45,136 nt of DNA from Fidelibacterota bacterium 408169 (lineage in GTDB: Bacteria; Fidelibacterota; Marinisomatia; Marinisomatales; TCS55): assembly GCA_002256485.1 (NCBI GenBank), contig NNSG01000014.1, positions 1 to 45,136 on the forward strand. The letters run 5' to 3'. A model generated the notes under the pieces. The model saw only the letters and a program-made list of their open reading frames with translations, was not told where the DNA came from and made no database searches. Both the position numbers and the translations under genes were made by a program. Positions 1 through 45,136 of this stretch are shown piece after piece (position 1 is the stretch's first letter; each line of letters opens with the position of its first letter).

Positions 1-1323
1 TTGTTGCGGTTTTTCTACATCTAATTTTAAAGGGAATCTTCCCGTGGTACTTTCTTCTGTAAAGCCAATGGAAACGTCGATGCTCTTGCCCACGGTCTTG
101 GAAGTATTGAAGGAAAATTCCAGGTCTTTAAATTCCCCGGGTTTCAGGGATGAAAATGAATAATCCTGCCGGCTGTCAGGGGTAAAATAAACGCCCTTGG
201 GCAGGTTGATGCTGAATTTCACGTCCTCCGCCGATCCTTGTCCACGGTTCTGGACCCGGGCCTGGACTTCCGTAGTGGTCTGGGGACGAATCTCGTTCCC
301 TTCATTAGGTGTGCTGACACCGAAATCTACCAGTTCTAAATTGGGCGGAATGAAAGGAAATGTTTCGAAACTGATTTCCATCGGATCCGGCGGGAAGCCG
401 TAGCTCTCCGTGGCGGAAATGGTAAAACGATTTTCCATTCTGGTGACAGATTTTGATGCGGAAATGACAAATTCCGTCGTCTTTGTTTGTCCAACAGAAA
501 CTTCTCCGATAATCTTGGATGTTTCAGCAGTAATATCATTATTGGATGTTTTTGCGCTTAACTTAATAAAAACACCCATGGCTGAACCTTGCCCGCTGTT
601 TGAAATTGACACCTTAACTTTACCTTTTTCTTCCGCATCTAAAAAGCCGTTGCCGTTGGGTTCTACAAAGGCTACCCGCATAGAAAGGTCCGGCGGCACT
701 ACGGACTTTTTGCCGGCAATCACCGGAGCGGCGGCAAGGTCTTTTGTCGGGCCAAATTGAAAGCGTGATCCCGTTATGGGATGAATGGCCACCATGTTAA
801 AATAATCATACGTTTTCAGGTCCCGTTGCAGTTGCTTATACCCCTCCACTTTTACAGATGAAAAATTCTTTTTAAAATCTCTGGCTTCAGACCTTGGTAC
901 GTTAACGGTATAAGATTTCCCATTTATTTTAAATGGAAACGTATTATTCTCCGCATTATACCGGCCAAGGTCTTGTGGTGTAAATTCCGCCGGTGCCAAA
1001 GACTCGGCGATCTTGATCTGCAATAACCGTTCTTCTTCTGCGGCTCTTTCCGCTGCCAGCCTTTCTTTTTCTTTCTTGCGGGCTTCCACTTCCGCCAATA
1101 ACTCTGCGCGAAGCGTTTTGATAAGAGTCTTTTGTTTTTGCACCCTCTGGCCATATTCTGCCTTGGTTTCAAATTCATCTTTCGGTAAAAATAAATCTGG
1201 ATTTTGCTCCCTGGCAATTTCTTCAATCCCTTTTATCTTGATGGTGTTGCTCACATCATCCTGAGCATGAATAAAGCCTAAAAATAATATTAGACAAAAT
1301 ATTTGGTACATATGTTTCTTCAT
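1..1323 (-). CDS. Secreted coiled-coil/CARDB-like repeat protein, C-terminus beyond window
   Basis: An open frame of 441 codons runs from an ATG at 1323 to the left edge without a stop, so the protein is incomplete. It begins with a Sec-type signal peptide (MKKHMYQIFCLILFLGFIHA). An acidic helix and a charged coiled coil follow at about residues 50-105, rich in K, E and A (KKEKERLAAERAAEEERL). Two related Ig-like modules are visible at about 212-310 and 330-430, each with an N-x-G-Q-G-S-A element (SNSGQGSA, QNRGQGSA). They resemble CARDB-type adhesion or scaffold domains. I recognise no catalytic part in the visible portion; similar N-terminal layouts can precede a caspase-like domain, but that is a guess. 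It is co-oriented with the DGR genes and starts 177 nt after the template repeat, so read-through is possible. Confidence 0.8.
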   Translation of the reverse strand, partial: MKKHMYQIFCLILFLGFIHAQDDVSNTIKIKGIEEIAREQNPDLFLPKDEFETKAEYGQRVQKQKTLIKTLRAELLAEVEARKKEKERLAAERAAEEERLLQIKIAESLAPAEFTPQDLGRYNAENNTFPFKINGKSYTVNVPRSEARDFKKNFSSVKVEGYKQLQRDLKTYDYFNMVAIHPITGSRFQFGPTKDLAAAPVIAGKKSVVPPDLSMRVAFVEPNGNGFLDAEEKGKVKVSISNSGQGSAMGVFIKLSAKTSNNDITAETSKIIGEVSVGQTKTTEFVISASKSVTRMENRFTISATESYGFPPDPMEISFETFPFIPPNLELVDFGVSTPNEGNEIRPQTTTEVQARVQNRGQGSAEDVKFSINLPKGVYFTPDSRQDYSFSSLKPGEFKDLEFSFNTSKTVGKSIDVSIGFTEESTTGRFPLKLDVEKPQQ

Positions 1324-1500
1324 TACAAACCTCTTATCGACTTGATCTTTAATTTTATGCAACACGTTCATTCACATTACTTGCCTTACACAATATTGAG
1401 TATTTTTGGATTTCTTTTAAAATCACGAGAATAGGGCTGGACTCCTCCATCTGCATTATCATTTGAATCCCTTCAAACAAAACAAGCGAAAAAGAGACTT
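1324..1500 (-). other. Non-coding spacer after the DGR template repeat
   Basis: There is no convincing gene here. A minus-strand open frame spanning 1355-1696 is simply read-through of the template repeat and the end of the RT gene. In known DGRs the sequence flanking TR is part of the structured TR-RNA used for cDNA priming, so this stretch is a candidate 3' part of that RNA. That role is inference. Confidence 0.4.
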
Positions 1501-1627
1501 GCGAAAGAACCAAACGAAAGCCGTTGTTGTTGTTCCTGTTGTCAGGATTGTTCCTGTTGCGATTGGCAACCCGACAGTTGTTGTCGTTGTTGTTCCAGCT
1601 ACCACCGCGAAGAACGCGTCTGGTTTT
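1501..1627 (-). repeat. DGR template repeat (TR)
   Basis: This 127-bp stretch aligns without gaps to 3123-3249 at the 3' end of the FGE-domain gene. There are 22 differences, and all fall where the minus strand of this copy has A (39 adenines by my count). The VR copy carries G, C or T instead. No other base differs. Read in the VR frame it is full of AAC codons, giving runs such as NNNDNN and NNNN. AAC is the codon DGR templates favour because changing its two adenines reaches many amino acids. It starts 10 nt after the RT stop. Its non-mutated 3' end (1501-1523) corresponds to the initiation-of-mutagenic-homing region. Confidence 0.96.
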
Positions 1628-1637
1628 CTGCCTATCC

Positions 1638-2693
1638 TCATTGGCTAAACACCAAATTTCTAAAAATATCTTTTCGCAAACGATACGTGTCACCATAGTT
1701 CAAATGCGATACCCAACTTTGAATAGATTGACCAATCTCATCCATCCCCTTCAACCCATTTTTATAATCATCCTGTAAATTTTTCATGCGTCTTCTTGCC
1801 CGTCTCAAGTTATCACTTTTAACACGAATTTTATTAGGAAATATTCTAAACCCAAGAAAGTTCTCTCCGTATGTTACATGCGTTATTTGACTTTTTACAG
1901 GGTGGATACGAAGACGGTATTTTTCCAATTCCATTTCAATCTTTTGGCGAAGTTTCTTCAAAAATAGCTTATCATGGCTGAATATGGCAAAATCATCTAC
2001 ATAACGAACGTATTTTTTTATACCCAATTCATCTTTGATAAAATGGTCTAATTGATTCAAATAGATATTTGCAAAAAACTGGCTTGTTAAATTGCCAATG
2101 GGCAACCCTTTTTTTCTTTCAAAAGGTGTAAAAAGACTATCACCTGCAAAATATTCATTTGCGAGTATTTGCGGATTGCTATTGTCAATGATCAAGTTAA
2201 TCAACCATAACGTATCTTTGCATTTTATTTTTTGGCGAAGAAGATTCTTCAAAATTTCATGGTCAATGGATGGGAAATATTTTACTATATCACATTTTAA
2301 GACATATTGGCTTGAACGGAAATATTTTACAAACCTGTCCAATGCCTTATGTGTCCCTTTTCCTTTTCTATTTGCGTAAGAATCATAAATAAAACTCTTT
2401 TCAAAGATGGGTTCAATGACATTGCACAATGCGTGGTGAACGACCCTATCCCGATATGGGGCGGCGGAGATCATGCGTTTTTTCGGTTCGGTTATTTCAA
2501 ACGTTTTGTATTCCCCGGGCTGATAGGTCTTCTCCATAAGTTCGTCCCGAATATCAAATAATTCCCCTTCCAAGTCATAATTGAACCGTAAAACGTTCTC
2601 TTGAAATCTCTTGCCTTTTTGCGCCTTTTTAGACGCAGTTAACAGATTTTCGAAATCAATTATTTTATACCACAGATTACCGACTCTTTTCAT
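1638..2693 (-). CDS. Diversity-generating retroelement reverse transcriptase
   Basis: This 351-residue protein copies TR RNA into adenine-mutagenised cDNA that replaces VR. RT palm motifs are in order: a basic block [19 protein letters not shown] at ~71-89, the first catalytic Asp in [12 protein letters not shown] (D135), [21 protein letters not shown] at ~196-216, and the YVDD box at 231-234. The G-N-x-x-S-Q form of the fourth motif, in place of the QGxxxSP of retroviral and group II RTs, is typical of DGR RTs. There is no maturase or endonuclease domain, as expected. The ATG at 2693 overlaps the end of avd by 17 bp, implying translational coupling. The adjacent TR/VR pair makes the assignment essentially certain. 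All catalytic residues are intact, so it is probably active. Confidence 0.96.
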
Positions 2694-3051
2694 TTCTTAC
2701 CTTGACTTGAATTGCCCATTTTCCCAGTAATCTCCCTATGTCATTCACTGATTTTGAGGCAAATTCGTATCGTTTTCTGTTCCATAAATTGTCCGACAAT
2801 ATCAGACGTTGATAAAACCGTGTTATTTCCAACCCCACATTTGCCTGTTCCAACAATTCTATCTTTTTTCGGCTTCTGTATTTTGCCTTAATCAAATCTT
2901 CCAGCACATCATACAGCCTGTTCAATAATCTGTCTCCTATGGTAAATTTTTTATCCCGAGGCAGCCGATTGATTATTGGACTAATCCATACCAAATAATC
3001 ATACAATTTCTGTATAATTAATAATTCATCTGTTTTTTCCAGTTTCTTCAT
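2677..3051 (-). CDS. avd: DGR accessory variability determinant (Avd-like four-helix protein)
   Basis: This ~124-residue, strongly helical and basic protein lies between the VR-bearing gene and the RT. Avd proteins form a pentameric four-helix barrel that binds the RT and template RNA and is needed for mutagenic homing. The size, the high K/R content, the helix pattern ([19 protein letters not shown], then [18 protein letters not shown]) and the position match Avd. I start it at the ATG at 3051. A TTG five codons upstream (3066) would also be in frame, and neither has a strong ribosome-binding site. The 3' end overlaps the RT gene. The call rests on context plus the Avd/23S-rRNA-IVP-like sequence pattern. 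Confidence 0.88.
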
Positions 3052-3076
3052 CTTTAATATTTTCAAAAAATTCTCA

Positions 3077-3096
3077 AATTCCGCTATAGCGAAATT
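3077..3096 (-). promoter_or_regulatory. Candidate DGR target-site hairpin downstream of VR
   Basis: The sequence aattccgc-tata-gcgaaatt forms an 8-bp stem (one position pairs as G-T) with a 4-nt loop. It begins 26 nt past the 3' end of VR and 18 nt past the target gene stop. In the Bordetella phage DGR and several others, a hairpin or cruciform with a 7-10 bp stem and tetranucleotide loop just downstream of VR promotes retrohoming. Position and dimensions match. The loop sequence is not the GRNA type I remember from the model system. Confidence 0.5.
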
Positions 3097-3114
3097 AGGG
3101 GATAAGGTGATACA

Positions 3115-4101
3115 TCAGTCCTGCGAAAGAACCAAACGAAAGCCGAGGTAGTAGTACCTGCCGTCAGGATTGCTCCTGTAGCGATAGGCAACCCGACAGT
3201 CGAAGGCGCTGTTGCCCCAGCTACCACCGCGAAGAACGCGACTGGCGCCTGAATTTGGACCTTGCGGGTCATTCTGCGGTGAACTGCTGTAATAGCCTTT
3301 AACATACCAATCCGAACACCATTCCCATACATTGCCGCTCATATCGTACAGTCCCAGCTCATTGGGCTGTTTTTGTGCCACAGGATGGGTCTTACTGCGG
3401 GAATTGCTATTATACCATCCCACAGCATCAAGGTCGTTGCTGCCGCTGTATTTGTACCCTTTACTTTTGTTTCCACCACGGGCGGCATATTCCCATTCTG
3501 CTTCTGTAGGCAAGCGTTTTCCTACTTTATTAGCATAAGCAACCGCATCATGCCAAGATACTTGTTCTACAGGGCAGTCATCACAACCGCTGAAATTAGA
3601 TGGGTTTTTGCCCATCACTTTTCTGTATTCCGCCTGTGTCACTTCCGTTTTATCCATATAAAAACTGCTCACCGTTACCGTGTGAATGGGTTTTTCATCA
3701 CTCTCGCTGTTGCTCCCCATCTGGAATGTGCCGCCGGCAACGTAAACCATGCCCTGGGGTGCTTTTACACCTACAAACACTTTAAAATTTGCATTTAATC
3801 CACTAAGGTCATTTTGTGTCATAAAATTGATTTCTTTTCTTTTTCCCGGTTTTACATTTTTGCCAATATCGCCCCTGGCATTAGTTACGGTTTCATAGTT
3901 TCGGCCCCCATCGGTGGAAACATCCAGCATTATTTCTTCTTTTCCCCTGATTCCACCGGCCATGTCATAGGTAATAATAATTTCCAGCCCTTCCTGCCGG
4001 GCCTGGACGTTGGTGATGGTTTGAGCAAATGTGAAATCATTTGCGAATAATAGCAAAGTGCTCATTAGAGACACCATTGGGATTTGTTTAATCTTTTTCA
4101 T
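3115..4101 (-). CDS. DGR target: secreted FGE-sulfatase / C-type-lectin-fold variable protein
   Basis: The protein has 328 residues. Residues 1-26 are a signal peptide ending in FAQ. Residues ~27-115 form a beta-rich Ig-like module. Residues ~117-327 are a formylglycine-generating-enzyme-sulfatase domain, with GMVYVAGGTFQMGS, MDKTEVTQAEY, RLPTEAEWEYAARGG, GLYDMSGNVWEWCSDW and GGSWGNSAFDCRVAYR. In DGR targets this C-type-lectin-like fold is a ligand-binding scaffold rather than an enzyme. The last part (residues 285-320) is the VR, where 16 codons differ from the template, including Asn to Gly, Ser, Phe, Asp, Tyr and Leu. The tyrosine and serine enrichment resembles a binding site. It is followed by avd and RT and preceded after 35 nt by a lipoprotein gene. 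Its ligand cannot be read from sequence. Confidence 0.95.
   Translation of the reverse strand: MKKIKQIPMVSLMSTLLLFANDFTFAQTITNVQARQEGLEIIITYDMAGGIRGKEEIMLDVSTDGGRNYETVTNARGDIGKNVKPGKRKEINFMTQNDLSGLNANFKVFVGVKAPQGMVYVAGGTFQMGSNSESDEKPIHTVTVSSFYMDKTEVTQAEYRKVMGKNPSNFSGCDDCPVEQVSWHDAVAYANKVGKRLPTEAEWEYAARGGNKSKGYKYSGSNDLDAVGWYNSNSRSKTHPVAQKQPNELGLYDMSGNVWEWCSDWYVKGYYSSSPQNDPQGPNSGASRVLRGGSWGNSAFDCRVAYRYRSNPDGRYYYLGFRLVLSQD
3123..3249 (-). repeat. DGR variable repeat (VR) in the target gene
   Basis: This is the mutagenised copy of TR 1501-1627, at the 3' end of the FGE-domain gene and ending 5 nt before its stop codon. The 23 bp at 3123-3145 are identical to TR and contain no template adenine, as expected for the homing-initiation segment. 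Sequence similarity stops abruptly on both sides: the next base towards the 5' end is already a G/A mismatch that is not at a template A. The 22 changes alter 16 codons without a stop. AAC and AAT codons cannot become stops by A substitution alone. Confidence 0.96.
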
Positions 4102-4136
4102 ATCAATAGCTACATTTTATTAATTTTAAAACACAC

Positions 4137-5207
4137 TTAATTTTTTGACACGTGATAGATCAAATTCTTTTCCACCCGCTGGTCCAGGGGTATATTGGTC
4201 AGCCAGCGCTGCAGCTTTACAAAGTCTTGGCTCTTTCCCGAGAAAGACTGGATGGATGTCCCTACCCGGGGCAGTTCACGGATGGCGGGGACTTCCTCTT
4301 TGGTGCACACAATGTATACTGATTCACTGGTCATATCTTCACCGGGCATGGTCCCTACCTTGAACTTTCGATATTTCCGGATGACCGGGTCCGGGATCTG
4401 CATGGTTGTGCCGCCTTTAATAAAATTGTCCTCAAAATACTCATTGGGCAGCATGAGCATGATGTTCTGGTCGGCCATGAGGTTGAACACGTAGAGGTAG
4501 CAGTCCTTGCTGGGGGTAACTGAAAACGCCAGCTCATCACCGGCCTTAAGCAAATTATTTTCCAGCGCTACGTCAACATAAAAGCCGGGGTCCCGCTGCC
4601 CGTTGACGGGCTCCACATAGGCCTTTAAACGAACCGTTTTTGTATATCCATTTTCCAGATTCTTTAAATTGTCAATGAGAATCTGTTCGGCTGTTATCAC
4701 CCCGGACACTGTGCTGCGAAAGAATCCGGACCAGGCCGTCTGCTCCCTGGAAGAGCCCTCTGACTCACTCATCATATCCGTTAGCAGCGATGTGACCTCA
4801 ACATTGGCCGGTACTTTTAAAGTGACAGCCTTGTTGCGAAGAATCTGTAGTAGCTCCTGGGTTGCCCTATCAGGCGAGACAGAGTTTGAAAAGTTTCGGG
4901 TATCCTCCACCTCTACCCAGCCCGGTTCACCGGTACGGTAGTCAATAATTTCTGTATTGGATGGTTCAGAAATAGTTTCAATGCCTGCGGCGCCGGCAGC
5001 ATCAGTTTTTACTCCGGTCAAATCTTGTGTGGTGCCGCCTCCATCATCCTCTAACCTTTCAAATGCTTCTTTTGATTTAGTTTGTATTAATTCATTTGAC
5101 GGTTCTACAGATTCAGAGGGTCCTTGAGAGCAGGCACTAAAATAGAATAGGGAACAGCACAAAATGATCACTGCTCTATCTCTATTATTGATTTTTAAGT
5201 ATTTCAT
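4137..5207 (-). CDS. DUF4384-like lipoprotein upstream of the DGR target
   Basis: The protein has 356 residues. Its N-terminus has a hydrophobic stretch and a lipobox (FSAC, Cys about 26), so it is probably membrane anchored. A low-complexity acidic linker spans ~30-90. A region at ~210-305 resembles DUF4384: GDELAFSVTPSKDCYLYVFN, then MLMLPNEYFEDNFIKGG and an ESVYIVCTKE strand. DUF4384 is a beta-rich module often carried by surface or signalling proteins. The gene ends 35 nt before the target gene in the same direction, so the two probably share a transcript. A role as membrane partner of the variable FGE protein is inference. The AT-rich 5208-5390 stretch upstream separates it from a divergent gene and should hold both promoters. 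Confidence 0.75.
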   Translation of the reverse strand: MKYLKINNRDRAVIILCCSLFYFSACSQGPSESVEPSNELIQTKSKEAFERLEDDGGGTTQDLTGVKTDAAGAAGIETISEPSNTEIIDYRTGEPGWVEVEDTRNFSNSVSPDRATQELLQILRNKAVTLKVPANVEVTSLLTDMMSESEGSSREQTAWSGFFRSTVSGVITAEQILIDNLKNLENGYTKTVRLKAYVEPVNGQRDPGFYVDVALENNLLKAGDELAFSVTPSKDCYLYVFNLMADQNIMLMLPNEYFEDNFIKGGTTMQIPDPVIRKYRKFKVGTMPGEDMTSESVYIVCTKEEVPAIRELPRVGTSIQSFSGKSQDFVKLQRWLTNIPLDQRVEKNLIYHVSKN

Positions 5208-5390
5208 TTATAAAAATTTAATGATTTTTTAAATATACTATATATATATCTACTGATGAAATAATCATTCAAATGAACTGATAATTTAACTACAATTATT
5301 TTACAAGTAAATTTTGACTATAGTTGCGAGTATTATTAAATTGTGGTTACCAAACCAATACTTTCAAATGAATACCAAGGAGGTTTTCAA

Positions 5391-5900
5391 ATGAATAATC
5401 AATTTGTAATAGTTGTTTTGCTTGTCGGAGCATTCGCTGCTTCAATTATGCTTCATGAGCAAGAAAAGAAAGTTGCTGCTGATGAGATGGCGACCCAAGA
5501 AGCAAATCGATTAGCCAAGATCGTAGCCCAAGAGAGGGCTGATGAGGAGGCAAAAAAACTCAAGAAAATAGAAAAGGCCAAATTCAAAGATGCCATTGAA
5601 CATGATAGTGATCCCAAAACAGATACCTATAAAGTGATCATGTCCGGTAGCGAATCCTTTGATCCCGATAAAGGCGATCAGCTGAAATTTTCCTGGGTTC
5701 AAAAAGCCGGTGAAGATGTAAAATTAAGCAGCAACACTGCTTCGAGTGTTTCGTTTTCGGCGCCTTCTGGCGAATATACATTTGCATTGACTGCAACAGA
5801 TGATTATGGCCTTTCAACTACAGCATCCAAAACTGTGAAGATCGGACCAGAGCCAAATAAAGCACCTGTGGTTATAATTGATGTAAGAAAAGGCAAATAA
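5391..5900 (+). CDS. Small membrane-anchored PKD/Ig-like protein
   Basis: The start is placed at the ATG at 5391 because AAGGAGG lies at 5377-5383 with ideal spacing. An in-frame upstream start at 5343 has no such site. The product is ~169 residues: an N-terminal hydrophobic segment (MNNQFVIVVLLVGAFAASIM), a charged coiled coil rich in A, E and K at ~20-65, and a PKD/REJ-like beta sandwich at ~75-160. The last is marked by SGSESFDPDKGDQLKFSW and YTFALTATDDYGLSTTASKTV. PKD-type domains usually mediate protein or carbohydrate contacts outside the cytoplasm. It is monocistronic, with a strong terminator 18 nt downstream. The specific function is unknown. Confidence 0.8.
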   Translation: MNNQFVIVVLLVGAFAASIMLHEQEKKVAADEMATQEANRLAKIVAQERADEEAKKLKKIEKAKFKDAIEHDSDPKTDTYKVIMSGSESFDPDKGDQLKFSWVQKAGEDVKLSSNTASSVSFSAPSGEYTFALTATDDYGLSTTASKTVKIGPEPNKAPVVIIDVRKGK

Positions 5901-5917
5901 GAGAGTAAACATGAACT

Positions 5918-5948
5918 AAAAAAAGGGCGGTCATCCGCCCTTTTTTCT
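5918..5948 (+). terminator. Rho-independent terminator
   Basis: A perfect 6-bp GC stem gggcgg-tcat-ccgccc is preceded by a run of A and followed by TTTTTTCTTT. It lies 18-25 nt after the PKD-protein stop. The A-run makes it potentially bidirectional. Confidence 0.9.
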
Positions 5949-5978
5949 TTAGGTAAAATAACCAAGGAGATGTAGATC

Positions 5979-6728
5979 ATGGTTAGAAGCAGTATTATAT
6001 TTTCTTTATTATTCGCATCTCTCATGGGACAGGATGCGGGTGGTGATTTCTCATTGGGTGAGATCTCATTTGTGATTAAGGATTTCCATTTAGGCGGTAC
6101 AATGGAGGATCGCTCCTCCCGTTCAGAAATTAATAATGGAATTGGTTCTCTAGATATTGGTTTACTTAAGTATGGTTTTTCTGATATAGATGTCTCTGGT
6201 GAGTTTAACGATTATAATGAACGGGCCAAATTAAAGTACAAGTTCTCTGGCCCTGAATTTGAAATGTCTAACTTTAAAATGGATATATCTTTTGATGCTT
6301 CACATATATGGGAACAGTTAATGGATTATAATTCGTCTGCTTATGCTTCTGAAGCAAAATCTGTTATAGGAAACATAGAAAACGGTGCCAAAATGTATTA
6401 CCAAACCTACGGTGAGTGGCCAAGCGACATAGAAGAGCTCGAACGCCGTGGACTATTAGAAATTCACCGTTCTACCAAAATGAAATGGGCTTTCACACTT
6501 TCACTAAGCGATGATGGTGGGCAGATTTATGCTGAAAGCACCGAAGAAATGAAAGGTGGTCCCGGAAAGATGGTGGTCTATGACCGCGCCAGAGGAAAAT
6601 ATATAGGATCAGAGGATGACTGGAAAAAGTTCGTTTTTACAGTCATAAATGAATATCCTAATTCAGCTTGTGGACATACAAAGGACAGATACAAAAAAAT
6701 ATATCAAGAATTAAAAAAACATGATTGA
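5979..6728 (+). CDS. Exported protein with a pseudopilin-like internal segment
   Basis: The protein has 249 residues; its ATG is preceded by AAGGAG (5964-5969). A short signal peptide ends near LMGQ (residue ~18). The first ~110 residues look beta-rich. At ~120-165, SVIGNIENGAKMYYQTYGEWPSDIEELERRGLLEI has the spacing of the pilin/GspG alpha-helix-to-turn region (A-x-Y-x-x-x-x-G-x-W-P-x-x-x-x-x-L), although the protein has no N-terminal prepilin signal. The C-terminal half is charged. It lies between two terminators, just before the T2SS/T4P-like cluster. A link with that machine is suggested only by this segment and by proximity. I do not recognise a named family. Confidence 0.7.
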   Translation: MVRSSIIFSLLFASLMGQDAGGDFSLGEISFVIKDFHLGGTMEDRSSRSEINNGIGSLDIGLLKYGFSDIDVSGEFNDYNERAKLKYKFSGPEFEMSNFKMDISFDASHIWEQLMDYNSSAYASEAKSVIGNIENGAKMYYQTYGEWPSDIEELERRGLLEIHRSTKMKWAFTLSLSDDGGQIYAESTEEMKGGPGKMVVYDRARGKYIGSEDDWKKFVFTVINEYPNSACGHTKDRYKKIYQELKKHD

Positions 6729-6780
6729 TATACTTATTAAACATTGAATTAAAGTAGGAATGGTTGATTTTTAATCAAGG

Positions 6781-6804
6781 AACCCCGCAACAGCGGGGTT
6801 TTTA
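6781..6804 (+). terminator. Rho-independent terminator
   Basis: A perfect ccccgc-aaca-gcgggg hairpin is followed by TTTTTATTT, 54 nt after the stop of the preceding gene. Confidence 0.9.
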
Positions 6805-6901
6805 TTTACATGATAATAAGTGAGTGGTAAATAATACTAATTATTAGGTATTCATTGTAAAATAAGACGTTGTTTTAACGTTTATATTAAATCTATTAGT
6901 A

Positions 6902-6935
6902 TTTACAGTTTAATATTGTAAATTTACATTACAAT
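6902..6935 (+). promoter_or_regulatory. TTTACA/TGTAAA palindromic operator before the winged-helix gene
   Basis: ATTGTAA (6915-6921) and TTACAAT (6929-6935) form a perfect 7+7 inverted repeat with a 7-nt spacer, ending 2 nt before the ATG. Further half-sites TTTACA (6902-6907), TGTAAA (6917-6922) and TTTACA (6923-6928) overlap it. No Shine-Dalgarno is visible before this ATG, so a bound regulator could block initiation. Since the gene encodes an N-terminal winged helix, autoregulation is plausible but inferred. Confidence 0.4.
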
Positions 6936-6937
6936 TT

Positions 6938-9172
6938 ATGAACGTTAAAAAAACTCAACTACGTGTAGATATAACGAATTATATATCTGAACACCCCAAC
7001 GCTGAAATAAAGACGATTGCTGATCACTTTGATCTTCAGAAACACGCGTTATACTATCATATTAAATTACTTCTCAATAATAGTGATATTTATATCTCTA
7101 AAACAGAGATTGTTAATGGAATTGAGAAAAAATACTACTCTGTATGGGATGATGATCAAGATACTAATATAGATTATAATGAAGAAGAAAGTGAAAATAT
7201 ATTAAACGTTAAAACTATAACTCCTCATACCACTGAACCTATACAGGTTGAAACAACTACTAATAAATCACAGATAAGTCAAAATACTATAAAAAGTTCG
7301 ACTGTTTCCGACGACGATGATGCAAAAGAAATAACTAATATAGAAGATGATAAAGAAGAATTAAACGTTAAAGATTCACATCATGATACATTAAACACTC
7401 AGAAATTTGATAGAACATCAAAAAATCAAAATATCATAGAAGAAATAACTCCATTAGATGCCCCTGATATCGACGATAAACATCTAGTAACCGAACAAGA
7501 AATATCTGATCAAAAACACATTATTACTGAAGATATTAGTAATAAAACGAATGAAAAAGAGATCTCTACTCCAATTATAGAGGACTTGACAAAAGATAAA
7601 GAGGAAAAAAAGAAGAAATTTAACATTAAAATATCATCTTTATTCAAATCAAGATTTTTTAAATTTAAGAAAAGAAAAAATTCAAAAACATTTTCTGAAA
7701 AAATATCTGAATTAATATCTTTATTTAAAAATAAGAAAATATTAGAACTCGATGTTTTTGATACTTTTACTAGCAGGACCTTATTAATTAATCGAAATAC
7801 TATTATATCATTTCAGAATAATAAAGATCAAAACAAATTTCATATAATTGATAAAGAGCAATTAAATACTCTTATTGCAAACAAAAAAAATAAAATAGCG
7901 GTTATAGACGAGGACCTTTTAGATAATCATGAGAAAATTGAGTCAATATTAAATAAAAGAAAACAACAAGAATTATTTCTGGAAAAATATATTTCTCGAA
8001 AATATAATTTTGATAAGGATGATATCTATTATACATACGAGGTAAACAATACTCTCCAAAAAAATAATTATGAATTAAATACATTATTCACAAAAAAAAG
8101 CTATTTATCTCCATTTCTTGAAATGCTTGAAAAGCCTGAAATACCAAATAATATTTATTTTATGTCTTTTGCAGGCATTTTTAGCAGGTATAATCAACGT
8201 ATACTAAAAAATACTGCTGTAACGCTCTACGTTTATGCAGGAAAGAAGGATTGTGTTGTTACGTTGTTAGAACGTGGAAATATTATTGCTCATAGAAAAA
8301 TTTTAATTAGTAACCGTGAGCTAGACAGGAAAACCTACAGAAGGGAAGTTATCAATAGGCTCACTAAAACAATTGAGATTTTTAGTGATGATTTTGATTC
8401 GACTCATGATACATTTTCTAAATGTGAAAAAATATTATTTTGCGGCCCAAATTTATCACAGTCTATTGTTGATGAGGTAAGCGACAAATTTAATGTGCAG
8501 TGTGAAGTTATAGAGGGTATACTGCCAAATAACGATGAAGATGCAAAAATAAATGATTATATCCCAACGTTAAAGTTTATATCAAAATCATTATCAAATT
8601 TAGGGAATCATCATTACGTCTTTGATCAAAAGAAAAAGAAAATATATAGATTAAATAGAATTAAAAAAATACTTGCTTATGTATCATTAATACTGTTTCT
8701 ATCGTTGATTGTCATAAATATTAAAGTGTATGAGCAAAAAATGATTTCAACATATAATTTAGATATAGAAACCACTTCTTTTAATTCTAATATAGAACTC
8801 ATAAAAAAAATTGAAACGAATCTTCAAAATAATATACAAAAACGACATTTTGATAATTATTTGAATAATATCTATTTAAATAAGAAGAATATTAAAAAAA
8901 TCCTCTTATTTATGAATTCTGATATTTTTGATTATTTACAGATCAATAGTTTAGATATAGAAACTACTAATCATGATGAGATAGATATAAAGAATCAAAA
9001 AATATATATATCGGGATCAATAAATGATTTAAAACCTGAAGCACTTTTAGAATCAAAAAACATTCAAAATGCGCTTAGTGATATAAGTTTTTTAACAGAT
9101 ATTGAGTTAAAGACGAGTAATTACCAGAAAGGCAGATTGCCAATAACTATCATTATGGAGATTAAAAATTGA
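6938..9172 (+). CDS. Winged-helix / PilM-GspL-like / PilN-like fusion protein
   Basis: The protein has 744 residues. Residues ~5-70 form a winged-helix DNA-binding domain (IKTIADHFDLQKHALYYHIK as helix-turn-helix, then a wing with NGIEKKYYSVW). Residues ~75-250 are a very acidic, then basic, low-complexity linker. Residues ~265-560 look like the actin-like cytoplasmic domain of PilM/GspL (TLYVYAGKKDCVVTLLERGN, ILFCGPNLSQSIVDEV). A single membrane segment lies at ~583-600 (ILAYVSLILFLSLIVINIKVY), and a periplasmic PilN/GspL-type domain fills the rest. It heads the secretion/pilus operon and overlaps the next gene by TTGA. In known systems this protein links the ATPase to the inner-membrane platform. 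The DNA-binding domain is unusual. The gene is much more AT-rich than later genes. Confidence 0.75.
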   Translation: MNVKKTQLRVDITNYISEHPNAEIKTIADHFDLQKHALYYHIKLLLNNSDIYISKTEIVNGIEKKYYSVWDDDQDTNIDYNEEESENILNVKTITPHTTEPIQVETTTNKSQISQNTIKSSTVSDDDDAKEITNIEDDKEELNVKDSHHDTLNTQKFDRTSKNQNIIEEITPLDAPDIDDKHLVTEQEISDQKHIITEDISNKTNEKEISTPIIEDLTKDKEEKKKKFNIKISSLFKSRFFKFKKRKNSKTFSEKISELISLFKNKKILELDVFDTFTSRTLLINRNTIISFQNNKDQNKFHIIDKEQLNTLIANKKNKIAVIDEDLLDNHEKIESILNKRKQQELFLEKYISRKYNFDKDDIYYTYEVNNTLQKNNYELNTLFTKKSYLSPFLEMLEKPEIPNNIYFMSFAGIFSRYNQRILKNTAVTLYVYAGKKDCVVTLLERGNIIAHRKILISNRELDRKTYRREVINRLTKTIEIFSDDFDSTHDTFSKCEKILFCGPNLSQSIVDEVSDKFNVQCEVIEGILPNNDEDAKINDYIPTLKFISKSLSNLGNHHYVFDQKKKKIYRLNRIKKILAYVSLILFLSLIVINIKVYEQKMISTYNLDIETTSFNSNIELIKKIETNLQNNIQKRHFDNYLNNIYLNKKNIKKILLFMNSDIFDYLQINSLDIETTNHDEIDIKNQKIYISGSINDLKPEALLESKNIQNALSDISFLTDIELKTSNYQKGRLPITIIMEIKN

Positions 9173-9705
9173 AATTTTTAAAAAATAATATTTATCTCAT
9201 AATTTTCAATACTGTCAATGTTGTATTAATAAGCTATCTATTTTACAATTATAATAATATAAACAATAATAATGAGCACGTATCAACGCTTAATAATACA
9301 AATAACAAAAATTCCATATACCTTACCAAAATAACTGAACTACAGAGTAAAAATAGCTCCTCATTTACACATTACAATAACTTTATGGATGACTATATTT
9401 TTGATAGTCCTACCGAGGCATTAATATTAAGAGAATTTTTCCAGAATAAGGGAATAGAATTACCAGAATATGAAATCAAACAGGAAAAAAAGCCACTAAT
9501 GGAAATTGAAGGAAACAGTGTCCATTATTTGCAGTTGATGTATCGATTCAATGATATAAAATTCAAAGATGGTGTTTCAATAATTGAACACATTTCTAAT
9601 AATAATAAATACGACTTTCTCAACAATATTTCGATTAACAGAAAAAATAATAATTCAATATCTATGTCATTTATCTATTCGAATATGGGTATCCTGGTCG
9701 ATTAG
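9169..9705 (+). CDS. PilO/GspM-like inner-membrane assembly protein
   Basis: The protein has 178 residues and a TTG start overlapping the preceding stop (TTGA). It is a bitopic membrane protein with one N-terminal transmembrane helix (IYLIIFNTVNVVLISYLFY), an Asn-rich helical stretch, then a small alpha/beta periplasmic domain at ~75-178. The order (PilM/N fusion, this gene, PilP-like, secretin) is that of pilMNOPQ, which supports PilO/GspM as the identity. Sequence alone would not. PilO pairs with PilN through the coiled coil and ferredoxin-like domain. The gene is extremely AT-rich. Confidence 0.65.
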   Translation: MKFLKNNIYLIIFNTVNVVLISYLFYNYNNINNNNEHVSTLNNTNNKNSIYLTKITELQSKNSSSFTHYNNFMDDYIFDSPTEALILREFFQNKGIELPEYEIKQEKKPLMEIEGNSVHYLQLMYRFNDIKFKDGVSIIEHISNNNKYDFLNNISINRKNNNSISMSFIYSNMGILVD

Positions 9706-9707
9706 TC

Positions 9708-10124
9708 ATGCAATCCAGAGAAAAAATATTATTATTTATTTTTTTAATTATATCCACTACGAGCGGTATTAGATATGCGTTATCAAATTTTAATACTAAA
9801 GATGTTAAAGCAGATTTACCTGTCTATGAATTAAAAGATCTCACTAAATATATTAACAGTAATGATCTTATTAATTTAACAGAGATTGATATTGAGGATG
9901 ATCAGGTTATCAATTTTTTTAATAAACAAGCTGAAGAAATAGAAATTACCATGCTGGATCCAATTTTGGATGAAATAATAATCGGGCCAAACGGTTATGC
10001 TGCAATCATTAATGGAAATTTTTATATAGAAAATGAATACGTTGGTGGTTATTTAATCAAAAAAATCAATGAAGATAATGTTGTTCTTGAGATGGAAGAA
10101 AAATCATTAATTATTAGGAGATAA
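9708..10124 (+). CDS. PilP/GspC-like periplasmic linker
   Basis: The protein has 138 residues. An N-terminal membrane anchor (ILLFIFLIISTTSGI) is followed by a helical spacer and a C-terminal small beta domain at ~95-138. That domain has the PilP/GspC homology-region pattern: AIINGNFYIENEYVGGYLIK, then VVLEMEEKSLII. In T4P and T2SS this domain binds the N0/N1 domains of the secretin and couples the inner and outer membrane complexes. It lies 2 nt after the PilO-like gene and 2 nt before the secretin gene. Confidence 0.7.
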   Translation: MQSREKILLFIFLIISTTSGIRYALSNFNTKDVKADLPVYELKDLTKYINSNDLINLTEIDIEDDQVINFFNKQAEEIEITMLDPILDEIIIGPNGYAAIINGNFYIENEYVGGYLIKKINEDNVVLEMEEKSLIIRR

Positions 10125-10126
10125 CT

Positions 10127-11680
10127 ATGTTAAAAAAATTGAAAAAATGTATATTATTATTGCAGATAGTTTTTCTTTTTGGAGAGGTACCAAAAATATC
10201 TTTTTCCGAAACAGACTCGATTGTTACCATAACAACATCATTAAACTTTATAGATGAGATCGAAACAGATTACGATATTAATAATTCCCTGTTTCTGGTA
10301 CGATATGAAACGGATGAGGAGGTATACGATGAACGATTCAATACTGATTATAATGGAAAGAATATTTATAGGGTCAGTTTTATGCCTGAAACGGATGAAA
10401 AAGGAGTCATAAAATACTATTTTAAAAAATTGCCATTCATAAACTTCTATCACTCAGATTCAACATTAGTTTTATCTTACGAAAAAGAGCAGTTTAAAGC
10501 TATTGATACAGTTACTGAAATTCATGATATTATTCCTGACACTATTATTTCTGTAAATTTTAATTCCGTAGCTATTTCAGATGTATTTAAGACCTTATCA
10601 TTCAGATACGGAATGAATTTGATGAACAATAGCACCAATGAAAATTCAATAACCATGAACGCGGGAGGTATTTCCTTAAAGAACCTATTTTACTCCATTT
10701 TAGAGTCGAACAACATGACCTCCGTTGTTGTTGATAATATAATTATTTTATCAGATACTGAAACGTTAATTAATTCAAAAATTGGTTTAAAAACTGATAT
10801 TATTCAATTGAATTATATCAGCTCTAAAATAGCAGTTGAAAGTTTTGTTGACCAGTTGTCTGAAAGAGGATCAATGAAACCTTTGATTTTGGGCCAAACT
10901 TCAAACAAAGTAATTATCACAGATACCCATGAGAAAATTGAATTAATTAAAGAATTAGTATCCCTGATAGATGTCAAGCCAAAGCAGATAAATATTGCTG
11001 TAAAATTCATTGAAACAAGCCTCCAAGAGGATGAAAGGCTTGGTATAGATTGGACCACCAGGGCAACAATGGAAGGTCCCGCTACCGTTTCAGACTCCTC
11101 ACTTATGGAGATAGGTATTGGTAACTGGGAATCATTTGCCATGGCAAAACTAGACCTGCCTCTGTATCAGATTATCATAGACGCGCTGGAGAGTGACAAC
11201 TACACTCAGCTGTTACAGGAGCCCCAGGTGACAACATTTGATAATCATGAAGCAACAGTCAATATTGGTACATCTTTACCCGTTCTGGTGCCTCAGGGAG
11301 AGGGGAGTGTCTTTGGGACAAACCCTTATACATTTCAAAATGTCAGTGTAAATATCAGCTTAAAGGTTACACCAACTGTTAGTTCAAACAATGAAATTAA
11401 GATGGCTATCTCTACCAATGTTTCAGCAATCATTAATTTTGTTGGGCCAGACAAAGACCGACCAGTGGTAAGTACTCGATCAGCAAATACTAATGTACTC
11501 ATAGGCGATCAGGAAACCCTTTTAATTGGAGGCCTGATTATTGATGACTTCAGCGACTCAATGGGTAAAGTACCATTATTGAGTAAAATACCATTATTAA
11601 AGTATTTTTTTACAATGAAAACAAAAACCGATACGCAACGAGAGCTTCTAATTTTTATTACTCCCTCAATAATTGGATAG
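10127..11680 (+). CDS. gspD: Secretin (GspD/PilQ family)
   Basis: This 517-residue protein forms the outer-membrane gated channel. It has a signal peptide at ~1-28, an N-terminal AMIN-like or divergent domain to ~130, an STN/N0-like domain at ~138-205 (TIISVNFNSVAISDVFKTL), and an N1/N3-like ring domain at ~220-285 ending in SNKVIITDTHEKIELIKELV. The C-terminal secretin domain runs from ~290 to 515. It contains QINIAVKFIETS, GTSLPVLVP, STRSANTNVLIGDQETLLIGG, VPLLSKIPLLKYFF and ELLIFITPSII, all canonical. It is shorter than classical GspD (~650) because it has fewer N-domains, and resembles compact PilQ. It belongs to the same operon as its PilP-like partner. Confidence 0.95.
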   Translation: MLKKLKKCILLLQIVFLFGEVPKISFSETDSIVTITTSLNFIDEIETDYDINNSLFLVRYETDEEVYDERFNTDYNGKNIYRVSFMPETDEKGVIKYYFKKLPFINFYHSDSTLVLSYEKEQFKAIDTVTEIHDIIPDTIISVNFNSVAISDVFKTLSFRYGMNLMNNSTNENSITMNAGGISLKNLFYSILESNNMTSVVVDNIIILSDTETLINSKIGLKTDIIQLNYISSKIAVESFVDQLSERGSMKPLILGQTSNKVIITDTHEKIELIKELVSLIDVKPKQINIAVKFIETSLQEDERLGIDWTTRATMEGPATVSDSSLMEIGIGNWESFAMAKLDLPLYQIIIDALESDNYTQLLQEPQVTTFDNHEATVNIGTSLPVLVPQGEGSVFGTNPYTFQNVSVNISLKVTPTVSSNNEIKMAISTNVSAIINFVGPDKDRPVVSTRSANTNVLIGDQETLLIGGLIIDDFSDSMGKVPLLSKIPLLKYFFTMKTKTDTQRELLIFITPSIIG

Positions 11681-11684
11681 TGAC

Positions 11685-12035
11685 ATGATAATCCATATTA
11701 TAAGCAATGATGATTTTTTTAGTCGGGAGTTAATGATGGGTCTGGGTAGTGAGGTGAACATTGAGATTAGTACCAATAGCCTTATGGCAATAAATGAGAT
11801 CAGAAAAGAATCTCCTCATGTAGTTATCTTGGATAATGATTCGGATGGGCTTAACCCATTGGTCTTTACAAAGCTTGTAAAAAGAGATAGAGGCCTGGAA
11901 AAGATTAGGATATTTTTTGTTATAAATGATGAAAACTTCGTGGACGATAGTCAATATCAATTTGATGGAGTCTTTGCAAAAAATAATAATGTTAGTTTGC
12001 TTATAGATTCGCTCAATAAAAATGAAAACAAATAG
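11685..12035 (+). CDS. Receiver-like (REC) domain protein
   Basis: The protein has ~116 residues. The ATG at 11685, 4 nt after the secretin stop with GGAT upstream, is preferred over an in-frame TTG at 11673 inside the secretin gene. It has a CheY-like alternation: an acidic pair (SNDD) after strand 1, a candidate phospho-acceptor in HVVILDNDSDGLNP, and the late Lys in GVFAKNN. The usual Thr/Ser after strand 4 is replaced (FFVINDENF), so phosphorylation switching may be altered. Its end overlaps the GspE-like gene by 14 bp. A free-standing receiver between secretin and ATPase suggests a regulator or scaffold of assembly. The exact role is unknown. Confidence 0.75.
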   Translation: MIIHIISNDDFFSRELMMGLGSEVNIEISTNSLMAINEIRKESPHVVILDNDSDGLNPLVFTKLVKRDRGLEKIRIFFVINDENFVDDSQYQFDGVFAKNNNVSLLIDSLNKNENK

Positions 12036-13656
12036 ATTAAAGAAACATCATAACCTGCTGGGCGAGTCCTTAAAATCTCAGGGTAAGCTTAATGAACAGC
12101 AGATAGAGAGTATTCTCTCATACAATGGCGAGGATGAATTGTTGTTCGGTGAAATAGCAATAAAGCTGGGCTATGTAAGTGAATTTGATATTCTTAAGGG
12201 TCTATCGGACCAGCAAATGGTCCCATGTGTGGATTTAAATAATTTTAATGTAGATCATATTGCGGTAAAGTTTCTGGATAAGGACACAGCAAGAAAACTC
12301 CTAGCGATACCCTTATTCGAGGTTGAAGATATACTTGCTGTTGGTTTATCGGATGCGTCTGACATTGATATCCTAGATGAGCTCGAAATTAAAACTGGAA
12401 AAACTATTCAGGCGGTACTCTGCTCTAAAGAAGCATTAAAAAATATTATTCAAAGTTCTTACTCAATTGATCTGATGGATAATGAAGACCTTGATGATAA
12501 AGATGATTCAGTTGTGATTGAACTGGTTCAAAGAATTATAGAGGAAGCTGTTGAATCCGATGCCAGTGACATACACATACAGCCATCAGAGTTTGAATTG
12601 GATATTCGATTTCGTATAGATGGCGTGTTACAATCAATTATGGTAATGCCGAATTATCGAGTGAAAGCCATCAGCTCTAGGTTAAAGGTAATGTCAAACC
12701 TTGACATAGCTGAATCGAGAAAACCTCAAGATGGTCGGTTTAAGCACCAGATGCCATCGGGAAAGGTTTTTGACTTTAGAATTTCAACCTATCCCACAGA
12801 ATATGGCGAAAAAACAGTTATGAGAATTTTGGACCCGAGCAAGGGGCAGATATCTCTAGATAAATTAGGGTTTTCTCCGATCACACTAAAGAAGTGGCAA
12901 AATGCGATCGCAAATTCAACAGGAATTATTTTAGTTACCGGGCCCACTGGTAGCGGAAAATCAACGACATTATATGCAACATTGAGTATTCTAAATTCCC
13001 CAGATGTAAATATAATAACAGTAGAAGATCCTGTTGAGTATAATATGAAAGGAATAGCTCAGGGTCAGCTCAATGAAAAAGCAGGTATGACATTCGCGGC
13101 GGCCTTGAGCTCTATGTTGAGACAAGATCCAGATATAATTATGGTAGGTGAAATGAGAGACGTAGCTACGATAGAATTAGCTGTACGTGCAGCTCTTACG
13201 GGGCACCTTGTTTTGAGTACGTTGCATACGAATGATACTGCTTCTTCCTATTCTAGGCTCCTTGATATGGGAATGGATCCGTTTCTTGTCACGGCAACAG
13301 TCCGAGCAATAATCGCACAACGATTAATCAGAAAAGTATGTCAAACATGCAAGAAGCAAAGAAAGGTCAATGAAAAAGAAATAGAAAACCTTGGCTTTGA
13401 AGAGAATGATCACATTTATTCTGCAGATCCAGAGGGATGTCAAAATTGTGGTAGTAAGGGATATAAGGGCCGAGCAGGTCTTTATGAACTGCTGATCCCG
13501 AGCCAGGAGATTAATAGTCTAGTAAATGATAGAAGGCCGGATAATGAGATAAAGGCACAGGCGATAGAAGATGGCATGATGACTCTTTCTGATGAAGCAA
13601 GATCTATGGTAATGAGCGGAACAACCTCTATTGAAGAAATTTCCAGAGTGTTGTAG
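12022..13656 (+). CDS. gspE: Secretion/pilus assembly ATPase (GspE/PilB)
   Basis: This 544-residue cytoplasmic hexameric ATPase powers pseudopilus extension. An MshEN/GspE N-terminal domain (~10-150) is followed by the NTPase core. Walker A GPTGSGKS is at 307-314, the Asp box VEDPVEY at ~334-340, Walker B DIIMVGEMRD at ~371-380, and the His box STLHTND at ~399-405. A tetracysteine zinc site (C440, C443, C473, C476) follows, as in GspE/PilB extension ATPases and unlike PilT. Every catalytic motif is intact. It lies between the receiver gene (14-bp overlap) and the platform gene, whose GTG start overlaps the last base of its stop. Confidence 0.97.
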   Translation: MKTNRLKKHHNLLGESLKSQGKLNEQQIESILSYNGEDELLFGEIAIKLGYVSEFDILKGLSDQQMVPCVDLNNFNVDHIAVKFLDKDTARKLLAIPLFEVEDILAVGLSDASDIDILDELEIKTGKTIQAVLCSKEALKNIIQSSYSIDLMDNEDLDDKDDSVVIELVQRIIEEAVESDASDIHIQPSEFELDIRFRIDGVLQSIMVMPNYRVKAISSRLKVMSNLDIAESRKPQDGRFKHQMPSGKVFDFRISTYPTEYGEKTVMRILDPSKGQISLDKLGFSPITLKKWQNAIANSTGIILVTGPTGSGKSTTLYATLSILNSPDVNIITVEDPVEYNMKGIAQGQLNEKAGMTFAAALSSMLRQDPDIIMVGEMRDVATIELAVRAALTGHLVLSTLHTNDTASSYSRLLDMGMDPFLVTATVRAIIAQRLIRKVCQTCKKQRKVNEKEIENLGFEENDHIYSADPEGCQNCGSKGYKGRAGLYELLIPSQEINSLVNDRRPDNEIKAQAIEDGMMTLSDEARSMVMSGTTSIEEISRVL

Positions 13657-14864
13657 TGGCTAAAAAATACAAAGTCCAATTTCTTGATTCAAATGGTAAG
13701 CTGAATAATGTTACTGTAAACGGCAATAGTGAGTTGGAAGTGGAGAATACTCTAAATGCCAGTGGAAATGATGTACTTTCAGTTCATGAGGAAAAGAAAA
13801 GTGCTCTAAATATTCAGCTAGGTGAAACAGTTAAGCTTCAGGATAAAACAAATTTTTTCCAGCAACTACAAACCATGTTAAGCTCTGGGGTCGCTCTAGT
13901 AAGCTCAATTGAAATTATTTCAAACCAGATCAAGAACACAGTTTTCAAGGAAGCCATCGATGAAATAATTTCCTCACTTAAGCAGGGTAATTCATTTTCA
14001 GAATCATTGAAAAAACATCCCAAAATATTTGATAATATCACAATTTCTATGGTAGAAGCTGGCGAAAAAGGCGGTATCCTTGATGCAATGCTTGAGGAAT
14101 TAGTAAAGAGTCTTAAGCAGGATGTTGAGATTGAGGATAATGTAAAAAAAGCGACCAGATATCCCAAGATCGTTGGATCTATCATGGTGATTGCAATGTA
14201 TGTAGTGATGACAAAAGTGATTCCCACATTTACAGGGATATTGGTCAATTCAGGCACTGAAATCCCGGCGCTTACGCAGGGAATACTAAATTTCAGTGAT
14301 TTTTTAAGTTCAAACACCCTAGCTATTTTGGTTGTAGGCGCGCTCATTTTTGGCTCGACCTATTTCTACAAGAAAACCGATAACGGTAGGCTCTTTTTTG
14401 ACAAGCTTGCACTAAAGAATCCTATATACAAGAATATTACTGTCTCATCTATAAATTTAAGGATAACAAAAATATTAGGTACTCTCCTGAAGTTTGGTGT
14501 GCCACTCAAGGAATCACTGATGGTAGTGAAAAACGTAGCTAATAATTCAATCTATCTTCACGCGATTGACAAAATAGCTAACGATATAGAAACCGGTAAA
14601 AGTGTCTCTATATCCATGACAGAATCAGGAGTGTTTTCAGATTATTTGTGCAGCATGGTTGGTGTGGGTGAAGAGATCGGTGCGTTGGATAAAATGCTAC
14701 TATCTGCGTCCGACTACTATGAAATTGAATTAAACAACGCCACCGATGGATTATCTGCATCTATTGAGCCAATTATTACTGTGGTGATGGGATTATTCAT
14801 CGCGATGTTTGTTGGTAGCGTTTTTATGCCCATGTTCAAGATGTATGAAAATATATCTATGTAA
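13656..14864 (+). CDS. gspF: Inner-membrane platform protein (GspF/PilC)
   Basis: The protein has 402 residues and a GTG start overlapping the previous stop by one base. A short N-terminal region resembles the PilC/GspF cytoplasmic lead. Two T2SSF repeats follow, at ~65-190 and ~270-395, with FFQQLQTMLSSGVALVSSIEI and KILGTLLKFGVPLKESLMVV as the matching helices. The repeats carry the usual G-E-K-G-G and G-E-E-I-G-A turns (MVEAGEKGGILDAML; GVGEEIGALDKML). Membrane segments lie at ~170-195, ~220-240 and ~365-395. It is the rotary platform for GspE. The 100 nt downstream have no gene and lead to the major pseudopilin. Confidence 0.95.
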   Translation: MAKKYKVQFLDSNGKLNNVTVNGNSELEVENTLNASGNDVLSVHEEKKSALNIQLGETVKLQDKTNFFQQLQTMLSSGVALVSSIEIISNQIKNTVFKEAIDEIISSLKQGNSFSESLKKHPKIFDNITISMVEAGEKGGILDAMLEELVKSLKQDVEIEDNVKKATRYPKIVGSIMVIAMYVVMTKVIPTFTGILVNSGTEIPALTQGILNFSDFLSSNTLAILVVGALIFGSTYFYKKTDNGRLFFDKLALKNPIYKNITVSSINLRITKILGTLLKFGVPLKESLMVVKNVANNSIYLHAIDKIANDIETGKSVSISMTESGVFSDYLCSMVGVGEEIGALDKMLLSASDYYEIELNNATDGLSASIEPIITVVMGLFIAMFVGSVFMPMFKMYENISM

Positions 14865-14964
14865 ATTTTCTGATAATTGTTAAAATGAGATAACGAATAT
14901 AGAAACGAATACTATTTCTTTGTCAAAAGATTAAGATTACAGTATTTTATAGAAGGAGTGAAAA

Positions 14965-15534
14965 ATGATTAACAAGCTTAACAATAAAAGAATGAGTAGT
15001 GGTTTCACGCTAATTGAATTGATTATTGTGATCGCTATTATTGGAATTTTAGCCACCTTGGCTGTTCCTGCATTTAATAATGCTACACGAACATCAAAAG
15101 TAGCTTCCGCACGTGCGCTGGCGGCTACCATCAACACGGGAGTGGTTCAGAGTTATATCGAATCTACTATGACGGGAACCGGTGCGTATCCTGCCACAAC
15201 AGGCGCTAATGCTGATGGTAATGCTATGAAATCCCAATTTGTAGATGCGGATATTGCAGCTAATTGGACATTCTCCTATTTAGATGATGAACCCTTCAGG
15301 CATGCAATATGGGCTCTCAATTCGGATGATGATATTATCGTTGTATACTCTTTAGATAGCCAGGGGAATACTGCAACAAACAAAAGGTATAACGCATATT
15401 TTTCTGTTCCAGGTGCTGCTTACACCTCTGTGGGATCTAATGATTTAACACAAGCACAGTTGAACGGTGCTACTGCACCGTCAACTGGCCGAAACGATGA
15501 CGGAGATCGAAATACTCTACCTGATGGTGGATAA
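14965..15534 (+). CDS. gspG: Major pseudopilin (GspG/PilA-like)
   Basis: The protein has 189 residues and a strong AAGGAG Shine-Dalgarno. The class III prepilin signal S-S-G|FTLIELIIVIAIIGILATLA, with the critical Glu at +5, begins at about residue 14 and is followed by the amphipathic helix. The C-terminal domain is Gly/Asn/Asp rich, with DDEPFRHAIWALNSDDDIIVVY and an Asp-rich tail (GRNDDGDRN) that may bind calcium as in GspG. It has its own 5' gap and terminator, consistent with higher expression than the surrounding genes. Cleavage and methylation would need a prepilin peptidase. The one encoded nearby has only the peptidase part. Confidence 0.9.
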   Translation: MINKLNNKRMSSGFTLIELIIVIAIIGILATLAVPAFNNATRTSKVASARALAATINTGVVQSYIESTMTGTGAYPATTGANADGNAMKSQFVDADIAANWTFSYLDDEPFRHAIWALNSDDDIIVVYSLDSQGNTATNKRYNAYFSVPGAAYTSVGSNDLTQAQLNGATAPSTGRNDDGDRNTLPDGG

Positions 15535-15555
15535 TTAATAATACAGCTGAAACAC

Positions 15556-15586
15556 AAAAAGGGCCCTTTTATGAGGGCCTTTTTTG
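15556..15586 (+). terminator. Rho-independent terminator after the major pseudopilin
   Basis: aaaaagggccc-ttttatga-gggcctttttt forms a long stem with one G-T pair and a T-run, 22 nt after the stop. Partial read-through would feed the minor pseudopilin genes. Confidence 0.85.
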
Positions 15587-15601
15587 TTGTGAATCATTTA
15601 T

Positions 15602-16066
15602 ATGAAAAGTAAAGGATACACACTAATAGAGCTCATACTGGTTGTGGCTATAATAAGCATTGTTGCTAGCTCAGCCATTGTACTCATAACCCCAAACGAC
15701 AGGACTATTAGTACCAAAAAGAGTGCTGAAAAATTTATTTCTCACTTACACTATGTTCAGGAAACTGCAATCGCCAATAATACAAACGCTGGTATATATA
15801 TTGTAAAATCTGAAAAAAAATATTTTGCACAAATACAGGATATTTCATCAAGCTCATTTGAAACCCTTCAGCTTCCTCATAATGGCCAGTCCTTTAACTC
15901 GATTGATCTAGAGTTAGAAAGACTCACAACAAATCCATTAATAGTAAATGATACTGTAAAACTTATGTTTTCACCCTGGGGATTATCAGACCGTGATAGT
16001 GAACTAGCATTTGAATTTAATAGTACAACCTTTACTCTCCATGGTATAACGGGTTTTGTGGAATGA
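15602..16066 (+). CDS. Minor pseudopilin (GspH-like)
   Basis: The protein has 154 residues. The prepilin signal K-S-K-G|YTLIELILVVAIISIVASSA has Glu at +5. The rest is compatible with GspH/FimT: helix, then beta strands with FISHLHYVQETAIANNTNAGI, a recurrent GspH pattern of R/Y-x-x-A, and a C-terminal hydrophobic strand. Minor pseudopilins form the tip that primes the pseudopilus. The start follows the terminator by 15 nt. The stop overlaps the next start. Confidence 0.85.
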   Translation: MKSKGYTLIELILVVAIISIVASSAIVLITPNDRTISTKKSAEKFISHLHYVQETAIANNTNAGIYIVKSEKKYFAQIQDISSSSFETLQLPHNGQSFNSIDLELERLTTNPLIVNDTVKLMFSPWGLSDRDSELAFEFNSTTFTLHGITGFVE

Positions 16067-18003
16067 GATCAAGCAGAGGATTTACTTATTTAGACACTAT
16101 CTTTGGCCTCACAGCATTGCTCCTGCTTATAGGGTTTATCTATGGATCTTTACAGCTGGTCAAGCAACGGACAATGAATAACAAGCTGACCACAATTGCA
16201 GATGCATTTTCCAATGAGATATTTAACGAATTGTCTCTCCGAATTTTTGATGAGAATATTGAGGACTTTAGAACGCTAGGGCTTACAATAAAAAATGATT
16301 TTGGAGCCGATGAATCTGAGAGTCAAGATGATTTTTCTACTTTAGACGATATTGATGACTTCCACGGGATTACCATTACCAATCCCGCATACGTAGGAAT
16401 GACAGCTAGTGTTGAACTGGACTATGTTAAGCTGGATACGATCAACTTAAATATAAATACATCAAACGCGCCAACCACACTAAAGCGTACGGAAATAGAA
16501 ATTTCTCATACTAGTTTGAGTAACCCATATAGAACATCTCGAATCTTTGGCGCAAATATGTTACCCGCTGAATTGATCAACCCACCCTATGTTACCAAGA
16601 TGCTGCTTGTTGACGAGACACCGGGTATAAACATCATTATGCCAGGAGATGCGCTGTCATTTAAGGTCGCATTTAATGAAGATGTATTTATAAGGGACCA
16701 AGAGGATGATTTTGCATTATACATCAATTTAAACTTTGGTATTTTGACAGGTGACATTGGAACATACCAGAACCGGTCCTCACTCCCAGGAGAGGTCAGA
16801 GCTAACTATGTATCAGGAAACGGTACCGATACACTAATGTTCAGGTACGAAGTAGAAGAGAATCACGCCAGTACAGATATTGATCAATTTTTAGGATACA
16901 CAAATGAATTAACTATCCAAAATGGGAGGCTCGTTAATAGTGAGGACAAGGAAATGATTAACTCTCTGCCTGGACCAGATTCAGAGGATTCTAATTTTGA
17001 TCAGTTCAATATAGTTGGTTTACTTGAACCGATTGAAAGCTATATCTACACCCAGGACCAAGTAGATCAATTCAATCAGCAAAATGAACAGCAGTTTATT
17101 GAACAGAGTATGCTAACAATTTTTAACACATGGGCTAGATTTGATGGCCAAAACTATAGTGACCGTGCGCCTTTTTCAGGTAATTCGCTTGCGTGGAGGA
17201 TGAATGCTGATCAGACCGCAGTGTTCATGCCATTAAATGTTGATCCCGCCAATGGTTTTGTTAGTCCAGATGCATTGGAAAATTATACGCTTGAAGCGAC
17301 ACTCGCAGGAGGCCCTGGTGATAATGATACTATCGGATTAATAGCTATTTTTTCAAGAGTCGATGATACAAGTTATAATGTAGCTGTCATAAGGTCGATG
17401 AATGGTTCAACACCAAATGGGAATAAAGGAGTTTTTGGTATTGTATCAGGAGAAGCAGGAGATCATACGATTGATTATAGTCATAATTCGAGAGTAGTGG
17501 GCATACCATCTCCAACAATAAGTCAAGGAGGCGTTTGGACAGATAGATATGTTCGTATCAAAGTTCAGAGAAATGGGAGTATCATTCGTGCATGGATAAA
17601 GCCTTCTCAATCAAGCCGAGCATCAGCGCTAGATGAAGATTATATTGAAGAATCATTGATTGAGATTGACATTGATGACCTTGACCATAGCCAACACTTT
17701 CAGGGGCCACAAAAATATGGCTACATTACCTTCAGTCAGCCAAACAGCACCTGGTATGATGTGGAACTTTTGGGGGGCGCAGGAAGCAGGTTAGATGTAA
17801 GTATATTGGTATCCGGAACAGGTAGTGATACCAGTGTAGATGAATTTAATCAAGCAAACGATGATGGTGTTTATGAAGAGCAAAATGTAGATGAAATCCA
17901 ATCGGCTCTTGGGTATCCACGAAAAGCAACCAATCCAAATACGGACATAGTGTTTCTTATCACCAGTGACAATGTCATTTTTTATCCTGAAGATTGGCCA
18001 TGA
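16063..18003 (+). CDS. Large minor-pseudopilin-like protein with ConA/LamG-like domain
   Basis: The protein has 646 residues and an ATGA overlap with the upstream gene. The N-terminus S-S-R-G|FTYLDTIFGLTALLLLIGFI is a variant prepilin signal with Asp in place of Glu at +5. An Ig-like beta module is seen around 180-290 (PPYVTKMLLVDETPGINIIM). The region ~365-570 resembles a concanavalin-A/LamG-type jelly roll: YTLEATLAGGPGDNDTIGLI, YNVAVIRS, VWTDRYVRIKVQRNGSIIRAWI and YGYITFSQPNSTWYDVEL. Ordinary GspI proteins have ~120 residues, so this one carries ~500 extra. It probably sits at the pseudopilus tip and may bind a polysaccharide or secreted substrate (inference). Confidence 0.75.
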   Translation: MRSSRGFTYLDTIFGLTALLLLIGFIYGSLQLVKQRTMNNKLTTIADAFSNEIFNELSLRIFDENIEDFRTLGLTIKNDFGADESESQDDFSTLDDIDDFHGITITNPAYVGMTASVELDYVKLDTINLNINTSNAPTTLKRTEIEISHTSLSNPYRTSRIFGANMLPAELINPPYVTKMLLVDETPGINIIMPGDALSFKVAFNEDVFIRDQEDDFALYINLNFGILTGDIGTYQNRSSLPGEVRANYVSGNGTDTLMFRYEVEENHASTDIDQFLGYTNELTIQNGRLVNSEDKEMINSLPGPDSEDSNFDQFNIVGLLEPIESYIYTQDQVDQFNQQNEQQFIEQSMLTIFNTWARFDGQNYSDRAPFSGNSLAWRMNADQTAVFMPLNVDPANGFVSPDALENYTLEATLAGGPGDNDTIGLIAIFSRVDDTSYNVAVIRSMNGSTPNGNKGVFGIVSGEAGDHTIDYSHNSRVVGIPSPTISQGGVWTDRYVRIKVQRNGSIIRAWIKPSQSSRASALDEDYIEESLIEIDIDDLDHSQHFQGPQKYGYITFSQPNSTWYDVELLGGAGSRLDVSILVSGTGSDTSVDEFNQANDDGVYEEQNVDEIQSALGYPRKATNPNTDIVFLITSDNVIFYPEDWP

Positions 18004-18545
18004 GATATTTTAAAACTATACAAATTAAATCACAAGGTTTCACGCTTATTGAAATGTTAATTGCAGTAACAATGGTTGGAATCATATTTCCTATGATATT
18101 TTCCGTGATGAGTTTCGCTCTGAATGGACTAACTGAAACAGAGCAGTTTCAAATGAAAAATATAAATCATAAACGATTATCTAATCGTCTTGAGGAAGAT
18201 TTTAGAACAATTACAAAATTTGAATATTTGTTTGATGATTCGGTCGGATTCTATACGATCCGAAATCATTTATTCCAGGACAAAGTTGAATTTGTTTTAG
18301 ATCAGAATTCATTATTTTATCGTATCAATTCCGGTGATAAGAAAAAAATCTTTAAAGATGTAAATACAGATTCATCAAAATTTGAATTTATTACCTATGG
18401 TGGTGACATATATGAGCCAGAGAACGGGTTATTCTTCATACCTCCCGAGCTTAATACTATGGATAAGTTTAGGTTGCGTCTTTTTTATAATGAGAGTGGT
18501 GTATTGCATAAAAAAATATATACAAAGGTCTTTGAACTAGAATGA
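18000..18545 (+). CDS. Minor pseudopilin (GspJ-like)
   Basis: The protein has 181 residues. The ATG at 18000 overlaps the preceding stop (ATGA); an in-frame TTG at 17994 is less likely. The prepilin signal K-S-Q-G|FTLIEMLIAVTMVGIIFPMI starts at about residue 14. Its size and the domain after the helix (RLEEDFRTITKFEYLFDD, KVEFVLDQNSLFYRINSG) match GspJ. The stop overlaps the next start by 4 nt, so the two are probably made in fixed ratio. Confidence 0.85.
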   Translation: MRYFKTIQIKSQGFTLIEMLIAVTMVGIIFPMIFSVMSFALNGLTETEQFQMKNINHKRLSNRLEEDFRTITKFEYLFDDSVGFYTIRNHLFQDKVEFVLDQNSLFYRINSGDKKKIFKDVNTDSSKFEFITYGGDIYEPENGLFFIPPELNTMDKFRLRLFYNESGVLHKKIYTKVFELE

Positions 18546-19600
18546 AAAAAAGTAAAGGAGGCATCACCCTACTGTTTGCTCTGATAGTGACTGTTTTCTC
18601 TCTTGGAGTATTATTTTTGTTAAACTATACATCTATCATCGGCTTTGAAATAAATAGGATAGATTATGTTAATACCCAGCTTAAGAATAATATTGAATCA
18701 GCAAAAAATATTTTAAACAGCTCTGATATACCTTTCTTTGATGAAGATAACCCGGTAACTATTCAGACAATCAATAACGGAACAATTCTCTTTAAAAAAT
18801 CAGAAAAAAGGGCAACAAAATTTTGGGGTCAACATAATTATGTTGATTTTGGAGATAAGAATGAACATAGATTAAGCAATCAGTTTACTATTTCGATTTG
18901 GTGCATGCCTCAAAATTTTCCCATAGATGGTATTGATTTACCTCTGAATAATGAATCAATATTAAGTAAAGGATCTACCAATACGGTGGATCCTGGAACT
19001 GGTTATGAATTTTTATTTATCAGGTACGATAATAATACAAAAGCTAGGCTCAAATTTTTTGTGACTCTTGAGAATGATGGTGGAGAACCGGAACTATTTA
19101 TAGTTCAAAAAGATAATATTGTTGATGATACCTGGCTCCATTGTGTTGTAACATACAATGGATCATTTTTACGGATGTTTATTAATGGTAATTTAGAGCA
19201 TCAGGTAGCTGCAGCGGGTAGCGTTTATTGGACGGATGGAGAAAGAAGGCTATATTTAGGTAAAAGAGGTACAACACTCTATTCTGGAATGTTACGCAAT
19301 GTAGGCCTCTGGTCAAATGCTCTAAGCGATGCAGGTGTCCTTGAAGCTCATACTAAGGGGCTCAATTTCAATCCACTTGTCAACGGAAATAATTATCAAC
19401 AAAAAGAAGATCTAAAGGCCTTCTACCGATTAAATGAAACAGGCGGACTCTATATATACGACAGCTCGATCTATCAGAATACAGGAACGATTACAAATAA
19501 CTTTATGAACCAATCAGCCTTTGTTACCGTTACAGATAGCTTCTCATTCTACATACAAACCAGCTACCTTGGACATTCACGGGTTGAATTTTATAAATAA
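18542..19600 (+). CDS. GspK/PilX-like membrane protein with LamG jelly-roll domain
   Basis: The protein has 352 residues. The short N-terminus K-S-K-G-G|ITLLFALIVTVFSLGVLFLL looks like a GspK/PilX hydrophobic helix with a glycine pair but no clear +5 Glu. Residues ~95-265 form a LamG-like jelly roll of the Laminin_G_3 type: NYVDFGD, FTISIWCMPQNF, DDTWLHCVVTYNGSFLRMFINGN and LYLGKRG, followed by a strand with YRLNETGG. Classical GspK has a helical insertion domain; here a lectin-like fold takes its place. It is the last structural gene of the cluster and is followed by the peptidase. Confidence 0.75.
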   Translation: MKKSKGGITLLFALIVTVFSLGVLFLLNYTSIIGFEINRIDYVNTQLKNNIESAKNILNSSDIPFFDEDNPVTIQTINNGTILFKKSEKRATKFWGQHNYVDFGDKNEHRLSNQFTISIWCMPQNFPIDGIDLPLNNESILSKGSTNTVDPGTGYEFLFIRYDNNTKARLKFFVTLENDGGEPELFIVQKDNIVDDTWLHCVVTYNGSFLRMFINGNLEHQVAAAGSVYWTDGERRLYLGKRGTTLYSGMLRNVGLWSNALSDAGVLEAHTKGLNFNPLVNGNNYQQKEDLKAFYRLNETGGLYIYDSSIYQNTGTITNNFMNQSAFVTVTDSFSFYIQTSYLGHSRVEFYK

Positions 19601-19631
19601 CCAATAGCAAGGATTTCATTAAAAATAATAC

Positions 19632-20099
19632 ATGAATACTGTAGCCATATTTCTTGTTGTTATTTTGCTTATCATTATATCAATGGTTGATATAAAATAT
19701 AAGCTGATCTATGACTGGCACTTGTTATTATTATTTATTGTTATTTCCTCATTATTATTTATTGAGAAGACCCAATTAGTAACAGCTGTCTCTGGGAGCC
19801 TATCATTTGGCGGCACATTATTTTTACTTGGTATCTTAGGCAAACTATTATTCAAAAAAGAAGCAATGGGTAATGGTGACACAAAATTAGGTTTCATTTT
19901 GGGACTCTTGCTAGGTTGGAAACTATCATTTTTAGCGCTCTACATTTGTTTTATAAGTGCATCAGTTATTGCAATATTATATAAATATTTCCTGAAAAAT
20001 AAAATAGAGACTATCCCATTTGCACCATTCTTATCTTTTGGGACTGTTATTGCATACCTATATGGGAGTGAATTAATAAATATATATTTATCATATTAA
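19632..20099 (+). CDS. Prepilin peptidase, peptidase domain only (A24 family)
   Basis: This 155-residue polytopic membrane protein has about five or six helices. The two catalytic aspartates of the A24 aspartic peptidases are visible: D20 in MVDIKYKLI and D83 in the AMGNGDTKLG (GxGD) motif. The N-terminal domain with the cysteine-rich methyltransferase part of PilD is missing, so the protein has the size of TadV/CpaA-type peptidases. It should cleave the prepilins encoded just upstream; N-methylation would need another enzyme. It lies 31 nt after the GspK-like gene. Confidence 0.93.
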   Translation: MNTVAIFLVVILLIIISMVDIKYKLIYDWHLLLLFIVISSLLFIEKTQLVTAVSGSLSFGGTLFLLGILGKLLFKKEAMGNGDTKLGFILGLLLGWKLSFLALYICFISASVIAILYKYFLKNKIETIPFAPFLSFGTVIAYLYGSELINIYLSY

Positions 20100-20214
20100 A
20101 GTTAATGATTTAAATAATGTAAATCTCACTTGATCCGGTTGTTTGGTTACCTTTATTTATTCTTACATTATAGACCATAGAATAGGAGCGAATCAGATGA
20201 CTCATTCCACAAAA

Positions 20215-20262
20215 TCACCATGAAGATTCTGAAGAGGATTTGGGTTTTATTTTTCTAGGCAT
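20215..20262 (-). other. Tiny ORF with a strong ribosome-binding site
   Basis: AAGGAGG on the minus strand, 5 nt before an ATG at 20262, heads a 15-codon frame (MPRKIKPKSSSESSW) that ends at a TGA. The ribosome site is among the best in the window. It is either the surviving start of a decayed gene or a leader peptide. No function can be assigned. Confidence 0.3.
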
Positions 20263-20296
20263 AATGCCTCCTTTTTAGTCAAATAACACCCGAAAA

Positions 20297-20322
20297 CAAA
20301 AAAAGCGCCGGGGCGCTTTTTG
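20297..20322 (+). terminator. Bidirectional hairpin terminator
   Basis: aaaagcgcc-gg-ggcgctttt is a perfect 9-bp stem with A-run and T-run flanks. It lies ~200 nt after the peptidase stop and probably ends transcription of the secretion cluster. Confidence 0.7.
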
Positions 20323-20400
20323 CTCCCGGTTTAGCAGTTTTTTTTGAGCCGCCTGCAAGTTGGGTTAAAGCACGGCCATATTCAATCAAGTTTAAATAAT

Positions 20401-20680
20401 TCAAATCGTTTGCAATCCGATTTCATGAAGATATGCAAAAGTAGGATCATAAAAATCTGGATTTCTTGTAGGATCTTCCGAGTCTCCTTCAGGGACAACA
20501 ATAACCATTCCTTGACGGGCTCTGGTTAATAATACTCTGTAAGCATTTTTTAGATAATTCTGTCTTTCAATTTTATGTATTTTTTGCATACCGAATTCAG
20601 ATCTGTCGGATCTCTGAACTCTAATGGATATTTTATCGTTTGTAGCATTATAATCATAGTGATTTACACCTTTTAAAGTA
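20401..20680 (-). pseudogene. C-terminal remnant of a DUF2075-type DNA/RNA helicase
   Basis: Only the end of the gene remains. From the stop at 20401-20403 the minus-strand frame reads back through YLKNAYRVLLTRARQGMVIV and PEGDSEDPTRNPDFYDPTF, the highly conserved C-terminus of the DUF2075/Schlafen-AAA-like helicases (helicase motif VI region). The frame stays open to about 20680 but the helicase Walker motifs are absent. A full-length family member has well over 500 residues. The break coincides with a palindromic repeat at 20678, which may mark the deletion point. A 62-residue protein starting at the internal ATG (20589) is unlikely to be functional. Confidence 0.75.
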
Positions 20681-20727
20681 GTGCAGACATTCCTGTCTGC
20701 ACTACGACAGGCAAGAATGCCTGTCGT
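20678..20727. repeat. Tandem palindromic repeat (two hairpins)
   Basis: gtagtgcagaca-ttcc-tgtctgcactac (perfect 12-bp arms, 20678-20705) is directly joined to acgacaggca-agaa-tgcctgtcgt (perfect 10-bp arms, 20704-20727). The two hairpins share CAGACA/GACAGG-like cores with the loop motif inverted. The form is that of dispersed REP-like intergenic elements. Beyond it, 20728-20950 holds no gene or structure I can support. Confidence 0.75.
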
Positions 20728-20950
20728 ACCTCTAAAGGGTCAAATTTAGTAAATCAAAACGGTTTTCTTCATTTATGTTATTTTCATTATTATGAATATT
20801 AATTGTATAATAAGCTTTGGTCCGTATTTTGCATAATTACCTAATCATTTAAGTATAAAACCAGCCTTCTTTCTCTCTAAAGAAGCTGCAGATCGGTAAA
20901 AACCCATCATATTGCCATTGCTGGATAAGCTCAAATGGACTGTTTTACCG

Positions 20951-21331
20951 TTATTTTAGCAGGACCTTCCAATGTCCGCCCCGTTTACCGCCTATGCGTT
21001 CAAGCACCCCTAATTTCTTCAATTTGGCAAGATGTTTTTGTATGGCTGAAGGGTTAATACCAACCTTATTGGCTAATTTCTTTTTCGTTATTGTTTCATC
21101 AACTAAAATATAATTAACTATTTCAATTTGCCTATCAGTCAATTGTTCTTTGTTTTTTAGACCACCTTTTAACTCATCCCGTATTGCCCGGACAATAAAT
21201 TCGATAAAGACGGTGCTGTCAGCCTGATTGTCTGAACTTTCCAACGCAGAATAATATTCCTGTTGTCTGTCTTTAATCAGTGTTTCAACTGTCTTAATAT
21301 ATACATATTTTTGAAGTTTTATAAAAAACAT
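20951..21331 (-). pseudogene. C-terminal fragment of a Fic family protein with winged helix
   Basis: The frame has 126 codons. KDRQQEYYSALESSDNQADS followed by TVFIEFIVRAI is the typical segment after the Fic core. Residues ~62-126 form an intact winged helix (TKKKLANKVGINPSAIQKHL, then GGKRGGHWKV). The catalytic HxFxDGNGRxxR loop that should lie upstream is missing, and upstream sequence does not continue it. The gene is therefore a 3' remnant. The surviving helix-turn-helix could still be made, since an ATG is present, but I see no ribosome site. Confidence 0.7.
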
Positions 21332-21428
21332 TCATGGACAAAATACCTTGAAAAGGTTTAATCTTACCGCCAATCAATCTGTAATTTACTGTAGCAAATT
21401 CAACCACAACCAAAAAGGATAAACACAT

Positions 21429-21779
21429 ATGGACGATTTTAGTATCTACCACAACCCCCGGTGAGGCAAGAGCAGGACAACACTGCAGCTGCTGCGTGAC
21501 AGCGGCGTCGAGCCAACAATTATAGAATATTTAAAAGACATTCCCACTGTGGATGTATTAAAAGATTTGTCAAGCAAATTGGGCAAACGCCCAAGTGAAT
21601 TTGTCCGCAAGGGAGAAACAGATTTTAAGGAAAACAATCTGAAAGAGGTTCTGGACGACGATGAGGCTCTTTTTGCCGCCATGGCGAAATTTCCGAAAAT
21701 TATGGAACGGCCAATTGTGGTTAAGGGCGAAAAGGCTGTCCTGGGGAGGCCTCCGGAAAATGTGCTGGAATTACGTTGA
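21429..21779 (+). CDS. arsC: ArsC/Spx-family reductase with in-frame UGA at the catalytic cysteine (candidate selenoprotein)
   Basis: The frame has 116 codons with one in-frame TGA at 21462-21464. The N-terminus MDDFSIYHNPR-[TGA]-GKSRTTLQLL aligns with the ArsC motif H-N-P-R-C-x-K-S-R, so the TGA replaces exactly the active-site Cys. The rest is intact and of family length. The three substrate-binding arginines are present in FVRKGE, ERPIVV and LGRPPE, and the frame runs to the TGA at 21777. AAGGAT lies before the ATG. A stem-loop at 21488-21506 fits a bacterial SECIS. If read as selenocysteine this is a thioredoxin-fold arsenate reductase-like enzyme. The alternative is a single nonsense mutation or sequencing error; decayed genes lie just upstream. 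Confidence 0.7.
21488..21506 (+). promoter_or_regulatory. Candidate bacterial SECIS stem-loop
   Basis: gctgctg-cgtga-cagcggc forms a 7-bp stem with one G-U pair and a 5-nt loop with G at loop position 2. The loop starts 30 nt after the in-frame UGA. Bacterial SECIS elements lie inside the coding region shortly after the UGA, with a small apical loop having a G near its 5' side. The distance and loop agree with what I recall of that model. The region also encodes conserved protein, so chance pairing is possible. Confidence 0.45.
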
Positions 21780-21822
21780 TAAAGAGAAATATCATTAAAA
21801 TTGATCCTGTGAAGTTGAACAA

Positions 21823-22239
21823 ATGAGTCATTTGGTAGAGAAAACTGAAGACGGGAAACGAGTATCCCCGTCCTTGCCTGAAGGTGTAAAAAACTATCTA
21901 ATAGACATTGATGGTACCATCTGTGACGATATACCCAATGAAGAACCGGAAAGAATGACTAATGCAAAATTATATCCGGATGCATTAAAAACACTAAACG
22001 GTTGGTATGATAAAGGTCACCAAATCACATTTTTTTCATCCAGATTAGAAGAGCACCGGGAAGTTACAGAAGCATGGTTAAAAGAAAATGGTTTTAAATA
22101 CCACAGTCTTTTATTGGAAAAACCCAGAGGCGGGAATTATCATTGGGTAGATAACCATATTGTTCGTGCGACCAGATTTGATGGGAAATTTACAGAGTTG
22201 GTGGAAAAAGAAGTGTCCATTCAAGTTTTTGAACCCTAA
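21823..22239 (+). CDS. HAD-superfamily phosphatase
   Basis: The protein has 138 residues. HAD motif I is YLIDIDGTICDD (nucleophile and acid Asp about residues 28 and 30), motif II is ITFFSSR, and a Lys/Arg-containing LLLEKPRGG is followed by WVDNH as a motif IV candidate. There is no large cap domain. The size and motifs fit small cytosolic HAD phosphatases of the polynucleotide-kinase-3'-phosphatase/LNS2-like type. The substrate cannot be inferred. It lies 43 nt after the ArsC-like gene and 10 nt before the asparaginase-like gene. Confidence 0.8.
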   Translation: MSHLVEKTEDGKRVSPSLPEGVKNYLIDIDGTICDDIPNEEPERMTNAKLYPDALKTLNGWYDKGHQITFFSSRLEEHREVTEAWLKENGFKYHSLLLEKPRGGNYHWVDNHIVRATRFDGKFTELVEKEVSIQVFEP

Positions 22240-22249
22240 GGAATAGAAT

Positions 22250-22735
22250 ATGGCTATACGCATATTTATCACCGGCGGCACCTTTGATAAAGAGTACAAT
22301 GAAATAACAGGCGAACTGTTTTTTAAGGATACCCACATGCGTGAAATCCTGGAACTGGGCCGAGCACACATTGATGTGAATATCCGCACACTTATGATGA
22401 TAGACAGCTTGGACATGACAGATGCCGACCGAAAAATAATCCTGGAAAATTGCAAACAGGTTGTTGAAGAACGGATTATAATCACCCACGGTACAGACAC
22501 CATGACAAAAACAGCCAAATGGCTGGCGGAAGCAAACATGGAAAAAACGATTGTCCTCACCGGCGCCATGATACCGTTTAAGTTTGGAACATCAGATGGG
22601 TTATTTAATATGGGCAGCGCCCTGGGATTTGTTCAAAGCCTGCCTCAGGGCGTCTACATCGCCATGAACGGAAGGTGTTTTGATTTTGATAAAGTGCAGA
22701 AGAACAAAAAAACAGGTATTTTTGAAGAGATTTAA
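22250..22735 (+). CDS. Single-domain asparaginase-like protein
   Basis: The protein has 161 residues, with AAGGAAT before the ATG. It carries the two threonine motifs of type I/II L-asparaginases, IFITGGTFDK (first Thr) and ITHGTDTMTKTA (second Thr with Asp), plus VLTGAMIP. Normal asparaginases have ~330 residues; this protein ends after the N-terminal domain with GIFEEI and an ordinary stop. Family members of this half length exist as stand-alone asparaginase-domain proteins, so it need not be truncated. Activity on asparagine is uncertain. Confidence 0.85.
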   Translation: MAIRIFITGGTFDKEYNEITGELFFKDTHMREILELGRAHIDVNIRTLMMIDSLDMTDADRKIILENCKQVVEERIIITHGTDTMTKTAKWLAEANMEKTIVLTGAMIPFKFGTSDGLFNMGSALGFVQSLPQGVYIAMNGRCFDFDKVQKNKKTGIFEEI

Positions 22736-22779
22736 AATTGTCTCCTATCCACAAAAATAATTTTTTAAAAGGAAATAAA

Positions 22780-23751
22780 ATGCATAAACACGTTTTAATA
22801 ATCATTTTGTTGTTTTCGGCAAATATGATAATGGCCAAGAGTCAGAGGCCGGTTAATACCTATTCCATTGTTGCTCTAGATGAAGAAACAGGAGAACTCG
22901 GTGTGGCGGTGCAAAGTCACTGGTTTTCTGTGGGGTCTCTTGTCCCTTGGGCTCAAGCCGGTGTGGGCGCAGTGGCCACACAGTCCTTTGTGAAAGTAGA
23001 ATATGGACCCGATGGATTACAGCTCATGAGCGAAGGGAAATCAGCGGAAGAAGCGTTAACCGCCTTGTTAGCCAAAGACGAAGGAAAGGCCGTTCGCCAG
23101 GTGGGCATGGTGGATGCCAAGGGAAACGCAAGAGCCCATACAGGAAAAAACTGTATAGATTTTGCGGGACATTTTGTTGGAAAAAATTATACGGTTCAGG
23201 CGAATATCATGGAAAAGAATACCGTACCCCAAGCCATGTCCAAAGCGTTTGAAACAGCAAAAGGTTCATTGGCTGATCGAATGCTGGCAGCCTTGGAAGC
23301 AGCCCAAAAGGAAGGGGGTGATTTGCGGGGGAAACAATCGGCTGCCATGTTAATCGTCAGCGGAACGCCAACGGGAATTCCCTATAAAGATGTGGTGATG
23401 GATTTACGCATTGAAGACCATCCAACGCCCATTAAGGAATTAAAGCGATTGATCCGAATTCATAAAGCCTATCATCATGCCAATAAAGGCGATCATTATA
23501 TGGAAACAGGGCAAACGGAATTAGCTCTGAAGGAATATGATATGGCAGCAAACTATTATCCGGAAAATCCGGAACTGCCTTTTTGGACGGCAGTTACTTT
23601 AGCCGGAGCAAACCGCGCGGATGAAGCACTACCCATTTTTAAGGATGTCTTTTCCCGGGATCCTCATTTAAAAATTCTAGTGCCACGGCTGGTAAAATCC
23701 GAGCTGTTTCCGAATGATAAAGACATTTTGCGGCGTGTTATGAATCAGTAA
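22780..23751 (+). CDS. Exported DUF1028 (Ntn-hydrolase-like) protein with TPR tail
   Basis: The ATG at 22780 with AAAAGGAA upstream is chosen over an in-frame codon at 22738. The product is 323 residues with a signal peptide ending in IMAKS (~20). The DUF1028 domain (~25-230) starts with NTYSIVALDEETGELGVAVQ and has WAQAGVGAVATQSF and GPDGLQLMSEGKSAEEAL, the family hallmarks. DUF1028 has an Ntn-hydrolase fold of unknown substrate. Two TPR-like helical pairs fill the C-terminus (~240-300: YMETGQTELALKEYDMAANY, then ADEALPIFKDVF). It is followed 12 nt later by the nuclease/phosphatase-fold lipoprotein. Confidence 0.9.
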   Translation: MHKHVLIIILLFSANMIMAKSQRPVNTYSIVALDEETGELGVAVQSHWFSVGSLVPWAQAGVGAVATQSFVKVEYGPDGLQLMSEGKSAEEALTALLAKDEGKAVRQVGMVDAKGNARAHTGKNCIDFAGHFVGKNYTVQANIMEKNTVPQAMSKAFETAKGSLADRMLAALEAAQKEGGDLRGKQSAAMLIVSGTPTGIPYKDVVMDLRIEDHPTPIKELKRLIRIHKAYHHANKGDHYMETGQTELALKEYDMAANYYPENPELPFWTAVTLAGANRADEALPIFKDVFSRDPHLKILVPRLVKSELFPNDKDILRRVMNQ

Positions 23752-23763
23752 TAAGTTCAATAC

Positions 23764-24867
23764 ATGCACCGGACTAAACAGCTTTTATATCTTCTTTTAA
23801 TTACGTTGTTCAGTTGTGAACCTCTGGTCACGACCTTTGAAGATACAGAAGATGCTGTTTTATACGAAGCCAAAACGTTCACCACAATTCCGAATCCCGA
23901 TAATGCATTAATCATTTTGTCCTGGAATATCCGTTTTGGTATCGGGCGTCTGCCTTTTTTCGGCGATTCCTGCGGGGACCGAACCGTTATGACGGAAAAA
24001 GAAGTATTGGATGCTCTGGAACTAATCGCCGCAGAAATCGATGCCATTGACCCGGACATTATTTTGTTCCAAGAGGTAGACCGGGAATCCAAACGAACGC
24101 AATATATTGATCAGGTTCAGTGGCTATTGGATCATACGGATATGAATTACGCTGCCTATGCATCCATGTGGAAAGCCCAAACAATTCCCAGCGACGGCAT
24201 TGGCAGAATTGATGCGGGGAATGTTGTTATGACTCGCCATGAAATCGAATCAGCCGAACGAATTCAGCTGCCCCTGCGCACTGATCAGGATGCCTTGACA
24301 AAAATGTTTTACCTGCGCAGGAATATACTGAAAGCGAAAATAGCCATTCCTGATCAGGATAATTTTTATGCAGTTGCGGTTCATGCTACTGCCTTTGCCA
24401 CGGACGACACAAAACAAAAACACATTGACAAATTTAAAGATGTTTTAGATGAAATGGCTGCAGCGGGAGATGTGTTTGTGGCCGGGGGAGATTTGAATTC
24501 CGTCCCACCCGGAGCAGAAACAGATTTCTGCGATGAAGACGCCTGTGAAGAGGATGTGTTCCACACTGATTCTGATGGCGGACCCCATTTGGAAGGCAGC
24601 TATTTTGAAAATTTTGACACTGAACCAACATTGCTCCAACCGCTGTATGATACCTATAATCCAGCCATTCAGTTGTCTGCTGCTGTTGGGGTAGACCATA
24701 ATACACACAGCACATCTGAAAACAGGTTTTGGGATCGCAAGCTGGATTATATTTTTACGAATAAAAACGTCGCGTCCGGTAGTGGCACTACCCATCAGGG
24801 ACTCTTTCAAGAGACCATTCATTTGTCTGATCACGCACCGGTCAGCTGCGTGATTATATTAGAGTAA
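23764..24867 (+). CDS. Endonuclease/exonuclease/phosphatase-family lipoprotein
   Basis: The protein has 367 residues with a lipoprotein signal (LLLITLFSC, Cys ~18). The EEP fold motifs are ILSWNIRFG (Asn), IILFQEVDRES (metal-binding Glu), GNVVMTRHEI, AVHATAF, FVAGGDLNSVPPG (Asp/Asn), LDYIFTN and LSDHAPV (terminal Asp-His). All the metal and catalytic residues I can place are present. Substrates in this superfamily range from DNA to phosphoinositides and sphingomyelin; none can be chosen here. The N-terminal Cys suggests attachment to the outer membrane or periplasmic face. Confidence 0.9.
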   Translation: MHRTKQLLYLLLITLFSCEPLVTTFEDTEDAVLYEAKTFTTIPNPDNALIILSWNIRFGIGRLPFFGDSCGDRTVMTEKEVLDALELIAAEIDAIDPDIILFQEVDRESKRTQYIDQVQWLLDHTDMNYAAYASMWKAQTIPSDGIGRIDAGNVVMTRHEIESAERIQLPLRTDQDALTKMFYLRRNILKAKIAIPDQDNFYAVAVHATAFATDDTKQKHIDKFKDVLDEMAAAGDVFVAGGDLNSVPPGAETDFCDEDACEEDVFHTDSDGGPHLEGSYFENFDTEPTLLQPLYDTYNPAIQLSAAVGVDHNTHSTSENRFWDRKLDYIFTNKNVASGSGTTHQGLFQETIHLSDHAPVSCVIILE

Positions 24868-24949
24868 TGAATTATGGATTGTATTTATCCTTAAGGTCTT
24901 TGTAGGATTTAATACTTAAATAAACAACAATAACAATAAGGAGTTAAAT

Positions 24950-26443
24950 ATGTCAAACAGACCCGAATTTAAATCCCAATATGAAAATTATATTGGTGGA
25001 GAATGGGTAGCACCGGTGGATGGTGAATATTTTGAAAATAAATCACCTGTTGATGGCAGCATCATTGCTAATGTACCGAAATCAAATAAAAAGGATATTG
25101 ATTTAGCAGTGAAAGCTGCGTGGAAAGCAGCTCCAACTTGGAATAAATCCTCTGCAACTGAACGTAGTACACTGCTCAATAAAATTGCAGATCGGATTGA
25201 AGAAAATCTAGAAAAACTCGCATTGGTCGAAACCTGGGATAATGGAAAAGCTATACGCGAAACGAATGCGGCGGATATTCCCTTAACCATTGACCATTTT
25301 CGATATTTTGCCGGAGTAATTCGAGCAGAATCGGGTGAAGTGTCCGATCTGGATGCGAATACTGTTTCAATGGAAATCCATGAACCATTAGGTGTTGTGG
25401 GACAAATTATCCCTTGGAATTTTCCAATTTTAATGGCTGCCTGGAAATTGGCACCTGCGTTGGCAGCGGGAAACTGCGTTGTATTGAAACCTGCAGAACA
25501 AACACCTGTTTCAATTTTATTTTTGATTGAAGCAATTGCAGATCTATTACCACCTGGTGTGGTAAATGTTATCAATGGATTTGGCCCTGAAGCTGGAAAG
25601 CCGTTAGCGACCCATCCTGATGTAAAGAAAATTGCTTTCACAGGTGAGACTACCACTGGTCGTCTCATCATGCAATACGCATCTGAAAACATTATCCCAT
25701 TCACATTGGAATTGGGTGGAAAGTCTCCCAATGTTTTCTTTGATAGTGTTATGGCAGAAGATGATAATTTTCTCGATAAAGCAATCGAAGGACTTGTCTT
25801 ATTTGCCTTTAACCAGGGTGAAGTTTGTACGTGCCCATCCAGAGCGCTGATTCAAGAAAATATCTATGATGCTTTCATGGAACGATGCTTAAAACGGATT
25901 GAAGCCATTACCATGGGTGATACCCTAGATGGTGGTACCATGATGGGGGCTCAAGCATCCAATGATCAATATGAGAAAATCCTAAACTACATTGATATTG
26001 GCAAACAAGAAGGTGCTGAAGTTCTCATTGGCGGCGAAGCTTACCAAAATGAAACTTACCCTGATGGTTTTTATATTCAACCAACGGTATTTAAAGGCAA
26101 TAACAAAATGCGCATTTTCCAGGAAGAAATTTTTGGGCCTGTGTTAAGTGTTACTACTTTTAAAGACGAAGCGGAAGCATTGGAAATTGCCAATGATACA
26201 CTTTATGGTTTGGGCGCAGGTGTTTGGACGCGTGATATTCATCAAATGCAATCCATGTCTCGCGGCATTGAAGCGGGTCGAGTTTGGTGTAACTGCTATC
26301 ACGCATACCCTGCACATGCTTCATTTGGTGGATACAAAAAATCCGGGATTGGTAGAGAGACACATAAAATGATGCTTGATCATTATCGTCATACCAAGAA
26401 CGTATTAACATCCTTTGACAAAAATCCATTAGGATTCTTTTAA
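24950..26443 (+). CDS. aldB: NAD-dependent acetaldehyde/aldehyde dehydrogenase (AldB/ExaC type)
   Basis: The protein has 497 residues and a clear AAGGAG. It oxidises aldehydes, probably acetaldehyde, to acids with NAD(P). Conserved sites are [30 protein letters not shown] (cofactor Lys), [18 protein letters not shown] (general-base Glu ~254), [12 protein letters not shown] (catalytic Cys ~293) and EEIFGPVLS. The EVCTCPSR form is characteristic of the AldB/ExaC group. A DUF779 gene follows, a frequent partner of this group. A terminator-like hairpin lies between them. Confidence 0.95.
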
Positions 26444-26456
26444 ACTCAAATACGAT

Positions 26457-26487
26457 AAATGGGCAGTTTAAAATCTGCCCATTTATT
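26457..26487 (+). terminator. Rho-independent terminator
   Basis: aaatgggcag-tttaaaat-ctgcccattt is a perfect 10-bp stem followed by ATTTAA, 13 nt after the aldehyde dehydrogenase stop. Its T-run is interrupted, so some read-through to the DUF779 gene is likely. Confidence 0.75.
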
Positions 26488-26496
26488 TAATCAATT

Positions 26497-26868
26497 ATGT
26501 ATACTGAACGAGTAAGCGTAACTGATAAAGCCAAAGCTGTCATAGACCAATTACGTGAAAAGCATGGTGAACTTATGTTTCATCAAAGTGGTGGTTGTTG
26601 TGATGGATCTGCGCCCATGTGCTTCGAAAAAGGCGATTTTTTGATTGGATCTAGAGACTTATGCCTTGGTACTATTCATGGTTGTGAATTTTTTATGGCT
26701 GAAGATCAATTTGAATATTATAAATATTCACATATTACCATTGATGTTTCCGAAGGGCGCGGCTCAAGTTTCTCATTAGAAATTCCCCTTGGTTTAAGGT
26801 TCATGTCTGTTTCTCGAATTTTAACAGAAGAAGAAAGCGCTAAAATGAAATCACCGCAAACTCAATAA
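26497..26868 (+). CDS. DUF779 protein, aldehyde dehydrogenase partner
   Basis: The protein has 123 residues. It contains FHQSGGCCDGSAPMCFEKGD with its conserved adjacent cysteines, a further Cys in DLCLGTIHGCEFFM, and SEGRGSSFSLE, which together identify DUF779. These small proteins are commonly encoded next to AldB/ExaC dehydrogenases, and the cysteines suggest metal binding. The biochemical role is not established to my knowledge. The ATG is 10 nt after the hairpin and has no strong ribosome site. Confidence 0.9.
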   Translation: MYTERVSVTDKAKAVIDQLREKHGELMFHQSGGCCDGSAPMCFEKGDFLIGSRDLCLGTIHGCEFFMAEDQFEYYKYSHITIDVSEGRGSSFSLEIPLGLRFMSVSRILTEEESAKMKSPQTQ

Positions 26869-26877
26869 ACAATTGTA

Positions 26878-27642
26878 ATGAAATATTTTATTATAATCAT
26901 TATGTCAACCCAACTATTTTCCCAGGGAGAATGGCTTCCCGGCACTGCGAACACGTTGCCTCAAGGGAGATGGGAGTATGGCGTCTTTCAGCCGGTGCGC
27001 TGGGGACAATCTGAAGACAGGGAAATTTCATTTTACAAGTTGACTGCTTTGCTTATGCCCGGCGTAGCCGTTAAGCAGCGCTGGGTACAGCGTTATGATT
27101 GGACAGTTTCATCTTCTCATTCGGTCTATTACCCAACACCCTTATTAAAAATGGTGACAAAAGAAGGAATTGGCGGAATGATTTCTCCGGAATTTGACAT
27201 CCCGAATATGGTATCATTATGGAATATGGTGTTGGCTAGCAAACAAATTGATCAGGATAAAATTTTCACAGCAAAAGCCGGTATTGCAATCGCGCTTGGA
27301 GGAAGTGATTTGGCCATGGAATCCACCATTGATCTGCCGTTAATTTATCACAGGCTGGCAGTGTATTATAATAGCTGGCTATTGAGATTTGGTTCTGATA
27401 TGAACGGGCGATTAAGTAATAAATGGACCTATTTGGTTGATGGTGATTTGTTCATCATTCCGGGGATGAAGGGCTCTTTTGCTCTGGAACATAAGGGAAT
27501 GGTTACCTGGGAAAAATCTTCACGTTTTCATATATCATTAGGTTACAAAATGGTTTACGGTCAATACCCTGACGGCTATCCTAACGAAAATATTACACGA
27601 ACACACATATTACCCATGATTGATTTTGTGTGGGGTCGATAA
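26878..27642 (+). CDS. Putative outer-membrane/exported protein of unknown function
   Basis: The protein has 254 residues. A short signal peptide (IIIIMSTQLFSQ) is followed by alternating hydrophobic and polar strands with many aromatic residues at strand ends (YYPTPLL, LAVYYNSWLLRFG, TYLVDGDLFIIPG, HISLGYKMVYG). This suggests a small beta-barrel of about ten to twelve strands. The gene starts 9 nt after the DUF779 stop and ends 64 nt before the TetR gene. I recognise no family. Confidence 0.65.
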   Translation: MKYFIIIIMSTQLFSQGEWLPGTANTLPQGRWEYGVFQPVRWGQSEDREISFYKLTALLMPGVAVKQRWVQRYDWTVSSSHSVYYPTPLLKMVTKEGIGGMISPEFDIPNMVSLWNMVLASKQIDQDKIFTAKAGIAIALGGSDLAMESTIDLPLIYHRLAVYYNSWLLRFGSDMNGRLSNKWTYLVDGDLFIIPGMKGSFALEHKGMVTWEKSSRFHISLGYKMVYGQYPDGYPNENITRTHILPMIDFVWGR

Positions 27643-27680
27643 AAATTTGTTAAAAAAATAAATTTTTTTGTGTAAATTCC

Positions 27681-27696
27681 GACCGACCAGTCAGTC
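27681..27696. promoter_or_regulatory. Candidate TetR operator
   Basis: GACCGACCAGTCAGTC is an imperfect palindrome (two mismatches between arms) of the GACYGACY-RGTCRGTC type bound by many TetR-family repressors. It ends 9 nt before the tetR-like ATG and follows an A/T-rich stretch suitable for a -10 element. Autoregulation of the downstream operon is inferred. Confidence 0.65.
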
Positions 27697-27705
27697 ACAA
27701 GCATA

Positions 27706-28287
27706 ATGAATAAACGTGAATTAATCATCGAAGCTGCCATTGAAGTGTTTGCCCGGGACGGGCTTGAAAAAGGGAAAATTGCCGATATTGCCAAAGAAGC
27801 GGGAATAGGAAAAGGAACGGTGTATGAATATTTCCGCAGCAAGGATGATATTTTCCAGGCAATTGAACAATATGTTTTTACAGATTTCAATTTAATATTT
27901 GATCAATTAAGCTCATCATCTCTTTCTCCACCGCAAAAACTCACAGCATTGATGGAAAATGCCTTGGATATGTTTATGGAGATGGGTGACGTTATGCTCA
28001 TTTTAATGGAACTTTGGGCCCAAGCAGGGCGGGGACACGTCCACGGCTCGGATCCTTCATTATTTGTAGAATATTATGATGATTTCCGTCAACGCGTTGA
28101 ATCGATTTTGGAAGACGGTATAAAAACCGGAGAATTGCGGAAGATGAATAAAGAAGGCGTTGCCACTCTTCTGTTGGCTTTTATGGATGGATTAGTTTGG
28201 CAGTTTGTTATTTTAAATGAGCCTGAAAAATTTAATAAAATAAAATCGGAAGCTATTAAATCATTTATGAGGGGAATTGTAAATTGA
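27706..28287 (+). CDS. TetR/AcrR-family transcriptional repressor
   Basis: The protein has 193 residues. The N-terminal helix-turn-helix IADIAKEAGIGKGTVYEYF lies at ~26-44 within a classical TetR_N domain (~1-60). The helical C-terminal ligand domain contains LMENALDMFMEMGDVMLIL and ends in FMRGIVN. The preceding operator-like palindrome and the tightly overlapping downstream genes indicate that it is the first gene of the operon it controls. The ligand is unknown; a lipid or hydrophobic compound would fit the export genes downstream. Confidence 0.95.
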   Translation: MNKRELIIEAAIEVFARDGLEKGKIADIAKEAGIGKGTVYEYFRSKDDIFQAIEQYVFTDFNLIFDQLSSSSLSPPQKLTALMENALDMFMEMGDVMLILMELWAQAGRGHVHGSDPSLFVEYYDDFRQRVESILEDGIKTGELRKMNKEGVATLLLAFMDGLVWQFVILNEPEKFNKIKSEAIKSFMRGIVN

Positions 28288-29435
28288 GCAAAGCAATTCT
28301 TATTTTAGGCGGCAGCGGCAATACGGGTGAAAAAATCGCTCGGCTACTATTAGACATTACCGATGTTCGGATTATTCTTGGCGCTCGAAATAAGGAAAAA
28401 CTTCGAAAAACAGCTGAAAACCTGAAAGAACCGGAACGGGTAACATTGACATTGGCAGATGCAAGCGACCCTCATTCTCTCTCTGCAGCATTTTCCGGAA
28501 TGGATATGGTTCTTTCTGCCGCATCTACGGCAGAATTTACAGAAAATGTTGCCAGCGCTTGTATTAAAGCTGGATGTGATTATTTGGATGTTCAATATTC
28601 CAACACAAAAGTTTCCATTCTCAAATCCATGACAGCAGACATTGAAAAATCGGGACAATGTTTCATCAGCGAAGCAGGATTTCACCCGGGACTGCCCGCG
28701 GCGTTAGTGCGGTATGCAGATACTCAAATGGACATATTGGAATCGGCCATCACAGCCGGAGCGATCAGCGCCAACTGGGATGATGCAACTATCACTGAAT
28801 CCACAAAAAGAGAATTTGTCAGAGAGTTGGGAAACTATAAAATGGAATTCCTGAAAAATGGTGATTGGAAAAAGCCGGGATTCTGGTCCATGAGAGATTT
28901 CCCCGCCATTGATTTTGGTAATCCGGTGGGAAAGAAAATGTGCGTTCCCATGTTTTTTGAAGAATTACGAAATTTACCCCAAATGATTCCATCGTTGAAA
29001 CACACCGGTTTTTATATTGCAGGGTTTGGATGGTTTGCAGATTATGTTGTCATGCCCTTAGTTTTACTGATGATGAAATGGTTTCCAAAAACAATGGAAA
29101 AACCCATGGGAAATCTTTTTGTCTGGGCATGGAAATTGTCATCTAAACCGCCCTATTACACCATGCTGAAGTTAGAAGCGAATGGAGAAATACAAGGAGA
29201 AAAAACATCTTTTTACATGACCTTAAACCATGAGGACGGCTATTGGTTTACAGCTATTCCTGTGGTAGCGTGTCTCCTTCAATATTTAGATGGGTCTATC
29301 CAAAAACAGGGCCTTCATTGGATGGGACAGTTGGTGGAGCCGATTCGATTGATAGAAGATATGGAAAAGATGGGAATTTTGGTTAGCTACGAAGCGCATG
29401 AAGAGACGAGAAATAATACGGTTATCGTGAAGTGA
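28284..29435 (+). CDS. Saccharopine-dehydrogenase-like NAD(P) oxidoreductase
   Basis: The protein has 383 residues. Its TTG start overlaps the TetR stop (TTGA). The N-terminal Rossmann fold is SKAILILGGSGNTGEKIARL, with the acidic/basic second strand ILGARNKEKL and then LADASDPHSLSAAF, typical of the saccharopine dehydrogenase NADP-binding family. ISEAGFHPGLPAALVRYAD is also seen in this family. The middle contains a hydrophobic membrane-associating segment (YVVMPLVLLMMKWFP). True lysine metabolism is unlikely. Such proteins in export operons may modify lipids. Confidence 0.85.
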   Translation: MSKAILILGGSGNTGEKIARLLLDITDVRIILGARNKEKLRKTAENLKEPERVTLTLADASDPHSLSAAFSGMDMVLSAASTAEFTENVASACIKAGCDYLDVQYSNTKVSILKSMTADIEKSGQCFISEAGFHPGLPAALVRYADTQMDILESAITAGAISANWDDATITESTKREFVRELGNYKMEFLKNGDWKKPGFWSMRDFPAIDFGNPVGKKMCVPMFFEELRNLPQMIPSLKHTGFYIAGFGWFADYVVMPLVLLMMKWFPKTMEKPMGNLFVWAWKLSSKPPYYTMLKLEANGEIQGEKTSFYMTLNHEDGYWFTAIPVVACLLQYLDGSIQKQGLHWMGQLVEPIRLIEDMEKMGILVSYEAHEETRNNTVIVK

Positions 29436-30499
29436 AATTATTTTTTAGGTTACTCTTGATATTTATTCCAATCATGTTGGTTTCCCAATTCATTTCAACA
29501 AAAGGTCAATTTTGGGTGAGCAGTATTACAGGAAATGACGTGCCCACCGGGCAATCTGCTTTTGAATCAACATTGGGTTACATTCCCACCCTCTCCCTAT
29601 TTCACAATTTATCTGATTTTTCATTTATTGATTTTGAATGGGCTTACCGCCTCGACAGTTCCTATTCCGGCGATTCTCTTGTTTCCAATCATGAGAAAAA
29701 TCACCGTCTTTGGGTTCGATATTCATCTGAAACATTGGAAGCTCGATTCGGTTTGCAAAAAATAATTTTTGGACCGTCACAAATTTTACGAACACTTTCC
29801 TGGTTTGATACATTTGACCTCACTGACCCTACGGGCCAAACAGATGGCGTGGAAGCATTGCGGCTGAAATGGTTTCCGTCTAACTCATTTTCTGTTTGGT
29901 CATGGGCGATTCAAAATGAGCAGGATACGGTGTCTTTTGGCGGGCGGGCGGAACTTTCGTCATCGTTTGGCGAATTCGGACTTACGATTCATTCGGATCC
30001 GACTAAAACTCAACAATTTATGGGACAAACCGGGATCCCGATTTTTGAACCTCACAAACGATTTGCTTTGGATATTCGCCATGATGGATTTGTAGGCTCT
30101 TGGTTGGAAACTATGCTTATAACTTCAGAGAATTCAGATATTAAAATGCTTACAGTTGGCGCCGATTATACATTGCCTGTTTCCAACGGTCTTTTGATTA
30201 TGACCGAATCCATGTTTATCAATAATAGTGAATCAGACAATCAAACATTCACAGCTATTATGGCAATGCTTCCCATAGGAATGGTTCATTCTGTTCTGTT
30301 TATTTCTCAAATTGATTGGAAAGAAGATCGGACTTATCATTATCTGCGATGGAGTGCGACCTATGATCAATTCAGTTTAAATTTGATTTTGTCTCGTAAC
30401 CCAAAACGGACAGATTACACTTTTGGGGAAGAATTTTTGCCTAAGACAATAGCTGGATTCGGAACCGGTGTTCAAATCATGTTCATTTACAATCATTAA
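29432..30499 (+). CDS. Putative outer-membrane beta-barrel protein
   Basis: The protein has 355 residues. Its GTG start overlaps the previous stop (GTGA). A signal peptide (LLLIFIPIMLVSQFIST) is followed by repeated amphipathic strands: FIDFEWAYRLDSSY, HRLWVRYSSETLEARFGLQKI, ALRLKWFPSNSFSVWSWAIQ and YHYLRWSATYDQFSLNLILS. The C-terminus ends in GTGVQIMFIYNH, in keeping with an outer-membrane barrel. It is translationally coupled to the oxidoreductase and precedes the ABC genes, so it could be their outer-membrane acceptor (inference). Confidence 0.75.
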   Translation: MKLFFRLLLIFIPIMLVSQFISTKGQFWVSSITGNDVPTGQSAFESTLGYIPTLSLFHNLSDFSFIDFEWAYRLDSSYSGDSLVSNHEKNHRLWVRYSSETLEARFGLQKIIFGPSQILRTLSWFDTFDLTDPTGQTDGVEALRLKWFPSNSFSVWSWAIQNEQDTVSFGGRAELSSSFGEFGLTIHSDPTKTQQFMGQTGIPIFEPHKRFALDIRHDGFVGSWLETMLITSENSDIKMLTVGADYTLPVSNGLLIMTESMFINNSESDNQTFTAIMAMLPIGMVHSVLFISQIDWKEDRTYHYLRWSATYDQFSLNLILSRNPKRTDYTFGEEFLPKTIAGFGTGVQIMFIYNH

Positions 30500-30568
30500 A
30501 TATGGAATGGATTAACCATGTTAATCCGTGCGTCAACACGGTTGATGCAATCCAAAAAAAGGGAAAAT

Positions 30569-31282
30569 ATGTCAAATAAAAATGTAGTAGAAATTCAAAA
30601 TCTTTTAAAACAATTTCCCGTTGGTGGCGGTTTCTTTACTGCACTGAAGGATGTGAATCTTCAATTTAAAACAGGAGAATTTTCCGGTTTGGTGGGGCCA
30701 TCAGGCTCGGGAAAAACAACTCTTTTAAATCAAATTGGCGGACTGGACTCCCCCACAGAAGGGTCTGTTAATGTATTAAATATGGATTTGGTTAATGCAT
30801 CCCATAATCAGAGAGCTGATTTACGAAAAACAAAAATGGGATTTATTTTTCAAAGCTATAATTTGCTTCCTGTTTATACAGTTTTTGAAAATGTAGAACT
30901 TCCCTTGATATTGAACAAAATAGAGTCTAAAAAACGAAAAGAGCTTGTTGAGCAAGCAGTTGAATGGGTTGGACTCACAGATAAATTAGAATCTCGCCCA
31001 TCCCAATTAAGCGGTGGTGAATGCCAGCGGACAGCCATTGCCAGAGCCATCGTTCACAAACCTGCACTCGTATTGGCAGATGAGCCTACGGCAAATTTAG
31101 ATGCAAAAAATTCACATCAAATAATGAAGATTCTCGTGAATCTAAATCAAGAATTGGATACATCTTTTATTTTTGCCACTCATGATGAAAAAATAATGGA
31201 ATACTTAAAACGAATTATACATTTGGACGATGGGCAAGTAACACAAGATGATATTATCGAAAAACCTAAAATGAGTTTATGA
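30569..31282 (+). CDS. ABC transporter ATPase (LolD/MacB type)
   Basis: The protein has ~237 residues from the ATG at 30569; the in-frame upstream ATG at 30518 would add an unconserved tail. Walker A is GLVGPSGSGKTTLL, the Q-loop FIFQSYNLLPVYTVFENVEL, the signature LSGGECQRTAIARAI, Walker B ALVLADEPTANLD, and the H-loop FATHDEKIME. The Q-loop sequence, ALKDVNLQFKTGEFSGL and the short length place it in the LolD/MacB subfamily, which drives mechanotransmission rather than transport through the membrane. The next gene starts inside its stop (ATGA). Confidence 0.95.
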   Translation: MSNKNVVEIQNLLKQFPVGGGFFTALKDVNLQFKTGEFSGLVGPSGSGKTTLLNQIGGLDSPTEGSVNVLNMDLVNASHNQRADLRKTKMGFIFQSYNLLPVYTVFENVELPLILNKIESKKRKELVEQAVEWVGLTDKLESRPSQLSGGECQRTAIARAIVHKPALVLADEPTANLDAKNSHQIMKILVNLNQELDTSFIFATHDEKIMEYLKRIIHLDDGQVTQDDIIEKPKMSL

Positions 31283-32454
31283 TGCTATTTCATCTTGCAT
31301 TAAAAAATCTTATTGGTGCAGGTTTGCGGACCTGGCTCAATGTTTTTGTTACCGCCCTTTCCTTTTTCATGATTATCTTTATTTCAGGAATGTATGATGG
31401 CATGCGGAAACATGCACGGCAAGTCACCATTGATACAGAAGTAGCAGGCGGTTCCTATTGGCATCCTGAATTTGACCCATTGGATCCTTTCACCTTTGAA
31501 GATTCTCATGGTCAACCGCCAGCATCCATACAAAACGCTATCCAAAAACAACAAGCGCTTCCTGTTTTAGTCAGTCAAGCATCTATTTATCCTCACGGAC
31601 GCATCATGCCGGTGGTTATGAAAGGCATCGAGCCAAGCCAAGAAATTGTTAATCTTCCAACACATACACTTTTAGAAAAAACAGATGGACTCATCCCTGT
31701 TCTTATTGGAAGCGGTATGGCAGATTACACCAAATTAAAGTTGGGTGATACGTTTATGATTCGATGGTTGGATGTGCACCAATCTTATGATGCAGATGAA
31801 GGTATTGTTGTCCACATTATGGAGACGGAAAATTTCAAAGTGGACATGGGGACGATTTGGATTCCCATCCGAAAAGCCCAAACAATGTTAAGCATGGAAA
31901 ATGAAGCAACGTATGTGACAATTGCTAAAGGTGTCCCTCTTTTAAATGGTACACATAATTGGATTCATCGTGATATTGATTATTTGATGCGCGACATGGA
32001 AGCCATGATTGAAGCAGATGAACCCGGCGCTCAAATCATGTATGTTATTTTATTAGCCTTAGCTGGAATGGGAATATTCAATTCACAAATATTATCTATT
32101 TTTCGAAGACGAAAAGAAATAGGTACCTTAATGGCCGTCGGTATGACACGATCAAGAGTAGTTGGACTTTTCACAATGGAAGGTGGAATGAATGCATTTT
32201 TAGCCTTAATTATGACGATTGTTTTAGGGGGACCATTCCTTATTTATTTTGCCATATATGGGATTCCTATGCCTATTGATTATACGGAAATGGGATTAAT
32301 TATGGCTAAAAGATTAATGCCGGTTTATTCTATTGCTCTATTGGTTTCAACAACATTGTTTATTGCTTTTGTAGTGTTAATCTTGAGTTATTTGCCATCA
32401 AGACGAATTGCAAAGATGAAACCCACTGACGCCATAAGGGGGAAGATCACCTAA
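31279..32454 (+). CDS. FtsX/MacB-type ABC permease 1
   Basis: The protein has 391 residues and the MacB/FtsX layout. Transmembrane helix 1 lies at ~10-35 (WLNVFVTALSFFMIIFISGMY), then a periplasmic MacB_PCD-like domain from ~40 to 255. Three C-terminal helices lie at ~255-280, ~305-330 and ~350-375, with the coupling segment SIFRRRKEIGTLMAVGMTRSRVVGLF. The protein ends SRRIAKMKPTDAIRG, typical of LolC/E-type permeases. Its stop overlaps the second permease (TAATG), so the two probably form a LolCE-like heterodimer with the ATPase upstream. Confidence 0.93.
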   Translation: MMLFHLALKNLIGAGLRTWLNVFVTALSFFMIIFISGMYDGMRKHARQVTIDTEVAGGSYWHPEFDPLDPFTFEDSHGQPPASIQNAIQKQQALPVLVSQASIYPHGRIMPVVMKGIEPSQEIVNLPTHTLLEKTDGLIPVLIGSGMADYTKLKLGDTFMIRWLDVHQSYDADEGIVVHIMETENFKVDMGTIWIPIRKAQTMLSMENEATYVTIAKGVPLLNGTHNWIHRDIDYLMRDMEAMIEADEPGAQIMYVILLALAGMGIFNSQILSIFRRRKEIGTLMAVGMTRSRVVGLFTMEGGMNAFLALIMTIVLGGPFLIYFAIYGIPMPIDYTEMGLIMAKRLMPVYSIALLVSTTLFIAFVVLILSYLPSRRIAKMKPTDAIRGKIT

Positions 32455-33737
32455 TGTTTAAATTTGTATTAAATGGAATATTAAGAGACAGATCCCGAAG
32501 TCTTTTTCCCATTATTATTGTTTCTCTCATTGTGGCTTTGGTGGTGTTCTATAAAGGCTTTCTGGTTGGTGCAATGGGAAACATGTTTAAAGATTCTGCC
32601 GTCATTACGTCCGGTCATGTGAAAGTTATGACAACTGCCTACAAAGAAGAGCGACAAATGCTGCCAAATGATTTAGCTCTGCTTGAAGTAGATCATTTAA
32701 TAGCAGACTTATCTCAATCTCATCCGGATCATTTCTGGTCGCCAAGGATTTCCTTTGCAGGGTTATTGGATTTACCGGATGAAAATGGAGAGACCAAATC
32801 CCAAGGACCAGTGTTTACTACAGGAATTGATTTCCTTTCTGAAAATTCCAGGCAAGCAGAATTATGGGAATTAGACACGCGGATTGTATCCGGCAGAGAA
32901 ATCCGACATTTTAACGAATCTCTCGTAAGTGCAAAACTCGCTGAACAATTAGGCCTTTCATTGGGAGACGCTGTTACATTTGTGGGAACAACAATGGATA
33001 ATGCTTTCACAACATTCAACTTTATTGTTGTGGGTACATTTGATTTAAAGATGGGACCTGTTGATAAACAAATGATGTTAGCGGATATCCAAGGTGCACG
33101 AATGGCATTGAATATGGAAAATGCAGCTGCTGAAATATTTGGTTTTAAGCATGATATGTTTTATGATGATAAAAACTCACAAGTTTTAAGAAATCAATTC
33201 AATAAAATGCATTCGGATACATCCGATATTTTCCGCCCCACAATGATGGCCTTGAGAGATCAAAACCAAATGGGAACGATGGTGGATCTAGCGGATGTAG
33301 CCACAATCATCATTCTTGGTATTTTTATCCTGATTGCCATGATTGTACTATGGAATATGGGAATCATGAGTGGTCTTCGGCGCTATGGTGAAATGGGGAT
33401 TCGATTGGCCATGGGAGAAACAAAGGGACAAGTGTATCGATCTCTCATTTTAGAATCGGTCATAATAGGCACTATCGGTACATTTATTGGAACAGCCATT
33501 GGAATTCCCTTGACATGGTATGTACAAGAATACGGCATTGATTATTCAAGCGCGTTTGAAAATTTGAGTAACAATACAATGATGATGACAACTGTTTTTT
33601 ATGCAAAGATTACGCCGGATTTATTTTTCATCGGAATTGTACCTGGAGTTGTAGCTACTGTTTTGGGAACCATGTTGGCAGGACGGGCAATTTATAAACG
33701 AGAAATGGCACAGCTATTTAAAGAGTTGGAAAACTAG
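32454..33737 (+). CDS. FtsX/MacB-type ABC permease 2
   Basis: The protein has 427 residues and the same topology as its neighbour. Helix 1 is FPIIIVSLIVALVVFYKGFLV, followed by a large periplasmic domain (~45-275). Three helices then follow at ~283-305, ~335-360 and ~385-410, with GLRRYGEMGIRLAMGETKGQ as the coupling helix. The C-terminus (AGRAIYKREMAQLFKELEN) lacks the usual P-x-x-A-I/L-R motif of permease 1, suggesting asymmetric roles. It is 19 nt from the LolA-like gene. The pair of distinct permeases plus one ATPase recalls LolCDE. Confidence 0.93.
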   Translation: MFKFVLNGILRDRSRSLFPIIIVSLIVALVVFYKGFLVGAMGNMFKDSAVITSGHVKVMTTAYKEERQMLPNDLALLEVDHLIADLSQSHPDHFWSPRISFAGLLDLPDENGETKSQGPVFTTGIDFLSENSRQAELWELDTRIVSGREIRHFNESLVSAKLAEQLGLSLGDAVTFVGTTMDNAFTTFNFIVVGTFDLKMGPVDKQMMLADIQGARMALNMENAAAEIFGFKHDMFYDDKNSQVLRNQFNKMHSDTSDIFRPTMMALRDQNQMGTMVDLADVATIIILGIFILIAMIVLWNMGIMSGLRRYGEMGIRLAMGETKGQVYRSLILESVIIGTIGTFIGTAIGIPLTWYVQEYGIDYSSAFENLSNNTMMMTTVFYAKITPDLFFIGIVPGVVATVLGTMLAGRAIYKREMAQLFKELEN

Positions 33738-33756
33738 TTGGATTAGGAATTACAAT

Positions 33757-34494
33757 ATGCGAAAACAAATTATTTTCTTGTTATTATGCTCATTTTCGTT
33801 TGGTCAAACTGACATGACCGTGGAGCAAATCCTTCAAGCCATTGATCAAAATCTATATGCAAAAAGTCGAGTATTGACCAGCAAAATGGTTGTTCATGGA
33901 CGCAGAGCCAGCCGAACAATTGAATCAAAAAACTGGGTTGTTGGAAGCCACAAAGCTTTCACAGAATATTTATCCCCACCACGTGAAGCAGGGACAAAAA
34001 TGCTTAAACTGGGAGATAAACTTTGGACCTATTCCCCACAAACAGATCGCGTCATTCAAATTTCCGGACACATGTTGCGACAATCAGTCATGGGATCCGA
34101 CATGTCCTATAACGATATGATGGAAGATCGTCCTTTAACTGATTTATATGAAGCAACTTTGGAAGAATCCATACTCATCGATGGAAGAGATCATTGGGTG
34201 ATGTTATTAAAGGCAAAAGAGAAGGGATTGCCTTATCCAAAACGGCGTGCCTGGATTGATAAAGAATACCTATTACCCACAAAAGAAGAATTGTATGCCA
34301 AAAGCGGAAAATTATTAAAAACTGCGCGTCTGGATGGCTTTAAAAAAGTCCAAGGAAGGTGGTTTCCATCTCGTTTTACATATAAAGACGAATTAAAACG
34401 AAATAGCAAGGGAACAGAATGGATCATTGATGAAATTATATTTGACTCTGATATTCCTGACTCTCGTTTCTCAAAAGCCCTGTTGAGAAAGTAG
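33757..34494 (+). CDS. LolA-like outer-membrane lipoprotein-sorting protein
   Basis: The protein has 245 residues. A signal peptide (IIFLLLCSFSFGQ) is followed by the half-barrel pattern of the LolA/LppX family with the family segments SKMVVHGRRASRTIESKNW, GTKMLKLGDKLWTYSPQTD, GSDMSYNDMMEDRPLTDLYE, KRRAWIDKEYLLPTKEELY and WIIDEIIFDSDIPDSRFSK. This is the group annotated as outer membrane lipoprotein-sorting protein. It should carry a lipid or lipoprotein across the periplasm from the adjoining permeases. Part of its C-terminus is repeated as a remnant at 35619-35772. Confidence 0.92.
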   Translation: MRKQIIFLLLCSFSFGQTDMTVEQILQAIDQNLYAKSRVLTSKMVVHGRRASRTIESKNWVVGSHKAFTEYLSPPREAGTKMLKLGDKLWTYSPQTDRVIQISGHMLRQSVMGSDMSYNDMMEDRPLTDLYEATLEESILIDGRDHWVMLLKAKEKGLPYPKRRAWIDKEYLLPTKEELYAKSGKLLKTARLDGFKKVQGRWFPSRFTYKDELKRNSKGTEWIIDEIIFDSDIPDSRFSKALLRK

Positions 34495-34496
34495 TT

Positions 34497-35618
34497 TTGA
34501 ACCAAAGAATATATTTCCTGGACAATTTACGAACCTTCATGGTTTTTTTTGTAGTGGTGATACATGCCGGGTTAGTATATGAATCAATTTTAGATAGCAG
34601 TTGGATTGTTAGCGATTCTGCAAAAAATGATAATATTGGATTGGTGCGATTAATTTTAGACGTGTTTGTTATGTTTACATTCTTTTTTATTTCCGGTTAT
34701 TTCATGCCAAAATCAATTCAGAGCAAACCCAATATAAAACTTATTGGATCAAAACTAAAACGCATCATGCTGCCTTGGTTTATTGGCGTGTTGATTCTTA
34801 TTCCCATTTATAAAATGATTTTTCTTTATTCTAGAGGGATGCCCCAAGAAGAATGGTATTCTTATTTTCACTGGTTCAACAGAGCTGGTGGAAATCCATA
34901 TCTTTTTTCTGATAATCCTGTACAGAGTTGGCTGTGGTTTTTGCCCGTATTATTTTTGTTTCAAATGATGTATTTGGGTTTGTCAAAAATGAAAGTTGAT
35001 TTAAATATTTCTTTCAAAACCGGTGTGATACTTACCATCATTTTTAGCGTCATTTACAGCATGGTTATTTCAACAACGGGGTTTACGGGGTGGCATCATT
35101 CCTTCTTTTTACATTTTCAACGAGAACGGTTTTTGGTGTATTTCTTTGTGTTTTTGTTAGGTTCTTTAGCGTATAAAGAAAATGTGTTTGGGAATGAAAC
35201 CCGAAATAAAAAACAAGTCATTTGGGTGAACATTATTTTGTATGTGGCTTTGACGATTTATATCATTACCATATTGAATCTATTTTTCAATATGATAACT
35301 TCCGGCAGAGAATATTATTTCATCTCCAAATTTTGGGATAAGCTAACGATGTACATTTCATTGATGGTGAGTATGTTATCATTTATTTATGTTTGGGTGG
35401 ATTTGTTCCGTTTCAAATTTAACAAGACCAATGTGTTATTAGCAGAAATGAGCCGTAATTCATATAATGTGTACGTTATTCACATGATTGTTATAGGTGT
35501 GATTGCTTTGGCCTTTTTGAATATAGAACTGCCGGTGTTTGTAAAATTTATTGTGTTATCGTGTTTGTCCTTTGCAGGATCCCATGCCATTATTTACACA
35601 CTAAGAAAGTTGGTATAA
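34497..35618 (+). CDS. Membrane acyltransferase (Acyltransferase_3 family)
   Basis: The protein has 373 residues and a TTG start 2 nt after the LolA-like stop. It is polytopic with about ten helices. The N-terminus IYFLDNLRTFMVFFVVVIHA has the family R and the conserved His of the first helix. FFISGYFMP, LPWFIGVLILIP and LWFLPVLFLFQMMYLGL are further family segments. These integral enzymes acylate sugars or lipids using cytoplasmic acyl donors. Placement at the end of the export operon suggests modification of the transported envelope molecule. Confidence 0.9.
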   Translation: MNQRIYFLDNLRTFMVFFVVVIHAGLVYESILDSSWIVSDSAKNDNIGLVRLILDVFVMFTFFFISGYFMPKSIQSKPNIKLIGSKLKRIMLPWFIGVLILIPIYKMIFLYSRGMPQEEWYSYFHWFNRAGGNPYLFSDNPVQSWLWFLPVLFLFQMMYLGLSKMKVDLNISFKTGVILTIIFSVIYSMVISTTGFTGWHHSFFLHFQRERFLVYFFVFLLGSLAYKENVFGNETRNKKQVIWVNIILYVALTIYIITILNLFFNMITSGREYYFISKFWDKLTMYISLMVSMLSFIYVWVDLFRFKFNKTNVLLAEMSRNSYNVYVIHMIVIGVIALAFLNIELPVFVKFIVLSCLSFAGSHAIIYTLRKLV

Positions 35619-35772
35619 ACGATCACTCTGGATAGAATGGATTATTGATGAAGTTGAGTTTGACAGAAAAATTTCTGATGTTCTGTTTTCGAAAACGTTA
35701 TTAAAAAATAAAATTTATACACCAAATAGCCCAACAAATAGAAGCAGAAACCTGATTACACTCACGTTTTAA
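35619..35772 (+). pseudogene. Remnant of a second LolA-like C-terminus
   Basis: Directly after the acyltransferase stop an open frame without a start reads WIEWIIDEVEFDRKISDVLF and then SKTLLKN. This matches the end of the LolA-like protein upstream (EWIIDEIIFDSDIPDSRFSK, ALLRK) at most positions. It continues for about 20 unrelated codons to the TAA at 35770. The most economical reading is that a duplicated LolA-like gene, or a recombination footprint, was lost except for its tail. Confidence 0.65.
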
Positions 35773-35804
35773 ATTCGTTAACTTTCAAACGGATTTAAAT
35801 CACA

Positions 35805-36056
35805 ATGAAACGACAACTATTTATACTCTTAACACCACTGTTTTTTCTTTTGGGCGAAGAAATAACAATTAAAGGAAAAACCATCAATCAAATAGATGGC
35901 GCTCCTATTGCTGGTGTAAACATCATAATTCAAGGAACAGACCGGGGAGCCGCATCTAAACTCGATGGATCTTTTGAAATAAACAAAAAGTCGCAACATG
36001 CAATTCTCACTATAAGTTACCCCCTCCTTAATAACAATGTAAATCATCAGCGATGA
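35805..36056 (+). pseudogene. N-terminal remnant of a carboxypeptidase-regulatory-like / TonB-receptor protein
   Basis: The frame has 83 codons: a signal peptide (LFILLTPLFFLLGEE) and the start of a CarboxypepD_reg-like beta sandwich (IKGKTINQIDGAPIAGVNII, then GTDRGAASKLDGSFEI). This is the same module that opens the two TonB receptors nearby. The frame ends abruptly at LLNNNVNHQR without a plug or barrel. It is probably the 5' end of a deleted receptor. The sequence 36057-36098 holds nothing identifiable. Confidence 0.7.
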
Positions 36057-36098
36057 ATATGAATAGGATAAATAATAGAAGTTTTATCTCGAAGAAAC

Positions 36099-37271
36099 TC
36101 ATAATCCCTCCAAACCTCCAAAAGCGCCCATGTCGTTTCGAGACCCATCTAAATCATTGTATTTAATATCGGGATGCCCCGCATCAATGCAAGGGGAAAA
36201 GTCAGATAATCTATAGTCTAAACAAGGGATAAGGCCAGGGGAAACAAATAAAGGATCGTTCGAGATATTGTCGTTCTGATTATTTGATTCTTTAAACCGG
36301 TTATATGCGATGGTTGATTGAGTTGAATTTTCAACCAATAAATCAAAATAAAAGTGGTTTGCGATTACATTATTTATAAAGATTACTGAAGATTGGTTGT
36401 CTATAGCCACACCTGCAAAATCATTATCTGCAAAAGTATTATTGATTATATTTCCTGAACCATTTGAAATTAGGATGCCGCCAATCAAGGCACCTGTATT
36501 ACTATGAAATACATTATTATATAAACTAACATTGCCAGTGATGTAGGCTCCACCACCTTGTCTGGGGGCGATGTTATTTGAAATACAATTATTTTTTAAA
36601 ATGGCGCTTCCGCTTGCATAAACGCCGCCACCGGAAGCGGTGTTTCCGGTAGGTGCCCCGCCGGTAATTAAAAAACCCTGAAGCACACCTTTATTTATAT
36701 TGACACAGCGACTATAATTATCAGCGATAATAAATGTTTCTGTGAAGCCATGAGTTGATTTAACTACAACATTTTTTCCAAGGAGCCCCAATGAACCGGT
36801 ATATTCTCCGGGTGATACAATTATAGAATCACCGTCATCTGTAATTGGTGTTGAATACGCACTTTGTATGTTATCATAATCATCAGGAACAAATAATGCT
36901 TTAGTAAGGGGTATGGTTGTTGAATCTTTTCCCCAACGGATATTTTCATTTATATCTGAAATCCCTACCCGATAATAAAATGTTGTATCATCATTTACCA
37001 TATCTGTATAAAAAGTTATAGCAGGATTTGAAATAACAGTCCGTTTTTTCCATTCAATCTCCGTTGCTGATTTCCTTTCAATAATAAAATGGGAAAAATC
37101 TTCAATAGTGATTCCACTCCAAGAAATTTCAACAGCAGCTGAATCAACAATTCGTGTTATTTCGTGAGAAATACTTACGTTAAATAATGAATCCTCGTCT
37201 GTTGATGTTGTTTCAAATGGCCATTCGCAGGAGAGAAATATTAATGCTGATAAAAATAGAGATTTTTTCAT
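36099..37271 (-). CDS. Lipoprotein with FN3-like and right-handed parallel beta-helix domains
   Basis: I start the gene at the ATG at 37271 (MKKSLFLSALIFLSC), which gives a perfect lipoprotein signal. An in-frame TTG at 37289 overlapping the previous stop is the alternative. The product is ~390 residues. A fibronectin-III-like domain lies at ~20-115 (VEISWSGITIEDFSHFIIER). A parallel beta-helix follows at ~125-345, built of N-x-I-x-N-N-x-F-like rungs (LKNNCISNNIAP, LYNNVFHSNTG, IINNTFADNDF, FINNVIANHF). It ends with CIDAGHPDIKYNDLDGSRND and GAFGG, a common tail of surface right-handed-helix proteins. Polysaccharide binding or cleavage is possible. It is in one operon with the TonB receptor. 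Confidence 0.85.
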   Translation of the reverse strand: MKKSLFLSALIFLSCEWPFETTSTDEDSLFNVSISHEITRIVDSAAVEISWSGITIEDFSHFIIERKSATEIEWKKRTVISNPAITFYTDMVNDDTTFYYRVGISDINENIRWGKDSTTIPLTKALFVPDDYDNIQSAYSTPITDDGDSIIVSPGEYTGSLGLLGKNVVVKSTHGFTETFIIADNYSRCVNINKGVLQGFLITGGAPTGNTASGGGVYASGSAILKNNCISNNIAPRQGGGAYITGNVSLYNNVFHSNTGALIGGILISNGSGNIINNTFADNDFAGVAIDNQSSVIFINNVIANHFYFDLLVENSTQSTIAYNRFKESNNQNDNISNDPLFVSPGLIPCLDYRLSDFSPCIDAGHPDIKYNDLDGSRNDMGAFGGLEGL

Positions 37272-37285
37272 GCTATCTAATTTAT

Positions 37286-39586
37286 TCAATTAATAAAACT
37301 AATTTTTAATGAAAGTAATTTTCTGTGAACATCATAATAATTAAACGGATCCGCTGCGGACCAATTAGAATAATTAACTGTTGTATTTTGAGTCGACAAA
37401 ACATTACGAACGGTGTATGTAAGTCCAATATCAAATTTCCAAATTGTTTTGAAAAGAGAAATGGTCATATTTGTGTTATTTAGATTTTCCGATTGGTAAA
37501 AAACCACTCCGCCTTTATGAATCATTTTTGGACCTTCAAAAATATGGCTGATATTAATGTTTAGAATTCCTCGTCGCCAATTGATGCTGGCGGCGGCTAA
37601 TGTTTGCGGTTTGTTTGGGAATACATTCAAATTACTGAAATTCATCAATGCCGCATTCCCCTGAATAATCATTATACCGCGAAATATTCCCAACATTGTT
37701 GCATCCATACTTATTTCCATACCATTGATAGATGCTATCGTTGTATTGTAGGGTACTAATAGCCCATCACCCAATTGTCGATAGGATATTTTTTCAATAA
37801 AATGATTTCGAAAGATACTCCCTTTCATTTCCCATTTATTAATAGGAGCAATTGTATTTTTATCCCATAATACTGACCATCCCACCTCAGTTGTAGACAC
37901 ATGTTCAGAGATCAATCTGTCTGATGACCAAACAGAATAAAGCCACTCAATTTCTTCATCATTTAAGTCGTGCATTAATAATACATCTTCATTGCGAGAC
38001 GTATACCAAAGGAATTGATCATTTAGCGTGGGAAAACGTTTATTCCATCCTTGGTTGAAAAATAAACTGTATTCAAAATATTTACCAGCACCTTTTACAA
38101 ATACACCCAATCGAAATGATTTCAGTTTTTGACTATTTTCAGCATTATAATTATTGGTTCGAACAAGTGCAGTATCAAATTTAGATGTTTTTTGATTATG
38201 CTGATATTCGATATTCCCGTTTCTTATTCCCAACTCCCACCGAACCAAACCCAGCCTTGGATCATCTGCTCGTGCTGAATATTGTAAAACACCTGCCCAA
38301 GCTTTATCAATGGATTGAAGATCAATATAATCTTTAAAGTAGAGTAAGGAGTCTAATGAGCTTATTTCATTACGACCATCAAAATTTAACTGTTCTTTTT
38401 CCAGTTGAAGTGTCCCGCTCCACTGTTTCCACAGCCAGGATTTAGAGATGTATGCCCTATGAGAATCTTCCGATAGTTTTCGGTCAATATTATCAAAAAA
38501 AGTATCTGTCCAATTCCACTCGCGTTTTCCGAAGGAAATATCTAATCCTTTAATATTTAACAGCTGTCCGTTATATGTAAATAGGTTCGTTGAAAGACTG
38601 TCAGAAGTATTAATCGAACCAGATGGATATTTCAACGAATTTGAGAGAATCATATGCTTAATGGTTATTTTCCCTTTTGGAACATCTGCTAATCCCGAAA
38701 TATTCGAAAACAAGGTTGTATATAATGACCTGCCGTCAAATAGTCTGGACTTACCGGAAAATCTACCGCTAAAACCGAGTCGTTTTATTCGCAGGTTTAA
38801 TTCACCGGAAAGGTCTTGATCCCGATCATCTGTTAAACCGATGTTTCGTGAAACAATAACTGAATTATTATTTGGACTTTTTGAAATTAATCTCACTGTT
38901 CCGCCAAAATTACCCCCTCCGGATAAAACACCATTACCTCCTTTGATAATCTCTACACTATTTAAAGAATTAATATTTATGTATGATAAATCTGCAACGC
39001 GATCAAGAGGGCGATTCATTTTAACACCATCAAGAAACACCGCTACCTCATTGGCATTTGCTCCGCGAATACTAATTGTTTGATGACCTGTTTCAGTTGT
39101 AGAAATAACAACACTACCCATTTTATCTATTACTTCGCTTACGTCACGGAAACCTCGAGCAGTTACATTTTTTAGATCAATATGTTCAACACCACTGGAG
39201 ACTTCGTTACCGCTGAATGCTTTTTCACCTAAAACAAGGACTTCTTCACCTTTTATAACTTTGGTTTTTAAGCCGATCCATATGTTTCCAGGTTTAAGCA
39301 CTATGATTTCTCTTAATTTATATCCAATATGAGATGCTTGGATCTTGATTGGATAATTTCCTGACCATTCCAAATTGAAGAAACCTGAAGCGTCAGTTGT
39401 TGTTCCTGTATTTGAATCAATGACGATTAAATGGACACCAGCGACCCCATCGTTTGTATCAATATCAACCACTTTTCCGTTGATGACAGGAGAGGAATAG
39501 CCGAAAACGACAAACAATACAAAAATATAAACAATCTTATATTGTGATTTTATCATGAGAATAAATTTAGTCTTTAAAATGTTCAT
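37286..39586 (-). CDS. TonB-dependent outer-membrane receptor
   Basis: The protein has 766 residues. The signal peptide (IVYIFVLFVVFGYSSP) is better placed from the internal ATG at 39556; the ATG at 39586 adds ten residues. A CarboxypepD_reg-like domain lies at ~32-105 (NGKVVDIDTNDGVAGVHLIV), and the plug at ~125-235 with TISIRGANANEVAVFLDGVK and SVEIIKGGNGVLSGGGNFGG. The remainder is a 22-strand-type barrel with many aromatic strand ends. It is shorter than SusC-like receptors and resembles siderophore/vitamin-type ones. No substrate can be named. The downstream beta-helix lipoprotein starts near its stop and may act with it. Confidence 0.93.
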   Translation of the reverse strand: MNILKTKFILMIKSQYKIVYIFVLFVVFGYSSPVINGKVVDIDTNDGVAGVHLIVIDSNTGTTTDASGFFNLEWSGNYPIKIQASHIGYKLREIIVLKPGNIWIGLKTKVIKGEEVLVLGEKAFSGNEVSSGVEHIDLKNVTARGFRDVSEVIDKMGSVVISTTETGHQTISIRGANANEVAVFLDGVKMNRPLDRVADLSYININSLNSVEIIKGGNGVLSGGGNFGGTVRLISKSPNNNSVIVSRNIGLTDDRDQDLSGELNLRIKRLGFSGRFSGKSRLFDGRSLYTTLFSNISGLADVPKGKITIKHMILSNSLKYPSGSINTSDSLSTNLFTYNGQLLNIKGLDISFGKREWNWTDTFFDNIDRKLSEDSHRAYISKSWLWKQWSGTLQLEKEQLNFDGRNEISSLDSLLYFKDYIDLQSIDKAWAGVLQYSARADDPRLGLVRWELGIRNGNIEYQHNQKTSKFDTALVRTNNYNAENSQKLKSFRLGVFVKGAGKYFEYSLFFNQGWNKRFPTLNDQFLWYTSRNEDVLLMHDLNDEEIEWLYSVWSSDRLISEHVSTTEVGWSVLWDKNTIAPINKWEMKGSIFRNHFIEKISYRQLGDGLLVPYNTTIASINGMEISMDATMLGIFRGIMIIQGNAALMNFSNLNVFPNKPQTLAAASINWRRGILNINISHIFEGPKMIHKGGVVFYQSENLNNTNMTISLFKTIWKFDIGLTYTVRNVLSTQNTTVNYSNWSAADPFNYYDVHRKLLSLKISFIN

Positions 39587-39742
39587 TTAAAATTTAATCA
39601 AATTATACGTATAACTTATTTAGTATTAGAATTATATAATTCGGATAAAATGCTCGTAAAATAAATAGTTGGACTGTATTGAAATTTATTATACCTTCCC
39701 TGTGATAATAACATTAAGTTGTTACCAATAATTAAAAAACCC

Positions 39743-39763
39743 CAATTCTCATGAGTAGAATTG
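39743..39763. other. Hairpin in the intergenic region before the second TonB receptor
   Basis: caattct-catgagt-agaattg is a perfect 7-bp stem with a 7-nt loop, flanked by AAAAAACCC on one side and GTGTTTATTT on the other. It lies in the 5' leader of the plus-strand receptor gene. It could be a weak terminator or a leader structure. The 39587-39742 stretch shows only AT-rich promoter-like sequence. Confidence 0.35.
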
Positions 39764-39800
39764 TGTTTATTTCTTAAATAATAACAAGAGAGGTTAGTTT

Positions 39801-42743
39801 ATGAAAAAGCTACTTACCTTAACGATAGCCTTGGTTATTTTTCCAACAATGTTGCTAGCGCAAACAAGCGGAAAAGTTTCCGGTACAATCATTAATGAAG
39901 AAGGCGCCCCACTTGCTGGTGCCAACGTCAGTATTGTGGGAACAAGCAATGGTGGCGCAACGGATGCAAATGGTAAATACTTTATATTAGATGTTTCGGT
40001 TGGAGCCCAATCCGTACGAGTGGATTATATTGGATACAAAAGCATTACGATGAAGAATGTGAATGTGTCTGATAATCAAACAACAACTTTAAACTTCTCC
40101 TTAGAAGTAGCAGCTCTTGAGGGAGAAGCAGTTGAAATTATTGCAGAAAGACCTATTGTAAATACGTCTGCTACAAACACAACTCGAACCATAGATAAAG
40201 ACGTTATTCAAAATGTTGCAATCCGGGGTGTGGAAAATTTAGTTGCTTTACAAACAGGTGCCGTAAGCAGTGGCGGAGCAATATATGTTCGTGGTAGTCG
40301 TAGCGGCGATATGGCATATTATGTTGACGGTGTGTACACCGTTAACCCATTTACACTTTCAAATACCGGTGTTGTCAGCAATAATGCAATGGAACAAATT
40401 TCATTCCAGTCCGGTGGTTTTGACGCAGAATTTGGTAATTCAAATGGTGGCGTTGTCAGTACAACCACACGTACCGGTGGAGAAAAAGTTTCCATGGGCG
40501 CAGAATTTGTATCCGATCTTGGATCTGCTGCTTCTGAAGATAAAGATGCTCTCCACAGCTATGGTTATAATCTAATGAGTTTTGATGTTGGCGGTCCTTT
40601 GGGAAACAGTATTAAATATTTCGGTAGTTTTGAGCGGACCAGCATGGACGATGCAAGTCCGTCTGTTTCATACTATCCTTCAATGAGTCGCGCAGAAGGT
40701 GATTCAGCTGCTGGCGCTGCTGCGGAAGCAAGTGAATCAACAGTATTGGTTGATTTTACAAGCGATTCCACCTCAATCATTTATTCTGATTATAAACGTT
40801 TGTACGGTGCCAAAGAAAATGCCGGACTTACGCGTGATGTCGTAACAGGAAATATTGTTTTTGACTTGAACACCATAAAGGTAAAAGCAGGAGGTTCCTT
40901 CACGAAAAAAGATTCTCGAGGAGACTTGGGAGAAAGTATTACCATGAGCCAAGGAGATTATCCTCATTCATATACGCTCCTAAATACAGAGAACACCCCG
41001 TGGTATGAATCTACTACACAATCGGCTTATGCCAATTTTACTTTGCGATTAGGTTCAACATCTTTTGCAAAGGTTAATCTCAGTTCTTATAACTTTAGCC
41101 GGGAACTTGGTGATCATCGCCATAAAGATGAAATTATGAATTATGGGAACCCCGATGTTAAAGGTAATGAAGAATTGCGTGACTGGGGTTCAAACCCGCT
41201 CGCCGTTGAAGATTTCGCATATTTTAGCAATTATGGCGGCGTGTATGATGAATACAGAAAAAATAATATTAGTTATATCGGCGCCAAAGCTGATTATTTA
41301 AATCAAATGGGGAACCATGAGATTAAAACAGGTTTCGAATGGAGAAAACATACCATTCGGGATTATCGTCTGGCTCAACCAATGGAGATTGCCGAAGGAT
41401 ATGATAAAGCTTCGCAATCAGGACAGAGCACGAGTGATGCGGATTGGCTATATACATTGTATCGGAATGCCTATACCATGAATATTGGTTATGATCAGCA
41501 AGGAAATGAAGCTGATAGCTACGATGCAACTACTGGGACATCTGCTCCCGGTGAGCCGGTAATTTTGGGTGCATATATCCAAGATAAAATTGAATTGGAA
41601 GACCTTGTATTGAACATTGGTCTTCGTTATGATAGTTTCAATTTTGGATCCGAAGCGCCAGAATCATGGAATGCAATTTATTTAGACGGAGGTCGGATTG
41701 ATCATGAAGCGTCCGGATATTCAACAGTTGATCCATATACGTATATATCTCCACGAGTTGGTGTTACATTTCCTGTAACGGATCAAACGGTATTACACGC
41801 ACAATATGGGAAATTCGTTCAGCACCCCATTTTGAGCAGATTGTACTTGTCTGATTCACATTTTGCTGCAAACCTAAGCCAGGGGAATATGACTGTATCC
41901 CCAAATGGAAGTTTAAAACCGGAACGTACAACACAGTATGAGATTGGTTTTGCACAGCAATTGGGTGCTTTTGCCGCTGTGGATATAACGGGTTATTACA
42001 AAGAAGTTCGTGATTATACAGCCATGTCCAATCGTCAAGGGGCCATGGTTGATGGCGCAGAGTTTAGTTGGGCCCAATATGAAAATGGTGATTATGGTGT
42101 TGTGAAAGGATTATCAACCGCCTTGAAAATGCGACGGATGCGCGGTGTGTTGATTGATGTGAACTATACAATGCAGTGGGCAAACGGAACAGGCTCTGAT
42201 CCGGCAACAAACTTCAATATTGCCTGGATTGGTGATAATTATCCAACATCCGTAAACCCTCTTGATTATGATCAACGCCATACGGGTTCTGTTATGGTAG
42301 ATTATCAAGCTGGCAAAGTCGCTGGCCTTTTTGATTTGGGTGTAAATGCTCTCTATCAATTTGGTAGTGGAACTGCTTATACCCCGTCTGTCATGCAGTC
42401 TGCAGTTTTTGGCCGTGGATGGTATCAACCTGTTGCAGGTGTTAACTCAGCATATAAACCATGGACATCAACTTTGGATTTAAGAATAAATCTATCTGAT
42501 ATTGCCGGAACAGGCTTAACAGCCTATGTTCTTATCATGAATGCACTGAATGCAGAAAACGTAAACAGTGTATATGAAGGTACAGGCTCTACAGGTGAAG
42601 ATGGATGGCTCGCAACTAGTGAAGGACAAACCTGGATTAAAGGAAATCCTTTAGGTGCATCATTTTATGAAGACCGCTTGAAAAACCCCGGTCGATGGGA
42701 TACCCCTCGAATGATCCGGTTTGGTTTAGCATACAGCTTATAA
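39801..42743 (+). CDS. TonB-dependent receptor with carboxypeptidase-regulatory-like domain
   Basis: The protein has 980 residues with AGAGAGG before the ATG. A signal peptide ends at LLAQ (~21). A CarboxypepD_reg-like domain lies at ~23-100 (GKVSGTIINEEGAPLAGANV, GGATDANGKYFILDV). The plug at ~115-230 includes IYVRGSRSGDMAYYVDGVYT and FDAEFGNSNGGVVSTTTRTG. The long barrel ends with MIRFGLAYSL, a hydrophobic terminal strand. YISPRVGVTFPVTDQTVLHA and LKPERTTQYEIGF are typical barrel motifs of this class. It is followed 25 nt later by a secreted protein gene; together they may be an outer-membrane uptake or surface-display pair. Confidence 0.94.
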   Translation: MKKLLTLTIALVIFPTMLLAQTSGKVSGTIINEEGAPLAGANVSIVGTSNGGATDANGKYFILDVSVGAQSVRVDYIGYKSITMKNVNVSDNQTTTLNFSLEVAALEGEAVEIIAERPIVNTSATNTTRTIDKDVIQNVAIRGVENLVALQTGAVSSGGAIYVRGSRSGDMAYYVDGVYTVNPFTLSNTGVVSNNAMEQISFQSGGFDAEFGNSNGGVVSTTTRTGGEKVSMGAEFVSDLGSAASEDKDALHSYGYNLMSFDVGGPLGNSIKYFGSFERTSMDDASPSVSYYPSMSRAEGDSAAGAAAEASESTVLVDFTSDSTSIIYSDYKRLYGAKENAGLTRDVVTGNIVFDLNTIKVKAGGSFTKKDSRGDLGESITMSQGDYPHSYTLLNTENTPWYESTTQSAYANFTLRLGSTSFAKVNLSSYNFSRELGDHRHKDEIMNYGNPDVKGNEELRDWGSNPLAVEDFAYFSNYGGVYDEYRKNNISYIGAKADYLNQMGNHEIKTGFEWRKHTIRDYRLAQPMEIAEGYDKASQSGQSTSDADWLYTLYRNAYTMNIGYDQQGNEADSYDATTGTSAPGEPVILGAYIQDKIELEDLVLNIGLRYDSFNFGSEAPESWNAIYLDGGRIDHEASGYSTVDPYTYISPRVGVTFPVTDQTVLHAQYGKFVQHPILSRLYLSDSHFAANLSQGNMTVSPNGSLKPERTTQYEIGFAQQLGAFAAVDITGYYKEVRDYTAMSNRQGAMVDGAEFSWAQYENGDYGVVKGLSTALKMRRMRGVLIDVNYTMQWANGTGSDPATNFNIAWIGDNYPTSVNPLDYDQRHTGSVMVDYQAGKVAGLFDLGVNALYQFGSGTAYTPSVMQSAVFGRGWYQPVAGVNSAYKPWTSTLDLRINLSDIAGTGLTAYVLIMNALNAENVNSVYEGTGSTGEDGWLATSEGQTWIKGNPLGASFYEDRLKNPGRWDTPRMIRFGLAYSL

Positions 42744-42768
42744 TTTCAAAGAATAAGAGGTGAAAATC

Positions 42769-45136
42769 ATGAGAAAGTATTTACAGATTAAAAACGTATT
42801 GTTCTTTACCTTGCTCTTATCCATGATGACTACATGGTTAGTAGCAGAAAAGAGAGGTATGAGGAATTTGCCAGGTCCATTATACAAAGCAGATTCCGGA
42901 CAATTTGATGGGAATCGCATCCGAGATGATTTGGAAAATAACGGTATGTTGGTATCCCATAGAATAACGGGACACTCAGGCATGGAATGGCCCAAAGGTT
43001 CCCATAAATATATTAATTATGCTTCGGGTCTATGGATAGCCGGTAAGGTAAATGGTGACATTAGAACTGCAGTTGGTGAATATGGTCCTGAGTTTGTTGC
43101 CGGACCTTGGGGTGGCGATGCAGGGGCTTCAGAACACCAGCTCTATATTGTGAATAAAAGCGACCTTGCAGATCCGTTGGCAAGCGATGATTTCCAGAAC
43201 TGGCCCGCTGATCTGGGTGCCCCCTGGGTTGATGTGGATGGTGATGGTTCATACGATCCGCTACCCAATGGCAACGATCATCCTGAATTCATCGGAGACC
43301 AAGTAATTTGGTGGGTAATGAATGATGCGGATCAAGCTCAACACTCCATTTTCAGCACATTACCAATTGGTATTGAAGTGCAAATGACCATTTGGGGCTA
43401 CGACAGACCAGATGCCTTTGGCGATATGATGTTTGTTAAAGCTCTAATGATAAATAAAGGTGGAACTGATGTTGACTCTACCATTATTGGACTGTGGGCA
43501 GATCCAGATTTAGGTGATGCTGGAGACGACTTCGTTGGATGTGACACAACCCTTAGTCTAGGATTTTGCTATAACGATGGAGCTGATGGAGATTATGGTA
43601 CTGATGCACCGGCTATTGGATATGACTTTTTCCAGGGACCCATTGTAGCATCTGCTGGTGACACAGCATTTGCTTTTGGAAGAAATATACCGGGATATAA
43701 AAATTTAGGAATGAGTTCCTTTACTAAATATATTAATGGTGACCCTGTTTATACGGATCCAAATAGCGCAGAAGAAGCATATAATTATATGTCAGGTTTT
43801 TTACGCGATGGTTCTCCATTTGTTAATTCTGAAACAGGTGAAGTAAGTATGTTTGTCCATCCGGACGACCCAAACCTTAATACAGGAGCCGGTGACGGTG
43901 TATGGGTTGACTCAGATGATCACGCTTCCGGTGACCGCCGTTTCTTAATGAATGCAGGTCCTTTTACATTGGCAGATGGTGATTCACAAGAAGTTGTATT
44001 TGGTATGTTAATTGCTCGCGGGAGTGATGCGTTGACATCAGTTACGGCTTTAAAACAGGCAGATCAATTAGCACAGCTTGCATATGATATTCAGTTTGCG
44101 CTACCTGCTTCTCCAACATCGCCTAACGTTGCTGTAAGTACTGCAAAAGACGCAATTATTCTTAATTGGGATGATGGTGTGAATGAAGTAGAAAGCTATA
44201 CAGCCCTTGATGTTATTGACAAACTTCCTGTTCCTGTTTCGTTTGATACGACGTGGGTTACAGATATTACATTTGGTGTAACATCAGATACTTCAATTGT
44301 AGGAACCGATACAACGATTACATTTGACACAACATATACATTTATTCAAGTAGTAGATTTTATTGACACCACATTTGAAGGTGAAAATACTTTATTTACG
44401 TTTCAAGGGTACAATGTATATCAATTAGAAACTGCGTCCGGTCAAGGAGCTGTCAAACGAGTAGCTACCTATGATTTGATGGATGGAATTACAGAAATTT
44501 TTGACAATGTTTTTGATCCTGTTCTTGGTGAAACTATTAATCGCCGAGTACAATTTGGATCTGATAGTGGTATTAAGCGTAGTATCGAAATTGATACAGA
44601 TGGCTTAAATGCCGGTATTCCATTAAAGACTAACAGAGCATATTATTTTGCTGTTACAGCCTACGGATATAATCCTTATGGTATACCTAGAACATTAGAA
44701 AGTTCAATGCAAATAATGACAATACGACCTCAAATGTCACCCACTAGCGACGACGCTGTGACAAGTTATGGTACTTCGTCTATTGCTGCTGAACATAGTG
44801 TAGGTGTTTCTGACGGATCAGTTGTAGGGGTTGTTATTGAACCTTTACTTGTTACGGGAGACGACTATCAAATATCATTTCACTTTAATGATGGCAGTTC
44901 TGCTATCGTTTGGGATGTCGATAACACAACCGATGGTACCACTCTTGTTTTGGGGAATGCCATACAGACGGGTACCGATATGGAAACAGGAGACAACGTT
45001 GGCTTAGATGCCAACCCCATTGTTGAAGGATTACAGATACAAGTTACGGGTGCGCCTGATGACTTGAAATGGGTTGGCGTAACCGCTAATGCTTCAGGCG
45101 AACTGGCGTCACCAGTTGATGCTCTAGCATATTGGT
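42769..45136 (+). CDS. Large secreted protein with FN3-like domain, incomplete at right edge
   Basis: The frame is open from the ATG at 42769 (AAGAGG upstream) for 789 codons to the window end without a stop. The signal peptide is VLFFTLLLSMMTTWLVA. Residues ~60-440 form an Asp/Gly-rich beta-type region (INYASGLWIAGKVNGDIRTA, PWVDVDGDGSYDPLPNGND) whose D-x-D-G-D-G stretch may bind calcium. A fibronectin-III-like domain follows at ~450-640 with an unusually Thr/Asp-rich insertion (FDTTWVTDITFGV). The C-terminus, where a sorting domain would be, lies outside. No enzyme family is recognised. It follows the TonB receptor closely and is probably co-transcribed. Confidence 0.85.
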   Translation, partial: MRKYLQIKNVLFFTLLLSMMTTWLVAEKRGMRNLPGPLYKADSGQFDGNRIRDDLENNGMLVSHRITGHSGMEWPKGSHKYINYASGLWIAGKVNGDIRTAVGEYGPEFVAGPWGGDAGASEHQLYIVNKSDLADPLASDDFQNWPADLGAPWVDVDGDGSYDPLPNGNDHPEFIGDQVIWWVMNDADQAQHSIFSTLPIGIEVQMTIWGYDRPDAFGDMMFVKALMINKGGTDVDSTIIGLWADPDLGDAGDDFVGCDTTLSLGFCYNDGADGDYGTDAPAIGYDFFQGPIVASAGDTAFAFGRNIPGYKNLGMSSFTKYINGDPVYTDPNSAEEAYNYMSGFLRDGSPFVNSETGEVSMFVHPDDPNLNTGAGDGVWVDSDDHASGDRRFLMNAGPFTLADGDSQEVVFGMLIARGSDALTSVTALKQADQLAQLAYDIQFALPASPTSPNVAVSTAKDAIILNWDDGVNEVESYTALDVIDKLPVPVSFDTTWVTDITFGVTSDTSIVGTDTTITFDTTYTFIQVVDFIDTTFEGENTLFTFQGYNVYQLETASGQGAVKRVATYDLMDGITEIFDNVFDPVLGETINRRVQFGSDSGIKRSIEIDTDGLNAGIPLKTNRAYYFAVTAYGYNPYGIPRTLESSMQIMTIRPQMSPTSDDAVTSYGTSSIAAEHSVGVSDGSVVGVVIEPLLVTGDDYQISFHFNDGSSAIVWDVDNTTDGTTLVLGNAIQTGTDMETGDNVGLDANPIVEGLQIQVTGAPDDLKWVGVTANASGELASPVDALAYW

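Follow-up and report, generated by a model that had tools for sequence, protein, structure and literature searches.

The catalytic Cys of an ArsC-family protein encoded in the 45,136-nucleotide stretch of DNA analyzed here (the window) is replaced by an in-frame UGA, which, judging from the sequence comparisons below, is very probably decoded as selenocysteine (Sec). Across orthologues of this gene, the SECIS hairpin that would direct such decoding is found at different distances from the same UGA and appears to have left its mark on the encoded protein. The window is the entire contig C6 of a 2.47-Mb genome (48 contigs, 95% complete) whose nearest named relatives are Candidatus Neomarinimicrobiota MAGs, and the phylum placement rests on these relatives. 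Coordinates of the main features are collected in Table 1.

Table 1. Location of the predicted Sec-ArsC gene and associated features (window coordinates unless another contig is given)
Feature	Location	Strand	Details and basis
Predicted Sec-ArsC coding sequence	21429..21779	+	116 residues; profile matches, structure alignment, dN/dS
In-frame UGA, predicted Sec12 at the catalytic Cys position	21462..21464	+	66 TGA versus 15 TGC/TGT among 81 phylum homologues
Shine-Dalgarno-like AAGGA	21415..21419	+	9 nt upstream of ATG; read directly
Predicted bacterial SECIS hairpin, distal type	21488..21506	+	7-bp stem 21488-21494/21500-21506; covariation in homologues
Predicted SelD with in-frame TGA (L018)	G000 C47:44127-45053	-	hairpin tggctca GGTTC tgggtca, loop start 32 nt after the TGA
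Thioredoxin-type ArsC homologue	L151:1480-1905, G000 C45	-	motifs CTGNSCR and CDHANQVCP

Read directly, the frame is MDDFSIYHNPR-stop-GKSR...LELR-stop, with the TGA at codon 12 as its sole internal stop. When this TGA is read as U, the protein matches TIGR00014 (ArsC, glutaredoxin type) at 126.5 bits, above the cut-off of 106.05, and the Pfam ArsC protein profile at 1.7e-16. Residues 1-115 can be aligned to the crystallized arsenate reductases 1jzw and 1i9d without a single gap, with U12 falling on Cys, and the active-site set is present in full (in R773 ArsC numbering, H8, residue 12 with predicted Sec for Cys, S15, R60, R94, and R107), the three arginines being essentially invariant across Sec homologues. 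The initial annotation, which had the TGA replacing the catalytic Cys in an otherwise intact frame with all three active-site arginines and the next start at 21549, is borne out by this alignment and by the Cys-containing homologues; the first start codon downstream of the TGA is indeed a GTG at 21549. The gene closes with tandem stops, TGA TAA (21777-21782), possibly a safeguard in case the terminal UGA is read through.

ArsC matches were found in 86 of 200 related genomes, and the codon at the Cys position was located by alignment in 81 homologues from the phylum. It is TGA in 66, TGT in 8, and TGC in 7, with Cys as the sole alternative to TGA at the Sec12 site, which is the Cys/UGA pairing that the initial annotation had proposed to look for. 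The TGA-bearing genomes span many genera and families, and the codon is shared by the closest relatives, G004 (85% identity) and G001 (76%). Past the TGA, the frame is under strong purifying selection, at a dN/dS of about 0.1 (dS 0.76 and dN 0.07 against G004; dS 1.63 and dN 0.18 against G001). A nonsense mutation or base-call error in a pseudogene might be suspected from the gene fragments that lie upstream at 20100-21380, but the recurrence of the TGA at the equivalent position in 66 genomes, together with selection on a downstream frame that has no further stops, makes such an origin extremely improbable, and we reject it on the grounds of TGA conservation and purifying selection. The TGA is not a variant private to this genome, which the initial annotation had named as grounds against its reading.

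The candidate SECIS hairpin has a CGUGA loop at 21495-21499 that starts 30 nt after the UGA, and its predicted stability is -9.9 kcal/mol. On its own, the hairpin is weak evidence, because hairpins of 7 bp or more also turn up within the allowed interval in 11% of synonymous recodings, though one as stable arises in only 0.1%. Its significance comes from covariation. Across 19 homologues with a hairpin at the same position, 99.2% of cells are paired, four of the seven pairs show changes on both sides, and the covariation score was reached by none of 500 shuffles, with slid versions scoring lower. At the same site in Cys homologues, only 42.9% of cells are paired, covariation does not rise above shuffles, and RNAalifold found no structure. 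The stem-loop first noted for its G-containing 5-nt loop at a suitable distance has thus proved exact in position and covarying, and it satisfies published bSECIS criteria (PMC13188914). We observed no difference between the window hairpin and the consensus bSECIS model, which it fits in loop (5 nt), stem (7 bp), distance (30 nt), and energy (-9.9); it is among the orthologues that variation appears, at 17 or 30 nt downstream. One homologue with TGC at the Cys codon (L094, from G040) still has CGTGA where the distal loop would lie, but on a stem of only three pairs; it may be a remnant of the distal SECIS or a forerunner of it.

The same genome encodes the machinery for Sec insertion, which the initial annotation, confined to the window, had marked as the thing to look for. 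There is a tRNA-Sec (64.6 bits, over the Rfam cut-off) whose UCA anticodon was confirmed by ARAGORN, along with SelB (358.7 bits) and the adjoining SelA (443.9 bits) on contig C48, and SelD (405 bits). The window itself holds no tRNA, and Rfam at gathering thresholds returned no match in it. SelD has one in-frame TGA of its own followed by a hairpin and is predicted to be a second selenoprotein of the host genome, of a previously described kind. A few more TGA-interrupted frames were listed when the window was scanned. Although the ArsC frame would be open whatever amino acid UGA specifies, decoding as something other than Sec, through global reassignment or a suppressor tRNA, has a negligible probability: it is at odds with the dedicated tRNA-Sec, SelA, SelB, and SelD, with a hairpin specific to TGA forms, and with Cys alone replacing TGA in homologues. 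Global reassignment in particular is rejected because TGA serves as the ordinary stop of 12 of the 36 large window ORFs. Machinery, recurrence in 66 genomes, Cys pairing, and a covarying hairpin together support the candidate selenoprotein reading first put forward for this frame.

In the phylum at large, 57 of the 66 genomes with TGA have SelA above cut-off, and the nine without a confident SelA are 55-93% complete MAGs, two of which (G156 and G164) still have SelB. In the 24 small genomes of family f15, ArsC matches are absent and SelA was not confidently detected. Loss of the machinery does not by itself account for the Cys form, since SelA is present in the genomes that hold 13 of the 15 Cys loci. 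One genome, G158, carries both a Cys copy and a TGA copy.

Most of the other TGA homologues do not share the window's hairpin position. They have instead a hairpin of the form GAAGC-CGUGCA-GCUUC, or covarying versions of it, in which the loop begins 17 nt downstream of the UGA; over 34 aligned sequences, 91.2% of cells in this proximal hairpin are paired, and none of 500 shuffles reaches its score. The proximal and distal groups each lack the hairpin of the other (51.9% and 49.2% pairing, with covariation not above shuffles). As the groups were sorted by the observed place of the hairpin, the pairing percentages lean toward the assigned position, but covariation and mutual exclusion do not follow from sorting alone. 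The shift of 13 nt puts the hairpin in a different codon phase, and the protein differs accordingly between groups: the residue at +7 from Sec is Val in all 45 proximal forms, Leu in all 19 distal forms, and Leu in 41 of 42 Cys forms, and Arg-Asp stands at +11/+12 in every one of the 19 distal forms. A further TGA homologue, L102 from G156, has neither of the common positions; it has a 7-bp hairpin, tccttag-AGTTG-ctaagga, whose loop begins 22 nt downstream of the TGA and which may represent a third SECIS position.

The distal group includes the window's own family, f1, and one genus (g14) of family f7, whose genes nest among those of f1, which suggests lateral transfer. Within f1 there is one genome, G009, of the proximal type. 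In tests that rest on 117 columns, a single clade was not rejected for the distal forms (p-AU 0.544), for the proximal forms (0.138), or for all Sec forms (0.117). We consider it quite likely that within Sec-ArsC orthologues the SECIS has moved by 13 nt with respect to the same UGA, onto other codons and into another phase, each position forcing residues of its own upon the protein (Val at +7 for proximal, Arg-Asp at +11/+12 for distal); a third position is suggested by G156, and the distal forms may have arisen once and passed laterally from one family to another. In the part of the literature on SECIS placement and Sec-ArsC that was covered, we found no description of such a move or of its imprint on the protein.

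A probable course of events can be outlined. At the UGA, SelB recruited by the hairpin would deliver Sec-tRNA-Sec to the ribosome, with Sec supplied by SelD and SelA. By homology to R773 ArsC, Sec12 would then attack arsenate, aided by His8 and Ser15, while R60, R94, and R107 would bind the oxyanion; a low-molecular thiol, together with glutaredoxin, would resolve the adduct, and an unlinked Acr3 would export the arsenite. The presence of Acr3 (396 bits) and two glutaredoxins in the genome is consistent with arsenate reduction and export, which is likely the main role of Sec-ArsC.

That role has a competitor, in which Sec decoding is real and the protein serves mainly in some other capacity, such as glutaredoxin-like thiol/selenol redox chemistry. 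A search around the ArsC locus for an ars operon found no ars gene adjoining it; its neighbors in the window include a HAD-like protein and an asparaginase-like protein, among others, and across the phylum they resemble, by inspection, metabolic genes (nitroreductase, glutamine synthetase, and asparaginase-like). The genome also contains a thioredoxin-type ArsC homologue (TIGR02691, 132.6 bits, under the cut-off of 174.3), so that Sec-ArsC need not be the main arsenate reductase. Set against these points are the conservation of every ArsC active-site residue, a score beyond the TIGR00014 equivalog cut-off, and Acr3 itself, and we regard a main role outside arsenate reduction as rather unlikely, though a good deal less remote than the alternatives to Sec decoding weighed above. 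The thioredoxin-type homologue and Acr3 lie about 36 kb apart on contig C45. The region immediately upstream of Sec-ArsC comprises about 1.3 kb of apparent gene remains, among them a minus-strand frame at 20951-21331 that has a winged helix (Pfam HTH_24) at its C terminus and resembles the end of a Fic-type protein, as well as a putative helicase-like fragment near 20392-20589 on the same strand, the Fic and helicase labels having been assigned by inspection.

Standard gene callers would truncate Sec-ArsC at its active site, and the same codon is involved in at least 66 genomes. The present data link Sec-ArsC, a family hitherto met mainly in ocean reads of anonymous origin, to an uncultivated phylum that has a name and a complete set of Sec machinery. 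The two SECIS positions offer a natural experiment on the distance between SECIS and UGA that bacteria tolerate and on the constraints that a protein incurs when its gene contains an RNA signal.

The family itself is not new. A Sec-containing arsenate reductase was first reported in 2005 from the Sargasso Sea, with 14 sequences (PMC1088965); the GOS survey of 2008 counted 77 Sec-ArsC sequences with a UxxS motif (PMC2398784), and Sec-ArsC has been listed in later reviews (PMC9312934; PMC13188914), the latest of which describes most such selenoproteins as still functionally uncharacterized (PMC13188914). The window gene is a new member of this predicted selenoprotein family. Like the Sargasso Sea and GOS proteins (COG1393/TIGR00014), it belongs to the same Pfam/NCBIfam family, with predicted Sec at the catalytic Cys, and shares with them the UxxS motif (U-G-K-S in the window) and a downstream bacterial SECIS. 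Those reports dealt with unassigned metagenomic sequences; in the present case the gene can be connected with an organism, with its Sec machinery, and with a distribution across the phylum, and two SECIS positions are resolved. The likeness to the glutaredoxin-dependent R773 ArsC (PDB 1i9d and 1jzw) extends to the ungapped alignment and to coincident active-site positions; unlike R773 ArsC, the window protein has predicted Sec in place of Cys12 and is encoded without a surrounding ars operon.
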